Source: Pseudooceanicola sp.
GTDB lineage: Bacteria; Pseudomonadota; Alphaproteobacteria; Rhodobacterales; Rhodobacteraceae
NCBI RefSeq assembly: GCF_029213205.1
Contig: NZ_JARGNH010000009.1
Location: 1-64,000, forward strand
Length of the DNA: 64,000 bases
Reading direction: 5' to 3'
Shown here one piece after another: positions 1-64,000 of this stretch. Each line of letters opens with the position of its first letter. Positions within the stretch are counted from its first letter, which is position 1. Both the position numbers and the translations under genes were made by a program. Under the pieces are notes generated by a model, which was not told the origin of the DNA, did not search any database, and saw nothing but the letters and a program-made list of their open reading frames with translations.

Positions 1-54
1 AACTGGCCTACTTTTACGCCGCCCTAATGGACCAATTTTGCGCCGCCCTTGACA
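1..54. mobile_element. Terminal end of an IS21-family insertion sequence
   Basis: The first 54 bases contain two imperfect copies of one module, TACTTTTACGCCGCCCT and CAATTTTGCGCCGCCCT, and end in TTGACA. Multiple short terminal repeats and a CA-3' terminus are typical of IS21-family ends, which lie just outside istA-istB. No transposase is in the window, so only the edge is seen. The element appears to lie inside the reading frame that runs into mcrC (next entry). The family call is from recalled end structure; the other end and the target duplication are outside the window. Confidence 0.6.
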
Positions 55-121
55 GGAGTACTGGTTTGACGCCCCGGATCGAGCCCGTGATGCGGCGCAA
101 ACCTTGCGTGCCGGGCTTTAA
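55..121 (+). pseudogene. 3' remnant of the gene upstream of mcrC, probably mcrB, cut by the IS
   Basis: A reading frame runs from the IS edge to a TAA that overlaps the mcrC start in a TAATG junction, which is a normal translational coupling for mcrB-mcrC. Only about 21 codons remain, reading EYWFDAPDRARDAAQTLRAGL. Further upstream in the same frame a TGA lies inside the IS end at 50-52. I infer that this is the C-terminal tail of McrB, the AAA+ GTPase partner of McrC, because of position and coupling. The tail itself is too short to identify. Confidence 0.4.
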
Positions 122-1305
122 TGGCTACCACGATCCCCTTGCGCAATATCTGGCTGCTATTTTTGTACGCGGCCGATCTGGTGCAATTCAAAGGGCGATT
201 TGACCATCAGGTCGAGACCGCCCCGGATCTTCCGGATCTAGTGGCGCGCCTCTTGACCCATGTGGTCGAGGAACGCCTGAGCCGGAACCTATCCCGCGGA
301 TACCGCCCCCAAGTGGCTACCCTGTCGCGGGTGCGGGGGCGTATTGACATGCTAGAAACCACGACCCGCCGATTGATGGACCGCGGTCGCATTGCCTGCC
401 GCTTCGAAGAGCACACGATGGACACGCCCCGCAATCGGCTGGTCAGGGCAGCCCTCGCGCAGCTTGCGAACCGCGTTGCGGATGATCTGGTTGCGCATCG
501 CTGCCGCCAACTGTCCGGGGATTTTACCCGCATGGGCGTTGTCGGCCCCCGCCCCTCCTGGGCAGAAGTGGCCAGTGACCAGATTGGTCGCAATGAGGCC
601 GCCGACCGTTTGATGGTGGCACTGGCCCGGATGGTGTTTAACACGATCATCCCGACAGAGGAGCCCGGGGAGGTATCAGGCGCCCTGCCTGACAGCACCG
701 ACCACCTGATCCGCCGCCTATTCGAGCGGGCGGTGGGCAACGCCCTGCGCCTTGAACTGGAGCCTCAAGGTTGGTGCGTGACTCAAGGCAAACGCCTTTC
801 ATGGCCGGTCACGGCCGCATCCCCCGGGATCGCCGCGATCCTGCCCGGAATGCAGACCGATATTGAGTTGAACCATGTCGAAACGGGGCGCCGAATTGTG
901 ATAGACACGAAATTCACGGCCATCTTTACAGCGTCCAGCTATCGAGACCGGATTCTGAAAAGTGGTTACCTCTACCAGCTTTACACCTATCTGCGCAGTC
1001 AGGAGCGGCCGGGCGATCCCGCTAGCTTAACCGCCGTCGGGATGCTGCTGCATCCGCAGACAGGGGGATCAGTCGATGAAGGGGTAACAATCCAGGGACA
1101 CCGAATGCGCTTCAAGACGGTTGATTTGGCAGGCGATCCTGGAGAGTTCGAGGTGAGCTTACGGGGGGTGTCTCGGAATGAGGGCTCATTAGCCGTAGAT
1201 CGCTCAGTTCCCCTTGGCGATGGAAGCCAACCTTTCTTCCGCGCGCTCTGCGCGCGCTTCGGCTTTCTCAAGGATACCTTGAAGGTCAGAGACTCTTTGT
1301 TCTAG
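121..1305 (+). CDS. mcrC: McrC-like subunit of a modification-dependent restriction system
   Basis: The N-terminus, IPLRNIWLLFLYAADL, is the typical McrC opening. A PD-(D/E)XK nuclease core lies near residues 247-264, with D247 (MQTDIEL) and the VIDTKF strand supplying D262 and K264. McrC is the nuclease subunit that works with the McrB GTPase to cut DNA carrying modified cytosine. The start is fixed by the TAATG overlap with the preceding remnant and by in-frame stops upstream. With mcrB apparently destroyed by the IS, this copy is probably non-functional unless an McrB is supplied elsewhere. The last roughly 33 codons overlap the convergent kfrA-like gene, so the native C-terminus may have been replaced. 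Confidence 0.85.
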   Translation: MATTIPLRNIWLLFLYAADLVQFKGRFDHQVETAPDLPDLVARLLTHVVEERLSRNLSRGYRPQVATLSRVRGRIDMLETTTRRLMDRGRIACRFEEHTMDTPRNRLVRAALAQLANRVADDLVAHRCRQLSGDFTRMGVVGPRPSWAEVASDQIGRNEAADRLMVALARMVFNTIIPTEEPGEVSGALPDSTDHLIRRLFERAVGNALRLELEPQGWCVTQGKRLSWPVTAASPGIAAILPGMQTDIELNHVETGRRIVIDTKFTAIFTASSYRDRILKSGYLYQLYTYLRSQERPGDPASLTAVGMLLHPQTGGSVDEGVTIQGHRMRFKTVDLAGDPGEFEVSLRGVSRNEGSLAVDRSVPLGDGSQPFFRALCARFGFLKDTLKVRDSLF

Positions 1306-1788
1306 GCCGGCTATTTTTTCCGTGGCGCGCGCATGCTCAAGGGTTAGAGTTTCATAGGCGGTCTGGAGCATATCGAGGTCACTCTGCACATCATGCAGTG
1401 CAGTTTCTGCGTCCTCATGCTGCTTTCCTGCAAGCTTAAGATTTTCTTCAAGATCAGCTTGTTTTTCGGAATAATGATCTCGTAGCTTCTTTAGCTCTCT
1501 GCGCAGCGCCTCCGTCGCAACGCCAGCCTCTTCTTGCGCATCGCGCCATATTCGCGCCGCGAGTTCTTGCGCCAGCTGCTCGATGGGTTCGGGCACATAG
1601 CGCTCTGCGAGAGCCTGACGCTCCTTTTGATCTTCTTTCCAGGCCCTCACCAGGGGCGAAATCGTGGACATAGAACCGCCACCCAAAAGGCTGTGGACGG
1701 CTTGATTCGTCACTGGGCTGCCTCGCGCGATGAGCTTTTCGGCTGCCTCGGCGACAGCTTCGGGCGTTATGGACGACTGACGTGGCAT
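1204..1788 (-). CDS. KfrA-like DNA-binding protein with long coiled coil
   Basis: This 194-residue protein has an N-terminal region (about 1-60; ITPEAVAEAAEKLIARG...VTNQAVHSLLGGGSMSTISPLVRAWK) matching the KfrA N-terminal DNA-binding domain. An uninterrupted heptad-rich, Glu/Ala-rich coiled coil follows from about residue 85 to the end. KfrA proteins are plasmid-encoded repressors and accessory segregation proteins that bind their own promoter, and relatives occur on integrative elements. The start has a GGGAG ribosome site six bases upstream. The gene converges on mcrC and overlaps it by about 100 bases. The plasmid-type family supports a mobile origin for this region. Confidence 0.8.
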   Translation of the reverse strand: MPRQSSITPEAVAEAAEKLIARGSPVTNQAVHSLLGGGSMSTISPLVRAWKEDQKERQALAERYVPEPIEQLAQELAARIWRDAQEEAGVATEALRRELKKLRDHYSEKQADLEENLKLAGKQHEDAETALHDVQSDLDMLQTAYETLTLEHARATEKIAGLEQRVSDLQGILEKAEARAERAEERLASIAKGN

Positions 1789-2036
1789 GGCGTTGCTCCC
1801 TCTTTGTAATATCGTACATTATGATACGCAGGGAGCCCACAGGAGAAGCGCGGGCGCTGGTTGCCTGGTATGTGACTTCCTGATTAGTGTAATTAATTGT
1901 AAATTAGGACTTGAACAAGGGGGATGGTATCACCAAATTACACATAGGTCACCGGGCGCCCGATAAGCGGACGAGAACAGAGATCCTACCCTCTGCCCCC
2001 GCCCTGACCACCGAAGAGTCCATAGGAGACCCTACG
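1789..2036. promoter_or_regulatory. Divergent AT-rich control region between the KfrA-like gene and the cassette
   Basis: This 248-base gap separates divergent genes. Two AT-rich patches stand out against GC-rich surroundings: GTAATATCGTACATTATGATAC (about 1806-1827), just upstream of the kfrA-like start, and GTGTAATTAATTGTAAATTAG (about 1887-1907) on the cassette side. KfrA proteins are known autorepressors, so the first patch may be its promoter and operator. This is inference; no clear long palindrome was found. A GGAG ribosome site (2025-2028) precedes the cassette ATG. Confidence 0.35.
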
Positions 2037-3068
2037 ATGGCTAAGTATTACGTAACCCGTGGCGCGGGCGGATTCAATTCCGCGCTTCCCTTCACCTTCA
2101 CCCTGTCCCCGCTTGTCCTCGCCCGCGCGATGACTCGCGCGCTGGTCGATCTGGCCGCCGCCGAGCGTGAGCTGGGCGATGAGACCGGCTTCGACCCGGC
2201 CCTCTCCGCCTATCGGGCTGCCGTCGATGAGGCCCGTACCCGTGTCCTCGAGCACTGCGAGGCGCTGATCGCCCATGCCCCCGCCACGCTGCAGGCAGCC
2301 TCCCTTCAGCGGGTCGCGGTGCTGGTCGATACCGTCATCCGGTCCGGGGATCCGGTTGAGGTGGCCCGCATCCGCGCCAGTCTTCAGGTGGCACGCTGGG
2401 TCTGGCAGCTGCCGACTACCGTGCCGGGCCACGCCTTCTATAATGCGGCCCTCGATGCCGCGCTGGACGCACTCGGTGGTTATATTGACGGGCCTGACGA
2501 ACCGCAGGACACTCCGCCGGCGGCAGGGTCCCAGACGGTGATGGAGGCCGGTGCGGCGGTGGAGAGGGACGATCATTCGATCCCCACCGCCCATACGGAA
2601 GTCAGCCGCGCCTTCACCGCCCTCGTGCACGGTCTCGAGGCCTGTGTGGCTGCCGAGCGGCGGATCCAGCGCGACGTTGTGGGCGACGATGTGTTTGCCC
2701 CGGAGGTCGCCTCGGACCTGGCTGCGGCAGAGGCAGCCCGCGAGGATCTTCTCGTCCGGCTCGCAGAGGTCACCGCGCTGCCGGAGCAGCGCGGTCTCGA
2801 CCGTCCGCTGCAGCTGTTGGCGAAGGGGCTTCATGCGCTTGTTTCGGTGGAGGATGACGACGACCGCCAGCATATGCATGCAGTCATGGCGGGGAGCGCC
2901 GACCTGTTGCTTGTTCGGGGGGATGCGCCCGCGGTTCGCTGGGTGCGCGCGGCGCAGCGGCGCTTCCTCGACGGCGTCGCACGGCTCATGTCGATGGAAG
3001 ACTTCGGAGGAAGGGGAGCCGGGCCGGACGATGACGGCACGGACGACGCACCCGGGCTCGCGGCCTGA
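2037..3068 (+). CDS. Unrecognised helical protein with apparent internal duplication; cassette gene 1
   Basis: I do not recognise this 343-residue protein. It opens MAKYYVTRGAGGFN and is then predominantly helical and rich in Ala, Leu and Glu. Two halves resemble each other: residues near 35-75 (ALVDLAAAEREL...FDPALSAYRAAVDEAR) and near 200-240 (HGLEACVAAERRI...FAPEVASDLAAAEAAR) share a pattern, joined by an acidic, Pro-rich linker. The C-terminus is acidic and disordered-looking. The ORF track starts at 1911, but ATG 2037 has GGAG upstream and a sensible N-terminus. It leads a forward set with the nuclease-like gene (65 bases downstream) and the AAA-protease gene, suggesting a joint role. 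Possible roles are an adaptor or target-recognition subunit; this is inference only. Confidence 0.7.
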   Translation: MAKYYVTRGAGGFNSALPFTFTLSPLVLARAMTRALVDLAAAERELGDETGFDPALSAYRAAVDEARTRVLEHCEALIAHAPATLQAASLQRVAVLVDTVIRSGDPVEVARIRASLQVARWVWQLPTTVPGHAFYNAALDAALDALGGYIDGPDEPQDTPPAAGSQTVMEAGAAVERDDHSIPTAHTEVSRAFTALVHGLEACVAAERRIQRDVVGDDVFAPEVASDLAAAEAAREDLLVRLAEVTALPEQRGLDRPLQLLAKGLHALVSVEDDDDRQHMHAVMAGSADLLLVRGDAPAVRWVRAAQRRFLDGVARLMSMEDFGGRGAGPDDDGTDDAPGLAA

Positions 3069-3087
3069 GTCGCTCCGGACCTCGCCA

Positions 3088-3110
3088 GGGGGCCACGGCC
3101 CCCTTTCCCT
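3088..3110 (+). terminator. GC hairpin between cassette genes 1 and 2
   Basis: GGGGGCC-AC-GGCCCCC is followed by TTTCCCTCTT. The stem is strong, but the run after it is only partly T, so it is more likely an attenuator or 3'-end-stabilising hairpin between cassette genes than a full terminator. Confidence 0.4.
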
Positions 3111-3133
3111 CTTCCCGAACAATGGAGGCGCGC

Positions 3134-3706
3134 ATGCCCCAACAGCCCTTCCTGCCCGGCATCATCTTGCCGAGCCGTCCCGCCGAGCCCCGCGACGCCC
3201 GTAACGCGCTGGCGGCCTACCCTGACATGCCGATCGAGGATCTCTGCCGCTATGCAAAGTGGCTGGGGGCCTCCGCCGAGATGACCGTCGACGCCCTGTT
3301 CTTGCGTCTCGGTGAGCGCATCTTTCCGGCACCCGAGCACGAGCGGCATGATCGCGTGTGGATCCTGCCCGACGGCACGCCGCTGCGCATTCAGGTCAAG
3401 ACGCGCCACAGTCAGGCCGCGAACGGATCCTTTATCTTCAACCTCCGACAGCGCTCGGCCCGCGGGTCGACCGGCAAGGGGCCGTATCTGCCCGAGGATT
3501 TCGACCTGCTTGCCATGGTCATTCTGACCGAAAACGTCGTCGCCTTCACCGCCGACTGGCAGACGCGACATGTCATCCAGCCGAGTGAGATTCCGGCGCT
3601 TCGGCGGCACCCCCGTGCCACGTTGGACGCCGCCCTTATGCGCTTGGGCCATGCCCAGGCGATCCCGGGTCACGTCGACGGGCCGGACCTCAATCTCGCC
3701 GCCTGA
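3134..3706 (+). CDS. PD-(D/E)XK nuclease-like protein; cassette gene 2
   Basis: This 190-residue protein carries a compact restriction-endonuclease-fold signature: a helix (MTVDALFLRLGERIF), then D73 in RHDRVWILPDG, then the strand LRIQVKT giving Q87-x-K89, and later a strand pair (YLPEDFDLLAMVILTENVVAF). The arrangement resembles the PDDEXK_11-type group I intron-associated family, in which the middle acidic residue is often replaced by Gln as here. ATG 3134 is preferred over 3122 because GGAGG at 3124-3128 sits correctly before it. It lies between the unknown cassette protein and the AAA-protease. DNA cleavage is inferred from the fold; loss of the acidic residue leaves activity open. Confidence 0.6.
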   Translation: MPQQPFLPGIILPSRPAEPRDARNALAAYPDMPIEDLCRYAKWLGASAEMTVDALFLRLGERIFPAPEHERHDRVWILPDGTPLRIQVKTRHSQAANGSFIFNLRQRSARGSTGKGPYLPEDFDLLAMVILTENVVAFTADWQTRHVIQPSEIPALRRHPRATLDAALMRLGHAQAIPGHVDGPDLNLAA

Positions 3707-3792
3707 CCGACGGGTCTTTCCACCCCCCAGATCCTTCCTCGGTCCGCCCCCGGCGGTGGGCCGACTGCCCCCCTTTATTCCGGAGTTCTCCC

Positions 3793-6204
3793 ATGACGCA
3801 GCCCACATCCTCCTTCTCGACCCCGCCCGCCACTATCCCGCTCACCGATACCCCGGACTGGGCCACCTTCGCCGCCGAGATCCGGAACGGCCTGCTGTCC
3901 CGGGCCGCCGCATGGGCAGTCACCGCCTACACCGCTTCCGGCCCCACCGAGGATGACGACGCCGAGGCCTCCGTTGCGACGGCCACCGACGCCGGCAACG
4001 CTGAGAAGGCGACAGTCGACACCGGCACCCGGCGCGATACGACTCTGGCGGACGCCGCCCGGTCCAGCGCCCAGAGCGACGGATGGCAACTCGATGATCT
4101 GCTCGATCAGATCGAGGCTGATGCGGCCATGAGTGAGTTCCCCGACGCGTTGCCCTTGGTCCCGGAGGACGCTACGGCACCGCGCAAGCGCTACCGCCTC
4201 CGCCCGGAGGCCGCACTGGCCGTGGTCCGCATCGCCAAGACCTTCGGCTCGGCCGGGGCGATGGGCCGGGCGCTCGGCGCGCCGGGCGCTGTGACCCTGA
4301 TCACCACCGCAGATCCCGCGCTCGACGCGCATCTCATCCAGCTGATCGAGCACATTGCCCAGCCCAACGCGCTCTGGCCGAAGGGCGCGGCGATCCCCGT
4401 CGTGCTGAGTGCCGAGAAGGCCGCGCCCAGCAAGCTGGATGCATCCGAACCGGCTGTCAGTGTGCTCTGCGGCTCGCTGCGCTTGGCGCTGGAGACCCGC
4501 CGCCCGACCGTCCTCATCGCCCCGGCGGCCGGAACCGCGCCGAAGGCGCTCCGGGCGCTTCAGCCTGAGATGGTCGCGCTTGCGCCCCTCGACCGCGAGA
4601 TGCTGGCGCAGATCCTCGGCGATGCCTATCCGGAGGCAGAGGTCCCCGGCGCGGCGCTCACCGCGCTGCCCGCCAACGCGCCGCTCGCGCGGCTCACCCC
4701 CGGCGACCTGCTCCTCGCCCTGCGCTGGCCCGACCCGAAGCGCGCCGTCACGACGCTGGCCGCCGCGCTGGCCCCCGAAGAGACCCAGACTGGGCCGGGG
4801 CTGGCCGCATTCCCGCTGCCCGAGGATGTCCGCGCACCGCTGGAGCAGCTCGTCGAGGATCTGCGGGCATGGAAAGCGGGGGAGATCCGCTGGCGCGACG
4901 TGTCGCGTGGGGTGCTGCTCGCCGGCCCTCCGGGGACCGGCAAGACCGAAACGGCCCGCCAAGTCGCACGCGAGGCGGGGATCGGCATGATCGCCGCGTC
5001 GCTCGCCACATGGCAGGCGCGTGGGGAGCGGTCCTCAGATTTGCTCCGGGCGATGAAGGCGGATTTCGCGCAGGCCGCCAGCGAGGGGCCGTGCATCATT
5101 TTCGTCGATGAGATCGATGTTTTCGGGGACAGAAACCGCCGGGATCACAATGCCTCCTGGACGGAATATGTCGTCGGCAGTCTGTTGGAGTGCCTTGACG
5201 GCTATGCGGCTCAGGAGGGGGTCGTGTCCATGGCCGCGACCAACCATGTCGATAGGGTGGACCCCGCCTTGCGCAGGCCCGGGCGTTTTGACCGCATCCT
5301 CCATCTGCGCCACCCAACGGTCGAGCTGATGCCGCGAGCGCTGCGCTGGCAGGCCTGGCCCGACCTGCGCGACGCCGACTTGACCGCCATCGCCGCGCAG
5401 GCCGTCGGCATGAGCGGCGCCGACGTCGCGGGCCTGGTCCGCGCTGCCCGGGCAACGGCCCGGCGGGCGGGTCGCCCACTCAGCGTGGAGGATCTCTCCG
5501 CGACCCTCGCGGAAATTCGGCCCCCCATGCCGGAGGCTGTCCGCTGGCAGGTGGCGGTTCACGAGGCCGGTCACGCCGTGGTCGGTGCCGCCACCGGGGT
5601 CGCCACGCCCCGCGTGCTCGCCCTCCAGGGCGATGGCGGCGTCACCCATGCGGAACGGCGCGTCATCCACCAGCGGCGGTCCGAACTGGAAGCCGCGCTG
5701 GCCCTCGACATGGCCGGCCGCGCGGCGGAACACCTCGTATTCGGCGAAGCCTCCGCCGGGGCTGGCGGCGCCTCGGACTCCGACCTCGCTCGGGCCACGA
5801 CCATGGCTATCTCGATGGAAGCCGCCTGGGGGCTCGGGGACCGGCTTACGTGGTGCGGCGACCCCGAGACCATCGCGCCCCGCCTGCGCCTCGACCCGCC
5901 GCTCGCGGCCCGCGTCGAGGACCACCTCCGCCGCGCCGAAGACCGGTCGCTGGGGATCCTGCAGGCCCAGAGGCCGGTTCTCGAAGCCATCGCCACCGCG
6001 CTCTGCGACCGGGGCCTGCTGCAGGGGGCTGCGCTGGAGGAGCTGATTTCCCAGGTGAGGCCGGAGGCGGCACAGCCCACGCAAGGCGAGCGGGCGCTGG
6101 AGGTCCAGAAGGCACCGGACCAGTCGAAGTCTGAAGACGAACAGGCGGACAACCGGGATACGGACTGGTCCGTGCCATACCGGCCCCTCGATCGCGCCGC
6201 CTGA
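3793..6204 (+). CDS. Soluble AAA+ ATPase fused to FtsH-like M41 zinc protease; cassette gene 3
   Basis: The 803-residue protein has a variable N-terminal part (1-330) with no membrane segment. Residues about 135-320 look like a degenerate AAA module (PAAGTAPKALRAL in place of a P-loop). An active AAA+ domain follows, with Walker A GPPGTGKT (378-385), Walker B CIIFVDEID (about 434-442) and second-region-of-homology motif RRPGRFDR. A peptidase domain has HEAGH (590-594) and the third-ligand region SDSDLARAT (D664). This is the FtsH order, but FtsH is membrane-anchored and this protein is not. It should unfold and degrade protein substrates in the cytoplasm. As the last cassette gene, it may process or be regulated by the two upstream proteins (inference). 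It ends in acidic, low-complexity sequence. Confidence 0.85.
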   Translation: MTQPTSSFSTPPATIPLTDTPDWATFAAEIRNGLLSRAAAWAVTAYTASGPTEDDDAEASVATATDAGNAEKATVDTGTRRDTTLADAARSSAQSDGWQLDDLLDQIEADAAMSEFPDALPLVPEDATAPRKRYRLRPEAALAVVRIAKTFGSAGAMGRALGAPGAVTLITTADPALDAHLIQLIEHIAQPNALWPKGAAIPVVLSAEKAAPSKLDASEPAVSVLCGSLRLALETRRPTVLIAPAAGTAPKALRALQPEMVALAPLDREMLAQILGDAYPEAEVPGAALTALPANAPLARLTPGDLLLALRWPDPKRAVTTLAAALAPEETQTGPGLAAFPLPEDVRAPLEQLVEDLRAWKAGEIRWRDVSRGVLLAGPPGTGKTETARQVAREAGIGMIAASLATWQARGERSSDLLRAMKADFAQAASEGPCIIFVDEIDVFGDRNRRDHNASWTEYVVGSLLECLDGYAAQEGVVSMAATNHVDRVDPALRRPGRFDRILHLRHPTVELMPRALRWQAWPDLRDADLTAIAAQAVGMSGADVAGLVRAARATARRAGRPLSVEDLSATLAEIRPPMPEAVRWQVAVHEAGHAVVGAATGVATPRVLALQGDGGVTHAERRVIHQRRSELEAALALDMAGRAAEHLVFGEASAGAGGASDSDLARATTMAISMEAAWGLGDRLTWCGDPETIAPRLRLDPPLAARVEDHLRRAEDRSLGILQAQRPVLEAIATALCDRGLLQGAALEELISQVRPEAAQPTQGERALEVQKAPDQSKSEDEQADNRDTDWSVPYRPLDRAA

Positions 6205-6216
6205 TCCGGTCCGGAC

Positions 6217-6251
6217 CCGCCCGCCTGTACGATCTCGGTGCAGGCGGGCGG
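6217..6251. terminator. Strong hairpin after the cassette
   Basis: CCGCCCGCCTG and CAGGCGGGCGG form a perfect 11-base-pair stem with a 13-base loop, starting 12 bases after the AAA-protease stop. There is no T-run, so it may act as a transcript-end hairpin rather than a classic intrinsic terminator. It lies between the cassette and the oppositely oriented integrase gene. Confidence 0.5.
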
Positions 6252-6327
6252 CGGCAAGTCTCTCTGAATAACAAATCCGTCCGAACAGACGATTTGCACC
6301 TGCCTTAACTGAGGCTCGTTTCTGTTA

Positions 6328-8361
6328 TCAGAACAGTCTGGGTAAGCGTTCGATCGCATCCGCTTTTATGCGTACACTGACATCGTCACGATACGTTTGT
6401 TCGTTTATCTCGCTGTAGGGCCTTTGCTCCTGCCCCCGGAAAGCATGTCCGGTGATGTCGTATCTGGTCACGTCAAGCACATCGGGATCGTGCAGCAGGG
6501 TGTCATTAACATAGTGTCGCAAGCTGTGCATGCAGAGCTCTCGTGGATTCCCACCCAGCGCGATCTTCAGCGCCTTCCGCCACATGTCGTCGATGCTTTC
6601 GCCAAATTTTTCCACGCCCTCAGCGGGATCAAGGCTTAGGCTGCGTGCGCTGCCCGACCGCGGCTTCGGGATAACATCTGGGAACAGAAACGTTTCGCCG
6701 TGTGCCTGCATGCGCCCGGCATGTTCCATCAGACCCAGTTCCACCAGGTGCGAGTGAATCGGAACGAACCGCGTGAGTTTCTTTCGCGGATCCGTTGTCC
6801 CTTCTTCCTCGCCTTTGAGCCCACGCCAGGCGTTAGACTGAATGATGATTGTCGGGATGCCCTCGATCGTCACGATATCAGAGGGCAGGAGGCCAGCGAT
6901 CTCGGCTCGGCGTGAGCCCGTGTATGCGAGAATCAGGGGCACCCAATAGCGAGAGTCTTTCTTGATCATCTCGCCAGGAACATGCCGGCGGCCTGGGCTC
7001 TTGTGGCCTTGCCATAGCGGATGCCCAAACACCGTACGGACTTCATCGAGACGAAACACGGACCGACGTTTGTGATCGAGGACCCGACCACTTGTTTTCG
7101 GCCGCAGAGATGCGAGTTCAGGCTTGAAGCGGAGGGCGTGTCCCTCGGAAACGGCGCGGCCCAAAAAAAGTTCAAGAGATTTCAGGTGACGTTTGATTGT
7201 TCCAGAGGCCAGTCCAACCTGATCGCGTGGCATGTTGGCCGCGATCGCCTTCACCTGGCCATAGCTACGCCGCTGATCATATACTGACCGTAGGAAGGTC
7301 TTCGGGATTTCCTTGAGAGCGTCCGCGTATCGCCGCAGGTGCCACTGCTCGACTTCATCGATCGTTTGAATGCCATTCACAAAACAGAAAAGACGCAGAT
7401 CAGCGGCGCGCTGCTGCGCCACGCCGTCGGATAGGCCTTCCTGTCGGGCATATCTCCAGAATATCCCGGCGATGTCGCGAGTGTAGCTTCCGTCCCCCGG
7501 TTCAGGTGCCGACTGGGCCGCTGCGAATTGTTTCATCAGTTCGCCTACCGTAAATGTCCCATCAATCAAATCGACGCCGTGGGATATAGGCGCGAGTTGT
7601 TTGGTGCACTTGATAGGTGTGGTGGTTGTATCGGGTTCGAGTGTCAGTTGATCCGCCATGACGACCGGTTCAACTTGTTCAGAGTTTATTGACGTCAGCA
7701 GCGCATCAGCTTCCGACAGATAGGTTTCTTTTTGACGTTTAGTGATGCTGGATAGGGCTGCCAGCCTGACCTTTAGATCCGCCTCCCGTACTTGGGCGTG
7801 ATGCTCCATCGAAGCGAGGGTCGCACCGGTGGTTTCGGTAAATCTTTTCACCATCGTCCGTCGGGCCTCTGGTGACATGATCCGAGCATATTCGATTTGA
7901 TAGATGCGAAGCATATGCTCCACCTGCGCCGGCGTCCAAGCCGGATCGATTCTATGGGGGGGAAATGTCGAGTGAACACCGTCTTCCAGCAGGGTCAGCA
8001 CTGCGAGCTTTTGGATATCCCGAAGCCACGCACCGTCCTGAAGGCCGCGCCCCGTCATCCGCTCAATCCGGACCTTGCGATGAAATTCCGGCAGCACCTG
8101 ACGCAGGCTGGTGGCCATGTATTTCGAGACCACCTCTTCAGGGAGGGCAGGAGAGAGCAGGATCAGCGACGACATCATTCGATCGAATTCCACAGTGATA
8201 CGTCCCGTTAATATAGACGCTGAACGCTCATCTGTGGTGCCCAGAGGGATGACCACTGGTCCGATTTTTGGGGATAACCCCGGTATCCGTCTTCGAAAAT
8301 AGAAGCGGTGTCCCTGACGATAGAGGTACTTACCGGTTGTTGGGTGGTCTTGTGTCCGCAT
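6328..8361 (-). CDS. Large tyrosine recombinase (site-specific integrase)
   Basis: This is a phage/island-type integrase of 677 residues if started at ATG 8361; the ORF track extends to 8463, but that adds 34 unconvincing residues. The N-terminus (GKYLYRQGHRFYFRRRIPG) matches the DUF6538-type arm of alphaproteobacterial island integrases. The catalytic tyrosine-recombinase residues are visible in order: Arg in YTGSRRAEIA (about 484), HSLRH giving H-x-x-R (about 612-615), His in GHAF (about 639) and the nucleophile Tyr in RPYSE (about 649). An AGGG ribosome site precedes the chosen start. The gene lies beside the 3' end of tRNA-Asn, the usual layout for tRNA-targeting integrative elements, and probably mobilises the 0-8.5 kb island. 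Confidence 0.9.
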   Translation of the reverse strand: MRTQDHPTTGKYLYRQGHRFYFRRRIPGLSPKIGPVVIPLGTTDERSASILTGRITVEFDRMMSSLILLSPALPEEVVSKYMATSLRQVLPEFHRKVRIERMTGRGLQDGAWLRDIQKLAVLTLLEDGVHSTFPPHRIDPAWTPAQVEHMLRIYQIEYARIMSPEARRTMVKRFTETTGATLASMEHHAQVREADLKVRLAALSSITKRQKETYLSEADALLTSINSEQVEPVVMADQLTLEPDTTTTPIKCTKQLAPISHGVDLIDGTFTVGELMKQFAAAQSAPEPGDGSYTRDIAGIFWRYARQEGLSDGVAQQRAADLRLFCFVNGIQTIDEVEQWHLRRYADALKEIPKTFLRSVYDQRRSYGQVKAIAANMPRDQVGLASGTIKRHLKSLELFLGRAVSEGHALRFKPELASLRPKTSGRVLDHKRRSVFRLDEVRTVFGHPLWQGHKSPGRRHVPGEMIKKDSRYWVPLILAYTGSRRAEIAGLLPSDIVTIEGIPTIIIQSNAWRGLKGEEEGTTDPRKKLTRFVPIHSHLVELGLMEHAGRMQAHGETFLFPDVIPKPRSGSARSLSLDPAEGVEKFGESIDDMWRKALKIALGGNPRELCMHSLRHYVNDTLLHDPDVLDVTRYDITGHAFRGQEQRPYSEINEQTYRDDVSVRIKADAIERLPRLF

Positions 8362-8480
8362 CGCGCCCTGCTTTCCGGGCGGTCCGAACTCATGAGCCAG
8401 AGAACACGAGGGCGTTGTGACAGACGTGTGCAAGTTTTGTGCAACGCCTGTGAAAGAAAACACGCCGTAAATCCAAAATT

Positions 8481-8542
8481 CGCCGGAGCTAAGTTTGGAA
8501 GTCGTAGCTTTTCAACACCTTATAGGTGATATGGCTCCGGCG
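8481..8542. repeat. Inverted copy of the tRNA-Asn 3' acceptor end at the island boundary
   Basis: CGCCGGAGC at 8481-8489 is the exact reverse complement of GCTCCGGCG at 8534-8542, which is the tRNA-Asn acceptor end plus discriminator. CACCT-TAT-AGGTG, a short 5-base-pair hairpin, lies between them at 8516-8528. Read on the tRNA strand, the two arms could fold into a terminator-like stem just after the tRNA, or mark recombinase binding. Both readings are inference. Confidence 0.4.
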
Positions 8543-8606
8543 GTAGGGATCGAACCTACGACCAATTGATTAACAGTCAACTGCTCTACCGCTGAGCTAC
8601 GCCGGA
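8532..8606 (-). tRNA. tRNA-Asn(GTT)
   Basis: The reverse strand reads TCCGGCGTAGCTCAGCGG... with a full cloverleaf: acceptor TCCGGCG/CGCCGGA, D arm, anticodon loop CTGTTAA giving anticodon GTT, T arm GGTTCGATCC, discriminator G and an encoded CCA. Length is 75 bases with CCA. Its 3' end abuts the integrase-bearing island, so it is the likely attachment site. Confidence 0.95.
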
Positions 8607-8682
8607 ACTGGGGGCGGATATAGCAACAGCGCTGGGGCCGGGCAAGGGTCAAACTTCGGCATTGGTGCAATTTTCCTCGGGA

Positions 8683-9600
8683 TCAGCCGGTCCGGGCAAA
8701 GACGGCTTCCTGGTGCAGGTCGGATTCCGGCGCGACGGCGGATTTCCCCATCAGATCAATCAGGTGGGCGAGGACATTGCGGGCGGCAGCGGGCAGCAGC
8801 TGCGGCGGGATGTCAGTGTAGATGCGGGCGGCCAGGCTGGCGGCATTGGCGGGGCCGTCCTGCAGCGCCTCCAGGATGGCCGCTTCGCGGGTCTTGCGAT
8901 GGGCGATCAGCCAGTCGATCCGCGCCTGCGGGGCCTCGATCGGGGCGCCGTGACCGGGCAGCAGACGTTGTGGTTCCAGGGCGCGCAGACGGGCGCAGGA
9001 GGCCATGAAATCGGTCAGGTCACCATCCGGCGGCGAGACGATGGAACTGGACCAACCCATCACCAGATCGCCTGAAAAAACCAGGCCATCCATGTCAAAG
9101 ACCAAGTGATTGCCAAAATGCCCGGGGGTCCAATGTCCGCGCAGGCGCCAGCCGTCGCCGCTGACCTCGCCGCCATCGGCGATGATCTCGTCTGGGCTGA
9201 AATCCGTATCCGCACCTTCGCCGCCGCCGATCTCTCCGGCGGCCGCTAGGCGTTGCATCACCGCCGATTGCCCGGCCAGCGCGTCGCCATAGGCATAGAC
9301 CGGGGCGCCGGTCCGCGCCTTCAGGGCGTTCGCCAGCGGCGAGTGGTCGCGATGGGCATGGGTGATCAGGATGTGACTCACTGATTCGCCGGGCGCCAGC
9401 GCCGCCAAGATCGCCTCGAGGTGGTGGTTGTCCTCGGGGCCCGGGTCGATCACCGCGATGCCGCTGCCCTGGCCGACCAGATAGGTGTTGGTGCCACGAT
9501 AGGTAAAGGCCGAAGAATTGCCGCAGAGCACCCGGCGCACCCTCGGGGCGAGGGTTTCGGGCTGACCGACGGGCGGGTTGAAATCATCTGTGGCTTGCAT
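8683..9600 (-). CDS. Metallo-beta-lactamase-fold hydrolase (LACTB2-like)
   Basis: This 305-residue protein has the fold's zinc-binding HAHRDH motif (about residue 100), followed by downstream ligands in GHTPGH-like form (LRGHWTPGHFGNHLVF) and FSGDLVMGW. The C-terminal 70 residues form a winged-helix-like tail (TREAAILEALQDGPANAASLAARIYTDIP), the arrangement of LACTB2-type proteins, which act on RNA or small esters. Substrate is not predictable here. It is the first core gene after tRNA-Asn and is divergent from the sensor kinase gene, with about 40 bases between them. Confidence 0.85.
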   Translation of the reverse strand: MQATDDFNPPVGQPETLAPRVRRVLCGNSSAFTYRGTNTYLVGQGSGIAVIDPGPEDNHHLEAILAALAPGESVSHILITHAHRDHSPLANALKARTGAPVYAYGDALAGQSAVMQRLAAAGEIGGGEGADTDFSPDEIIADGGEVSGDGWRLRGHWTPGHFGNHLVFDMDGLVFSGDLVMGWSSSIVSPPDGDLTDFMASCARLRALEPQRLLPGHGAPIEAPQARIDWLIAHRKTREAAILEALQDGPANAASLAARIYTDIPPQLLPAAARNVLAHLIDLMGKSAVAPESDLHQEAVFARTG

Positions 9601-9641
9601 CGTGGCTTCCTTCCTAAGTGGCGTCCGCGTAGGTTTAGCCC

Positions 9642-10949
9642 ATGACCTTTGGTTGGCTCAAACGATATGTGCCGCGCGGGCTATATGGGCGGGCGGCGTT
9701 GATCCTGATCCTGCCGGTGGTGGCGCTGCAACTGGTGGTGTCGGTGGTGTTCATCCAGCGGCATTTCGAGGGCGTGACCGAGCAGATGACCGGTGCCATC
9801 AGCCGCGAGCTTGACCTGATCCAGGGCGCGGTGGCGGTCGGGCTCGACCCCGGTGAAATTGCCGCGCGGCTGGATGTTCAGCAACAATCGCTGCCGTTGA
9901 GCGCGGTACCACCGGATCATATCCGGCCCTGGTATGACCTCTCGGGGCGGGCGGTGATCGCGACGCTGGCGCGGTTGCGCCCGGATTTGCTGGCGGTGTC
10001 GCTGGCGGATGACAAGGTGGTGCGGGTCTATTCTGCGGCGACGGAGCCTGCGGCAGGTGCCGTCGAATATGCTTTTGGCCGGGAACGGGTTTCAGCCTCT
10101 AACCCGCACCAGCTCTTTGTAAACATGGTGGTTTTCGGGGCGTTGATGACCGCTATCGCCTATGTCTATCTGCGCAACCAGCTGCGTCCGGTGACCACGC
10201 TGGCCAAGGTTGCGGCGGCCTTTGGGCGCGGCCAGCACCTGCCATACAAACCCGCGGGCGCCGCCGAGGTGCGCGCCGCCGGCCAGGCCTTTGTCGACAT
10301 GCGCAGCCGGATCGAGCGGCAGATCGAGCAGCGCACCCTGATGCTGTCGGGGGTCAGCCACGATCTGCGCACCCCGCTGACCCGACTCAGGCTGGGTCTG
10401 TCGCTGCTGGACGAGGCCGAGCGCGCGCCGCTGGAGCGGGACCTGGCGGAAATGCAAAAGATGATCGAAGGTTTTCTCGATTTTGCCCGGGGCACCGCCG
10501 AGGATGCGCCCGAGGCGGTTGATCCGATTGCCCTGATTCACAGCATCGTCGATGATGCGCAACGGGCCGGGATTGCCGTCGAACTGGTTGAAACCGCCGA
10601 ACTGGGCCCGGTGTCGCTGCGCCCGCTGGCGGTGCGCCGTGCCGTCGAGAATCTGATTGGCAATGCGGTGCGCTATGGCCACCGCGCCGAAGTGTCGCTG
10701 ACCGCGACCTCGCGCGGCCTGTGCATCCGGGTCGAGGATGACGGCCCCGGCATCCCGGCCGAACAGCGGGCCGAGGCGCTGCGGCCGTTTCAGCGGCTGG
10801 ATGCGGCGCGCAATCAGGATCGCGGCGGCGGCGTCGGGTTGGGCCTGTCAATTGCGGCGGATGTGGCGCGGGCGCATGGCGGCGCGCTGCGACTGGGCGA
10901 CAGCAGCCGATTGGGCGGATTGCAGGCGGATCTGGTGATCGCGCGCTAG
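9642..10949 (+). CDS. EnvZ-like sensor histidine kinase
   Basis: The 435-residue protein is an inner-membrane kinase. A transmembrane segment lies at about 17-38, a periplasmic sensor region at 40-155, and a second segment at about 158-178. A HAMP linker follows, then the H-box LSGVSHDLRTPLTRLRL with phosphoacceptor His240. The ATPase domain shows N-box NLIGNAVRYG, G1 DDGPGIP and G2 GVGLGLSIA. Overall order and length match EnvZ. No response regulator gene is adjacent in this window, so its partner (OmpR-like, by family) must be elsewhere. Substrate or signal is not visible. Confidence 0.85.
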   Translation: MTFGWLKRYVPRGLYGRAALILILPVVALQLVVSVVFIQRHFEGVTEQMTGAISRELDLIQGAVAVGLDPGEIAARLDVQQQSLPLSAVPPDHIRPWYDLSGRAVIATLARLRPDLLAVSLADDKVVRVYSAATEPAAGAVEYAFGRERVSASNPHQLFVNMVVFGALMTAIAYVYLRNQLRPVTTLAKVAAAFGRGQHLPYKPAGAAEVRAAGQAFVDMRSRIERQIEQRTLMLSGVSHDLRTPLTRLRLGLSLLDEAERAPLERDLAEMQKMIEGFLDFARGTAEDAPEAVDPIALIHSIVDDAQRAGIAVELVETAELGPVSLRPLAVRRAVENLIGNAVRYGHRAEVSLTATSRGLCIRVEDDGPGIPAEQRAEALRPFQRLDAARNQDRGGGVGLGLSIAADVARAHGGALRLGDSSRLGGLQADLVIAR

Positions 10950-11187
10950 CTGGGTCTATCGCCCGCGAGCAAACGATTGCCGGGCGACACATGGCGCGGG
11001 ACTCGACCGGTGCGTCGCGGAAATCCAAATCCGACTCGCTCTCCTGAACCGCGTCCTTGGACTGGCCGCCACAGGGGCCGTAGGCGGGGGCGTCCGGGGA
11101 TGGGGACGTCTGACCCTCACCCGATTTGCGCAACAATACCCTGCGCAGCAGTCAGAATTCATTCAACCCGGATGATTTGGGTGAGTT

Positions 11188-11263
11188 TGGTAGGCCCGGA
11201 GGGATTTGAACCCCCAACCAAAGCGTTATGAGCGCTCTGCTCTAACCGTTGAGCTACAGGCCC
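11188..11263 (-). tRNA. tRNA with CAT anticodon (Met elongator or lysidine-modified Ile2)
   Basis: The reverse strand reads GGGCCTGTAGCTCAACGG... with anticodon stem GAGCG/CGCTT around CTCATAA (anticodon CAT), T arm GGGGGTTCAAATCCCTC, discriminator A and encoded CCA. It lacks the initiator's three G-C pairs at the base of the anticodon stem, so it is not fMet. Met elongator and Ile2 both have CAT at DNA level; I cannot separate them by eye. Pair 1-72 is G-U as I align it. Confidence 0.9.
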
Positions 11264-11349
11264 GCCATGGCCCTGCTTTAGGAGATTACAGGCTGGACGG
11301 TCAAGCGGCTGCGCGCCTAGGCTGGTCCGATGATCAGGGAGAAGCAGAG

Positions 11350-12207
11350 ATGACCAGCGACAAATCCGCGCTGACACGACAGGTCGGCGGGTTCCGGGTG
11401 ACCGCCATTCAGGATGGGCAAATGACCGGCAGCGTCGCGTTGATGCCGGATTTCGACGACGCGCAGGCGCAGGCCTATTGCGACCGGGTCGGGGTGCCTT
11501 TCTCGAAAGTGCGCGAAACCTCGGTCAATTGCTTTGTGATCGAGGGGCAGGGGCGCACGATGCTGGTGGACACCGGATCGCCGCCGGATTTCCACAAGGA
11601 CGCGGGCCGCTTCCCCGAAGCCTTTGCCGCCGCCGGGTTCAAGCCCGAGGATATCGATATTCTGATCCTCACCCATCTGCATGTTGACCATTGGGGCAAT
11701 ATGCTGCGCCGCGAGGATGGCGAGGCGTTTTTCCCGCGTGCGGAATTCGTGGTCACCCAGTCGGATTACGATTTCATCCACGATGAGTCGGTCTACGCAG
11801 GCCTGAATGACGCGCGCAAAGTGGCGCATGACCGCTCTCGCGCCTGTTGCGTGCCCTATGCCGGGCGGACGCGGCTGATCGCCGATGACGGCGACATCGT
11901 GCCGGGGATCAGCTATGTCACCATGCCGGGCCATTCGCCGGGCCATTCCGGGGTGTTGATCCAAAGCGCGGGCACGGTGTTGTTCATCTTTGCCGATCTC
12001 GCCCATGCCTGGTTCTGGCAGGCGCCATTCCCGGATTGGTCGGTGCTTTATGATCTCGACCAGAAACAGGCGGCGCGGTCGCGGCGGGCGACCCTGGCCC
12101 GGATCGTCGCCGAAGGCTGGCCCTGCGCCGGGATGCACACCCCGTTTCCCGGCTGGGCGCGGGTTGAGCAGGATGGCGACGTCTGGCGCATCCTGCCGGA
12201 TTTCTGA
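11350..12207 (+). CDS. Metallo-beta-lactamase-fold hydrolase (lactonase/quorum-quenching-like subgroup)
   Basis: This 285-residue protein has HLHVDHWGN (HxHxDH) around residue 115, MPGHSPGHSG as the next His ligand, and FADLAH as the bridging Asp. The long insertion before the first motif and the VNCFVIEGQGRTMLVDTG opening resemble the N-acyl-homoserine-lactonase-like branch, but substrate cannot be assigned. The ORF track begins at 11206, inside the reverse-strand tRNA; the first credible start is ATG 11350, preceded by GGGAGAAGCAGAG. Confidence 0.8.
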   Translation: MTSDKSALTRQVGGFRVTAIQDGQMTGSVALMPDFDDAQAQAYCDRVGVPFSKVRETSVNCFVIEGQGRTMLVDTGSPPDFHKDAGRFPEAFAAAGFKPEDIDILILTHLHVDHWGNMLRREDGEAFFPRAEFVVTQSDYDFIHDESVYAGLNDARKVAHDRSRACCVPYAGRTRLIADDGDIVPGISYVTMPGHSPGHSGVLIQSAGTVLFIFADLAHAWFWQAPFPDWSVLYDLDQKQAARSRRATLARIVAEGWPCAGMHTPFPGWARVEQDGDVWRILPDF

Positions 12208-12293
12208 TCCTGGCCGGGCGCTGAGCCCGTGCTTGCGGTGGACTCGCGCGCCGCGCTGATCTATCCGAGGCGCGAACGGTCCGGAGGGCGGAA

Positions 12294-13340
12294 ATGAGCG
12301 GCACAGGCGCGGGCAAGAACGGCATAACCTACGCGGATGCGGGGGTGGATATCGACGCGGGCAATGCGCTGGTCGATCGGATCAAACCAGCGGCCAAACG
12401 CACCGAGCGTGCTGGCACCATGGCCGGGTTGGGTGGCTTTGGCGCGTTGTTCGATCTCAAGGCGGCAGGTTACAGCGACCCGATCCTGGTGGCGGCCACT
12501 GACGGGGTCGGCACCAAGCTGCGCATCGCCATCGACACCGGGCTGGTTGACGGCGTCGGCATCGATCTGGTCGCGATGTGCGTCAATGATCTGGTCTGTC
12601 AGGGCGCCGAGCCGCTGTTCTTTCTCGATTACTTCGCCACCGGCAAGCTGTCGGTCGATCACGCCGCGCGGGTGGTTGAAGGCATCGCCGAGGGCTGTCT
12701 GCGCGCCAGTTGCGCGCTGGTCGGCGGCGAGACCGCGGAAATGCCCGGCATGTATCCCGAGGGCGATTTCGACCTCGCCGGATTCTCGGTCGGGGCGATG
12801 GAACGTGGTGGCGAGCTGCCGCGCGACGTGGCGCCGGGCGATGTGCTGCTCGGCCTTGCTTCGGACGGGGTGCATTCCAACGGGTATTCGCTGGTGCGCA
12901 AGCTGGTCGAAATCTCCGGCCTGGGCTGGGATGCAGCCTGCCCCTGGGGCGCGGGCACCCTGGGCGCGGCACTGCTGACGCCGACCCGGATCTATGTGCG
13001 CCCGGCGCTGGCGGCGATCCGGGCAGGCGGCGTGCATGCGCTGTCGCATATCACCGGTGGCGGGCTGAGCGAGAACCTGACCCGGGTGGTGCCGGGGGCT
13101 GACATCGATCTCGACGCCTGGGACCTGCCGCCAGTATTCGGATGGCTGCAACAGACCGGCGGCATCGAAGCCGCCGAGATGCTGAAAACCTTTAACAGCG
13201 GCATCGGCATGGTGTTGGCGGTGGCGCCGGAGCGGGCCGGGGCGCTCACCGAGCTGCTGCGCGCTGAGGGCGAAACCGTGATCCAGCTGGGCACTGTCAC
13301 CGACAGCGGCAAGGTCACCTACCGGGGCCGCCTTTCTTGA
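12294..13340 (+). CDS. purM: Phosphoribosylformylglycinamidine cyclo-ligase (AIR synthetase)
   Basis: PurM closes the imidazole ring in step 5 of de novo purine synthesis (FGAM + ATP to AIR). The 348 residues match the family length. Recognisable motifs include the N-terminal [27 protein letters not shown] (the ATP-site signature), [11 protein letters not shown] and [16 protein letters not shown] lies just upstream of ATG. Its stop overlaps the purN start, so purM-purN are translationally coupled, a common arrangement. Confidence 0.96.
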
Positions 13341-13930
13341 GCCAACGGGTGGCGATCCTGCTTTCGGGCGGCGGCTCCAACATGGTCCGCCTGATTGAAA
13401 GCATGACCGGCGATCACCCGGCGCGGCCGGTGCTGGTGCTGTCCAACGATCCCGATGCTGGTGGCTTGGCCAAGGCCCGGGCGCTGGGAGTTGAAACCGC
13501 AGCGATCAGCCACAAAGCGTTCAAGGGTGACAGGCCGGGATTCGAGGCCGCGCTGTCGGTGCCGCTGGCCGCGGCGCGCCCCGATATCATCTGCCTGGCC
13601 GGGTTCATGCGGGTGCTGACCGCCGATTTCGTGCGCCAGTGGCAGGGGCGGATGCTGAACATTCATCCCTCCTTGCTGCCGAAATATCGCGGCCTCAACA
13701 CCCATGCCCGCGCCATTGAGGCCGGTGATGCTGAGGCCGGCTGCACCGTGCATGAGGTCACCGCCGAGCTCGACGATGGTCCGATCCTGGGGCAGGCGCG
13801 GGTGCCGATTCAGCCCGGCGATAGCGCCGAGTCGCTGGCGGCCCGGGTTCTGGCGCAGGAACATTGCCTTTACCCGGCGGTGCTGCGCCGCTTTGCCGCA
13901 GGCGATCGACGCCCGATCTTGCTGCCCTGA
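13337..13930 (+). CDS. purN: Phosphoribosylglycinamide formyltransferase
   Basis: PurN transfers a formyl group from 10-formyl-THF to GAR in purine synthesis. The 197-residue protein shows the N-terminal [12 protein letters not shown] loop, the formyltransferase core [22 protein letters not shown] (with the catalytic His and Asn region), and [19 protein letters not shown]. The apparent start is TTG at 13337, giving a TTGA overlap with the purM stop. The next in-frame ATG is internal to the conserved domain, which supports TTG. Confidence 0.95.
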
Positions 13931-14021
13931 GCCGCCATGGCACCCGACTTTCCAAGCCGGAGCGATTGGAGTATATCCGCCCGAAGGCGAGGTCTGGATC
14001 GACATCAAAAGACAGGTATTT

Positions 14022-15179
14022 ATGAAGACACTGACCACGACTGACGAACTTGCAGAGTTTTGCGCCCAGGCTGCCAAACACCCCTACGTCACCATCGACA
14101 CCGAGTTCCTGCGCGAACGCACCTATTATTCGCAGCTCTGCCTGGTGCAGCTGGCGATGCCCGGCACCGACGACAGCGGTGCGGTGCTGGTCGATCCGCT
14201 GGCCGAGGGGATCTCGCTGGAACCGCTGCATGCGCTGTTCCGCGACACTTCGGTGGTCAAGGTCTTCCACGCGGCGCGCCAGGATCTTGAGATCTTTCAG
14301 GTCGATGCCGGGGTGATCCCGGATCCTCTGTTCGACACCCAGGTTGCGGCGATGGTCTGTGGCTTTGGCGAACAGGTCGGCTATGAGACGCTGGTGAAAA
14401 AGATCGCCCGGCAAAACCTCGACAAATCGTCGCGGTTCACCGATTGGTCGCGCCGCCCGCTGAGTGATGCGCAGCAGAAATATGCGCTGGCTGATGTCAC
14501 CCATCTGCGCCAGATCTACGAATTCCTCGACGCCCAGATCCGCAAGACCGGGCGCGAGAAATGGGTGACCGAGGAATTGCGCATCCTGACCAATCCGGAG
14601 ACTTATATCGTGCGCCCCGAGGACGCCTGGAAACGGGTGCGCACCCGGACCAATTCCGGCAAGTTCCTGGCGGTGATGCGGGAATTGGCGCGGTTTCGTG
14701 AATCCTATGCGCAGGCGCGCAACGTGCCGCGCAACCGGGTTTACAAGGACGATGCGCTGGTCGAGCTGGCCTCGACCAAGCCGCAGAACATCAATGACCT
14801 CAGCCGCTCGCGTCTGCTGCTGCGCGAGGCCCGCAAGGGCGATATCGCCGAGGGCATTCTGGCGGCGGTCAAGGCCGGGCTCGACTGCCCGCCTGAGGGG
14901 TATCCCAAGGTCGACACCAGCCGCGACAAGATGCAGGTGAACCCGGCACTGGCCGATCTATTGCGGGTGCTGCTGAAAGCCAAGAGCGAGGGCGCTGGCG
15001 TGGCCGCAAGGCTGATCGCGCCGACCTCGGATCTGGACGCTCTGGCGGCGGGGTGGCGCGATATTCCGGCGCTCAGCGGCTGGCGCAAAGAGGTGTTCGG
15101 CGACGACGCCATCCGCCTCTGCGAGGGCAAGGTCGCCCTGGCCGCGCGTGGCGCCCAGGTGGAAATCGTCGAATTGTAA
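14022..15179 (+). CDS. rnd: Ribonuclease D
   Basis: This 3'-5' exoribonuclease helps mature tRNA and other stable RNA 3' ends. The 385-residue protein has the DEDD exonuclease residues in VTIDTEFLRERTYY, VFHAARQDLEIF and YALADVTHLRQIY, and HRDC-type helical domains in the C-terminal half (RVRTRTNSGKFLAVMRELARFRESYA). The ORF track begins at 13704 within purN; the first in-frame ATG that begins the family's N-terminus is 14022 (MKTLTTTDELAEFC), about 90 bases after purN. Confidence 0.95.
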   Translation: MKTLTTTDELAEFCAQAAKHPYVTIDTEFLRERTYYSQLCLVQLAMPGTDDSGAVLVDPLAEGISLEPLHALFRDTSVVKVFHAARQDLEIFQVDAGVIPDPLFDTQVAAMVCGFGEQVGYETLVKKIARQNLDKSSRFTDWSRRPLSDAQQKYALADVTHLRQIYEFLDAQIRKTGREKWVTEELRILTNPETYIVRPEDAWKRVRTRTNSGKFLAVMRELARFRESYAQARNVPRNRVYKDDALVELASTKPQNINDLSRSRLLLREARKGDIAEGILAAVKAGLDCPPEGYPKVDTSRDKMQVNPALADLLRVLLKAKSEGAGVAARLIAPTSDLDALAAGWRDIPALSGWRKEVFGDDAIRLCEGKVALAARGAQVEIVEL

Positions 15180-15217
15180 GCGGGTCGGTCGTCAGGCTCG
15201 AGTCCGGCGCGGTGCGA

Positions 15218-15724
15218 TCAGCGGCGGCTGGTCATCGAATTGCGCGTGCCCGAGACGCGAATCTGGCGCACCCCTTCCAGTTTCTGATCCGTCACATGAT
15301 GGGCGGCGACGATCCGGCGCGACGGCGCGGTGCCAATGGCTGAACGATGGGCGACCAGAGCCTTGAGCGTGTAGGACAACACCCCGTCCACCGCGATTTC
15401 GTCTTCGGAATCCGGCACCACCTTGACGCTGAACGATCCCTGACGGGCCGCCAATGCCTCGATTCGAATGATCGCGCCGCCAGGCACCCGTTCCACCGTC
15501 AGCGCGGTGATCTGATCCACCGGCGTACCGTAATAGGCCGAGGAATCTTCTGATGACATCAAGCCGTTGCTGCGCGGGATCAGCGGGTTGGTCTCGGCGG
15601 CGGTTTCGGTTGCCCGTCCCCGGCCAAACCAGTTCGCCGGGTTCAAACGGGACCCGCCCAAAGCGCCGCAACCGCCGAGAACCAGCGTGGTAAGCAACAG
15701 AACGGCGATGGATTTGCGCATCAT
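15218..15724 (-). CDS. Small outer-membrane-type lipoprotein of unknown function
   Basis: The 168-residue product starts MMRKSIAVLLLTTLVLGGCGALGG, a signal peptide with lipobox LGGC, so Cys19 should be lipidated. The mature part has a conserved-looking beta-rich region (ITALTVERVPGGAIIRIEALAARQGSFSVKVVP). Similar short lipoproteins occur in Rhodobacteraceae next to rnd and sufE, but I know of no assigned function. It converges on rnd (38 bases between stops). Confidence 0.75.
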   Translation of the reverse strand: MMRKSIAVLLLTTLVLGGCGALGGSRLNPANWFGRGRATETAAETNPLIPRSNGLMSSEDSSAYYGTPVDQITALTVERVPGGAIIRIEALAARQGSFSVKVVPDSEDEIAVDGVLSYTLKALVAHRSAIGTAPSRRIVAAHHVTDQKLEGVRQIRVSGTRNSMTSRR

Positions 15725-15862
15725 ATCGGGCCTTTTGCTGGCGGTGTCCCCATCGAGTTACCCTATCGGCCCGGCCTTGAAAAGCCGCAAGGCGTCGCGC
15801 CGGGGGCTGGACCTCATCGTTGCTGGCGCCTAGGTGAGGACAGCAGCGCAAGGCAGGTGAGC

Positions 15863-16273
15863 ATGGCACAGGACGCATTCGAGGATATCGTCGCGGATTT
15901 CGAATTCCTTGAGGATTGGGAAGACCGCTATCGCCATGTGATCGAGATTGGCCGGGCGATGCCACCGCTGGATGAGGCATTGAAGACGAAGGTGACCAAG
16001 GTCGATGGCTGCGCCAGCCAGGTCTGGCTGCATCCTCGGATCGAAGCGGGCAGATTCACCTTTGAGGGCGACAGCGACGCCCTGATTGTGCGTGGGCTGA
16101 TCGCGGTGCTGCGCGCGCTTTATGACGATCTGCCGGTGGCTGAGGTGGTCGGCGTCGATGCGGGCGGTGAATTGGCGCGGCTGGGCCTGCAAGAGCATCT
16201 GTCGGCGCAGCGCTCAAACGGGCTGCGCGCGATGATCGAACGAATTCGCGAAACCGCCAGCGCCGCGACCTGA
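15863..16273 (+). CDS. sufE: SufE-like cysteine desulfurase activator
   Basis: SufE accepts sulfur from the SufS desulfurase for Fe-S cluster assembly. The protein, about 136 residues, has the acceptor Cys in TKVDGCASQVWLHP and the usual helical frame (AFEDIVADFEFLEDWEDRYRHVIEIGR). ATG 15863 is preferred over GTG 15857 because AGG lies at the right distance. It stands alone here, away from the suf operon, which is common for SufE in this group. Confidence 0.93.
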   Translation: MAQDAFEDIVADFEFLEDWEDRYRHVIEIGRAMPPLDEALKTKVTKVDGCASQVWLHPRIEAGRFTFEGDSDALIVRGLIAVLRALYDDLPVAEVVGVDAGGELARLGLQEHLSAQRSNGLRAMIERIRETASAAT

Positions 16274-16342
16274 TCGCAGCGCGGCGGGGGGTGGCGCGGC
16301 CCGATCCTGGCCAGCCCGCGCCCTGCCGTCAAAGACGCGCGG

Positions 16343-16897
16343 TCAGTCGGTGACCCGCACCCGTTCCATCCGGTCCGGTTCGCCGATCACCGCGCCATTC
16401 GGGCCACGGCCGCGCTTGATCGCGTCGACGATCTCCATCCCCTTGGTCACCTGGCCGACCGCCGTGTATTGGCCGTTCAGATGCGGTGCCGGGGCGAACA
16501 TGATAAAGAACTGCGCATTGGCGCTGTTCGGATCGCTGGACCGGGCCATGCCCAGAATCCCGCGCTCAAAGGATTTGTCGGAAAACTCGGCCCTGAGGTT
16601 GGGCAGTTTTGATCCCCCTGTCCCGGCCCGGCGCATGTCGCCGCCCTTGCGGGCGAATTCGACATCGCCGGTCTGCGCCATGAATCCGTCGATCACCCGG
16701 TGGAAATAGACGCCATCATAGGCGCCCTCATTGGCCAGCTGGGTGATCTGGGCGACATGGTTGGGCGCCACATCCTCGAACAGCTCGACATGGATGCTGC
16801 CGCGTGCTTCACCGGCGATTTCGATATCCAGGCCGGTGGCATGGCCGGGCAGGGCCAGCCCGGCCAGGATCAGGGCGCCGATCAGCGCCTTAGACAT
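16343..16897 (-). CDS. Periplasmic cyclophilin-type peptidyl-prolyl isomerase
   Basis: This 184-residue PPIase begins with a signal peptide, MSKALIGALILAGLALPGHATG, so it should be exported. The cyclophilin core is intact: FHRVIDGFMAQTGD, AGTGGSKLPN, GILGMARSSDPNSANAQFFIMFAPAPHLNGQYTAVGQV. It accelerates proline cis-trans isomerisation in folding proteins. It lies directly downstream of a cytoplasmic paralogue, overlapping it by 8 bases, evidently a tandem duplicate retargeted to the periplasm. Confidence 0.93.
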   Translation of the reverse strand: MSKALIGALILAGLALPGHATGLDIEIAGEARGSIHVELFEDVAPNHVAQITQLANEGAYDGVYFHRVIDGFMAQTGDVEFARKGGDMRRAGTGGSKLPNLRAEFSDKSFERGILGMARSSDPNSANAQFFIMFAPAPHLNGQYTAVGQVTKGMEIVDAIKRGRGPNGAVIGEPDRMERVRVTD

Positions 16898-17396
16898 CGC
16901 TGGCCACCTTGACGCTGATCATCCGGTCGGGGTTCGCCGGTGGTTCGCCTTTGGTGATGGCATCGACATGTTCCATGCCTTCGATCACCTGGCCATAGAC
17001 CGTGTATTGCCCGTTCAGGAAATCGTTGTCCTTGAAATTGATAAAGAATTGCGAGTTCGCAGAATTCGGGTTTTGCGAGCGCGCGGCGCCGAGGCTGCCA
17101 CGGGCATGCGGCAGTTTGGAAAACTCGGCGGGCAGGTCGGGCAGGTCGGAGCTGCCGGTGCCGGCGCGGCGGATGTTGAACTCGCCTTCCATATTGCCAT
17201 GCTGCACGTCGCCGGTCTGCGCCATGAAGCCGTCGATCACCCGGTGAAAGGCGACGTTGTCATAGGCACCGGCGCGGGCCAGTTCCTTCATCCGTGCGGT
17301 ATGGGCCGGGGCCACATCGGGCAAGAGCGCGATGGTGACGGTGCCGCCTGCCAGCTCCATCAGGATGGTGTTTTCGGGGTCCTTGATCTCGGCCAT
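16890..17396 (-). CDS. Cytoplasmic cyclophilin-type peptidyl-prolyl isomerase
   Basis: The 168-residue protein is a signal-less cyclophilin with FHRVIDGFMAQTGDVQHG, SSDLPDLPAEFS, GSLGAARSQNPNSANSQFFINFKDNDFLNGQYTVYGQVIEGM. It should act as a cytoplasmic proline isomerase. It is the upstream gene of a two-gene reverse-strand set with the exported paralogue. The gene is divergent from pgk with about 140 bases between starts. Confidence 0.93.
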   Translation of the reverse strand: MAEIKDPENTILMELAGGTVTIALLPDVAPAHTARMKELARAGAYDNVAFHRVIDGFMAQTGDVQHGNMEGEFNIRRAGTGSSDLPDLPAEFSKLPHARGSLGAARSQNPNSANSQFFINFKDNDFLNGQYTVYGQVIEGMEHVDAITKGEPPANPDRMISVKVASDV

Positions 17397-17539
17397 GGTC
17401 GGGTTCCTTTGATTGGCTTTGCGCTACCCTTAAAAGAGCGGCGGCAAATTGCCAAGGCGCGGGCTGTTGACCCTTTCGCGATCAGCAGCCAATAAGCGCC
17501 GGACTCGCAACGGGCGGGAGGCGGCAAAGGGTGGAGCGC

Positions 17540-18724
<1,185 letters not shown>

Positions 18725-18829
18725 TCGGCGCTGTTAGCGCCACCTTTATTGCAACCGTCCCGGGCCTCGCCTAGAAGCGGGGCCGGGGGAGTTTCCCGCA
18801 GATTTGGACCATTTCAGGCGAAAGTGATT

Positions 18830-19723
18830 ATGGCGAACCCAGAACAATCCGAGAAATTGCGCAGCGGTCAGGGCTTTGTGGCGGCATTGGATCAAAGCGG
18901 CGGCTCGACCCCCAAGGCGCTCGGCCTTTACGGGCTGACCCCAGCGGCCTGGAACACCGAGGCCGAGATGTATGGCCTGATCCACGAGATGCGCAGCCGG
19001 ATCATCAAATCGCCCGCCTTCACCGGTGACAAAGTGCTGGGCGCTATCCTGTTCGAGCGCACCATGGATGGCGAGATCGACGGCATTCCGACGGCGCAAT
19101 ACCTTTGGGAAAACCGTGGCGTGGTGCCGTTTCTCAAGGTCGACAAGGGGCTGGCCGACGATCAGGGCGGGGTGCAGCTGATGAAGCCGATGCCGGAGCT
19201 CGATGCGCTGCTGGCCCGCGCCAGCGCCAAGGGCATTTTCGGCACCAAGATGCGGTCGGTGATCAATGCCGCCGCGCAGCCGGGCATCCGATCGGTGGTG
19301 GCCCAGCAATTTGAGGTGGGGCAGCAGATCCTCGGCCATGGGCTGATCCCGATCATCGAGCCCGAGGTGACGATCAGCATTGCCGACAAGGCCGCCGCCG
19401 AAGACATCCTGCGCGATGAACTCGCGGCCGCGCTGGATCGCCTGTCCACGGATGTTCAGGTGATGCTGAAGCTGACGCTGCCAGAGACCGAAAATCATTA
19501 CCAATCCCTGGTCGATCATCCCCGGGTGATGCGGGTGGTCGCGCTGTCGGGCGGCTATTCCCGCAAAGAGGCCAACCGGCGCTTGTCACTGAACAAGGGC
19601 GTCATCGCCTCGTTCAGCCGCGCCCTGACCGAGGGTCTGTCCGCCGGGCAATCGGATGCGGATTTCGACGCCACCCTGGCCCGCACCATTGATGAGATCT
19701 GCGCGGCCTCGATCGCGGGTTGA
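18830..19723 (+). CDS. Class I fructose-bisphosphate aldolase
   Basis: This metal-independent, Schiff-base aldolase cleaves fructose 1,6-bisphosphate to glyceraldehyde 3-phosphate and dihydroxyacetone phosphate. About 297 residues. Visible family features are GFVAALDQSGGSTPKAL at the N-terminus, GAILFERTMDGEIDG, the strand VVPFLKVDKGL with a candidate active-site Lys, IPIIEPEVTI, and VMLKLTLPETENHY with the likely Schiff-base Lys. ATG 18830 begins the conserved region; the ORF track start at 18749 reads through pgk's trailer. Its position after pgk makes a small glycolytic pair. Confidence 0.93.
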   Translation: MANPEQSEKLRSGQGFVAALDQSGGSTPKALGLYGLTPAAWNTEAEMYGLIHEMRSRIIKSPAFTGDKVLGAILFERTMDGEIDGIPTAQYLWENRGVVPFLKVDKGLADDQGGVQLMKPMPELDALLARASAKGIFGTKMRSVINAAAQPGIRSVVAQQFEVGQQILGHGLIPIIEPEVTISIADKAAAEDILRDELAAALDRLSTDVQVMLKLTLPETENHYQSLVDHPRVMRVVALSGGYSRKEANRRLSLNKGVIASFSRALTEGLSAGQSDADFDATLARTIDEICAASIAG

Positions 19724-19851
19724 GCCAGCCCAGCGGTTTTTGCGACGCTGTGATGGTTTTTCAACAACGCCGGCGCGACAGATGCGCCAGGGGGATTCCC
19801 TTGGCGAATCAGCTGTGGCATGGTGGGCGAACCCGTCCAGAAGAGGCGGGG

Positions 19852-20163
19852 ATGAGGCACAGAATGGCAAACGGCAGACGTCCCGCGCTTGGCGCGGCAA
19901 TATTCTTTATCGCGGCTTTCGGCTTTGGCCTGTATTTCACCTTTGCAGCGGTGCAGGGTGATTACGGGCTGTTCCAGCGTGCCGAGATTCTGGCCCAGTC
20001 CGAGGCGCTTGAGGCACAGCTGGCGGCCCTGAATGCCGATGTGGCGCGGATGGAGAACCTCACCCATCGCCTGTCTGACGACTACCTCGACCTCGACCTT
20101 CTGGATCAGCAGGCGCGCGACATGCTGGGCATGCTGCGCAGCGATGAAATCGTCATCCGCTGA
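19852..20163 (+). CDS. ftsB: FtsB/DivIC-family septum formation protein
   Basis: The product of about 103 residues has one transmembrane helix (ALGAAIFFIAAFGFGLYFTFAAV) near its N-terminus and then a short coiled coil (AEILAQSEALEAQLAALNADVARMENLTHRL), ending DYLDLDLLDQQARDMLGMLRSDEIVIR. That is the FtsB/DivIC layout: a bitopic divisome protein that binds FtsL and FtsQ. It sits between glycolytic aldolase and pdhA, the usual neighbourhood in alphaproteobacteria. ATG 19852 is preferred because GAGG lies just upstream. Confidence 0.88.
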   Translation: MRHRMANGRRPALGAAIFFIAAFGFGLYFTFAAVQGDYGLFQRAEILAQSEALEAQLAALNADVARMENLTHRLSDDYLDLDLLDQQARDMLGMLRSDEIVIR

Positions 20164-20255
20164 GCTTCTCTTCCTCGCTGCGCCAGTCACACATTTCACC
20201 CGGCCCGCCCGGCATTTTCGCCCTCGCATGCCGCGGGCGAATGGTGTAGATAATA

Positions 20256-20269
20256 GTTTAACGCTAAAC
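20256..20269. promoter_or_regulatory. Palindrome-like site upstream of pdhA, candidate operator
   Basis: GTTTA-ACGC-TAAAC is an inverted repeat with 5-base arms, 20 bases before the pdhA start, immediately upstream of the GGGGAGG ribosome site. It stands out in an otherwise GC-rich leader. It could be a regulator site for the pdh operon or part of an AT-rich promoter (TAGATAATAG just before it). I could not name a regulator. Confidence 0.35.
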
Positions 20270-20289
20270 CATTTTGGGGAGGAGCGCCG

Positions 20290-21315
20290 ATGGCGACCCG
20301 AAAGCCCGCCGCCAAGCCGAATGTTTCGGCCGATGAGCTGAAACACTACTACCGCGACATGCTGCTGATCCGCCGGTTCGAAGAAAAGGCGGGGCAATTG
20401 TATGGCATGGGGCTGATTGGTGGGTTCTGTCACCTCTACATCGGCCAGGAGGCGGTGGTCGTCGGGCTGGAAGCGGCAGCGGAAGAGGGCGACAAGCGCA
20501 TCACCTCGTATCGGGATCACGGCCATATGCTGGCCTGCGGCATGAACCCGGACGGGGTGATGGCCGAACTGACCGGGCGTGCGGGCGGCTATTCCAAAGG
20601 CAAGGGCGGCTCGATGCATATGTTCAGCCGCGAGAAACATTTCTACGGCGGCCACGGCATCGTCGGGGCGCAGGTGCCGCTGGGCGCCGGATTGGCCTTT
20701 GCCGACAAATACCTCGATAACGGCCGCGTCACATTCACCTATTTCGGCGATGGCGCCGCCAATCAGGGCCAGGTCTATGAGACCTTCAACATGGCGGCGC
20801 TGTGGAAGCTCCCGGTGATTTTCGTCATTGAAAACAATCAATACGCGATGGGAACCTCGCAGAAACGGTCGACCTCGACCGAGGATATCTATACCCGCGG
20901 CGCACCTTTCGGCATTCCCGGAGAGGTGGTTGACGGTATGGATGTGCTGGCGGTCAAGGCGGCGGGCGAAAAGGCGGTGGCACATGGCCGGGCGGGCAAG
21001 GGGCCCTATATCCTTGAGGTGAAAACCTATCGCTATCGTGGCCACTCGATGTCGGATCCGGCGAAATACCGCACCCGCGAAGAGGTGCAGAAAATGCGCG
21101 AGGAAAAGGACGCGATCGAACATGTCCGCGACCTGCTGCTGTCGGGCAAACATGCCAGCGAGGATGATCTCAAGACGATCGACAAGGAGATCAAGGGAAT
21201 CGTCAACCGCTCTGCTGAATTTGCCAAGGAAAGCCCGGAACCGGATGCGTCCGAGTTGTGGACTGATATTTACGCCGCCGAGATCCCGCAGGGTTCTGCG
21301 GTGCAAGAATCCTGA
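20290..21315 (+). CDS. pdhA: Pyruvate dehydrogenase E1 component, alpha subunit
   Basis: This 341-residue subunit of the thiamine-diphosphate decarboxylase acts with PdhB as an alpha2beta2 E1. It has YRDHGHMLACGM, GKGGSMHMF, and the ThDP motif GDGAANQGQVYETFNMAALWKLPVIFVIENNQYAMGT (GDG...NN). A phosphorylation-loop-like region (TYRYRGHSMSDPAKYRTREEV) follows. A GGGGAGG ribosome site is close upstream. The gene begins pdhA-pdhB-pdhC, with 15 bases before pdhB. Confidence 0.97.
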   Translation: MATRKPAAKPNVSADELKHYYRDMLLIRRFEEKAGQLYGMGLIGGFCHLYIGQEAVVVGLEAAAEEGDKRITSYRDHGHMLACGMNPDGVMAELTGRAGGYSKGKGGSMHMFSREKHFYGGHGIVGAQVPLGAGLAFADKYLDNGRVTFTYFGDGAANQGQVYETFNMAALWKLPVIFVIENNQYAMGTSQKRSTSTEDIYTRGAPFGIPGEVVDGMDVLAVKAAGEKAVAHGRAGKGPYILEVKTYRYRGHSMSDPAKYRTREEVQKMREEKDAIEHVRDLLLSGKHASEDDLKTIDKEIKGIVNRSAEFAKESPEPDASELWTDIYAAEIPQGSAVQES

Positions 21316-21330
21316 GGGGGAGGGAACGAC

Positions 21331-22713
21331 ATGGCAACCAATATCCTGATGCCCGCGCTGTCCCCGACGATGGAGGAGGGCACCCTGGCGAAATGGCTGG
21401 TCAAGGAAGGCGACACCGTCAAATCCGGTGACATCATGGCCGAGATCGAGACCGACAAGGCGACGATGGAATTCGAGGCGGTGGATGAGGGCGTGATCGG
21501 CAAGATCCTGGTCGCGGAAGGCACCGAGGCGGTCAAGGTGAACACTGCCATCGCGGTGCTGCTGGAAGATGGCGAAGAATTGAGCGCCTCTGATACCGCG
21601 GCTGAAAGCGCGCCGGCCCCGGCTGCGGCGCCTGCGCAGGAAGAAACGGCCAAGGCCCCGGCCGCAGCCAAGGCCGCCGCGCCCGCTGCGCCGTCTCCCG
21701 ATCGGGCCCCCGATTGGCCCGAGGGCACCGAGATGAAATCGCAGACCGTGCGCGAGGCACTGCGCGATGCGATGGCCGAAGAAATGCGCTCCGATTCCAG
21801 CGTGTTCCTGATGGGCGAAGAGGTGGCCGAATATCAGGGCGCCTATAAGGTCAGCCAGGGCATGCTGGACGAATTCGGCAGCAAGCGGGTGATCGACACG
21901 CCGATCACCGAACATGGGTTCACCGGCATCGGCGTCGGCGCGGCCTTTGGCGGCTTGCGCCCGATTGTTGAATTCATGACATTCAACTTTGCCATGCAAG
22001 CGATTGATCACATTATCAATTCGGCGGCCAAGACACTCTATATGTCGGGCGGTCAGATGGGCTGTTCGATTGTGTTTCGCGGCACCAATGGCGCGGCGGC
22101 GCGGGTCGGTGCCCAGCACAGCCAGGATTACGCCGCCTGGTATTCGATGATCCCCGGCCTCAAGGTGGCGATGCCCTATTCGGCAGCGGACGCCAAGGGC
22201 CTGTTGAAAACCGCAATCCGCGATCCCAACCCGGTGATTTTCCTGGAGAATGAAATCCTCTACGGGCGCGCCTTTGATGTGCCGGTTCTTGATGATTTCA
22301 CGGTGCCTTTCGGCAAGGCCAAAATCTGGCGCGAAGGCGGTGATGTGACCATCGTCAGCTTTGGCATCAGCATGCAGTATGCTCTGGAAGCCGCTGAAAA
22401 GCTTGCAGAAGACGGGATCGAGGCCGAGGTCATCGACCTGCGCACCCTGCGCCCGATCGACTATGACACGGTGCTGGCCAGCGTGATGAAGACCAACCGC
22501 TGTGTGACGGTCGAAGAGGGCTTTCCGGTCGGCTCGATCGGCAACCATCTGGGCGCGACGATCATGCAGCGTGCCTTTGATTATCTCGATGCGCCAGTGA
22601 TCAACTGCACCGGCAAGGATGTGCCGATGCCCTATGCGGCGAATCTGGAAAAACTGGCTTTGGTGACCACCCAAGAGGTGATCGAGGCCGTGCATCAAGT
22701 GACCTACAGGTAA
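21331..22713 (+). CDS. pdhB: Pyruvate dehydrogenase E1 beta subunit with N-terminal lipoyl domain
   Basis: The 460-residue protein has a lipoyl domain (1-75; lipoylated Lys43 in [12 protein letters not shown]), an Ala/Pro/Glu linker (85-130), and then the E1-beta transketolase-like domain ([16 protein letters not shown]...[19 protein letters not shown]...[17 protein letters not shown]). A lipoyl domain on E1 beta is a known feature of alphaproteobacterial PDH. Its lipoyl-coding DNA is nearly identical to that of pdhC. It lies 15 bases after pdhA and 12 before pdhC. Confidence 0.96.
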
Positions 22714-22725
22714 GGAGGGCGCGCA

Positions 22726-24039
22726 ATGGCGACCGAGATTCTGATGCCCGCCCTGTCCCCGACGATGGAAGAGGGCACCCTGGCGAAATGGCTGGTCAAG
22801 GAAGGCGACGCCGTCAAATCCGGCGATCTGCTGGCCGAGATCGAGACCGACAAGGCGACGATGGAATTCGAGGCGGTGGACGAGGGCGTGATCGGCAAGA
22901 TCCTGGTCGCGGAAGGCACCGAACGGGTGACGGTCAACAGCCCGATTGCGGTGCTGCTGGAAGAGGGTGAAAGCGCCGATGATATCGTGGGCGCGGCCCC
23001 GGCCAAGGCTCCGGCTCCGAAAGCTGCAGAGCCGGCCGCAGAACCCGCCGCAGAACCGATTGTGGCCCCGGCAGCGAAACCCGCCGCCGACCAGGCCCTG
23101 GCGGCCCCCAGCGGCGGTGATGGCAAGCGCCTGTTCGCCAGCCCGCTGGCCCGCCGGATCGCCGCCGACAAGGGCATCGACCTGGCGCAGGTCACCGGCT
23201 CTGGCCCGCATGGCCGGATCGTGCGCGCTGATCTGGAGGGGGCGACAGCCTCGGCCCCGGCGACCGTCACGGCCGCGGCTCCTACGGGCGCTGCGTCGAT
23301 GCCGACCGGGCCGTCGACCGACGCGGTGCTGAAGATGTATCAGGACCGCGACTATGCTGAGATCAAGCTGGACGGGATGCGCAAGATCATCGCCGCCCGC
23401 CTGACCGAGGCCAAGCAGACCATCCCGCATTTCTATCTGCGCCGCGATATCCGTCTGGATTCGCTGATGAAATTTCGCGCCGATCTGAACAAACAGCTGG
23501 CGCATCGCGACATCAAATTGTCGGTGAATGATTTCATCATCAAGGCCTGCGCCCTGGCCCTGCAACAGGTGCCAGCGGCCAATGCGGTCTGGGCCGGGGA
23601 CCGGGTGCTGCAACTGGTGCCCTCGGATGTCGCGGTCGCCGTGGCGATCGAGGGCGGGTTGTTCACCCCGGTGATCCAGGACGCCGAGATCAAGTCGATG
23701 TCGGCTCTTTCCGCCGAGATGAAGGACCTCGCCGCACGGGCCCGCAGCCGCAAGCTGGCGCCACATGAATATCAGGGCGGCAGTTTCGCGATCTCCAACC
23801 TTGGGATGTTCGGCATCGACAATTTCGACGCGGTGATCAACCCGCCACAGGCGGCGATCCTGGCGGTCGGTGCCGGGGTGAAAAAGCCGGTGGTCAGCGC
23901 CAGTGGCGATATTGCGGTGGCGATGGTGATGTCGGTGACCCTGTCGGTCGATCACCGGGTCATTGACGGCGCGCTTGGTGCAAAGCTGTTGCAGGCGATT
24001 GTCGATAACCTGGAAAACCCGATGGCGATGCTCGCCTGA
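22726..24039 (+). CDS. pdhC: Dihydrolipoamide acetyltransferase (PDH E2)
   Basis: E2 forms the PDH core and transfers acetyl from lipoate to CoA. Order: a lipoyl domain (1-75, Lys43), a Pro/Ala linker, the peripheral subunit-binding domain ([37 protein letters not shown], about 129-170), a second linker, and the catalytic domain ending in [17 protein letters not shown] with the active-site His and Asp. Length, 437 residues, is typical. The E3 gene (lpd) usual in this operon is not immediately downstream; tatA follows after about 215 bases. Confidence 0.96.
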
Positions 24040-24254
24040 ACGGACCCCGATCGGGCCGCTGCGAACGGCGGCCCGCGGTCGGCCTAATGGCGATCCGTTG
24101 GCGGCAATCAGCGTCATCGGGCCGGGCGCGTTTTCCGCTGTCCGGAAAAATCCCACCATCTTGACGCATTGCCCTTTCATCCGTGCCGGTGACACATTAG
24201 ATATCTTTGGACTTTCCGGCCCTCAAAGCAGGGCCACACTCAGGGAGCATCCCC

Positions 24255-24473
24255 ATGCTGAACAACATCGGACTTCCAGGCCTGCTGCTCATCGCCGTGG
24301 TCGTGCTGGTCCTCTTTGGACGCGGCAAGATCTCGTCGCTGATGGGCGAGGTCGGCAAGGGCATTACCGCCTTCAAAAGGGGCGTGGATGACAGCAAGAA
24401 AGAGCTTGAGAGCGCCAAGGCCGAAGAGGCACTCGACGTGACTCCGGCGGACGCGGAAAAAGACAAGGCCTGA
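24255..24473 (+). CDS. tatA: Sec-independent protein translocase TatA
   Basis: The 72-residue protein has a short N-terminal transmembrane helix ([17 protein letters not shown]), the conserved [23 protein letters not shown] hinge and amphipathic helix, and an acidic tail. TatA multimers form the twin-arginine translocation pore. ATG 24255 is chosen over 24207 because the helix begins there and GGGAG precedes it. First of tatA-tatB-tatC. Confidence 0.95.
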
Positions 24474-24560
24474 TCTCAGGGTCTGATCCGTCGCAGGCCT
24501 GATCCCTCCGGGGGCGGCCTGATCGTCTAGACCTGCGCGCTACTTGAGGGGCATACAGCC

Positions 24561-25205
24561 ATGTTCGACCTCGGTTGGACCGAACTTTTGCTGATCGGCA
24601 TCGTTGCGCTGATCGTGGTGGGCCCCAAGGACCTGCCAGGGCTGTTCCGCAACGTTGGCCGCTTTGTCGGCAAGGCCCGTGGCATGGCGCGCGAATTCAC
24701 CCGGGCAATGGAAGACGCGGCAGATGACTCCGGGGTTGGCGATCTGACAAAGACCCTGCGCGACGCGGCCAATCCCAGCAAGATGGGTTTGGACAAGCTG
24801 AAAGAGGCGACCGATTACAGCAAGTGGACGCCGGACAGCGCCACCGGCAAACTGGCCGAAGACCGCGCCGAAGCCGCCAAGAAGATCCACAGCGCCAGCG
24901 CCGAACGCGCCGAGAAACGCCTCGCCGCCGAGGCGGCTGAGGCTGATGCGGCCAAACCCGCCGCCGCCGCGTCCAAGACCGCAACCAAGACGGCTGCGAA
25001 ACCGGCGGCCAAGACCAGCGCCAAGCCGAAGGCCGCAGCCGGTACCGCCGCGAAACCGGCAGCCAAATCCAAAGCGGCGGCGAAACCAAAACCGGCCAGC
25101 AAGCCTGCTGCCAGTAAGGCCGCCGCCAGCAAGACGGCAGTCAGCAAACCCGCTGCGAAACGCCCGGCCAAGCCGAAACCGGCCACCGGAGGCTCTGCTA
25201 CATGA
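24561..25205 (+). CDS. tatB: TatB with a long Ala/Lys/Pro-rich tail
   Basis: The first 25 residues, [27 protein letters not shown], match TatB (single transmembrane helix and the conserved E-L and G-P-K-D-L-P motifs), followed by an amphipathic helix. TatB with TatC recognises twin-arginine signal peptides. The C-terminal roughly 95 residues are a low-complexity run of [21 protein letters not shown] type, resembling histone H1 or PHA-granule protein tails and unusually long. It overlaps tatC by 4 bases (ATGA). Confidence 0.95.
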
Positions 25206-26125
25206 GCACGCCCAATGAGCTTGAAGACAGCGCGGCCCCGCTGATTGAACATCTGGCCGAGCTGCGCAACCGGCTGATCCATTCGGTGATCGCCTTTATC
25301 ATCGGCATGGTGATCTGTTTCACTGTCTGGAATCCGATCTTCAACTTTCTGACCCAGCCGCTGTGCAATGCCCTTTCGGCGCGCGGGCAGGTCGGTGATT
25401 GCGGGCTGATCCTGATCAAGCTGCAGGAGGGCTTCTTCGTCGCGATCTCGATCTCGCTGCTGGGCGGGCTGTTCCTGTCGTTTCCCTATATCGCCTTTCA
25501 GATGTGGCGGTTCGTGGCGCCCGGGCTCTATCGCAACGAACAAAGCGCTTTTCTGCCGTTCCTGATCGCCTCGCCGGTGATGTTCTTTCTCGGCGCCGCC
25601 TTTGCCTTCTATGTGGTCACGCCGATGGCCTTTAACTTTTTCCTCGGCTTTCAGCAGCCCGGAACGGTGATTGGCGAGGGCGGTGCGGACAGCGGCATTG
25701 CGGCGATCGCCTTCCAGGGGTCGGCTCAGGAATATCTGCGGCTGACGGTCAAGTTCATTGTCGCCTTTGGCATGTGCTTTCAGCTGCCGGTGCTGCTGAC
25801 CCTGATGGGCAAGGCCGGGCTGGTTTCGGCCGAGGGCCTCGGCAATGTGCGCAAATACGCGGTGGTCGGCATTCTGGTGCTGGCGGCGCTGGTCACCCCG
25901 CCGGATGTGATCACCCAGGTGATCCTGTTCGTGGTGGTCTATGGCCTTTACGAAATCTCAATCCTGATGGTCCGCCGGGTGGAAAAGCAGCGCGAAGAGC
26001 GGCTGCGCGCCGAGGGCTATTATGACGACGAGGATGACGAGGCCGGGGACGAGGCCGATGATCCGCTGAATGACGAAGACGACGCAGAAGACGAAGGTTC
26101 CGCGAAAGATGACCGACCCAATTGA
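25202..26125 (+). CDS. tatC: Twin-arginine translocase subunit TatC
   Basis: The 307-residue membrane protein has the TatC signature [20 protein letters not shown] with the conserved Glu, six predicted transmembrane helices, and [11 protein letters not shown] and [15 protein letters not shown] motifs. The C-terminal tail is acidic ([25 protein letters not shown]). TatC is the signal-peptide receptor of the Tat pathway. It overlaps tatB by 4 bases and its tail overlaps the DUF815 gene by 17. Confidence 0.97.
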
Positions 26126-26948
26126 GCGGATCGCCGCCGCGCTGGAACGTATCGCCCCGGCGCCCCTGGATGCCCCGGATTTCGATGGCGCCGATGCCTT
26201 TGTGTTTCATGTGAACCCGGAGCGGCTGGAACCGGTGACGCGGGTCAACCGGGTCGATCTGGGCCTGCTGATCGGCATCGAGCGTGCCCGTGACACATTG
26301 CTCGCCAATACCCTGCAATTCGCCCGTGGCCTGCCGGCCAACAACGCGCTGCTCTGGGGCGCGCGCGGCATGGGGAAATCCAGCCTGGTCAAGGCGATCC
26401 ACGCCGAAATCCGGCGCCAGGGTCAGCCGCTGAAGATCGTCGAATTGCAGCGCGAGGATCTGCCCAGCGTGTCGCGGCTGATGCAGCTGCTCAGCGCCGC
26501 GCCGCATCGGTTCGTGTTGTTCTGCGATGACCTGTCCTTCAGCCATGACGACGAGCATTACAAATCGCTGAAGGCGGTGCTGGATGGCGGCATTGCCGGG
26601 CGTCCGGAGAATGTGTTGTTCTACGCCACTTCGAACCGCCGCCACCTGATGCCGCGCGACATGATCGAAAACGAACGCTCCTCGGCGATCAGCCCCTCCG
26701 AGGCGGTCGAAGAAAAGGTGTCGCTGTCGGATCGCTTCGGGCTTTGGCTCGGTTTTCATGCCTGCGACCAGGATGCCTATCTGGCGATGATCCGCGGCTA
26801 TTGCGACGCCTATGGGCTCAACATCGACGCGGCAAGCCTGCGCGCCGAGGCGATCGAATGGCAGGCCACCCGCGGTGCCCGCTCGGGCCGCGTCGCCTGG
26901 CAATTCTTCACCGATCTGGCTGGCCGGATGGGCGTTGCGCTGAACTGA
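26109..26948 (+). CDS. DUF815-family AAA-like ATPase
   Basis: This 279-residue protein has Walker [10 protein letters not shown], Walker [11 protein letters not shown], and a sensor-like strand [14 protein letters not shown], matching the DUF815 ATPase family, whose role is not established. A start at ATG 26109 overlaps tatC by 17 bases. DUF815 genes often sit near secretion genes in this group. The gene is convergent with the nlpD-like gene; repeat copy A lies between. Confidence 0.85.
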
Positions 26949-26984
26949 GAAGAGGCCAGCCCGACGGTTCTCTCAGCCCTGCCG

Positions 26985-27053
26985 CTTCCTCTGGTCAAAA
27001 ATATCCCGGGGGGCGGCGCAGCCGTCAGGCTGCGGCGGGGGGCTGGCCCCCTC
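26985..27053. repeat. Dispersed intergenic repeat, copy A
   Basis: The copy begins CTTCCTCTGGTCAAAAATAT and runs into a GC-rich part with internal inverted arms (CGGCGCAGCCGTCAGGCTGCG and GGGGGGCTGGCCCCC). It lies between two convergent genes, so it could serve as a bidirectional terminator. It shares its first 25 or so bases with copies B and C. Confidence 0.7.
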
Positions 27054-27077
27054 CGCACCGCTGCAAGTCAGCCGGAC

Positions 27078-28328
27078 TCAGTTCAAATAGGGCAGCGGAT
27101 CGGTGCTTTCCAATCCCTTGCGCACTTCAAAATGCACATAGGTCGATTTGCCCGACGGGATCTCGGCGATGGCCTGCCCCCGGCTGACCTTCTGCTTTTC
27201 CTTCACCTTGATCCCGGTGACATTGGAATAGATGGTCAGCAGCTTGCCGTCGTGGCGCACCACCACAACGTGGTTGCCCTCGGCATCCGAGGTAATGGCG
27301 GCAACCTCTCCAGCCTCGGCGGCACCGATCGCAGTGCCGGCGGCGGCGGCGATGTCGATGCCGTCATTGCGGCCCTTGGCGTAGTCGCGCACGATATTGC
27401 CCTTGACCGGATAGGCCATGCGTCCGGCTTTCTTGGCCGTTTGCTGGCCGATATCGGCCACCGGCGCCGTCGTGGCGGCGGCCTTTGCGACCGGTTTGGT
27501 CTTTTCATCCGGCAGCGGCTTGACGGCGCTTGGCGGCAGCGGCGTCGGCGATCCGACCCCTGGCGCTTCGGTGCTTTGTGCGGCGGTCTTTTGCACCTGC
27601 GGCGTCTCGACCTTGACCGGGATCAGCAGGTATTGGCCTTCGCGAATGCTGAATTCGCTGTCCAGCCCGTTCCATTCCCCCAGCGCCTTGACCGGCACCT
27701 TGTAGAGCCGGGCGATGGTATAGGCGGTCTCGCCGCGCACCACCTTGTGGCGCTCGGGTTCCTTGCCGGTTTGGGCCCTGGGCTTGCTGGCTGTGGCTTT
27801 GGCCCGGGCCGCGGGCGCGGCGGCGGGGTCCGCCGGGGTCAGCGGCGTGGTTTCCACCCGCCGGTCGCCCGCCCGGTTGAGCGCGCCACCGGCGATCGAG
27901 GCGATGTCGGTGCTCGGGGCCGTTGGTTCCGGGTCCGGCAGGATTGGCCCGGTGCTGAGGGCACCGGTTTCCGGCGAGGGTTCGGCCACCCGGCTGGGCA
28001 GCGACAGCACCTCACCCGCGCGCAGCGGATCATTGAATTTCAAACCATTGTGACGGGCCAGGGCGGCAGGATCGGTGCCGACCCTTTCGGCCACATCGGT
28101 GACCGAATCGCCACGTCGTGCCACCGCCACCTGGTAATTGGGATAGGAAATCACCCCCCGGTTATCGGGCCGGGGTCGGTCGGTGGTGGCCAGGCGCGCC
28201 GCCTCGGCGGTGCTGAACTGGTCGAAATTGCCGCGCATGTCCAGATCCAGCGGCGTGGTGCAGGCCGTCGCCAGCGCCAAGGTCGAGGCGCTCAGCCCCC
28301 GAAATACTGTTCGGATGGTCACATTCAT
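27078..28328 (-). CDS. NlpD-like LysM/degenerate LytM lipoprotein
   Basis: The 416-residue protein begins with a signal peptide and lipobox ATAC (Cys23), then carries two LysM peptidoglycan-binding modules (YQVAVARRGDSVTDVAERVG and KVVRGETAYTIARLYKVPVKALGEWN), a Pro/Lys linker and a C-terminal M23/LytM domain. The domain's first zinc ligand is lost: the HxxxD position reads GRNDGIDI, with Asn for His. The next strand retains YVHFEVR. NlpD-type proteins with degenerate LytM activate amidases rather than cut peptidoglycan. It is next to pcm and surE, the classical surE-pcm-nlpD order. The gene symbol is withheld because only the family is certain. Confidence 0.85.
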   Translation of the reverse strand: MNVTIRTVFRGLSASTLALATACTTPLDLDMRGNFDQFSTAEAARLATTDRPRPDNRGVISYPNYQVAVARRGDSVTDVAERVGTDPAALARHNGLKFNDPLRAGEVLSLPSRVAEPSPETGALSTGPILPDPEPTAPSTDIASIAGGALNRAGDRRVETTPLTPADPAAAPAARAKATASKPRAQTGKEPERHKVVRGETAYTIARLYKVPVKALGEWNGLDSEFSIREGQYLLIPVKVETPQVQKTAAQSTEAPGVGSPTPLPPSAVKPLPDEKTKPVAKAAATTAPVADIGQQTAKKAGRMAYPVKGNIVRDYAKGRNDGIDIAAAAGTAIGAAEAGEVAAITSDAEGNHVVVVRHDGKLLTIYSNVTGIKVKEKQKVSRGQAIAEIPSGKSTYVHFEVRKGLESTDPLPYLN

Positions 28329-28467
28329 CTGTTCGATCCCTCACCGCCACCCCTGTTTGCCGGGGTCGTCGTCGATATCCTGTGCCACGCCACCGGATGG
28401 GGCGCGGGTGCCTGTCGTTGCCGTCAGCCCGGGTCGCGTCTGCTTGCGGGCCAGTTCCAAGTCGTCG

Positions 28468-29112
28468 TCAGTCCTGAGCCAGCCCTTCGATCAGCGGCAC
28501 GAACCGCACCGGGCGCAGCTCGTCGTATTCCAGTCCCGTTTCGGTGCGGCGGACGCGGATCAGGCTTTGAACATTGTCCGACTGCCCCACCGGCAGCACC
28601 ATAATACCGTTAATCTTGAGCTGCGCCAAGAGCGGGCCTGGCGGGTCCTCGGCGGCGGCGGTCACGAGAATGCGATCAAACGGCGCCTGATCGGGCAATC
28701 CGTGCGATCCGTCACCGGCGATGGTGGTGATGTTGGTCAGGTCAAGCGCGGTGAAGATCTCGCGGGCCTCGCGAACCAGACGCGGATGCCGCTCGATCGT
28801 ATAGACGCGTCGCGCCAGCTGGCTCAGCACTGCCGCCTGGTAGCCCGATCCGGTGCCGACCTCCAAAACCTTGTCGCGCGGCTGCACCTCAAGCGCCTGG
28901 GTCATCAGCCCGACGATAGAGGGCTGCGAGATGGTCTGGCCGCAATTGATCGGCAACGGCGTGTCCTCATAGGCGCGTTCGGCAAAGAGCCCGCGAATGA
29001 ACACCCCCCGGTCGATCTTTTCCATCGCGGTCAGGGTGCGGGCGTCGGTGACCCCGCGCGAACGCAGCGTGTAAAGGAATTGCATCTGGCGTTCGGCAAC
29101 GCGGTCGGTCAT
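28468..29112 (-). CDS. pcm: Protein-L-isoaspartate O-methyltransferase
   Basis: Pcm methylates isoaspartyl residues so that aged proteins can be repaired. The 214-residue protein has [40 protein letters not shown], the SAM loop [18 protein letters not shown], and [26 protein letters not shown]. The start codon overlaps the surE stop by 4 bases (ATGA). Confidence 0.96.
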
Positions 29113-29891
29113 TCAATGCCTTTCAACACGTCCAGCATGTCATGCGCCGTCAGATCGGCGCGCATCGGTGTCACCGAGACATAGCCGTCCAGATTGGCAT
29201 GGGCGTCGCTGCCCGGTTCGGTATGGATCTGCTGATCGCCGCCCTTGATCCACAGGAATTTGCGCCCCGAGGGGGCGAAATGCGGCTCGGTCGAGAATTT
29301 GGTGTTGCGGCGGAACCCCTGGGTGGTGATCCGCATGCCGCGCACCGCATGTGCCGGGCAGGGCGGAAAGTTGACGTTGTAGAACAGCCGGTAATCGCCA
29401 CTGTCCTTGGGCTGCGCCGCCAGCACCTTGCGGATCACCTCGGCGCCATGTTGCCCCGCTGCTTCGAACGGATCGTCGCTCTGGTAATTCTCCGGCCCGA
29501 GGTATTGCGACAATGCAAAGGAGGGGATGCCCTGCAGGGCGCCTTCCATGGCACCGCCCAAAGTGCCGGAATAGAGCGCGTTTTCGGCGGAATTATTGCC
29601 CTGGTTGACCCCGGAGAGGATCAGGTCGACCCGCTGGTCCTTCAGCACATCATGCAGCCCGGCGAGCACGCAATCGGCGGGCGAGCCTTCGGCGGCAAAG
29701 CGTTGCGGGCCGAGTTTCGAGACCATCATCGGATGGGTGTAGGAGATCTTATGCGCGACGCCGGATTGCTCGAACGCCGGGGCCACGGTCCAGACCTCGC
29801 CCTTGGGGCCGGCCAGTGCCTCGGCGATGCCCTGCATCACCGCCAGCCCTGGTGCCGAAATGCCGTCGTCATTGGTGATCAGAATTCGCAT
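29109..29891 (-). CDS. surE: 5'-nucleotidase SurE
   Basis: SurE is a metal-dependent phosphatase acting on nucleoside monophosphates in stress survival. The 260-residue protein has [15 protein letters not shown] (metal-binding DD), [14 protein letters not shown], the [22 protein letters not shown] loop and the conserved NVNFPPC strand. The start at 29891 begins the family's N-terminus; the ORF track start at 29954 adds 21 extra residues. It overlaps pcm by 4 bases. Confidence 0.96.
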
Positions 29892-29993
29892 ATGTCCGCC
29901 CGTTTTGCCTGCCTCTGAATAGGCGAGGGGCGGGGCCGGGGCAAGCACTGGCACCCAGAGCGCGGACGGAGTTTCAGCCGGGGTGCGGCAGCG

Positions 29994-30635
29994 TCACACC
30001 AGGCTGTCCAGCAAACGCGCCGCTTCGTCCTTGGGACTGGCCAGTCGGCTGCGATCCTCGCCGGGGTGGAATCGGGCGCGCAGGGCGGTGGCCATCGGCG
30101 CCGGGGTCAGCACATGAACCTGCGGGCCGGTCGTGCCGGTTTCCCCGACCCAGGCCCGGGCCAAGGTGATCTGCGCGGCTTTGGTGGCGCCATAGGCGCC
30201 GTGGAACTTGGCACCGCCCGCCGGGTCGTCAAAGAACAGGGCGGACCCGTCGGCGCCCAGCAGCGGCGCGATAAACGGGATCAGGATGCCGGTGGCGGTG
30301 ACATTGGTGGCCACCGCGCGGTCCCAATCCTTGGCATCAATATGATGCGCCGGGGTCAGCGGCGGCACCTGCACCGCCGTATGCGCCCAGAGCGCGATGC
30401 CGCCCCAACGGTCGTGGATCGACCGGCACAGCTGCGCCATCGCATCGCGATTGGTGATGTCCATCGGCGCCAGGGTGGCGGCACCGCCACGGGCGCGGAT
30501 GCGGTCATCCAGCTCTTCCAGCGCGCCGGTGGTGCGGGCCACCGCGACGATGTGGTGTTCAGGCGCCAGGGCTTCGGCCAGGGCCGCACCCAGGCCGCGC
30601 GAGGCGCCGGTGATCAGGGCTATTTTTTCGCTCAT
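29994..30635 (-). CDS. Short-chain dehydrogenase/reductase
   Basis: The roughly 213-residue protein has TGASRGLGAALAEAL (cofactor loop), NVTATGILIP (a variant of NNAG), and the catalytic YGATKAAQITLARAWV (Tyr-x-x-x-Lys). The expected catalytic Ser before the Tyr appears replaced in LFFDDPAGGAKFHGAYG, so activity or substrate may differ. NADP preference is not clear. ATG 30635 (MSEKIALITG) is the sensible start. Located between surE and purF on the same strand. Confidence 0.85.
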   Translation of the reverse strand: MSEKIALITGASRGLGAALAEALAPEHHIVAVARTTGALEELDDRIRARGGAATLAPMDITNRDAMAQLCRSIHDRWGGIALWAHTAVQVPPLTPAHHIDAKDWDRAVATNVTATGILIPFIAPLLGADGSALFFDDPAGGAKFHGAYGATKAAQITLARAWVGETGTTGPQVHVLTPAPMATALRARFHPGEDRSRLASPKDEAARLLDSLV

Positions 30636-30698
30636 GCTGTGCGGTTTGGGCATATTCGTCGCCGCAGTCAAGCGCTGCGCCAAGTCGAAGCCCGGCGA

Positions 30699-30803
30699 TC
30701 AGCCGCCGATTTCGGCGCGGCGCAGGGCGATGACCCGGTCCAGCACCGCATCCGGGGGCAGGGCCGCGAAATCGGCGCGGTGGGCATCCGCCGCAGCGTT
30801 CAC
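30699..30803 (-). CDS. Possible 34-residue small protein coupled to purF
   Basis: GTG at 30801-30803 overlaps the purF stop as GTGA and opens a 34-codon frame, MNAAADAHRADFAALPPDAVLDRVIALRRAEIGG, ending at 30699. The composition and GC3 look coding-like and its end fits neatly before the SDR start. It is short, so chance is possible; I found no family. Confidence 0.3.
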   Translation of the reverse strand: MNAAADAHRADFAALPPDAVLDRVIALRRAEIGG

Positions 30804-32293
30804 TCGGCGGCTCTGAGTTGGAAACCCTTTTCGATCATATCCGCCGGTTCCACCGGATATTCGCCCGAGAAACAGGCGTCGCAATATTGCGGGCAATTGG
30901 AATTGCGGCCCGTCGCCTCGCCCGCCGCGCGATAGAGCCCATCGAGCGAGATGAAGCGCAGGCTGTCCACCGACAGGTGTTCGCGCATTTCTTCTTCGGA
31001 CATGGTGGCGGCCAGCAGTTTTTCGCGCTGCGGCGTGTCGACGCCATAGAAACAGGGCCAGGCGGTTGGTGGGCTGGCGATGCGAAAATGCACTTCGGCG
31101 GCGCCGGCATCCAGGATCATTTCCTTGATCTTGCGGCTGGTGGTGCCGCGCACCACGGAATCGTCGACCAAGATCACCCGCTTGCCGCGGATCAGCGCCC
31201 GATTGACGTTCAGTTTCAGCCGCACGCCCATATTTCGGATCTGTTCGGTCGGCTCGATGAAGGTGCGGCCCATATACTGGTTGCGGATGATCCCCATCGC
31301 GTAGGGGATGCCGCTTTCCTGGCTGAAGCCGATCGCCGCCGGGGTGCCGCTGTCGGGCACCGGACAGACCAGATCCGCATCCACCGGCGCCTCGCGTGCC
31401 AGTTCGACGCCAATCTGACGACGGGTCTCATAGACCGAACGCCCCCCCAGAACGGAATCGGGGCGGCTGAAATAGACATGTTCAAAGATGCAGAAACGCG
31501 GGCTTTTCGGACGGAACGGACGGCGGCTGTCCAGACCCTGGTCGGTGATCACCACCATCTCGCCGGGTTCGACCTCGCGCAGGAATTCGGCGCCGATGAT
31601 ATCCAGGGCGCAGGTTTCCGATGACAGAACCCAGCCATCGCCGATCTTGCCCAGCACCAGCGGGCGCACCCCCAGCGGGTCACGCACCCCGATCAGCTGG
31701 GTGGCGGTCATCGCGACGATGGAAAATGCCCCCTCGACCCGGCGCAGCGCATCCTCCATCCGTTCCGGCAGGTCCTTCTGCAGAGACCGGGCCATCAGGT
31801 GCACGATACATTCACTGTCCGACGAGGATTGAAAGATCGAGCCATGCTCGATCAACTCGCGCCGCAGCGCATCGGCATTGGTGATATTGCCGTTATGGCC
31901 AATCGCCGCGCCGCCCATCGAAAATTCGCCAAAGAACGGTTGCACGTCGCGGATCTGCGTGGCGCCCTTCGATCCGGCGGTGGAATAGCGCACATGGCCG
32001 ATCCCGATCGAACCGGGCAGGGTGGCCATGACATCGGTGCTGGTGAAATTGTCGCGGATGTAGCCGAACTTGCGCGCGTCGCTGAACCCGTGTTCGGGAT
32101 CATAGGTGACGATCCCACCGGCCTCTTGACCCCGATGTTGCAGCGCGTGCAAGCCGAGCGCGACAAAATTGGCCGCGTCGCTGACCCCGAGGACGCCGTA
32201 AACGCCGCATTCCTCGTGCAGTTTGTCATCGTCCCAGGGAAGGCTGGGCAGGGTTTTGGTCTTGGTCGCTGTTTCGGGCGAGTGGCTGGGCAA
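30800..32293 (-). CDS. purF: Amidophosphoribosyltransferase
   Basis: PurF makes phosphoribosylamine from PRPP and glutamine, the committed step of purine synthesis. The protein shows the glutaminase Cys after a propeptide (LHEECGVYGVLG), the GxGHVRYSTAG loop, the PRPP motif ILVDDSVVRGTTSRK, and the Cys-rich C-terminus NCPQYCDACFSG, like the Fe-S-containing Bacillus-type enzymes. Start is unclear. The ORF track begins at GTG 32347, but TTG 32293 has GGAG 8 bases upstream and gives 497 residues, closer to the family; I use it. The FeS-type cysteines imply oxygen sensitivity. Confidence 0.93.
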   Translation of the reverse strand: MPSHSPETATKTKTLPSLPWDDDKLHEECGVYGVLGVSDAANFVALGLHALQHRGQEAGGIVTYDPEHGFSDARKFGYIRDNFTSTDVMATLPGSIGIGHVRYSTAGSKGATQIRDVQPFFGEFSMGGAAIGHNGNITNADALRRELIEHGSIFQSSSDSECIVHLMARSLQKDLPERMEDALRRVEGAFSIVAMTATQLIGVRDPLGVRPLVLGKIGDGWVLSSETCALDIIGAEFLREVEPGEMVVITDQGLDSRRPFRPKSPRFCIFEHVYFSRPDSVLGGRSVYETRRQIGVELAREAPVDADLVCPVPDSGTPAAIGFSQESGIPYAMGIIRNQYMGRTFIEPTEQIRNMGVRLKLNVNRALIRGKRVILVDDSVVRGTTSRKIKEMILDAGAAEVHFRIASPPTAWPCFYGVDTPQREKLLAATMSEEEMREHLSVDSLRFISLDGLYRAAGEATGRNSNCPQYCDACFSGEYPVEPADMIEKGFQLRAAE

Positions 32294-32328
32294 GGGGCAG
32301 CTCCGAATCCTGTCGCGTGATGCCCCTT

Positions 32329-32667
32329 TTAAACACCCACCGGGCACAGTGTCACGAAAGGATCACATAGTCGCGCCGGTTGCCGGCCGAAAGCGCTGGC
32401 AAGCGGGGCACCTCGGAGCAGATCCTCGCAGAGGTCTAAAACGGGCTGATCGGCTGAAAAAACGACGATCGGCGCCCGGATCCGTGCCGCAATCGGTGAA
32501 ATCGGCGTCTCCGACCCGGTGCCGCAGGCCATAGCGCCGGCGTTGCTGACCCAGCCCTGTGGCGATGCGGCGCAGCCTGTCAGGGACTCGCGGACCATGG
32601 CACCGGGCTGCGGGATGCGCGGTCGATGGCGGTCGACTCGCCCCGCCATGACATCGTGTTGCAGCAC
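32329..32667 (-). pseudogene. Possible degraded alpha/beta-hydrolase remnant between cvpA and purF
   Basis: The roughly 445-base gap between purF and cvpA has no convincing gene. One reverse-strand frame contains a stretch (IAARIRAPIVVFSADQPVLDLCEDLL) resembling the C-terminal strand of lysophospholipase-type alpha/beta hydrolases, where a catalytic Asp would follow. The rest of the domain is missing, so I treat it as a possible remnant only. No other feature was seen in the gap. Confidence 0.25.
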
Positions 32668-32738
32668 CCCGCTTGGGCGGTCTGGCCGCCAATCGAAGCT
32701 TTTCTGACGGAATGTGAAGGCGAGGCGGCTGCGCCGCC

Positions 32739-33290
32739 TTATTCGCAGGCGCCGACCAGGCGTTCGTATTGGCTGGTGATCCAGCCGAGGGCGCGTTCGG
32801 GGTTTTCGTCCTCGATCTTGCCGGTCAGCCGGGAAAAGACCTGGGCCGAACGGCTGTCATCCACCATCGGGATTTCCTGCGAGGTCAGCACGGTGTTGTA
32901 GACAAAGAAGGCGATGGCGATCAGCAACACGCCGCGCGCTGCACCGAACAGAAAGCCGAGCGCCTGATCCAGCCCGCCGAGGACGGAGCGCTGCACCAGC
33001 GACGAAAACAATGGTGTGAACAAGGAGGCGATGACCAGCGCCACCGCAAACACGGCGGCAAAGGCGGTGATCACCGACAATTCACAGCTGTCGGCGATGA
33101 AGCTGCCGATCACCGGCACCTCTTTGACCAGCGGTTGCACCTGCGGCGCAAAGATGAAGGCCAGGACCGCGGCGACAACCCAGCCGCCGATCGCCAGAAC
33201 CTCGCGCAGGAAGCCGCGGGAATAGGCCAGGATCGCCGAGATGACGATAATCGCGGCAACCACGCCGTCGATGATGGTGAAACCTTCCAT
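32739..33290 (-). CDS. cvpA: CvpA family membrane protein
   Basis: The 183-residue protein has four predicted transmembrane helices beginning MEGFTIIDGVVAAIIVISAILAYSRGFLREVLAIGGW, the CvpA signature. Its family role (colicin V production, biofilm-linked processes) is poorly defined. It lies between radA and purF on the same strand, the common arrangement in which cvpA precedes purF. Confidence 0.9.
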   Translation of the reverse strand: MEGFTIIDGVVAAIIVISAILAYSRGFLREVLAIGGWVVAAVLAFIFAPQVQPLVKEVPVIGSFIADSCELSVITAFAAVFAVALVIASLFTPLFSSLVQRSVLGGLDQALGFLFGAARGVLLIAIAFFVYNTVLTSQEIPMVDDSRSAQVFSRLTGKIEDENPERALGWITSQYERLVGACE

Positions 33291-33321
33291 GTCGTTTGCG
33301 TCCTTCGCAAGGGGGCGCGGG

Positions 33322-34689
33322 TCAACCCGCGCCGAAAACTTCGCCCACGAAGGCGGTCAGATCCGCCATCGGCTTGACCGCCATTCCACCATCTCCGCCC
33401 GGTTTGCCACCGGCGGGTGCAATGGCCGAGGTGAAACCAAGTTTCGCCGCTTCTTTCAACCGATTTTCGGTCTGCACCACCGGTCTGAGGGCGCCTGAGA
33501 GGGAAATTTCGCCAAAAACAACACACTCTGGCGGCAAAGCCGCGTCTTCGCGGGCGGAAAGCAGCGCCGCGGCGGCGGCCAGATCGGCGGCCGGTTCGCT
33601 GATTTTCATGCCACCGGCGACGTTCAGATAGACATCGAGCCCGGTGAAGGGGATGCCGCAGCGTGCCTCAAGCACCGCCAGGATCATCGCCAGACGGCCG
33701 CTGTCCCAGCCGACCACCGACCGGCGCGGCTGCGAATGCGGGCTGGGGGCGACCAGCGCCTGAAACTCGACCAGAACCGGGCGGGTGCCCTCGATCCCGG
33801 CAAACACCGCCGATCCCGGGGCCGGGGCGCCGCGTTCGGACAGGAACAGCGCCGAGGGGTTGGACACCTCGGCCAGCCCGGCGCCGGTCATCTCGAACAC
33901 CCCGATTTCATCGGCGGGGCCAAAGCGGTTCTTGACCGCGCGCAGGATGCGGAACTGGTGACCGCGCTCGCCCTCGAAATAGAGCACCGTGTCGACCATA
34001 TGTTCGACCACCCGCGGCCCGGCGATCTGGCCATCCTTGGTGACATGGCCGACCAGGATCACCGCCGAGCCGCGGCGTTTGGCGAATGCGGTCAGCTCAT
34101 GCGCGGCGGCGCGCACCTGGCTGACCGACCCGGGGGCGCTTTCGACGGAATCCGACCACATCGTCTGAATCGAATCGACGATCACCAGGTCGGGGCGTTC
34201 AGCATCCAGCGTGGTCAGGATATCGCGCAGCACGGTTTCCGCGGCCAACTGCACCTTTGCGCCGGTCAGCCCCAGCCGGTCGGCACGCATCCGGATCTGC
34301 GCCGCCGCCTCTTCGCCGGAAATATAGAATGTCTTTAGCCCGGCATTGGCGAATTGCGCCGCCGCCTGCAACAACAGGGTGGATTTGCCGATGCCGGGAT
34401 CGCCGCCCACCAGCACCGCCGAGGCCGGGACCAGCCCGCCACCCAGCACCCGGTCGAGTTCGGCCATGCCCGAGGCGGTGCGCGGCAGCGGCGGATCCTG
34501 CGTCGAGAGATCGGTCAGCGTGATCGCGCGACCGCGCGCCGCGCCCAGCGATTGCTTGCCCGCCGCCGCCGACAGCGGCCCCTCTTCGATGATCGAATTC
34601 CAGGCGCCGCAGGCGTCGCATTGCCCCGACCATTTGGTATGGACAGCGCCGCATGCGCTACAGGTGAAGGTGGTGGTTGCCCGTGCCAT
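33322..34689 (-). CDS. radA: DNA repair protein RadA
   Basis: RadA is a RecA-like helicase that drives branch migration of recombination intermediates. The 455-residue protein has an N-terminal zinc finger (CSACGAVHTKWSGQCDACGAW), Walker A GGDPGIGKSTL, the RadA-specific KNRFG motif (VKNRFGPADEIGVFEM), and a C-terminal Lon-protease-like domain (PFTGLDVYLNVAGGMKISEPAADLAAAAALLSA) lacking catalytic residues, as in the family. Confidence 0.96.
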   Translation of the reverse strand: MARATTTFTCSACGAVHTKWSGQCDACGAWNSIIEEGPLSAAAGKQSLGAARGRAITLTDLSTQDPPLPRTASGMAELDRVLGGGLVPASAVLVGGDPGIGKSTLLLQAAAQFANAGLKTFYISGEEAAAQIRMRADRLGLTGAKVQLAAETVLRDILTTLDAERPDLVIVDSIQTMWSDSVESAPGSVSQVRAAAHELTAFAKRRGSAVILVGHVTKDGQIAGPRVVEHMVDTVLYFEGERGHQFRILRAVKNRFGPADEIGVFEMTGAGLAEVSNPSALFLSERGAPAPGSAVFAGIEGTRPVLVEFQALVAPSPHSQPRRSVVGWDSGRLAMILAVLEARCGIPFTGLDVYLNVAGGMKISEPAADLAAAAALLSAREDAALPPECVVFGEISLSGALRPVVQTENRLKEAAKLGFTSAIAPAGGKPGGDGGMAVKPMADLTAFVGEVFGAG

Positions 34690-34732
34690 GGGGCTTCTTG
34701 CCCCGGCGCGGCCGGGCGGTCAATCGTGCTGC

Positions 34733-35659
34733 TCAGTCGTTGCCACGATTGCCCATGCCGACAACCTTGGCGCGGCGCTGTTCCAGGATCGGGCTGGAGA
34801 TCACCACGTCATCGTAATCGTCGTCGAAATCGTCCTGCATCATCGCCTCGGCCAATGATGGCATCGCGGTCAGCTTTTCCACCCTGCTCGGCGGCGGGGT
34901 AATCTCAGGCTGGGTTTGCTTGGCATCTTCGCCCAGATTGAGCGCTGGCAGAATACCGTCGAGCTCCTCAAGCAGGCGATCCAGCTGCGAGCGGGCAATG
35001 CTCTCTTCCATCTCCATCGCGTTCAGCCATTGCCGCAGATCGGTGGTGATCACCTTGGCAGTGCCGAGCCGATCGTTGAATTTCTCGATCTCTTCCTGAC
35101 GCTGTTTCAGAAAGGCGCGGGCGCGGTTCACATTGTCTTCGCTATAGGTCTGGGCCAGTTCCTGGCTGACCTGGCTCATCTGCGCCGCCGCTTCCAGGAT
35201 GTCCGGTTCCAGCCCGTCCAGATCGGGGTGTTTGCGCAGAAAGGCGATGCGTTCGCGCACCGCGTCAAATTCATGGCTCATCCGGAACACACCGTCGCGG
35301 TCGGCGCTGTGCGCCTTGAAATAGGCATGTGCCACGTCATGCATCGAGATGTGGAAATTGCGGTGCGACTTTTCCAGGGCCTGCACCCGGCCATTGGTCG
35401 GCAGAAAGGCGCAGAGGCCAAGCGCCAGCGCGGTCAGGCCGATCATTGCCCACATGCCCGCATCCGGCACCGGCGCGCCGTTCCAGATCAGGCTGAGTTC
35501 CGGCCAGGGGATCACCGCAAAGGCCGCCAGCAGCGTCGCGGTCAGCAGTGCCAGCGCCAGCATCAGCATCGCGCCCATGGTGATCGGTTGCACGATTCGG
35601 GTGAGGATCAGGCGCAAAGTGCCCTCACGCGATTCAATGTGATCGGTTCGAAATGCCAT
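34733..35659 (-). CDS. Membrane protein with C-terminal coiled coil, unknown function
   Basis: The 308-residue protein has two N-terminal transmembrane helices (about 20-50 and 68-88), then a long helical cytoplasmic region (FDAVRERIAFLRKHPDLDGLEPDILEAAAQMSQVSQELAQTYSEDNVNRARAFLKQRQEEIEKF) with coiled-coil character, and an acidic, Pro-rich tail. I do not recognise a family by name; it looks like a conserved Rhodobacteraceae protein. It lies just upstream of radA on the same strand, 43 bases away. Confidence 0.7.
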   Translation of the reverse strand: MAFRTDHIESREGTLRLILTRIVQPITMGAMLMLALALLTATLLAAFAVIPWPELSLIWNGAPVPDAGMWAMIGLTALALGLCAFLPTNGRVQALEKSHRNFHISMHDVAHAYFKAHSADRDGVFRMSHEFDAVRERIAFLRKHPDLDGLEPDILEAAAQMSQVSQELAQTYSEDNVNRARAFLKQRQEEIEKFNDRLGTAKVITTDLRQWLNAMEMEESIARSQLDRLLEELDGILPALNLGEDAKQTQPEITPPPSRVEKLTAMPSLAEAMMQDDFDDDYDDVVISSPILEQRRAKVVGMGNRGND

Positions 35660-35748
35660 TCGTCAAAATCCCCCGGGTCCCGCGACTCACCCGAATCGGC
35701 GGGTTTCCGCCGTTGTTACCACAGGTTAGCGGTGGAACTTACCGTACG

Positions 35749-36252
35749 TTAAGCTTGGGTGTGCTCCGCGCCCGGCCCGAGGCGGCGCGCAATCGCCGTT
35801 TCGGTCAGCCGTGCGAGCAGCAGCGAGGCGAGGATGCAGCCGGAGAAAAGGTATATCCCCCATCCGGTTTCAACCCGCCCGATCCCGATTCCCTTGATGA
35901 TCGCAATATAGAGCGAAATCAAAAAGATATCGGCCATTGCCAGGCGTCCTGCCCAATCTGCAAAACGCAGGGACCGCCGCCCCCAGCGTCCGGTTAACAC
36001 CCCCAGCAACGCCAGGGTTTTGGCATAGGGCGCGACCAGCGCAAAGAGGCCGACCAGCAGGGCCAGGAAACGGTCAGTTTCCCAGAGCGAAACGACCCCG
36101 GACCAGACACTGATCTCTGACAGGCCGAAAAGTGGCAGCAGCCCGGCGCGCAGCAGCGGCGCGAACCAGGCGATCGGGTAGAGCAGCAGCAACAGCAGGT
36201 TGCCGAGGATCAGCGCCCGGGTCAGCCCCGGGGTGGCGCGCCAGCCGATCAT
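35749..36252 (-). CDS. PqiA-like integral membrane protein
   Basis: This 167-residue protein has four transmembrane helices and the PqiA-domain features: LLLLYPIAWFAPLLRA, LSEISVWSGVVSLWE and a long hydrophobic C-terminal pair. PqiA-type proteins are linked to envelope lipid transport. It lies 3 bases after mlaF, in the reverse-strand set alr-mlaE-mlaF-pqiA, so it may belong to this lipid-transport module in place of other mla genes. Only one PqiA repeat is present. Confidence 0.7.
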   Translation of the reverse strand: MIGWRATPGLTRALILGNLLLLLLYPIAWFAPLLRAGLLPLFGLSEISVWSGVVSLWETDRFLALLVGLFALVAPYAKTLALLGVLTGRWGRRSLRFADWAGRLAMADIFLISLYIAIIKGIGIGRVETGWGIYLFSGCILASLLLARLTETAIARRLGPGAEHTQA

Positions 36253-36255
36253 TGC

Positions 36256-36996
36256 TCAACGCACCGCCGCGATCGGCCCCTCGGCGCGGCCATGGATGAA
36301 CTGATCGAGATAGGGGTCGCCGCTGGCATCCATCTCGCTGACCGGGCCGGTCCAGCGGATCTTGCCGTCATGCAGCATCGCCACATTGTCGGCGATGGCG
36401 CGCACACTGGTCATGTCATGGGTGATGGTCATGGCCGTGGCGCCCATCTCGGTGACAATCTCGCGCACCAATTCGTTGATCACCCCGGCCATGATCGGAT
36501 CCAGCCCGGTGGTCGGCTCGTCGAAAAAGATGATTTCGGGTTCAGCGCAAATGGCGCGGGCGAGGCCGACGCGCTTTTGCATGCCGCCCGACAATTCCGC
36601 CGGGAACAGATCGGCCACATCCGGCGAAAGTCCGACCCGGCGCAGCTTTTCCACCGCAATCGCCTTGGCCTCGTCACGCGGCCGCGCCAGGGCGCCGCGC
36701 AGCAGCCGAAAGGCGACATTCTGCCAGACCGGCAGGCTGTCAAACAGCGCGCCGCCCTGAAACAACATGCCGAACCGCGCCAGGAACGCATCGCGGTCAT
36801 GGCCCTCGCCACCCTCGACGGTGATGCTGCCGCCGTCCGGTTTGATCAGGCCGAGGACGCATTTCAGCAGCACCGATTTGCCGGTGCCAGAGCCGCCGAT
36901 CACCACCATCGAGGTGCCGCGCGGGATCGTCAGATCAACGCCGCGCAGCACATGTTTGGGGCCAAAGGATTTGGTGACGCCGTTGAACTCGATCAT
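36256..36996 (-). CDS. mlaF: Mla-type ABC transporter ATP-binding protein
   Basis: The 246-residue ATPase has Walker A GGSGTGKSVLL, signature LSGGMQKRVGLARAI, Walker B EIIFFDEPTTGLDP and the His switch THDMTSVRAI. Short C-terminal extension with acidic residues fits MlaF (an ABC ATPase of phospholipid retrograde transport). It is 42 bases from mlaE and next to the PqiA-like gene. Confidence 0.88.
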   Translation of the reverse strand: MIEFNGVTKSFGPKHVLRGVDLTIPRGTSMVVIGGSGTGKSVLLKCVLGLIKPDGGSITVEGGEGHDRDAFLARFGMLFQGGALFDSLPVWQNVAFRLLRGALARPRDEAKAIAVEKLRRVGLSPDVADLFPAELSGGMQKRVGLARAICAEPEIIFFDEPTTGLDPIMAGVINELVREIVTEMGATAMTITHDMTSVRAIADNVAMLHDGKIRWTGPVSEMDASGDPYLDQFIHGRAEGPIAAVR

Positions 36997-37038
36997 CTCA
37001 GTGCGCCCCCCGTCGAAACAGATATGTCGCCCCGGTGC

Positions 37039-37812
37039 TCATAGCGAAAAGAACATCCGGGTCAGCAGGAAATTCGCCGCCAGGATCAGCACCGCCGCGG
37101 CCTCGACCGCGCTTTTGGTTGCTGCTCCGACGCCCTGGGCGCCCCGGCCGGAATTCATCCCCGCATAGCAGCCCATCAGCGCCGCGATCACCCCGAACAC
37201 CGCTCCCTTGACCAGAGACGAGATGATGTCGAGCGGCTCCAGGAAATCGACTGTGTTTTTAAGGTAAACCGCCGGGTTGAAGCCCAGTGATCCGGTCGCC
37301 ACCTGATAGCCGCCAAGCACGCCGATGACATCGCCGATTCCAACCAGCACCGGCACGGTGACCAGCGCCGCCAGCACCCGCGGCACCGTCAGGTATTTCA
37401 TCGGATGGGTCGAGAGGGTAACCAGCGCGTCGATTTGTTCGGTGACTTTCATCGTGGCAATCTCGGCGGCGATAGAGGAAGTCACCCGCGCCGCGATCAT
37501 CAACCCGACCAGCACCGGGCCCAATTCGCGGACCATGCCGATGGCGACGATCTGCGGCACCACCGCCTCGGCGTCAAAGCGGGAGCCGCCAGCGTAGATT
37601 TGCAGCGCCAGCGCGCCGCCGGTGAAAACCGCTGTCAGCCCGACCACCGGCAGTGACAACCAGCCGATATTGATCAGGGCGATGCCGAATTCACGGCTGT
37701 AAAACGGTGGGCGCAGCAGGTGGCTGAGTGTTTCAACGAAATAGAGCGCCACCCGCCCGATCAGCGCCAGCAGGCCCAGAACCTGGGCGCCGATGCCGGC
37801 AAGCAGCCTCAT
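37039..37812 (-). CDS. mlaE: Mla-type permease
   Basis: The 257-residue protein has five or six hydrophobic segments and the MlaE family body ([77 protein letters not shown]), including the coupling-helix segment EQIDAL. It forms the permease for MlaF. It overlaps alr by 4 bases and is followed by mlaF. No mlaD (substrate-binding MCE subunit) is adjacent. Confidence 0.9.
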
Positions 37813-38852
37813 CCTTGCGAAAATCGACGGCTGTAGCGGGGGCTCAGCGCGGTCAGGATCTCATAACCGATGGTGCCGGCATTGTCGGCCAGGTCGTCGA
37901 CGCCCTGATCCGGGCCGATCAGGGTCAGCACCTCGGGGTCATGGCGCAGATGGCTGATATCGACACCGATCAGATCCATCGAAATGCGGCCGCGCACCGG
38001 GCAGGGGACATCATCGGCATAAAGTGATGTCCGCGGCGCAAGGATCCGCTGGATGCCATCGGCATAACCGCCCGAGACCGTGGCGATGCGGCTGGGTTCC
38101 TCGGCCTCCCAGGTGTTGCCATAACCCACTGTTTCACCCGGATCGAGGTCGCGGATCTGGATCACCGGCAGGTCAAGCCGCACCACCGGCTGCGCCGCTT
38201 CGAAGGGGCGCCCGCCGTAAAGGCCGATCCCGGGGCGGGTCAGGTCGAAATGATACTCAGGCCCCAACAGGATGCCACCGGTGGCCGACAGCGAGCGGGG
38301 CGCGTCAAAGCCGCCGGTCATGTCGTGAAACACCTGCAATTGTTCGCGGTTCATCGGGTGATCCGGCTCATCGGCACAGGCCAGGTGCGACATCAGCAGG
38401 GTCACCTCCTGCTCCATCGCGATCGGGCGCAGCGCGTCCCATTCGCTGGGTTCCATCCCCAGCCGGTTCATCCCGGTGTCCAGCTGGACGCCAAAGCGAT
38501 GCCCCGGCAGCGCCTCGACATGGCGCAACATCTGGTCGATGGAATTGATCATCGGCACCAGATCCAGATCGTGGATCATATCGGTGTCGCCGCGCATATG
38601 GCCGCTGAACAGGTTGATCTCGACAGCAGAGCCAAGCACCTCGCGCACCTGCGCCGCCTCTTCGGCCACCGCGACAAAGAACCGGCGGACCCCGGCCCGG
38701 GCCAGCGCCCGCGCCACCTGGGCGGTGCCGAGACCATAGCCATTGGCCTTGATCACCGCAGCGGTTTCCACCCTGTCGTCCGACAGGGCATTCAGCGCGC
38801 GCCAATTGGCGATCAACGCGTCGAGGTCGATGGTGAGTTGTCCTGTAGCCAT
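37809..38852 (-). CDS. alr: Alanine racemase
   Basis: Alr makes D-alanine for peptidoglycan. The 347-residue protein has the PLP-Lys motif [11 protein letters not shown], the [14 protein letters not shown] and [10 protein letters not shown] strands, and the GYADGIQR catalytic-Tyr region. ATG 38852 begins the family N-terminus ([20 protein letters not shown]). It overlaps mlaE by 4 bases, so its transcription likely runs into the mla genes. Confidence 0.94.
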
Positions 38853-38950
38853 GCGCCGTTTTTGACCGCAGCACCGGCGCGGTGCAAGGACAAACCGCGC
38901 CGGATGCGGCGCAGGCGCGATGTCGCGCCGATGATCGGGACGGGGCCTGT

Positions 38951-39778
38951 CTAGAGAGGTTCCCAGAGGTCGCGGCTGCGCTGCCACATCTTTTCACCGA
39001 TCAGGCAATCACGCCCCGGGGAGGCCTGGGTCGGGATCACCCGCGCCTCGGGCCGGGGCGGGGCTGGCGTCTTGCCCGCGATTTCCAGCACCAGTTTCTT
39101 GCGCACCGCGGCGGCGAATTCCGCCCAGTCATAAACCGGGATAACAAAGCTCCCGGCGCCGCCGGTCACACAGGTCTGGTAATAGATATCGAGATCATCA
39201 AGGTTCCAAGCCGCGATTCCATCGCGGGTCATCAGTGGCAGCCCGTTGATGGTGATCCCTTCGGCCAGCACCTGATCGCGGATCGGCAGCACCGGCGCGC
39301 CGTCATTGTTCGGCCCGTCGCCGGAAATGTCGATCACCCGCCTGAGCCCGGCAAAGCGGTTGCCGCGGAAATACCCGGGGCCCATCGCCAGCGCCCCGGA
39401 AATCGAGGTGCGGCGCATAGCTTGGGTGAAATGCAGGGTGAGCGCCTCGGCAAAACCCTGGGCATCGTCGCGCGACCGGATCAGCCGCCAATCGACCACC
39501 ACTCTCTGCGACCCGGCGCCGGCCCATTCGACATAGGCCACCGCGATATGGCCGAGAAAGCCATCGCCGATCACGTTCAGAACCGAATCCGAGGTCAGCG
39601 CCTCGGCATAGCCGCGCCGCTGAATCTCAAGCTCGCTCGGGGTCATCGACCGGGACACATCGACCAGCAACAGCAGCTCGACATCGACCTCGATGGCGCT
39701 TGGGTCGTAGGGCTCGACCTGTGCCGCGACCGGCGGCGCAGAGATGAGGGCAATGACCAGGGCAAACACGCGTCTCAT
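38951..39778 (-). CDS. DUF1194 protein with VWA-like fold, secreted
   Basis: The 275-residue protein starts with a signal peptide [20 protein letters not shown], then [21 protein letters not shown], which contains the metal-binding DxSxS (MIDAS) motif of von Willebrand A domains, and DISGDGPNN. This is the DUF1194 family. Function is not known. It should be periplasmic or exported. Located between alr and the GNAT gene. Confidence 0.85.
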
Positions 39779-39850
39779 CAGCCGATCCTCGCGCCAGGCT
39801 CTGCGCGGAGTCCAGCCATTCCCGCTGGCGCACGAAAAGGTGAAGGCGAA

Positions 39851-40279
39851 TCAGTTCAGTTCGGCTTCGGCATATTCGACCTGCCGAAAGCTCAGCCCGA
39901 GCGCCTGATAAAAGGGTTTGGCGCTGGCGCTATCCGGATCCGATCCCAGCCAGATCCAGGCACAGCCCATATCGCGCCCTGCGGCCAGCGCTGCCTGCAT
40001 CAGCGCGGTGCCAATTCCACGTCGCCGGGCCACCTCAGCAACCCCGAGATTGTCGATATAAAGCGCCGGATCCCGGTCCGGCCCATGCAGCACCATCGCC
40101 AGGCACTGGCCGACCACCAGTTCGCCGTCGCGGGCGACAAATAACAGATGCTCGGGCCGGGCCAGAACCGCCGCCAGCCGCTCCGGGGTGAGCGGTGCGT
40201 CGAACACGCCCTCGGCCACCTCAGCCAGATGATGCGCGGTCTCGGCGCTGATCCGTTCGATCCGCGCCTGCGTGCTCAA
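39851..40279 (-). CDS. GNAT-family N-acetyltransferase
   Basis: The 142-residue protein has the acetyl-CoA loop (LYIDNLGVAEVARRRGIGTALMQAALAAGRDMG) with the R/Q-x-x-G-x-G/A pattern and the strand LGLSFRQVEYAEAELN. The substrate is not predictable. Its start overlaps the dnaB stop by 4 bases (ATGA). Confidence 0.88.
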   Translation of the reverse strand: MSTQARIERISAETAHHLAEVAEGVFDAPLTPERLAAVLARPEHLLFVARDGELVVGQCLAMVLHGPDRDPALYIDNLGVAEVARRRGIGTALMQAALAAGRDMGCAWIWLGSDPDSASAKPFYQALGLSFRQVEYAEAELN

Positions 40280-41772
40280 TAGTCGCCACCCTGATCGGCC
40301 TGCCAGGGCTTGACCAGATTGCCGAATTTGGTGAACCGGCCCTCAAAGCTCAGCTCGACCGTGCCAATCGGGCCGTGGCGCTGCTTGCCGATCACCACCT
40401 CGGCGCGGCCATGCAGACGCTCCATCCGCTCCTGCCAGGCGGCGATTTCGGCCATCTTGTCATCCGAGGGCTTTTCGCGTTCGACGTAATATTCCTCACG
40501 GAACACGAACATCACCACATCCGCATCCTGTTCGATCGACCCCGATTCCCTGAGGTCCGACAGTTGCGGGCGCTTGTCCTCACGGTTTTCCACCTGCCGT
40601 GACAGCTGTGACAGGGCGATCACCGGGATGTTCAACTCCTTGGCGATGGCCTTCAGCCCCATCGAGATCTCGCCGATCTCGTTCACCCGGTTTTCGGCGG
40701 TGCCGCGCACCAGCTGCAGGTAATCGACGATCAGCAGGTCAAGCCCATGAGTTCGCTTCAACCGCCGCGCCCGCGCCGCCAACTGCGCAATCGGCAGGGC
40801 GGCGGTGTCGTCGATGTAGAGCGGGCAGGCTTCCAGCTCCTTGGCGGCCTCGACAAAACGGCGGAACTCATCCTCGGTCATGTCGCCGCGACGGATCTGT
40901 TCGCTGGGCACCTGGGCGGCTTCGGACAGCACCCGCGCCGCCAGTTGCTCGGCGCTCATTTCCAGCGAATAAAAGCCGACGACGCCGCCATCCACCGCGC
41001 CCTCGGTGCCGTCATGACGCAGCCCGCGGCGATAGGCCTTGGCGACATTAAAGGCGATATTGGTGGCGAGCGAGGTTTTGCCCATCGACGGGCGCCCGGC
41101 AAGGATCAACAGATCCGAAGGGTGCAGGCCGCCGAGTTTCTTGTCGAGATCGGTGAGCCCGGTCGAGATCCCGGCCAGCCCGCCGTCGCGCTGATGCGCG
41201 GCATTGGCCATGTTCACCGCATCGGTGACGGCGCGCAGGAAGGATTGGAACCCGCTTTCGGTCTGGCCCTGTTCGCTGAGCTTATAAAGCTGTTGTTCGG
41301 CTTCGACGATCTGCTCTCTGGGTTCGCTGGCAACATCCACCGTCGCCGCCTTGGCGGCGATCTCATGGCCCAGCCCGATCAGCTGACGGCGGATCGCCAT
41401 GTCATAGATCATCTGGGCATAGTCGCGCGCCGCATAGGCGCTGACCGCGGCCCCGGCGATGCGCACCAGATAGGCCGGTCCACCCAGTTCTGCCAGACCT
41501 TCGTCGGCCTCCAGAAACGCCTTCAGCGTCACCGGGCTGGCCAGGTTGTTCTTGGCGATCCGGGCGGCGGCGGTTTCGAAAATCCGGGCGTGCACCGGCT
41601 CATAGAAATGCTGCGGACCGATGATCCCGGCGATCTTGTCATAGATGTCGTTGTTGGTCAGCAGGGCGCCCAGCAATTGCTGTTCAGCCTCGATCGAATG
41701 CGGGACACGGTCGATTTCCTTGCCCAAAGGCAAAAGTCCCTCCGCCGAGTCAATCCTTGGATGGTCGTTCAT
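40276..41772 (-). CDS. dnaB: Replicative DNA helicase DnaB
   Basis: DnaB is the hexameric helicase at replication forks. The 498-residue protein has the N-terminal helical domain (RVPHSIEAEQQLLGALLTNNDIYDKIAGIIGPQHFYEPVHARIF), Walker A AGRPSMGKTSLA, Walker B LLIVDYLQLV and GSIEQDADVVMF. ATG 41772 (MNDHPRIDSA) fits the family; the ORF track start at 41790 adds six residues. Confidence 0.96.
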   Translation of the reverse strand: MNDHPRIDSAEGLLPLGKEIDRVPHSIEAEQQLLGALLTNNDIYDKIAGIIGPQHFYEPVHARIFETAAARIAKNNLASPVTLKAFLEADEGLAELGGPAYLVRIAGAAVSAYAARDYAQMIYDMAIRRQLIGLGHEIAAKAATVDVASEPREQIVEAEQQLYKLSEQGQTESGFQSFLRAVTDAVNMANAAHQRDGGLAGISTGLTDLDKKLGGLHPSDLLILAGRPSMGKTSLATNIAFNVAKAYRRGLRHDGTEGAVDGGVVGFYSLEMSAEQLAARVLSEAAQVPSEQIRRGDMTEDEFRRFVEAAKELEACPLYIDDTAALPIAQLAARARRLKRTHGLDLLIVDYLQLVRGTAENRVNEIGEISMGLKAIAKELNIPVIALSQLSRQVENREDKRPQLSDLRESGSIEQDADVVMFVFREEYYVEREKPSDDKMAEIAAWQERMERLHGRAEVVIGKQRHGPIGTVELSFEGRFTKFGNLVKPWQADQGGDY

Positions 41773-42094
41773 CTGATACCCTCGGGCCACCTGTGACCCA
41801 ATCGGCCAGCTGCCGACAATCCGGCCCGCTGTGCCCCCGTTCCGCGTCGTTTTCGTTGCGCGCGTCCATAGGCACTACACCTATAGGATAGGCCGCGCGA
41901 CCGACAATCTTGATAACCTGTGAATCGTCTGTGCATAAGTTTTGATACCACATCTGGGTGGATCAGGCGAACATCCAGCGAGATATGGCGCGGGTTTTCG
42001 CTGTCCTATCCTTTTGCTCCATCGTTTTCCGAGCCGAATTGCTGGCAGGGCGCGGATGTGGCACCGCGCGGCACCCGCCTCTGCGGGCGAATCG
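41773..42094. promoter_or_regulatory. dnaB upstream region with one DnaA box and candidate promoter
   Basis: This 322-base gap lies between dnaB and the end of pyrE. On the reverse strand TTATGCACA (41930-41938) matches the DnaA-box consensus TTATNCACA exactly, and TTGTCG-N16-TATAGG lies nearer dnaB as a possible -35/-10. The rest up to pyrE shows no coding support. A DnaA box by itself does not define an origin; it may regulate dnaB. Confidence 0.45.
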
Positions 42095-42775
42095 TCAGAC
42101 GCCGCTGCGCGCCGCCTGCCAGGCCCGGGGATCGTTCAGAAACGTCTCGACCTCACTCAGGGTGGCGGTGTCGAAACTGGCGCGGCGCTTGGCCTCAGCC
42201 AGCACATCCCACCAGGTGCAGAGGTGATGCAGGGCGATGCCATGATCGCCAAGGGTCTGCTCGGTCTCCGGAAAAATCCCGTAATAAAAGATCACGGCCG
42301 TATGCGCGCAGGTGGCCCCGGTTTCGCGGATCGCATCGACAAAGGAGACCTTTGATCCGCCATCGGTGGTCAGATCCTCGACCAGCAGCACCCGCTGGCC
42401 GGGAGTCATCACCCCCTCGATGCGCGCATTTCGGCCATAGCCTTTCGGCTTTTTGCGCACATAGGTCATCGGCAGCGCCATCCGCTCGGCCACCAGCGCC
42501 GCAAAGGGAATGCCGGCGGTCTCGCCACCAGCGATATTGTCGAACGCCTCCAGCCCGGCATTGCGCATCACCGTCACCGCCAGAAAATCCATCAGGGTGG
42601 AGCGGATGCGGGGATAGGAGATCAGCTTGCGGCAATCGATATAGGTCGGACTCGGCAATCCGCTGGCCAGGGTGAAGGGCTCGGTCGCGTTGAAATGCAC
42701 CGCTTCAATATCGAGCAGCATCGCCGCGCTCAGCCGGGCGATTTCCTCGGCGGCGGGGTAGGATGATGGGATCAT
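42095..42775 (-). CDS. pyrE: Orotate phosphoribosyltransferase
   Basis: PyrE makes OMP from orotate and PRPP in pyrimidine synthesis. The 226-residue protein has the family strand [20 protein letters not shown] and the PRPP loop [17 protein letters not shown] 42775 ([15 protein letters not shown]) is the sensible start; the ORF track extends to 42946 through the repeat region. Following pyrC on the same strand, it forms a pyrimidine pair. Confidence 0.94.
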
Positions 42776-42807
42776 GGGCTGGGTCTCCGTCTTGAAACGC
42801 GTCTGCG

Positions 42808-42953
42808 CTTCATCTTGCCAAAAATAGTCCCGCCGGAGGCTTGAAATCGATGTCGCGACATCACCGCCGCGGATCGCTCCGGGAGGGGGCACCGCCCGGT
42901 TCGCCGCCGCTGGCGGCGATGCCTCCGGCGGGACTATTTTTGGCAAGATGAAG
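42808..42953. repeat. Perfect 33-base inverted repeat between pyrC and pyrE
   Basis: CTTCATCTTGCCAAAAATAG at 42808 and its exact reverse complement ending at 42953 form 33-base arms (42808-42840 and 42921-42953) around an 80-base GC-rich spacer. The arms share the TTGCCAAAAATA core with the dispersed repeat family seen elsewhere in the window, so this is probably two inverted copies. Transcribed, it would fold as a very stable hairpin between pyrC and pyrE. Confidence 0.9.
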
Positions 42954-42960
42954 CCTGGGG

Positions 42961-44001
42961 TCAGTCATCGACCTGCCAATGCAGCGGGAAACCGGGGTCA
43001 AAGACCGTGACCGGACCATCGGCGCTGTCGATCTTGCTTGGATAGTGGAACGGGGGGCCTTTGATCAGGGTCAGGCGCGCCTCGTTCGCGGGCATGCCAT
43101 AGAAGGCCGGGCCGTTCAGCGAGGTGAAGCCTTCCAGCCGGTCAAGCGCGCTTTCGGCCTCGAACACCTCGGCAAGGATTGACATCGTGTTGGTCGCGGT
43201 GAAGCAACCGGCACAGCCGCAGGCATGTTCCTTGAGCGCGTCGATATGCGGGGCGCTGTCGGTGCCGAGAAAGAAGCGCGGATCGCCCGAGGTGGCGGCG
43301 GCGACCAGGGCGAGGCGATGTTCCTCGCGCTTGGCGACCGGCAGGCAATAATAATGCGGCTTGATGCCACCGACCAGGATGTGGTTGCGGTTGATCACCA
43401 GGTGATGGGTGGTGATCGTCGCGCCAAGGCCGGTATCGACGCTGCGCACGTATTCGGCGGCCTGGGCGGTGGTGATATGCTCCATCACCACCTTCAGCCC
43501 AGGATGAGCGCGGCGCAGCGGATCCAGCACCCTGTCGATGAACACCGCCTCGCGGTCGAAAATATCGACATCGGCATCGGTGACCTCGCCATGGGTGCAG
43601 AGCGGCAGCCCGATCTCGGCCATCCGCTCCAGCACCGCGGCGATTTTGTTGAAATCGGTGACGCCGGAGGCGGAATTGGTGGTGGCGCCGGCCGGATAGA
43701 GCTTCACCGCCTTGATCAGGCCAGAGGCATGGGCGGCGGCGACATCCTCGGGATCGGTGCCCTCGGTCAGGTAGAGCGTCATCAACGGCTCGAACACCAT
43801 GCCTGCGGGCAGGGCGGCGCGGATCCGGTCGCGATAGGCGGCGGCCTCGGCCCCGGTCACCACCGGCGGAACCAGGTTCGGCATCACGATGGCGCGGGCG
43901 AAATGGCGGGCAGTTTCCGGCAGCACGGCGGCGAGCATCGCGCCGTCGCGCAGATGCAGGTGCCAGTCGTCGGGACGGCGGATGGTCAGGTGATCGCTCA
44001 T
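42961..44001 (-). CDS. pyrC: Dihydroorotase (class II, PyrC type)
   Basis: Dihydroorotase cyclises carbamoyl aspartate to dihydroorotate. The 346-residue protein has metal ligands in [13 protein letters not shown] (HxH), the carboxylated-Lys region [24 protein letters not shown] and VMEHITT, and the terminal LGTDSAPH. Length and motifs match the E. coli-type enzyme. ATG 44001 ([10 protein letters not shown]) is preferred over 44013. The preceding gene ends 55 bases upstream. Confidence 0.95.
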
Positions 44002-44056
44002 GCCGCTTCGCATAGCGCAAGTGCTGCGGGCTGACCAGTCCCCGGCGCGGCTTGGA

Positions 44057-45031
44057 TCAGCCGACCCGCGCCGGTTCTGTTGCGTCCTTGTCCGGATGGG
44101 TTTCCCCGCTCGCGGCGCCCTCGGCGCTGGTCAGCATCTCCAGGCGGCGGGCAAAGCGCGGCGCCTTCATTCGGGCGACCACGTTGCGGCAGAGGGCGGC
44201 GACGAGCGTTGGCCGGCCTGCCGCCTCGATGGCGCCGAGCAGGCGGCGCAGATAGGGCAGGTGACTGCGACGGGTGCGGGCCAGCCGGGCGAAGCTGGCA
44301 GCGTTCAGCCGCCCGGTGCCGGCCAGTTCGATCAGCCGGTGCAGGATCTGCATCGCCTTGAGATCGCCCTCGATCGCGTCCCCCATCCGGCGCAGCTTCA
44401 GCGCTGTGGTGTTCTTGCGCCGGAACAGCGCCGCATGCATCGCGTCCAGGGTTTCGGTCGGGTCATAGATGACAAAGGCCTGATCCGCCGCCTCGGTCAT
44501 ATCCGGGGCAAAGCCGTAGCGGTCGGTAAAGGAAACCCGGCGCATCTCGGTAAACCGATTGTCCCAGAGCGCGTGCTCGGGATCGAGTGTCGCTTGTGGC
44601 GAGATCGTCAGCACCCTGGCCCCCGGCGCGGTGACCGAAAACGCCGCCGCCGCATAACCGCAGGGCCCGGCGCCGTAGAACAGCACGGTCTCGAAATCCT
44701 CAAGAAAGCCGTCATCGACCAACCGGTCGAAATAGCCAAACACCCGGGGATCGCGAAACCAGGTGTCGCCGTCGCAGGCCAGGCAGAGATGCGACCAGCC
44801 GGAGTCGCGCACCATATGCCAGCCCAGCGGCTCTCCCTGGGTGCGGATCGCGGGCAGGGATTCAAAGGTCACCAGCAGGGTGGAGCCGTTTTCGACCAGC
44901 GCCGCGAAATGGCGTTTGCCGAGCGGTTGGAAGGCGCCATGCTCATCGACGATATTGACGAATTCGCGCAGCCAGGTGGTGTCATCCAGACCCTCAAGGC
45001 TGCGCGTCAGCGCCGTTTCCACATCGTTCAT
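44057..45031 (-). CDS. Unrecognised protein with alpha/beta-hydrolase-like nucleotide or acyl fold, glycan cluster gene
   Basis: I do not recognise this 324-residue protein. The stretch [39 protein letters not shown] resembles the nucleophile-elbow strand of alpha/beta hydrolases found in polysaccharide clusters, but the usual Ser is Pro or Cys. It lies next to three glycosyltransferases and a sulfotransferase. The first plausible ATG is 45031 ([12 protein letters not shown]). A role in the cluster is inferred from position. Confidence 0.55.
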
Positions 45032-45146
45032 CGCCAAGCCCCCCACGGCCCAATCGCCGCCAGCCCAGCGGTCAAGGCCTGATCTTGCACCATCCGACAG
45101 CGGTTTGCGAAGGCCTCTGCCGGAACTGTCGTCGGATCGTGATCGA

Positions 45147-46208
45147 TCAGGCGCCTTTCGGGCCATTGTCGCGGGATCGGGCCAAATTGGCGTGCCGAAC
45201 CAGGAATTGCGCGGCTTTGAGTGACACCGGGCGGGTCGGTTGGCTCATCAACAGCCGCCCGAACAGGGCGCGAAACGGCTCTTGCTGCAGCAGGATTTCG
45301 AATCGCTCGCGGCGCCAGGCGACGGCGTTGTGGTGCAGGGCGGCGAGTTCGGGATCGGCCATCAGCCGGGCGCGTTCCGCCGCCATCTCCGGGGCGAGGG
45401 CGTGGATTGTGGTGTCTTCGGCGGCGGCAAAATTGCGCTCGACCCAATAGTCGATATCGAGCAGATGATCGGAATGCACCGCCCGTCCACGGTCCGCCTT
45501 GACCACATAGCTTTCCATCGCGCCGAGCGGATAATGGTTGAGCTGGGCGAGGTCGTTGTTCTTGCGTCCGTAATTGTTGAAAATCCGTTCGGTGCGGAAT
45601 TTCGCATCCAGTTCGCGCCCGGCGGCGTCAAACCAGCGCGCGGTGTCGATCCGGGTTGGATCCGGGGCGCGCGGGCGATGCACCCCGAGTTTCTTGTAGG
45701 TGCCATCGTTGCGGTAGAGCGTCTTGAACATCAAGGCGCGCCAGGGCCAATAGATCACCTCGGGTGCGGCGCGGGTGAATTGCGCGGTGATCGGCTCGTC
45801 GACATAACGTACCACATCGGCATTGCCGAACAGCCGCCAGGTCAGGGTGACGGCGCTGGCCTCGGGCAGGGCGCCGAGCAGATCGGGCAGGCGATGGTTC
45901 CCGACATGGATATTGACGAATTCATCGACATCAAAGGCCAGGATCCAATCGGCGGCACGGACGCTCTCCAGCCGGTCGGCCTGTTTCAGCGCGGTGAACT
46001 GGATGCCGCCCTTGTCATAGGGGCCATCATTGCGAATATGGGTGATCAGCCCCAGGGCGGCCAGCCGGTCGAGCATCTGGTCGGTGCCGTCCTGGCAATC
46101 GTTGGAAAAGACCAGGAAATCGGTGAATCCGACGGCGCGGTGATGCGCCAGCCATTCCAGCAGGAAGGCTGCCTCGTTGCGAACACAAAGAACTGCCAGG
46201 AATTTCAA
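45147..46208 (-). CDS. Family-2-type glycosyltransferase
   Basis: The 353-residue protein opens MKFLAVLCVRNEAAFLLEWLAHHRAVGFTDFLVFSNDCQDGTDQML, a GT-A fold N-terminus for this glycosyltransferase subgroup, and has the metal/donor motif ILAFDVDEFVNIHVG. Later conserved segments (VTLTWRLFGN, LNHYPLGAMESYVVK) recur in the other two glycosyltransferases of this cluster. It should transfer a sugar to a surface glycan. Third of the three paralogues, not overlapping its neighbours. Confidence 0.85.
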   Translation of the reverse strand: MKFLAVLCVRNEAAFLLEWLAHHRAVGFTDFLVFSNDCQDGTDQMLDRLAALGLITHIRNDGPYDKGGIQFTALKQADRLESVRAADWILAFDVDEFVNIHVGNHRLPDLLGALPEASAVTLTWRLFGNADVVRYVDEPITAQFTRAAPEVIYWPWRALMFKTLYRNDGTYKKLGVHRPRAPDPTRIDTARWFDAAGRELDAKFRTERIFNNYGRKNNDLAQLNHYPLGAMESYVVKADRGRAVHSDHLLDIDYWVERNFAAAEDTTIHALAPEMAAERARLMADPELAALHHNAVAWRRERFEILLQQEPFRALFGRLLMSQPTRPVSLKAAQFLVRHANLARSRDNGPKGA

Positions 46209-46238
46209 ATTCTTACGCCTGACGGATAATTCATTACT

Positions 46239-48602
46239 TTAACTTTCCATGTCCAGCGCCAGCGCATAGGCCACGCGCTCGGTCTCGTTCAGATGGACAG
46301 TGAGGGTCTGCTCGTAAAGCTTTTGGAATTCGGGGTTTTCATGCAATTCCGCCGCCTTGTCGCGATGCCAGTCGACCCCGGCCAGATGCAGTTCCTGCAG
46401 ATTGGTGTCGGCCAGCAGCGCGTCATAAGCTGCGCGCAGGCGGGGCAGATTACGTTTGATGGTTATGTCTTTGAAATCGTTCCAATCCATCCGCACCCAG
46501 TAATTCATCCCGATGGACCGGTCGACATGCAGCGCCCGCCCGCGCTGACGCTTGACCAAATAGCTCTCGGCCGAGCGCAGGGCATAGTGGTTCAGTTGGA
46601 TCAGGTCGTAACCGATCGAGCGTTTGGAATTCCGCCAGCCGTTTCGGACCACGTCCCCGCCCATCGGCGCGCCGGACCCATTGACCCAGGCGATGTCGCC
46701 AAGCCGGTCCTCGGCGGGTTTGTTGGGCCGGTGGCAGGACAGTTTTCCATAGGCGCCGATGTTGCGAAACATGGTCTTGAAGCCCCAGGCGGTGTGCGGC
46801 TTGGGGCAGAATTTCGGGGCGCAGCTGTCGAATTGCTCGATCACAAATTCATCCGCGTAACGGGTGACGCCATTGTGGCCGAACAGCCGCCAGGTCATTG
46901 CCACATTGGTCGCATGCGACACCCGCTCAAAGAAATCGTCCAAAGTGCCATTGCCGCAGCGGATATTGACGAATTCGTCGACGTCGATATGGGCGATCCA
47001 TTCGGCATTCTTCAGCACCGGTTCGTTCAGCGCCGCATCCAGGGCGAATTGCTGTGGCGAATTGCCGGTCCAGCCGTCATTGTCACGGTGCTGGACAATG
47101 CCCATTGCATCCAGCCGCTGCAGGATTTTGTCAGTCCCGTCGCTGCAATCGTTGGTGTAAATCAGGAAATTGTCGAACCCGATGGCGCGGTGATAGGCGA
47201 CCCATTCGATGATATAGGGCGCCTCGTTCTTCATGCAGCCGACGATCACCCGCCCGCTGGAGCCTTCGGGCAGGTCACGCGGCGGGACCGGGGTATAGGC
47301 CGCCGCCAGCTCTTCCTCATTCACCTGTCCCAGCCGGTTGTGCGGGCGGAACGGCGAGGTGACGATTTCGCGGTATTTCTCCACGGCCAGCGGCGGCATC
47401 ACCTTCAGCGCGGCGGCGCTTGGGGCATCTGCGGCGGGCTGACCCGCCTTGGGTGCGGGCGTGCCATTCAGCGCCGCCATCGCCTGCACCTTGGTCGCCT
47501 GCGCGTCGGCCGTCGCCTTGTCGATACGCCAGCGAAAAGCCAGCAGATATTGCGAGGCGCGAAAGCCAAAGGTCGGGTCGGCCTCGGTCCAGGTCGGGCC
47601 GGGATCGGGCGCGGTGAACGGGGCGGCGGCCAGGGCGGGATGGGCCGTGATCAGCGCGGCATTATCGTCAGCAAACCGTTCTGAAATCGCGGCCAGTCTG
47701 CCGGGGTCAATAGGATCGCCGTCGACACGGAAATCCTCCATGATCCGAGTCCAGAGCGGGCGCGGCAGCACCCGGTCGCCCTTGGCCAGCAGGCGCAGCA
47801 ACAGCGTGTTCATCTGCCGCCCGCGCGCCACCCAGGCGGCGGCGGGCTGTGCCGGCGGCGGCACCGGCCCGGCCTTGCCGATATTTTCCTCGATGTCAAA
47901 GGCGGCACGCAACTCCTCGGTGGCGATGGCGCTGAACACTTTGGTCTGGAACGGGCGCAATTGCACGGAACCGGCGCCGAAAACGCCTTCCCAGTGGCGC
48001 ATAAGCTGCTGATAATCCAGCCAGAATGCCGGGGCCTGGTTCTCCTGAAACACCCCGAGCTGCGGCGCGATCTCAGGCGCTGCCGCCCGTGCGGCCGCCC
48101 ACCAGTCGGTTGCCCCGACGAGGCCTAGCTCGACGGCCAGGCTGCTGGCCCGGCCTTCCATCACCTGTGCCGAATAGAACCGCGCCAGCACCCGGGCCTG
48201 ATCGTCGACATGCGCCACGATCCGGATGTCATCCGAGAGCTGCGACAGCAGCGCCTTGAGCCGCTCCAGCTCACTGACCCGGGCCAGCGAGGTGCCCAAT
48301 TGGCTGGCCGACAGGATCAGCACCTCTGGGCGATGGGTTTCGACCTCTTTCCTCAGGCTTTCCAACACGTTGTTGGCCAGGTTTTCCTGTTTTTCCGGCA
48401 GGATGTAGCCCCGGTTGAAGCGCAGCGGATCAATGTGATCGGGGTCGGTGACGGCCATGAACAGCCGGGTGTGATTGCGATTGCCGGGGCTGCGTGCAAA
48501 CAGCACGCCCTTGCCGATCAGCTGCGCGCGCTTGTCGACCAGCACCGCCTGCAGCCGTTCGGCGCCGACATGTTCCAGCCCGATATGCAGATAGATCCTC
48601 AT
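46239..48602 (-). CDS. Fusion: degenerate sulfotransferase-like domain plus glycosyltransferase
   Basis: The 787-residue protein has two parts. Residues 1-about 340 begin MRIYLHIGLEHVGAERLQAVLVDKRAQLIGKGVLF; this lines up with the start of sulfotransferases (HIGxxKTGTTSLQ), but the K-T/S-G of the PAPS loop is replaced by H-V-G, so sulfate transfer is doubtful. Residues about 440-787 form a glycosyltransferase (GRVIVGCMKNEAPYIIEWVAYHRAIGFDNFLIYTNDCSDGTDKIL, AHIDVDEFVNIRCG). A Pro/Ala linker joins them. It overlaps the sulfotransferase gene by 4 bases. Confidence 0.82.
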   Translation of the reverse strand: MRIYLHIGLEHVGAERLQAVLVDKRAQLIGKGVLFARSPGNRNHTRLFMAVTDPDHIDPLRFNRGYILPEKQENLANNVLESLRKEVETHRPEVLILSASQLGTSLARVSELERLKALLSQLSDDIRIVAHVDDQARVLARFYSAQVMEGRASSLAVELGLVGATDWWAAARAAAPEIAPQLGVFQENQAPAFWLDYQQLMRHWEGVFGAGSVQLRPFQTKVFSAIATEELRAAFDIEENIGKAGPVPPPAQPAAAWVARGRQMNTLLLRLLAKGDRVLPRPLWTRIMEDFRVDGDPIDPGRLAAISERFADDNAALITAHPALAAAPFTAPDPGPTWTEADPTFGFRASQYLLAFRWRIDKATADAQATKVQAMAALNGTPAPKAGQPAADAPSAAALKVMPPLAVEKYREIVTSPFRPHNRLGQVNEEELAAAYTPVPPRDLPEGSSGRVIVGCMKNEAPYIIEWVAYHRAIGFDNFLIYTNDCSDGTDKILQRLDAMGIVQHRDNDGWTGNSPQQFALDAALNEPVLKNAEWIAHIDVDEFVNIRCGNGTLDDFFERVSHATNVAMTWRLFGHNGVTRYADEFVIEQFDSCAPKFCPKPHTAWGFKTMFRNIGAYGKLSCHRPNKPAEDRLGDIAWVNGSGAPMGGDVVRNGWRNSKRSIGYDLIQLNHYALRSAESYLVKRQRGRALHVDRSIGMNYWVRMDWNDFKDITIKRNLPRLRAAYDALLADTNLQELHLAGVDWHRDKAAELHENPEFQKLYEQTLTVHLNETERVAYALALDMES

Positions 48603-49288
48603 GCGTGGGTCGGGCCTTCGCTGGTTTCGTCCGCGTCGCCATCCGCGTCGTCTTCGGTTTCGTCAGATGCGCCATCGGGATTGGCATTGGCGCGCCCCCA
48701 CCAGTCGATCTCTCTCCCCAGAAAGGCGCTGAGCTGTTCGCGCGCATCCTCGGCGGCAACGTCGAGCAGCAGGAATTCCTCGGGCCGCCCCCGGAACAGC
48801 CGACGCAGATGCGCGTAATGTGCCTTGATCCAGGTCACTCGCTCCATCGTCGTGTTGCCATATCCATGAGGAAGCCCGGGGATATCAGCGCGTTCCAGCC
48901 TTGTATTCATGTTGGTCCAGCTCAGCATCGAGCGCGACAGAAATTTCGCCCGCCGCTGGGTGGCGACGAATTTGGCGCCGGGATGATGGGCGCGGATCGC
49001 CTCGATCAGCCCGAAATCCATCTGCGGCCAAGCGGACCCGCCATGGGTCAGGTAAGAGCTTTCGGTGATGGCGTCGAACGCCTCCAGCTCGGCCAGCGGA
49101 TCGCCGGTCCGGAAATAGCCACGATAGAGCACATCGCCGACGAATTGCCGTTGCAGCGCCGGGTTGTCGGTCTGGGCCGGGCGGATCTTGTGATCCGCGA
49201 CTTTCATCCCGGCCTTGTTCAGCGCTGTGGCCAGGGTGGTGGTGCCGCTTTTCGGCAGACCGAGGTTGATGACGCGCAGCCGTGTCAT
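48599..49288 (-). CDS. Sulfotransferase family protein
   Basis: The 229-residue protein has the PAPS-binding loop INLGLPKSGTTTLATAL and a second PAPS region in FVATQRRAKFLSRSMLSW. It has an unusually acidic C-terminus (NPDGASDETEDDADGDADETSEG). It probably sulfates a glycan made by the neighbouring glycosyltransferases. It is coupled by 4-base overlaps on both sides. Confidence 0.85.
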   Translation of the reverse strand: MTRLRVINLGLPKSGTTTLATALNKAGMKVADHKIRPAQTDNPALQRQFVGDVLYRGYFRTGDPLAELEAFDAITESSYLTHGGSAWPQMDFGLIEAIRAHHPGAKFVATQRRAKFLSRSMLSWTNMNTRLERADIPGLPHGYGNTTMERVTWIKAHYAHLRRLFRGRPEEFLLLDVAAEDAREQLSAFLGREIDWWGRANANPDGASDETEDDADGDADETSEGPTHA

Positions 49289-50316
49289 GCGCTTAGCCCC
49301 AGTTCTTCCAGCAGCGCCAGCTCTTGCGGTGGCAGGGTGCCGAGTGATTTCAGCTGTGCCCGCATCGCCTGATAGCTGGGTTGGGCATCCAGCTCCGCCA
49401 GCTTGGCCCGGTGCAGCGTCACCGCCTGCTCATGCAGATCCGCGATCCCCGGCAGCGCCATGAGACGATCAGTTTCCGATTTCAGATCAGGCAGGTAGCG
49501 CTGGATGCTCAGGTCCTGCCAGGCGACATCGGCACGTTCGCGCCAATAGCTGTCGTCAAAGGCGCGGTGCGCGCGGTTGACGTCGCCGCGGTCATTCTTG
49601 ACCAGATAGCTGTCGAGCGAGCGCAGTGCGTAATGGTTCAACGTGGCGAAATCGCGGGCACCCAGGGCGGGAAACTTGCGGATCCGGCGCTCATTGGCGG
49701 CGACCAGGAATTTATGCGGCACCGGTCGGCCCGATCCGTCGGTCCAGCTTGGGCGCTTGTCCTTGGCCACCGATTTCTTGATGAACGGGCGATGGGCGCC
49801 GTAATATTGCACCGGGAAATCCCTGCGGATCAGCGACTTGACCTCGATTGCCAATTCCCCGCACCAGATGTCCGGATTGTGTGAGCGGGTGAATTGCGCG
49901 ATCACCGGGCGATCCGAATAGGCCTCGATCCCGTCATTGCCAAAGAACTGAAAATTCAGCGAAATCGCTTGTGGATCGTTGCAGGCGGCGATCAGGGCCG
50001 GGATCGTATGGTCGCCAACATGGATGTTCAGGAATTCGTCGACATCGGCGATCCAGACCCAATCGGCCCCGGTCACCAGCGGCTGTTTCTTGGCGTCTTT
50101 CAACGCCTCCATCTGGTAATTGCGTCCCTCGGCCGGGTTCGGCAGGTGCTGCACCACGCCATGATCCGCCAACCGGTCGAGCAACCGGTCAGTCGCGTCG
50201 CTGCAATCGTTGGAATAGAACAGGAAATCCGTGACCCCGATCACATGGTTGAAGGCGATCCATTCCAGCAGGAACGGACCCTCGTTCTTTACACAGGTGA
50301 TCGCGGTTATCCGCAT
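49285..50316 (-). CDS. Family-2-type glycosyltransferase, first gene of the glycan cluster
   Basis: The 343-residue protein starts MRITAITCVKNEGPFLLEWIAFNHVIGVTDFLFYSNDCSDATDRLL and carries VWIADVDEFLNIHVGDH, the same signature as the two downstream paralogues. It should transfer sugars in surface-glycan assembly. The ORF track begins 51 codons upstream, but ATG 50316 starts the family N-terminus. It overlaps the sulfotransferase by 4 bases. Divergent from the MoxR gene. Confidence 0.86.
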   Translation of the reverse strand: MRITAITCVKNEGPFLLEWIAFNHVIGVTDFLFYSNDCSDATDRLLDRLADHGVVQHLPNPAEGRNYQMEALKDAKKQPLVTGADWVWIADVDEFLNIHVGDHTIPALIAACNDPQAISLNFQFFGNDGIEAYSDRPVIAQFTRSHNPDIWCGELAIEVKSLIRRDFPVQYYGAHRPFIKKSVAKDKRPSWTDGSGRPVPHKFLVAANERRIRKFPALGARDFATLNHYALRSLDSYLVKNDRGDVNRAHRAFDDSYWRERADVAWQDLSIQRYLPDLKSETDRLMALPGIADLHEQAVTLHRAKLAELDAQPSYQAMRAQLKSLGTLPPQELALLEELGLSA

Positions 50317-50546
50317 GAGCGCGCCTGCGCGGTGATCCCGGATGCCATATTTCTGCCTGTCGCCATCTGTCGGGGGTGACCCGTTATTGTTTGGCCAAAG
50401 AATGGCAGCGGTGCCGGGCCGCGTCAATTGCCCCGGCGCGGGCAGGCCGGGCGCGTGGCAATTCAGCATATGGCGGTTTCACTGCGGTGGGTTGACTATA
50501 ACCGCCCCGAATGCAGGCTGGCCCTCCGGAGCAGAGCGAGGGCCAG

Positions 50547-51455
50547 ATGGCATATCCGACAAGCATTGACGCGACCCAGGACATGCTGGCCGGGCAGGGC
50601 TATGTCGCCGCGCGCGCGCTCAGCACCGTGACCTTTCTGTCGCTGACCCTGGCCCGGCCGCTGTTTCTTGAGGGCGAGGCCGGCACCGGCAAGACCGAGA
50701 TCGCCAAGACCATTGCGACATCCCTGGGGCGCGACCTGATCCGGCTGCAATGTTACGAGGGGCTTGATACGGCCTCGGCGGTCTATGACTGGAATTTTGC
50801 TGCCCAGATGATCGCCATCCGCACCGCCGAGGCCACCGGCCAGGCCGATGCCGAGATCCTGAATCGCGACCTCTTTGGCCCGAATTTCCTGATCGAACGG
50901 CCGCTGTTGCAGGCGATGCGCCCGCATGAAAATGGCCCGCCGGTGCTGCTGATCGACGAGATCGACCGCGCTGACGAACCGTTTGAGGCGTTTCTGCTTG
51001 AGGCGCTGTCGGAGTTTCAGGTCAGCATTCCGGAAATCGGGGTGATCCGGGCGCCTGAGCCGCCGATCGTCATCCTGACCTCGAACCGCACCCGCGAAAT
51101 CCATGACGCGTTGAAGCGCCGCTGCCTGTACCATTGGGTCGATTACCCGGATTTTGCCCGCGAAATGCAGATCCTGCGCGCCCGGGTTCCCGAAGCCTCT
51201 GATCGCTTGTCTCAGGAGGTCACCGCCTTTGTGCAGCGGCTGCGCGCTGCCGATCTGTTCAAGAAACCCGGCGTCGCCGAAACCATCGATTGGGCAAAAT
51301 GCCTGCTGGCGTTGAATGCGGTGGCACTGTCGCCGCAGCTGATTTCCGACACGCTCGGTGCGGTGCTGAAATACCAGGATGATATCGCCCGGATGGAAGG
51401 CTCCGAAGCCGCCCGATTGCTGGATGAGGTCCGCGCCAGCCTTGGCCCGGTCTGA
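50547..51455 (+). CDS. MoxR-family ATPase (CoxD-like)
   Basis: The 302-residue AAA+ protein has Walker A EGEAGTGKTEIAK, Walker B PVLLIDEIDRAD and an arginine-rich ILTSNRTREIHDALKRRC sensor region. MoxR proteins act with VWA partners as metal-centre insertion chaperones; here the VWA gene is next. With the XdhC-like, molybdopterin-binding and coxS-like genes further on, it resembles CoxD. ATG 50547 has GAGGG upstream; the track start at 50511 is less likely. Confidence 0.85.
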   Translation: MAYPTSIDATQDMLAGQGYVAARALSTVTFLSLTLARPLFLEGEAGTGKTEIAKTIATSLGRDLIRLQCYEGLDTASAVYDWNFAAQMIAIRTAEATGQADAEILNRDLFGPNFLIERPLLQAMRPHENGPPVLLIDEIDRADEPFEAFLLEALSEFQVSIPEIGVIRAPEPPIVILTSNRTREIHDALKRRCLYHWVDYPDFAREMQILRARVPEASDRLSQEVTAFVQRLRAADLFKKPGVAETIDWAKCLLALNAVALSPQLISDTLGAVLKYQDDIARMEGSEAARLLDEVRASLGPV

Positions 51456-51468
51456 GATGCCCCAGCGG

Positions 51469-51536
51469 CTTCCTCTGGTCAGAAATATCCTCGGGGGGGC
51501 CGCCCGCAGGGCGGTGGGGGGCAGACAGCCCCCCGC
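51469..51536. repeat. Dispersed intergenic repeat, copy B
   Basis: Copy B starts CTTCCTCTGGTCAGAAATAT and runs into a G/C-rich tail (GGGGGGGCCGCCCGCAGGGCGG and GGGGGGCAGACAGCCCCCC). It lies between the MoxR and VWA genes of one likely operon, so it probably is transcribed and folds. Confidence 0.7.
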
Positions 51537-51548
51537 AAGGGTGCCGCA

Positions 51549-52811
51549 ATGACCACGGCATCCACTGAAGCCGCCACTTTGCCGCAAGCGCCGCGCCTGG
51601 CTGACAATATCACCCATTTCGCCCGCGCCCTGCGCCATGCCGGTCTGCCGATCGGGCCGGGCCGGGTGCTGGACGCGGTGCAGGCGGTGGCGGTGGCCGG
51701 GTTCAGCGAACGCGAAGATTTCTACTGGACCCTGCAGGCCTGCTTTGTCTCGCGCCCCGATCACCGGGCGATTTTCGATTCCGTGTTCCGGCTGTTCTGG
51801 CGCGATCCGCGGCATCTGGAGACCCTGGTCGCGGTGATGGCACCGGCTCTGCGCGAGGCGGCGCCGCGCCCGCCCGCCGCCGCCGAAACCCGCGCCGCCG
51901 AGGCGCTGCTGGCCGGGCTCAGCCCGGACCAGGGGCCAGAGGATAGCGCCCCCGATCCCAAGGTCGAATTGCAGGTCGATGTCAGCGACACCGCCTCGGC
52001 GCGGGAACGGCTCAAGACCCTCGATTTCGATCAGATGACCGGGGCGGAAATGGTGATGGCACGGCGGATGATCGCCGACCTGGCGCTGCCGGTGCGCCCG
52101 CTGCCGTCGCGGCGCCGCCACCCGGCAGTGAGCGGGCGCATCGACCGGGCGCAGAGCCTGCGTGCTGCCCTGCGCCAGGGCGGCGAGCTGCAGGCGCCGC
52201 GCCGCCATCGTCCGCGCGACCGCTGGCCAGATCTGGTGGTGCTTTGCGATATTTCCGGCTCGATGAGCCGTTACAGCCGGATGCTTTTGCATTTCGTTCA
52301 TGCCATCGCCAATGCCAGGGGCGCCGGCTGGGCCCGGGTCCATGCCTTTACCTTCGGCACCGAGCTGACCAATATCAGCCGCCACATGCGCCATCGCGAC
52401 GTCGATGCCGCGCTGCAGGCGGCGGGGACCGAGGCCCGCGACTGGGAGGGCGGCACCAGGATCGGCACGGCGCTGCATATCTTCAATCGCGACTGGTCGC
52501 GCCGGGTGATGGGGCGGGGCGCGGTGGTGATCCTGGTCACTGATGGCCTTGATCGCGGTGACCCGGCGCAGCTGATCGCCGAGGCCGAGCGGCTGCAGCT
52601 TTCCGCCCGCCGGGTGATCTGGCTGAACCCCCTGCTGCGCTTCGACGGGTTCGCGCCGCGCGCCCGCGGCATCCGCGCCCTGCTGCCCACCGTCGATTGT
52701 TTTCTCGCCGGGCATTCCGTCGCCTCGCTCGAAGCCCTGGGGCGGGCGCTGGCCCAGGCCGGGGATAGCGGCCAAAGGGGCAAATTCCTGGCCGCTCTGC
52801 GGGCGCCCTGA
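51549..52811 (+). CDS. VWA-domain protein (CoxE-like)
   Basis: The 420-residue protein has an N-terminal helical region (THFARALRHAGLPIGPGRVLDAVQAVAVAGFSEREDFYWTLQACF), a proline-rich middle, and a VWA domain starting LVVLCDISGSMSRYSRMLLHFVHAI with the DxSxS metal motif and VILVTDGLDRGD. This is the CoxE/YehP-like layout. It partners the MoxR ATPase in metallocofactor insertion. Confidence 0.87.
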   Translation: MTTASTEAATLPQAPRLADNITHFARALRHAGLPIGPGRVLDAVQAVAVAGFSEREDFYWTLQACFVSRPDHRAIFDSVFRLFWRDPRHLETLVAVMAPALREAAPRPPAAAETRAAEALLAGLSPDQGPEDSAPDPKVELQVDVSDTASARERLKTLDFDQMTGAEMVMARRMIADLALPVRPLPSRRRHPAVSGRIDRAQSLRAALRQGGELQAPRRHRPRDRWPDLVVLCDISGSMSRYSRMLLHFVHAIANARGAGWARVHAFTFGTELTNISRHMRHRDVDAALQAAGTEARDWEGGTRIGTALHIFNRDWSRRVMGRGAVVILVTDGLDRGDPAQLIAEAERLQLSARRVIWLNPLLRFDGFAPRARGIRALLPTVDCFLAGHSVASLEALGRALAQAGDSGQRGKFLAALRAP

Positions 52812-52920
52812 TCACCCAGTCCGCTTGGCGATGACAGCCGCGCCGCCGCGCCCGGTGATCCGGCCCCTTGACCGCACCCTTCTGAACGCCGACATAAACC
52901 GGGCCTGACCGGAGATCCGC

Positions 52921-53499
52921 ATGCCCGAACGCAACCCAGCCGCCCTCGACTTCCTGCTCAGCCGCAGATCGCGCCCGGCCAAGACCCTGACTGCCCCGGC
53001 ACCGGAGCGCGCCGCGCTGGAAACCATCCTCACCGCCGCCGCGCGCAGCCCCGATCATGGCAAGCTGGAGCCCTGGCGCTTTATCGTGCTGCAAGGCGCC
53101 GCCTTGACCCGGCTTGCCGACCTGGCCGCCAGCCGTGGTGCGGCTCTGGGCAAGGACGCCGGTGACATCGCCAAGGCGGTCGATCAATTCGCGCAATCGC
53201 CGCTCGCCGTCGTGGTGGTCGAAAGCCCGGTGGACAGCCCGAAAATCCCCGCCCTGGAACAGACCTATTCGGCGGGCGCGGTGGCGCTGGCGCTGCTCAA
53301 CGCGGCGCTGGCCTCGGGCTTTGGCGCCAATTGGCTGACCGGCTGGGTGGCGCATGACCGCGATTTCGTCACCGCCGGGCTGGGCCTGGCTGGCGCCGAA
53401 CGGGTCGCGGCCTTTATCCATATCGGCACTGAAACCGCCGCGCCGCCGGAGCGGCCGCGCCCCGATCTGGAGGCCAAGGTGACATGGATCTCCCTCTGA
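52921..53499 (+). CDS. Nitroreductase family protein
   Basis: The 192-residue FMN-dependent oxidoreductase has the family N-terminal LLSRRSRPAKTL, AARSPDHGKLEPWRFIVLQG, and a flavin-binding FGANWLTGW region. Substrate is unknown. Its stop overlaps the next gene by 16 bases. Why it is placed within cox-like genes is not clear. Confidence 0.88.
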   Translation: MPERNPAALDFLLSRRSRPAKTLTAPAPERAALETILTAAARSPDHGKLEPWRFIVLQGAALTRLADLAASRGAALGKDAGDIAKAVDQFAQSPLAVVVVESPVDSPKIPALEQTYSAGAVALALLNAALASGFGANWLTGWVAHDRDFVTAGLGLAGAERVAAFIHIGTETAAPPERPRPDLEAKVTWISL

Positions 53500-54191
53500 T
53501 CTTTCGGGCCTTTTCCCTGACCCTGTCGCAGGTCGGCGATCCGCGATTTCGCCGGGTGCTGCTGCTTGGCATGGGGCTGACCTTTGCACTGCTGGTGGCG
53601 GTCTTTGCGGCCTTCCTGCTGCTGCTGAACTGGTGGATCGGTCCCGAGGCGGTGATTCCGTTGGTCGGCACGGTCACCTGGCTGAACGATCTGCTGACCC
53701 TGACCAGCTTTTTCGTGATGGTGTTCCTGTCGGTGTTCTTGATGGTGCCGGTGGCCTCGGCGATCACCTCGATGTTTCTCGACGATGTCGCCCAGGCGGT
53801 GGAGGATGTGCATTATCCGACCCTGCCGGAGGTCCCCCGTCAGCCGCTGGGCGATGCGATCCGCGACACGCTGAATTTCCTCGGGGTGCTGATTGGCGCC
53901 AATATTCTGGCGCTGGTGCTCTATGCGCTTCTGGCCCCGCTGGCGATCTTCATCTTCTGGGGGCTGAACGGCTTTCTGCTGGGACGCGAATATTTCACCC
54001 TGGCGGCGATGCGCCGGGTTGGCCGGGTCGAGGCGCGCCGGTTGCGCCGCCGCCATATCGGCACCATCTGGCTGGCCGGGGTACTGATGGCGATGCCGCT
54101 GTCGATTCCACTGGTCAACCTGGTGATCCCGATCCTCGGTGCCGCAAGCTTCACCCATCTGTTCCACGGGCTGGAAGGGCAGCGGACCTAG
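53484..54191 (+). CDS. EI24-domain membrane protein (CysZ-like)
   Basis: The 235-residue protein has four or more transmembrane helices and the EI24/CysZ body (AFSLTLSQVGDPRFRRVLLLGMGLTFALLVAVFAAFLLLL, FFVMVFLSVFLMVPVASAITSMFLDDVAQAVEDVHYPTL). CysZ transports sulfate, but this relative could carry other substrates. It overlaps the nitroreductase gene by 16 bases, so they are coupled. Confidence 0.85.
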   Translation: MDLPLIFRAFSLTLSQVGDPRFRRVLLLGMGLTFALLVAVFAAFLLLLNWWIGPEAVIPLVGTVTWLNDLLTLTSFFVMVFLSVFLMVPVASAITSMFLDDVAQAVEDVHYPTLPEVPRQPLGDAIRDTLNFLGVLIGANILALVLYALLAPLAIFIFWGLNGFLLGREYFTLAAMRRVGRVEARRLRRRHIGTIWLAGVLMAMPLSIPLVNLVIPILGAASFTHLFHGLEGQRT

Positions 54192-54210
54192 GTCGGTCCG
54201 GTCCGGCGAC

Positions 54211-54486
54211 TCAGCTGGGCGGGCCCATCCGGTTGTAGAAATCGAGATCGCGAATGCTGATCCAGCCGGAAAGGATGATCCCGGCGGCGATGGCCCAGAG
54301 CACGATGGTCACCCCGGTGGTGATCCAGATTTTCTTGCGCAGGTGATGCACCTCCGGGGCGCCGGATTGGGTGCCCTTGGTCACCTTGCCAAGATCGGCC
54401 TGGGTGCGAATCCGCATCGGCGCGATGATCAGCAGCACCAGAAACCAGATCACCGCGAACAGGACGATGGCCGATGTCGGTCCCAT
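54211..54486 (-). CDS. DUF1467 family membrane protein
   Basis: The 91-residue protein has two transmembrane helices (IVLFAVIWFLVLLIIAPM and WITTGVTIVLWAIAAGIILSGWI) with a short loop carrying RTQADLGKVTKGTQSGAPEVHHLRKK, as in DUF1467. Function unknown. It overlaps mce by one base and follows it in many alphaproteobacteria. Confidence 0.85.
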   Translation of the reverse strand: MGPTSAIVLFAVIWFLVLLIIAPMRIRTQADLGKVTKGTQSGAPEVHHLRKKIWITTGVTIVLWAIAAGIILSGWISIRDLDFYNRMGPPS

Positions 54487-54890
54487 CAGACCTGTTCCAG
54501 TTCGACGAGACAGCCGTTGAAATCCTTGGGATGCAGGAACAGCACCGGTTTGCCGTGCGCGCCGATCTTTGGGGTGCCATCGCCCAGCACGCGGGCGCCG
54601 GTCGATTGCAGATGGTCGCGGGCGGCGAGGATATCCTCGACCTCATAGCAGACATGGTGAATGCCGCCCGAGGGATTCTTGTCGAGAAAGCTCTGGATCG
54701 GCGAGCCTTCGCCCAGCGGATACAGCAGCTCGATCTTGGTGTTGGGCAGCTCGATGAACACCACGGTGACCCCGTGATCCGGCTCATCCTGCGGCGCGCC
54801 GACCTTGGCTCCGAGGGCGTGACGATATTGGTTCGACGCGGCCTCCAGGTCGGGCACGGCGATGGCGACATGGTTCAAACGACCGATCAT
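54486..54890 (-). CDS. mce: Methylmalonyl-CoA epimerase
   Basis: The epimerase inverts (2S)-methylmalonyl-CoA in propionate catabolism. The 134-residue glyoxalase-fold protein has RLNHVAIAVPDLEAASNQYRHALG, the metal-binding pair HHVCYEV, and the end CLVELEQV with the metal Glu. It is upstream of the DUF1467 gene and divergent from the XdhC gene. No mutase gene is in the window. Confidence 0.93.
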   Translation of the reverse strand: MIGRLNHVAIAVPDLEAASNQYRHALGAKVGAPQDEPDHGVTVVFIELPNTKIELLYPLGEGSPIQSFLDKNPSGGIHHVCYEVEDILAARDHLQSTGARVLGDGTPKIGAHGKPVLFLHPKDFNGCLVELEQV

Positions 54891-55001
54891 GGCATATCCT
54901 TTTCTCTACCCCGCCCTTATGCGCAGGCGCGCCGTCCGGTTCAAGCGCTGCCACCGCGACCAATCTGCGCGCTCTGGCTCGGGGCCAATCTCCGCCCCCC
55001 G

Positions 55002-55062
55002 CTTCCTCTGGTCCAAAATATCCCGGGGGTGAGGCCAGGGGCCGAGGGGGCAGCGCCCCCTG
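55002..55062. repeat. Dispersed intergenic repeat, copy C
   Basis: Copy C starts CTTCCTCTGGTCCAAAATAT and continues CCCGGGGGTGAGGCCAGGGG with later GGGGGCAGCGCCCCCTGA. It lies in the divergent gap between mce and the XdhC gene, so it may overlap promoters of both. Its first 25 bases match copies A and B closely. Confidence 0.7.
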
Positions 55063-55139
55063 ACCCAAGTCGCCACCGCCGCGCCATTTTGGGGCAGACA
55101 CCGCCCGGCCACATGCTAGGTTCCACCCCGGAGGACCCG

Positions 55140-56117
55140 ATGATGGACCGTTTTGACGATATGCCCGAACAGGCGCTGGCCTGGCACCGCGCCGGACGCG
55201 GTGCGGTTCTGGCCACGGTGATTGAAACCTGGGGCTCGGCGCCGCGCCGGACCGGATCGATGTTGGCCATTTCCGGCGACGGGGCGCTGGCGGGATCGGT
55301 CTCTGGCGGCTGCGTCGAAGGCGCGGTGGTCGGCGAGGCGATCGAGGCGCTGGCCGATGGCGGCACAAGGCTGCTCAGCTATGGCGTGTCGGATGATGAC
55401 GCCTTTGCGGTCGGGCTGGCCTGCGGTGGCACCATCCGGATCCTGGTGCAGCCGATCGGCCCCGAAAGCGGCCTCAGCGAAACGCTGCTTGCCGATCTCT
55501 GCGCCGCGCGCGCCGCCCGGCGCCCGGTGGCGCTGGTTTCGGATCTGGAGGGGGAGGCACGTCATCTGGCCGGACCGCAGGATTTCCCCGAACGCTTCCG
55601 CGCCGATCGCTCAGGGCTCGAGGCGGACGGGCGCCATGTGGTGGTGATCCACAACCCGCCGCTGCGGCTGATGCTGGTCGGGGCGGTGCATATCGCCCAG
55701 GCGCTGGTGCCGATGGCGCGGATCGCAGGCTATGACTCGACGATCATCGACCCGCGCCCGGCCTTTGCCGCCGAGCATCGCTTTCCCGGCGAGGTGATCC
55801 GTGATGACTGGCCCGATCTGGTGCTGGCCGAGCTGGGCATGGATGCGCGCAGTGCGCTGGTGCTGCTGACCCATGACCCCAAGATCGACGATTCCGCCCT
55901 GAGCCTGGCACTGACGTCTGACTGTTTTTACATCGGTGCCCTCGGCTCCACCCGCACCCATGCCAAGCGCGTCGCGCGGTTGCAGGCGGCGGGGCATGAT
56001 GCGGCCGCGATTGCCCGGATCCACGCGCCGATCGGGCTGAACATCGGCGCCGCCGACCCGGCAGAGATCGCGGTGGCGATCCTGGCGCAGATGACCCAGG
56101 TGCTGAGGCAGGCATGA
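55140..56117 (+). CDS. XdhC/CoxF-family molybdenum-enzyme maturation protein
   Basis: The 325-residue protein has the XdhC N-terminal domain (VLATVIETWGSAPRRTGSMLAISGDGALAGSVSGGCVEGAVVGEA) and a Rossmann C-terminal domain (LMLVGAVHIAQALVPMARIAGYDSTIIDPR...SDCFYIGALGSTRTHAKRV). XdhC proteins sulfurate or insert the molybdenum cofactor into xanthine-dehydrogenase-family enzymes. ATG 55140 follows GGAGG. It overlaps the next gene by 4 bases (ATGA). Confidence 0.9.
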   Translation: MMDRFDDMPEQALAWHRAGRGAVLATVIETWGSAPRRTGSMLAISGDGALAGSVSGGCVEGAVVGEAIEALADGGTRLLSYGVSDDDAFAVGLACGGTIRILVQPIGPESGLSETLLADLCAARAARRPVALVSDLEGEARHLAGPQDFPERFRADRSGLEADGRHVVVIHNPPLRLMLVGAVHIAQALVPMARIAGYDSTIIDPRPAFAAEHRFPGEVIRDDWPDLVLAELGMDARSALVLLTHDPKIDDSALSLALTSDCFYIGALGSTRTHAKRVARLQAAGHDAAAIARIHAPIGLNIGAADPAEIAVAILAQMTQVLRQA

Positions 56118-57127
56118 GGTTCGGCCCGGTTCCCACGGCGGCGGCGGCGGGCGCGATTCTGGCGCATTCCGTCGCGCTGCCCGGCGGGCGACTGCGCAAG
56201 GGCCGGGTGCTCAGCACCGCGGACATCGCTGCACTCAGGGCTGCCGGCCTGGCCGAGGTGATCGTCGCCCGCCCTGATCCCGGTGATGTCGGCGAGGATG
56301 CCGCCGCCGCCGCCATCGCCGCGGCGCTGGTGCCTGATCCCGAAGGGCAGGGGCTGCGGCTGAGCGAGGCCTTTACCGGTCGGGTGAACCTGATTGCCGA
56401 AGCGCCGGGGGTGATCCTGCTCGACCCGGAGCGGTTGCTGGCGCTGAACCGGATCGACCCGATGCTGACCCTGGCCACGCTGCCGCCGTTTCAGCAGGTT
56501 GGCAGCGGCCAGATGGCGGCGACGGTCAAGATCATCGCCTATGCGTTGCCCGGCGCGCATCTGGAGCGCGCCCGCGCGGTGCTGGCCGGGCCTCCTGCAA
56601 TCCGCCTGGCACGACCGGCCCATGCGACGGCGCGGCTGATTGTCACCGAAATCGACCGTGGCGCCGGGGCCAAGGGGGTCGAGGCGGTGCGCGCCCGCCT
56701 TGCCGCCCTGAACATCACCATGGGCGACCCGGTCATGGTGCCGCATCGCGCCGCGCCGCTGGCCGAAGCGCTGCGCGAGGCTGACGAGGATCTGCTGCTG
56801 ATCCTGACCGGATCGGCGACCTCGGACCTTGAGGATGTCGCGCCGCAGGCGCTGCGGCTGGCGGGCGGGCAGGTGGATCGCTTTGGCATGCCGGTCGATC
56901 CCGGCAACCTGCTGTTTCTTGGCGCGCTCGGGCCCCGCCCGGTGATCGGATTGCCGGGATGTGCCCGATCTCCGGCGCTGAATGGTGCCGATTGGGTGCT
57001 GGCGCGGGTCGCTTGCGGACTCCCGGTCAGCCTGGATGACATCGCCGCAATGGGGGTGGGCGGGTTGCTCAAGGAAATCCCGACCCGGCCACAGCCACGC
57101 GACCGCCGCCGCCGCCGCGAGGAATGA
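56114..57127 (+). CDS. Molybdopterin-binding-domain protein (MoeA/MogA-like)
   Basis: The 337-residue protein has a molybdopterin-binding-type C-terminal domain (LILTGSATSDLEDVAPQALRLAGG, VDRFGMPVDPGNLLFLGALGPRPVIGLPGCARSPALNGADWVL) and an N-terminal MoeA-like region (AAAGAILAHSVALPGGRLRKGRVLSTADIAALRAAGLAEVIVARPDPGDVGEDAAA). Proteins with this layout accompany CO-dehydrogenase or xanthine-dehydrogenase genes. It is coupled to the XdhC gene by a 4-base overlap and precedes the coxS-like gene. Confidence 0.82.
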   Translation: MRFGPVPTAAAAGAILAHSVALPGGRLRKGRVLSTADIAALRAAGLAEVIVARPDPGDVGEDAAAAAIAAALVPDPEGQGLRLSEAFTGRVNLIAEAPGVILLDPERLLALNRIDPMLTLATLPPFQQVGSGQMAATVKIIAYALPGAHLERARAVLAGPPAIRLARPAHATARLIVTEIDRGAGAKGVEAVRARLAALNITMGDPVMVPHRAAPLAEALREADEDLLLILTGSATSDLEDVAPQALRLAGGQVDRFGMPVDPGNLLFLGALGPRPVIGLPGCARSPALNGADWVLARVACGLPVSLDDIAAMGVGGLLKEIPTRPQPRDRRRRREE

Positions 57128-57250
57128 CAGAGGCCCGACACAGGCTGACACAGGCATCATGCAGGGCCGCAAAAGGCAGATCGCCTCTTTTCCTCGCCCG
57201 CGCCGCATGGTTTACTTAACTTGGAATACCGTTTTCGAAGAGGATCAGCG

Positions 57251-57736
57251 ATGCCCAGAATCAGCATGAAGGTGAATGGCGACACCGCCGAAGGTGACGT
57301 CGAGGGTCGCACGCTGCTGGTCGAATTTCTGCGCGATTCCCTACGCTTGACCGGAACCCATGTCGGCTGTGACACCTCGCAATGCGGCGCCTGCACGGTG
57401 CATGTGAACGGCATCCAGGTGAAGGCCTGCACGATGTTCGCCGCCGAGGCCGACGGCGCCGAGGTGCTGACCATCGAAGGGCTGGCGGATGGCGACACCC
57501 TGTCACCGATGCAGCAGGCGTTTCAGGATCATCACGGGCTGCAATGCGGGTTCTGCACCCCGGGGATGATCATGGCCGCTGAGGCGCTGCTCAAGATCAA
57601 CCCCAAGCCCAGCGAAGCCGAGGTGCGCGATCACCTCGACGGCAACCTTTGCCGTTGCACCGGCTATCATAACATTGTCAAGGCCGTGCTGGCGGCCTCG
57701 GGCCAGGATGTGAGCGCGCTGACCTCCGCCGCCTGA
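57251..57736 (+). CDS. CoxS-like [2Fe-2S] small subunit of a molybdenum hydroxylase
   Basis: The 161-residue protein has the N-terminal plant-ferredoxin-like cluster site [15 protein letters not shown] with the later KACTMF Cys, and the C-terminal cluster site CGFCTPGMI...CRCTGYHNI. This is the two-cluster electron-transfer subunit of CO dehydrogenase or xanthine-dehydrogenase-type enzymes. The catalytic (CoxL-like) and FAD (CoxM-like) genes are not adjacent here; infC follows in the opposite direction. ATG 57251 has GAGGATCAGCG upstream. Confidence 0.9.
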
Positions 57737-57782
57737 GGGCGGCAGGGTCGCAGCGCAGCCTGAGCCCTGAGCAACGGACATG

Positions 57783-57815
57783 AAAAAGCCCGGTCGCCTG
57801 AATGGCGCCGGGCTT
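57783..57815 (-). terminator. Intrinsic terminator of infC
   Basis: Read on the reverse strand, GCCCGG and CCGGGC arms form a hairpin followed by TTTTT. It lies about 40 bases after the infC stop and points along infC. On the forward strand it sits about 50 bases after coxS, so it may also stop that transcript, though without a T-run in that direction. Confidence 0.75.
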
Positions 57816-57853
57816 GTCGATTCAATGGTCTGGCGGCTGTCAGCGCGACGCGA

Positions 57854-58396
57854 TCAGCGCGCCGGGCCGATCATCATCACCATCTGGCGGCCTTCCATGC
57901 GGGGCATGTTTTCGACCTTGCCGACGTCCTGAACGTCTGCGGCCACCCGTTCCAGCAATTCACGGCCCAGGTTCTGGTGCGCCATTTCACGGCCGCGGAA
58001 CCGGAGGGTGATCTTCACCTTGTCGCCGGCCTCAAGAAACCGGAACACATTGCGCATCTTGACGTCGTAATCGTTGGTGTCGGTGTTGGGGCGAAACTTC
58101 ACCTCCTTCACCTCGATCGTCTTTTGCTTTTTGCGGGCTTCGCTCTCACGTTTTTGCTGTTCGTATTTGAACTTGCCAAAATCCATGATCTTGCAGACCG
58201 GAGGTTCTGCATTCGGGGAAATCTCAACCAGATCGAGCCCGGCTTCTTCGGCCATTTCCATCGCACGGGCGGGGGTCACCACGCCGACGTTCTCACCCTC
58301 CGCGCCAATCAAACGGATTTGGCTGGAACGGATTTTCTCATTGATACGAGGGCCGGTGTCACGCGTCGGAGGCGCGTTGTGGGGTCTGCGAGCCAG
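57854..58396 (-). CDS. infC: Translation initiation factor IF-3, apparent CTG start
   Basis: IF-3 binds the 30S subunit and checks start-codon pairing. The body is unmistakable ([50 protein letters not shown]...). The ORF track starts at TTG 58312, which would remove the conserved N-terminus. Reading upstream in frame gives [27 protein letters not shown], the alphaproteobacterial IF-3 N-terminus, beginning with CTG at 58394-58396, with AGGAG seven bases before it. No ATG, GTG or TTG occurs in frame between. infC with a non-standard start is expected because IF-3 represses its own translation. Product 180 residues. Confidence 0.93.
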
Positions 58397-58523
58397 TTTT
58401 TCACTCCTTCAGTGGTGCTGGATATGGTAGCGCAAGGTAGTGCCGCCAGCGCCCGCTTTCAAGCGGCAATCGGCGCTGGAGCGAATGCAGCTGGGCGCCG
58501 GAACCGGGCAATCGGCGCCGGCC

Positions 58524-58985
58524 TCACTCAGGGTCCATCGGCACACCCTTCGGATCGTCGCTGCCGCGCATGTATTTAAAGGTGCCAATGGCATGGGCGC
58601 AGAGGTTGCCCTGGTCATCGTACACTTCGCCAACAGAGGAATAAATCGTTCTGCCTGAGCGGGTTACCCGGGATTCTATGTGCAGTTTTCCGGATTTGGA
58701 CATGCCGACATAATTCACCGTCAGCGACAGGGTCGAACATTTGCGGATGCGGCCGGGATACGGACAATACAACCCAGAGCCGGTGCAGGCGCTGTCCAGA
58801 ACGGCAGCATAAACCCCGCCATGGGTGAATTTCGCCTTGTTCATGTGATAAGGCTGCAGGTCGATCTCGCCCTTCAGAAAGCCTTCGCCGCGCTCGACAA
58901 TGCGAAACCCCATAAGCTGGTTGAAGCCGCCGAGCTTATAGATGCCGTCATCGGTCCCGGCGGCGTGTGAGTCGTCGTCTTTCAT
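58524..58985 (-). CDS. PaaI-type hotdog thioesterase
   Basis: The 153-residue protein has the hotdog-fold thioesterase body GFRIVERGEGFLKGEIDLQPYHMNKAKFTHGGVYAAVLDSACTGSG, with the HGG motif, and LSLTVNYVGMSKSGKLHIESRV. It hydrolyses acyl-CoA esters of unspecified chain. ATG 58985 follows AAGGA; the track start at 59000 adds five residues. It lies upstream of infC on the same strand and next to the CoA-transferase genes, so a fatty-acid or aromatic-acid role fits. Confidence 0.85.
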   Translation of the reverse strand: MKDDDSHAAGTDDGIYKLGGFNQLMGFRIVERGEGFLKGEIDLQPYHMNKAKFTHGGVYAAVLDSACTGSGLYCPYPGRIRKCSTLSLTVNYVGMSKSGKLHIESRVTRSGRTIYSSVGEVYDDQGNLCAHAIGTFKYMRGSDDPKGVPMDPE

Positions 58986-59060
58986 GTCTGTCCTTCGCAA
59001 TCGGCGCGCCCCGAAAGGACGCGCCGATTTAAGTTAGAGTATCAGTGCAGTGATTTGAAA

Positions 59061-59738
59061 TTACGCGGCTTTGGTCAGGTCCGGCATGGTGCCGCAGCCA
59101 TCGGCAAAGCGCAGTTTCGCGCCCGTACGGGCCTGCAATTCCTCGGCGGTCATGCCATCGATCATCTCGGTCACCAGGAACCCGTCCTTGGTCACGTCGA
59201 TCACCGCCAGATCGGTATACACCCGCTTGACGCAGCCCATGCCGGTCAATGGCATGTCGCAGGTTTCCAGCAGCCGCGCGGCACCGTCCTTGGAGTTGTG
59301 CTGCATGATCACCCAGATTCGCTGGGCGCCGACGGCCAGGTCCATGGCGCCGCCGACCGAGGCGATGGGATCGTCGTTGTCGCGGCTCCAATTCGCCAGA
59401 TCACCGTTTTGCGCCACCTGGTAGCCGCCGAGACAGCAGAGCTCCAGATGGCCGCCACGGATGATGCCAAAGCTCATCGCGTGGTCGAAGATCGACGCCC
59501 CTGACAACATGGTGATCGGCTTTTTCCCGGCGTTGACAAGGCTTTCGTCCTCTTCCCCTTCAGGCGGGGTCGGACCCATGCCGAGGATGCCATTTTCAGA
59601 ATGGAGCAGGATATCGCGGCCTTCGGGCAGGAAATTGGCGACTTGCTCGGGCATGCCGATGCCAAGGTTGACGTGCCAGCCGTCGTCGATGTCCTGGGCC
59701 AGTCGGGCGGCAATTGCCTCTCGGGTCAACGGTTTCAT
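59061..59738 (-). CDS. CoA-transferase subunit B (3-oxoacid/3-oxoadipate type)
   Basis: The 225-residue subunit has the catalytic Glu motif LLHSENGILGMGP (SENG), IGMPEQVANFLPEG and a KRVYTDLAVIDVTKDG end. It pairs with subunit A immediately upstream to move CoA between acids. The exact acyl partners are not distinguishable (succinyl-CoA:3-oxoacid or 3-oxoadipate). The start overlaps subunit A by 4 bases. Confidence 0.92.
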   Translation of the reverse strand: MKPLTREAIAARLAQDIDDGWHVNLGIGMPEQVANFLPEGRDILLHSENGILGMGPTPPEGEEDESLVNAGKKPITMLSGASIFDHAMSFGIIRGGHLELCCLGGYQVAQNGDLANWSRDNDDPIASVGGAMDLAVGAQRIWVIMQHNSKDGAARLLETCDMPLTGMGCVKRVYTDLAVIDVTKDGFLVTEMIDGMTAEELQARTGAKLRFADGCGTMPDLTKAA

Positions 59739-60430
59739 GCGGCTACTCCCCATTCGTTCTCGGCCACGGGCCGACATTGGATCAGACGGTTGACGCAGAC
59801 GCCCGGCGTGACAATCGTGTTCGGCTCCAGCGCGCCGAGTTCGACGATTTCGTCGGCCTCGATGATGCTGACATCGGCCGCCATCGCCATCAAAGGCGAA
59901 AAGTTGCGCGACAGGTTCTTGTAGGTCAGATTGCCCCAACGGTCGGCTTTATCGGCGTGGACAAGGGCATAATCCGCGTGCAAGGCTGTTTCAAGAACGT
60001 AGCCTACGCCGTTGAATTCCCTGGTTTCCTTCCCTTCGGCCAGTTTGGTGCCATAGGCAGTTGGCGTATAGAACGCCGGAATGCCGCAGCCCGCGGCGCG
60101 AATCCGTTCGGCCATGGTGCCTTGCGGGTTCACTTCGACGGTGAGCGAGCCTTCGCGCACCCAGCGGGTGATTTCGGCACCCAGATCTCCGCGCGGGAAG
60201 GAACAGGTCAGCTTGCTGATCATGCCAAGGCGGAACAGCATCGCCAGCCCGGTAAAACCGTTCCCGGCGTTGTTCGAAATGACGTGCAGGTCCTTCACGC
60301 CTTTGTCGATCATGCCTTTCAGCAAGTAGTTTGGCCGTCCCGCGTCACCAAACCCCGACACCATGATTGATGCGCCATCCTGGATCCCGTCCAGCGCCAC
60401 CTCAATCGTTTCACATCTGCGATCCAGCAT
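59735..60430 (-). CDS. CoA-transferase subunit A (3-oxoacid/3-oxoadipate type)
   Basis: The 231-residue protein has the family's IMVSGFGDAGRPNYLLKGMIDKG glycine loop, NNAGNGFTGLAMLF and SFPRGDLGAEITRWVREGSLTVEVNPQGTMAERIRAAG. ATG 60430 has GGGAG upstream. It is divergent from the FadB/FadJ-type gene, with about 160 bases between starts, and is coupled to subunit B. Confidence 0.92.
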   Translation of the reverse strand: MLDRRCETIEVALDGIQDGASIMVSGFGDAGRPNYLLKGMIDKGVKDLHVISNNAGNGFTGLAMLFRLGMISKLTCSFPRGDLGAEITRWVREGSLTVEVNPQGTMAERIRAAGCGIPAFYTPTAYGTKLAEGKETREFNGVGYVLETALHADYALVHADKADRWGNLTYKNLSRNFSPLMAMAADVSIIEADEIVELGALEPNTIVTPGVCVNRLIQCRPVAENEWGVAA

Positions 60431-60590
60431 CGCTCCTCCCTCACGTTTTGCCAATGGTTCTGTCTTTTGACCCGGTGGTCAACGCGTATTGACGCGCTGT
60501 CCCGAGCTTTCTAGCCTGATCGATAGCGCAGAACGGCCTTCCGCAACGCGGAATGGTATGCCGTCCTGAGCGTCAGGGAGGAATATAGCC

Positions 60591-62681
60591 GTGTCAGAAA
60601 CCAAGGTCACCATCCAAAAGGATGGGGAAGTCGCCATCATATCCATCGCAAGCCCGCCGGTGAACGCTCTGTCCGGGCGGGTCCGACAGGGGATTTGGGG
60701 GCATCTTCAAGCCGCGCTTGCGGACCCGGAAATCAAGGCAATCGTGCTGGCGGGCAGTGCCCGTGCCTTTTCCGGCGGCGCCGATCTGACCGAGTTTGGA
60801 AAGAGCACATTGGAGCCGGGTTTGAACCCGCTGATCGACGGCATCGAGGCGGCGGAAAAACCAGTGGTCGCGGCGGTCGAGGGGCTGGCCTATGGCGGTG
60901 GCTTCGAGATCGTGCTCGGCGCCCATTATCGGGTGTTGGGGCCGAAGGCGACGCTGGCCTTGCCCGAGGTCAAGATCGGGATCATTCCGGGCGCTGGCGG
61001 CACCCAAAGGCTGCCACGGCTGATCGGGCCAATCGCCGCCCTGGCGCCGATTGTCACCGGCGATCCGATCACCGCGCAACAGGCGCTTGATCTGGGCATT
61101 GCCGATGCGGTGGTTCAGGGTGATGTGATCGCTGAATCAATTGATTTTGCACGGAAAATTGCCGACAACCGGCCGTTGAACCGGATCTCGCAGAACGACG
61201 AATTCGTACGCGGAGTCGATCAGGCCGAGTTCGAGGCCGAGGCCAGCCGGCTGCTGTCTCGCAGCCGCAAGCTGAAGGCGCCGCAGGGCTGTGTCGCGGC
61301 GGTGCGGGCCTCGATGACGCAGTCCTTTGAGCAGGGCATGGCGACGGAACACGAGGTGTTTCACGAACTGCGCGAAAGTGATGAATCCAAGGCAATGCGG
61401 CATCTGTTTTTTGCCGAACGCGCCGCGTTGAAACTGCCCGGCGTGGCCAAGGCGACCGCACCCCGACAGGTCGAGAAAATCGCGGTGCTGGGGGCCGGGA
61501 CCATGGGTGGCGGGATCACCATGTCGATGGCCACCGGCGGCTATGATGTGACCATCATCGACCTCGATCCGGCGGCCCTGAAACGGGGTCTGGACATCAT
61601 CGAAAACAACTACCGCAAGACCCAGGCGCGCGGCGGCTTTACCGAGGCCGAAGTGACGGCTGCGTTGAGCCGGATCCACGGATCGACAGATTTCGAGGAT
61701 GTGAAAAATGCGGATATGGTGATCGAGGCGGTGTTCGAGAACATGGATCTGAAGAAACGGATCTTTGCCGATCTCGACCGGCTCTGCAAACTCGGCACGG
61801 TGCTGGCCTCGAACACCTCGTCGCTGGATTTGGATGAGATCGCCAGCGTCACCAAACGGCCCGAGGATGTGATCGGGATGCATTTCTTTTCCCCGGCCAA
61901 TGTTATGAAATTGCTTGAGAATGTGCGTGGAGCCAAGACGGCCCCCGAGGTTCTGGTGACCGCTAATGCGGTGGCTAAGCGGGCGGGCAAGGTGCCGGTG
62001 ACGGTTGGTGTCTGCAATGGCTTTGTCGGCAACCGGATGGGGGCCAGCCGCGGGCGGCAGGTGCATGCGCTGATGCTGGAAGGCGCGATGCCGCAACAGA
62101 TCGACCGGGCGGCCACCAGCTTCGGATTCGCGATGGGGCCGCTGGCGACCAATGATCTGGCGGGACTCGACGTCGGTTACTTGGTGCGCCAGGAGCGCGG
62201 CGAGGTGATGGAGATCCCCGACGCGATCGTCGAAAAGCTGGGCCGCAAGGGGCAAAAGACCAAGGCGGGCTTTTACCGCTATGAGGAGGGGTCGCGCAGC
62301 CCGATCCCGGATCCCGAGATCGAGACGCTGATCAGCGATATCCGCCGCGACAAGGGCTTTACCCCGCGCGCGTTCAGCGATGACGAGATTGTCGAGCGAC
62401 TGATCTTTCCGCTGATCAACGAAGCTGCGCAGATTCTGGACGAAGGCATCGCCACACGGGCCAGCGACATCGACCTGATCTATATCAACGGCTTTGGCTT
62501 TCCGCTCTGGACCGGCGGGCCGATGGCCTATGCCGACCGGGTCGGGGTGGCCGAGGTGGCCAGCAAGCTGGCGCAATATGCCGAGATGGCGGGCAGTGAT
62601 GAGCTGAAACCGAAACCGTTGCTGGCGCGATTGGCCGCGGAGGGCCGCAGCTTCGCAGATTTCGATAGGGAGCGTGGCTGA
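60591..62681 (+). CDS. Bifunctional enoyl-CoA hydratase/3-hydroxyacyl-CoA dehydrogenase (FadB/FadJ-like)
   Basis: The 696-residue enzyme joins a crotonase domain (1-about 180; ARAFSGGADLTEF oxyanion loop and PGAGGTQRLPRL with the catalytic Glu region) to a 3-hydroxyacyl-CoA dehydrogenase (VLGAGTMGGGITMSMATGGYDVTIIDLD, then GMHFFSPANVMKLLE with the catalytic His). It runs two steps of beta-oxidation. GTG 60591 follows a GGGAGG site. Its stop overlaps the next gene's start as TGATG, so it is coupled to the acyl-CoA synthetase. No thiolase is adjacent in the window. Confidence 0.93.
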   Translation: MSETKVTIQKDGEVAIISIASPPVNALSGRVRQGIWGHLQAALADPEIKAIVLAGSARAFSGGADLTEFGKSTLEPGLNPLIDGIEAAEKPVVAAVEGLAYGGGFEIVLGAHYRVLGPKATLALPEVKIGIIPGAGGTQRLPRLIGPIAALAPIVTGDPITAQQALDLGIADAVVQGDVIAESIDFARKIADNRPLNRISQNDEFVRGVDQAEFEAEASRLLSRSRKLKAPQGCVAAVRASMTQSFEQGMATEHEVFHELRESDESKAMRHLFFAERAALKLPGVAKATAPRQVEKIAVLGAGTMGGGITMSMATGGYDVTIIDLDPAALKRGLDIIENNYRKTQARGGFTEAEVTAALSRIHGSTDFEDVKNADMVIEAVFENMDLKKRIFADLDRLCKLGTVLASNTSSLDLDEIASVTKRPEDVIGMHFFSPANVMKLLENVRGAKTAPEVLVTANAVAKRAGKVPVTVGVCNGFVGNRMGASRGRQVHALMLEGAMPQQIDRAATSFGFAMGPLATNDLAGLDVGYLVRQERGEVMEIPDAIVEKLGRKGQKTKAGFYRYEEGSRSPIPDPEIETLISDIRRDKGFTPRAFSDDEIVERLIFPLINEAAQILDEGIATRASDIDLIYINGFGFPLWTGGPMAYADRVGVAEVASKLAQYAEMAGSDELKPKPLLARLAAEGRSFADFDRERG

Positions 62682-64000
62682 TGAACACCCATGCACCGAT
62701 CTGGGCTCAGCAGTTTCGTCCCGCCGTCGATCCGTTCTTTCAGCCCGAAAAGATTTGCCTCAACGGCATGCTCAAGCGCGCCTTTGATCAATGGGCCGAT
62801 ATGTGTCAGTTCGAATATTACGGACAGACATATACTTACGCAGAAATGCGGCAATTGGCGGCGCAGGTGGCCTCGGCGTTGAAAGCCGCCGGGATCAAGC
62901 GCGGCGACCGGGTGGCGCTGCATTTGCCCAATACCCCCTGGCATCCGATCTTTTTCTTTGGCGTGATGGCGGCTGGCGGGGTTGTCACCCATCTGTCGCC
63001 CTTGGATGCCGAGGCCGAGATTGCCCATAAGGTGCATGATGTTGGCGCCAAGATGGTGATTTCACTGTCGACCCCGGAATTCGCAGAGCGCTTTACCAAA
63101 CTCGTGCAAGATCCTGACTTTCCACCTATCTATCTCTGCGACGATCCGATTTCGGCGATGGGTCGACCTTGCCCGGTGCCCGAGTCAATGCAGTCGGCCA
63201 GCGCGCTTCTGGCTGGACATGAGGGCGCGGTTTACGACCCGCCGATGATGCGGCTTGATGAATTGGCGTTGCTGCAATTCACCGGCGGCACCACCGGCGT
63301 GCCCAAGGCGGCGATGCTGACCCATGGCAATCTGAGCGCCGCCGAGCAGACCTACAACCACCTTTCCGCCGCCGATCCCGGGGCCGAGCCGGGCAAGCCG
63401 GGGATGCTCTATGCGCCGCTGTTCCACATCATGGGGCTGACCAGCGCGATGCTGAAACGCACGATGGAGGGTGGCCGGATGCATCTGCGGCTGCGCTTTG
63501 ACGCGGCCTCGGTGATTGACGACGTGGAAAAGCACCGGATTGCCAGCCTTAGCGGGGTGCCGACCACTTGGATCGCCATCATGCAGCTTCCCGATATCGA
63601 CAAGCGGGATCTGTCCTCCGTCGAAAATGTCAGCTCGGGCGGTGCGCCGCTGCCCCGCGAGGTGTTCAACCGCATTCGCGACCTGACCGGGCTCAAGATC
63701 GGCGGCGGCTGGGGGATGACCGAAACTGCGTCGAACGGCACCTCGGTGCCGCGCGATTTCCCGGATGAGAAGCTCGGGACCATCGGTATTCCGTTGCCGG
63801 GGATGGATATGGCGATTGTCGATCTTGAGGATCCGACCAAGCGCCTGGCCACCGGCGAACCTGGCGAGATCATCATCAAGGGCCCCGCCGTCACCATCGG
63901 CTATTGGCAGAACGAAGAAGAGACCCGCAACGCCTTTGTCGATGGTTATCTGCTGACCGGCGATATCGGCTACATGGATGAGGACGGGTATTTCTATATC
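62681..64000 (+). CDS. AMP-forming acyl-CoA synthetase, C-terminus beyond the window
   Basis: The open frame has no stop before 64000, so it is missing from the ORF track. ATG 62681 overlaps the FadB/FadJ stop. The first 440 codons encode AMP-binding-fold sequence: P-loop FTGGTTGVPKAAMLTH, GGGWGMTETAS, and YLLTGDIGYMDEDGYFYI at the window end. It activates a carboxylic acid with ATP and CoA. About 90 residues of C-terminal domain should lie downstream. Substrate is not assigned. Confidence 0.92.
   Translation, partial: MNTHAPIWAQQFRPAVDPFFQPEKICLNGMLKRAFDQWADMCQFEYYGQTYTYAEMRQLAAQVASALKAAGIKRGDRVALHLPNTPWHPIFFFGVMAAGGVVTHLSPLDAEAEIAHKVHDVGAKMVISLSTPEFAERFTKLVQDPDFPPIYLCDDPISAMGRPCPVPESMQSASALLAGHEGAVYDPPMMRLDELALLQFTGGTTGVPKAAMLTHGNLSAAEQTYNHLSAADPGAEPGKPGMLYAPLFHIMGLTSAMLKRTMEGGRMHLRLRFDAASVIDDVEKHRIASLSGVPTTWIAIMQLPDIDKRDLSSVENVSSGGAPLPREVFNRIRDLTGLKIGGGWGMTETASNGTSVPRDFPDEKLGTIGIPLPGMDMAIVDLEDPTKRLATGEPGEIIIKGPAVTIGYWQNEEETRNAFVDGYLLTGDIGYMDEDGYFYI

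Follow-up and report, generated by a model that had tools for sequence, protein, structure and literature searches.

The IetAS anti-phage system consists of a separate AAA protein, the IetA ATPase of about 370 aa, and a subtilisin-type (S8) protease. FtsH-containing MoxR-vWA ternary conflict systems are built in part around a protein that combines a dead AAA domain at its N-terminus with a downstream active one of FtsH type, and effector genes lie close by. They depend on both a MoxR ATPase and a vWA protein, frequently include ubiquitin-like components and effectors of the caspase-like or radical-SAM kind, and are found chiefly in deltaproteobacteria, actinobacteria and planctomycetes (Kaur et al., 2020, eLife, PMC7159879). 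We compared with these systems a locus from a 64,000-nucleotide stretch of Pseudooceanicola sp. DNA (the window), whose first base is also the start of its contig. At 2037-6204, three + strand ORFs follow one another in the order HEL, NUC, AAA-M41, with intergenic gaps of 65 bases (HEL/NUC) and 86 bases (NUC/AAA-M41):

121-1305: mcrC, a neighbour of the cassette
1204-1788, - strand: kfrA (KfrA_N, E=1e-18), divergently transcribed
2037-3068, + strand: HEL, 343 aa, counted from the ATG that homologues align with
3134-3706, + strand: NUC, 190 aa
3793-6204, + strand: AAA-M41, 803 aa
6328-8463, - strand: integrase-like gene containing DUF6538 (E=1e-5, below cut-off), beside tRNA-Asn
8532-8606, - strand: tRNA-Asn (gtt), found by ARAGORN and Rfam

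These ORF positions and gaps match the three same-strand genes of 343, 190 and 803 residues described in an earlier note on this DNA, and the ORF and Pfam scan likewise places an mcrC/kfrA region on one side and an integrase on the other, as that note had it. Its statement that no named system has this set also held: none was found in PADLOC, NCBIfam, Pfam, PHROGs or a literature search, and across the trio the PADLOC-DB 2.0.0 models gave no match to HEL, a weak homing-endonuclease match to NUC (E=0.02) and matches to AAA-M41 through shared ATPase cores only. No MoxR ATPase or vWA protein turned up among the six scanned genes of the window or in the Pfam families recorded for 90 neighbours. 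The IetA models match AAA-M41 (E=1e-20) in the AAA core only, over model positions 93-301 of 374, the 803-aa protein having other flanking domains, and no S8 protease gene belongs to the trio or adjoins it within the window; membership in IetAS was rejected because the match is partial and the S8 gene absent. The trio is probably an undescribed cassette on mobile DNA, with a defensive or addictive role.

The NUC family profile matches the structure of the homing endonuclease I-Ssp6803I (PDB 2ost, E=4e-4), and NUC itself matches Pfam PDDEXK_5 (PF11645) with E=2.5e-5, slightly below the curated cut-off, above which its relative at locus L194 scores. Among 22 relatives, D73, Q87 and K89 are invariant and E49 is conserved in at least 90%; a contig search of genomes with a 5-row NUC alignment reached near relatives only. 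The two profile matches and the conserved E...D...QxK pattern uphold the nuclease-fold signature reported earlier, and NUC is predicted to be a PD-(D/E)XK nuclease of the PDDEXK_5/I-Ssp6803I type, with its active site placed by alignments of relatives:

3278-3400, + strand: predicted catalytic residues E49...D73...Q87-x-K89 of NUC

Lone NUC relatives are found in phages, which, together with the I-Ssp6803I match, would suit a NUC that is merely a homing endonuclease inserted next to a protease gene. This explanation is highly improbable and was rejected, as the recurrence data already contradict it: about 34 distinct loci of the PDDEXK type share the HEL-NUC-AAA-M41 order on a single strand, with identity between NUC proteins falling to about 30%, and elsewhere a different nuclease occupies the same slot. 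Of 56 further AAA-M41 loci, 47 have a GIY-YIG enzyme in the nuclease slot, and 38 of these 47 have HEL by profile; HEL and AAA-M41 flank a zinc-ribbon GIY-YIG nuclease at no fewer than 40 additional loci. This nuclease matches the endonuclease family PHROG 681 (E=3e-7), and the six GIY-YIG proteins compared are all mutually homologous (E<1e-63); metallophosphoesterases are the partners at other AAA-M41 loci. Along the protease tree there are about 10 switches of nuclease type, at least 5 of which fall on well-supported branches; for the GIY group, a minimum of 4 switches was counted. Because the trio recurs, GIY-YIG enzymes take the same slot and the nuclease type switches on the protease tree, the loci are best read from their sequences as one system in which HEL and the protease are fixed and the nuclease is exchangeable. 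The earlier note had made co-occurrence across genomes the test of its three-gene proposal; HEL, a nuclease and AAA-M41 do co-occur, but only HEL and AAA-M41 are constant. Tree agreement (rho) is only weak between HEL and AAA-M41 (0.19), which counts against the cassette reading favoured below, and reaches 0.44 between HEL and NUC and 0.47 between NUC and AAA-M41. The system is present in 69 of 395 genomes of the Rhodobacteraceae, bacteria of sea and soil.

AAA-M41 matches Pfam AAA (1e-26) and Peptidase_M41 (9e-15, above cut-off), and its top Foldseek matches are FtsH-type without exception. Across 49 relatives there is no variation in HEAGH, Walker A, the Walker B residues D439/E440 or the third zinc ligand D664, and little or none in the arginine fingers R495/R498, in agreement with the AAA+ domain and zinc-protease HEAGH site first noticed in the raw sequence. 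The same reading had called the protease soluble, and we predict the same because the protein has no membrane-helix-like stretch (highest 19-residue hydropathy, 1.26). Residues 138-326 have an AAA-like fold order in the AlphaFold2 model, and a profile comparison aligns them weakly but in register with the AAA domain of the same protein (E=0.001, probability 21), suggesting that a dead AAA domain probably precedes the active one:

4204-4770, + strand: N-terminal alpha/beta domain (residues 138-326) that lacks Walker A and is probably a dead AAA domain
4924-4947, + strand: Walker A, GPPGTGKT, of the active AAA domain; G378, G381, G383 and K384 invariant in 49 sequences
5560-5574, + strand: HEAGH zinc-protease motif, invariant in 49 sequences
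5782-5784, + strand: third zinc ligand D664, invariant in 49 sequences

AAA-M41 scores 177 bits against FtsH_fam, for which the cut-off is 600, and the window's genome has two other M41 genes with far higher scores, presumably its own FtsHs. The nearness of the M41 core to FtsH in fold would agree with a cargo for protein quality control or stress tolerance, comparable to the additional FtsH copies that heat-shock islands carry, with an incidental nuclease. We consider this very unlikely, as it leaves unexplained a nuclease immediately 5' of AAA-M41 in almost all loci and its repeated swaps, and AAA-M41 lacks a membrane anchor.

HEL has no family match in Pfam, NCBIfam, PADLOC or PHROGs, consistent with the earlier impression that the first protein belongs to no recognised family. 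The HEL profile matches the gene twice, at 2037-2417 (E=8e-9) and 2562-3068 (E=2e-43), and the AlphaFold2 model has two five-helix bundles, one of low confidence at residues 25-150 and one at 188-318 with a pLDDT of about 70-97 in blocks of 10 residues; as modelled, HEL is all-helical, with a five-helix domain duplicated in tandem. A PDB search with the HEL profile gave no match, and a fold search with the model returned generic helical bundles only (best E 0.28). HEL has no recognisable DNA-binding domain and no similarity to known antitoxins, and a profile search of 385 genomes of the wider class found none except the window's own. Its C-terminus resembles the tmRNA degradation tag of the same genome, ANNNRAPMALAA, which also ends in LAA:

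2598-2990, + strand: second HEL domain, residues 188-318, the copy common to single-domain relatives of 160-180 aa
3057-3065, + strand: C-terminal LAA of HEL

LAA C-termini occur in 13 of 41 HELs and in 4 of 693 neighbouring genes, AA C-termini in 15 of 45 members of a second HEL set against 11 of 445 in the background, and -AA ends in 13 of 33 HEL clusters at 40% identity (p about 5e-11 versus background). Such ends are over-represented in HEL, common though not universal.

The window cassette sits, together with mcrC, on an island at tRNA-Asn, which is likely the integration site and the right island edge. The cassettes of relatives often adjoin integrases, recombinases and relaxases, with resolvase and KfrA also among the neighbours: a serine recombinase lies downstream at 10 loci of a first set and 9 of a second, and relaxase genes adjoin several. 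These neighbours, the integrase here, and the membership of both nuclease types in families that homing endonucleases use would suit a mobile-element function, in which nuclease and protease would aid transfer, help to control integration or keep out related elements, and HEL would serve as adaptor. The recombinases, relaxases and replicons vary between loci, so no one element type is served, and we regard this function as unlikely. A MobC or relaxase accessory role for HEL was rejected because its neighbours vary between loci. The 90 neighbours yielded 50 PADLOC families and 43 control genes yielded 3, the control being small, chromosomal and not matched for mobile islands. Near locus L095 there is a separate AAA/S8 pair, probably IetAS.

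Many loci are plasmid-borne, and some have divergent regulators: KfrA adjoins the trio on the opposite strand at 3 loci, immediately upstream at 2, and at 6 others the divergent gene upstream encodes a ribbon-helix-helix protein; kfrA is possibly a regulator of the cassette. At four loci (L068, L101, L099 and L052) AAA-M41 is missing or truncated and the nuclease intact, so the protease is not needed for keeping the nuclease harmless; L052 has no visible HEL either, and HEL is therefore not proven as the restraint. Apparent stops in the nuclease of L092 were rejected as ambiguous bases in that record, so a HEL frameshift there is not trusted. Plasmid carriage, divergent regulators, the LAA-like tail and tolerated loss of the protease would all fit an addiction cassette, a toxin-antitoxin system of three parts that keeps plasmids and islands stable without phage sensing, with the nuclease as toxin and HEL as a labile antitoxin that its degradation tail exposes to removal by AAA-M41. 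Such modules seldom have an AAA+ protease of their own, however, and patchy presence and nuclease swapping suit defence at least equally, and we regard this reading as somewhat improbable.

The recurring gene order, conserved catalytic residues, repeated nuclease replacement and mobile, partly defence-rich surroundings are directly seen. We tentatively favour a mobile, modular HEL-nuclease-AAA-M41 cassette in which HEL restrains the nuclease and is a protease substrate; its likeliest role, as inferred from sequence, would be to protect host and mobile element from phages or competing plasmids. AAA-M41 would be a ring-shaped ATP-dependent protease whose substrates are selected by its N-terminal tail and by the first AAA domain, which is probably dead. 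HEL would bind the nuclease, hold it in check and, via its disordered ends and LAA-like C-terminus, be a substrate of AAA-M41 (or ClpXP). Infection or a competing element may upset this balance, so that HEL is removed or the complex is activated by the protease, and the nuclease would cut the DNA of the invader or the cell. A more specific version, which we hold as doubtful, makes HEL a sensor-inhibitor whose tmRNA-like tail, together with the soluble AAA+-M41 protease and its dead first ring, arms interchangeable, unrelated nucleases, with controlled proteolysis as the switch of a new class of immune or addiction system. If so, about one in six Rhodobacteraceae genomes would hold an unnamed conflict system, in which a plug-in nuclease would be controlled by regulated proteolysis rather than by a second messenger or stable antitoxin, and the tail would tie translation rescue or ClpXP load to immunity. 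AAA-M41 itself would be a genomically common, predicted soluble M41 protease, which could be purified without membranes and whose first ATPase domain is probably inactive.

With FtsH, i-AAA and m-AAA proteases, AAA-M41 shares the AAA and M41 core, HEAGH, the third zinc ligand and the arginine fingers, but a probably dead AAA-like domain at the N-terminus stands in place of a membrane segment and, unlike FtsH, it is carried on mobile islands. NUC shares fold family and predicted catalytic residues with I-Ssp6803I and PDDEXK_5 endonucleases, whereas it lies outside any intron, fixed within a three-gene order. The dead-then-active AAA layout of FtsH-containing MoxR-vWA ternary systems appears, from fold order and a weak profile match, to be shared by AAA-M41; in contrast, the cassette has no MoxR, vWA, ubiquitin-like, caspase-like or radical-SAM genes, and its effectors are nucleases. 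Like type II toxin-antitoxin and toxin-antitoxin-chaperone modules, it places a small helical protein with a degradation-tag-like tail beside a nuclease, but its operon has its own ATP-dependent protease. As in IetAS, an AAA+ ATPase is paired with a protease, yet here a single M41 protein combines the two, and a nuclease and HEL lie beside it.

The three genes HEL (helical protein), NUC (PD-(D/E)XK nuclease) and AAA-M41 (AAA+-M41 protease) belong to a real, recurrent and modular cassette that apparently has no name. They lie on one strand where an earlier note had placed them, with the sizes it gave and gaps of 65 bases (HEL-NUC) and 86 bases (NUC-AAA-M41), and the window opens at a contig end with mcrC, after which come kfrA, the trio and an integrase:

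121-1305, forward strand: mcrC-type gene at the contig edge (NCBIfam McrC equivalog, over cut-off)
2037-3068, forward strand: HEL, 343 aa
3134-3706, forward strand: NUC, 190 aa (Pfam PDDEXK_5)
3793-6204, forward strand: AAA-M41, 803 aa (Pfam AAA and Peptidase_M41)
6328-8463: integrase gene
8532-8606: tRNA-Asn

Each cassette enzyme falls in a known family. The nuclease-fold signature that the earlier note had read in NUC is recovered by PDDEXK_5 (E=2.5e-5, slightly below cut-off) and by the NUC-family profile, whose sole solved match is the homing endonuclease I-Ssp6803I (2ost, E=4e-4); the matching stretch contains D73, Q87 and K89, invariant across 22 relatives. In L050 and L057 the catalytic glutamate is replaced (GAAVVDS vs GExLVDS), and in L054 and L059 that part is missing from the called ORF; this subgroup may have lost nuclease activity or may rely on a different residue. 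A short NUC relative annotated as hypothetical, probably a homing endonuclease, adjoins the DNA polymerase gene of the T7-like Escherichia phage 64795_ec1 (L066). The AAA+ domain and HEAGH site reported for the third gene were likewise found (AAA 1e-26, Peptidase_M41 9e-15). Across 49 AAA-M41 relatives, Walker A, Walker B, HEAGH and D664, the third zinc ligand, never vary, and the arginine fingers R495/R498 vary little or not at all. No membrane-like stretch was found in AAA-M41, in keeping with its description as soluble. HEL, in which the note recognised no family, returned nothing from Pfam, NCBIfam, PADLOC or PHROGs.

We found the trio together at ~34 distinct NUC-type loci after duplicate removal. 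NUC relatives occur in 20/395 genomes of the order (14/140 genera), and nearly all have a HEL relative before and AAA-M41 directly after, with order and strand kept; further loci lie on Roseovarius and Sulfitobacter plasmids and in Roseovarius, Frigidibacter, Cereibacter and Salibaculum genome records. A profile of the AAA-M41-specific N-terminal domain matched 69/395 genomes (41/140 genera) of the order and, in the wider class, only 6/385, the window's own genome included. At six Roseovarius and Sulfitobacter loci (L031, L045, L069, L071, L072, L077), two conserved genes of ~150 and ~468 aa with no Pfam family sit just upstream of the trio.

The middle position is exchangeable. On Paracoccus and Rhodobacter plasmids, a protein with zinc ribbons and a GIY-YIG nuclease domain, matching a PHROG endonuclease (E=3e-7), stands between HEL and AAA-M41; the six compared are all mutual homologues (E<1e-63). 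This gene directly precedes AAA-M41 in 47/56 further Rhodobacteraceae loci, 38 of these 47 having HEL by profile and the others mostly a small same-strand ORF in its position. Other occupants are rarer. By inspection, the 512-aa one at L168, which has no firm Pfam match, looks like another PD-(D/E)XK enzyme, and the 275-aa protein at L197, of a different family, carries a PD...ExK-like stretch. Metallophosphoesterases also belong to these rarer occupants, in Rhizobiales and relatives (L034, L035, L093, L095, L097, L195), where their pairing with AAA-M41 relatives is probably a sister system; three Rhizobium loci of this group have a conserved 198-205 aa gene ahead of the protease.

With 49 proteases placed on a maximum-likelihood tree, at least 4 changes of the GIY label are needed on strongly supported branches. 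A quicker tree of 85 proteases gave 10 nuclease-type changes, at least 5 on supported branches, whereas shuffled labels gave at least 22. Both nuclease types are represented among the nearest relatives of the window protease. Two genomes, G222 (L037/L161) and G350 (L038/L166), each hold a PDDEXK and a GIY-YIG cassette with closely related proteases. The varied occupants and the changes on the protease tree show that HEL and the protease are the constant part and the nuclease a plug-in. The undescribed system proposed in the earlier note thus holds as a recurrent, apparently unnamed cassette, but not as three fixed genes, since the nuclease slot is exchangeable.

The setting is mobile. Because the integrase gene directly adjoins tRNA-Asn, the data suggest an island inserted there, with its other end off the contig; the mcrB partner would also lie off the contig, and a McrBC restriction system is probably on the same island. 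Elsewhere, serine recombinases lie by the trio at 10 loci in a first set and 9 in a second, and other neighbours include divergent ribbon-helix-helix or KfrA genes and relaxases. PADLOC matched 50 families among 90 cassette neighbours, including CBASS cyclase and E2 genes, a restriction enzyme, PDC-S01/S06 and NsnA, whereas 43 ordinary chromosomal genes taken from the window gave 3 generic families; this control is unmatched for mobile regions.

HEL proteins are very divergent (identity 13-46%), yet one profile links them. It hits the window HEL at two places, 2037-2417 and 2562-3068, so this HEL is a tandem duplication of a domain present once in most relatives (160-180 aa); L175 offers a parallel, with two tandem HEL-like genes (183 and 235 aa) ahead of a GIY-YIG gene. 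An AlphaFold2 model shows two five-helix bundles, of which the second is modelled with high confidence, and disordered tails at both the N- and the C-terminus; a Foldseek search with it returned no meaningful relative. The window HEL ends in GLAA. HELs end in LAA in 13/41 cases and AA in 20/41, against 4/693 and 30/693 for neighbouring genes; a second, mostly non-overlapping set gave AA in 15/45 vs 11/445 for background, and when HELs are clustered at 40% identity, -AA is the majority ending in 13/33 clusters (p ~5e-11). This enrichment, together with the genome's own tmRNA tag (ANNNRAPMALAA), makes a degradation tail plausible, though not proven, for those HELs that carry one, the tail not being universal. 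Similar endings are seen in the other two proteins of the window's clade: LAA for NUC, RAA or FAA for the protease.

To the architecture, catalytic-site conservation, nuclease exchange and mobile setting that these loci display, we add a tentative mechanism: HEL would hold the nuclease and be the substrate removed by AAA-M41 or ClpXP, and a trigger from a phage or competing element would shift the balance. Natural losses limit this mechanism. HEL and nuclease are kept where an intact protease is absent (L068, L099, L101), and the nuclease is kept beside a truncated protease at L052; since the nuclease persists in this way, the protease is not the safety catch. At L046 it is the nuclease that is broken, while protease and HEL are retained. 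Taken together, these losses fit an activator role for the protease better than an antitoxin role. A single Paracoccus jeotgali strain accounts for two of the four loci where the protease is lost or truncated. Defence, addiction and element competition would look alike at the sequence level.

Within the libraries and literature searched, the novelty lies in how the genes are combined, with HEL constant and the nuclease interchangeable. One likeness to a described system concerns the protease. Residues 138-326 of AAA-M41 fold as an alpha/beta domain that lacks Walker motifs and whose end falls in register with the protein's own active AAA sensor-1/arginine-finger region (profile comparison, E=0.001, probability 21%), lending modest support to a dead first AAA domain. 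FtsH-type proteins with a dead-plus-active AAA pair occur in MoxR-vWA conflict systems (Kaur et al. 2020, PMC7159879), and AAA-M41 would have this layout in common with them. The window cassette lacks the MoxR and vWA genes by which such systems are defined, and we therefore rejected membership in favour of a resemblance confined to one component.
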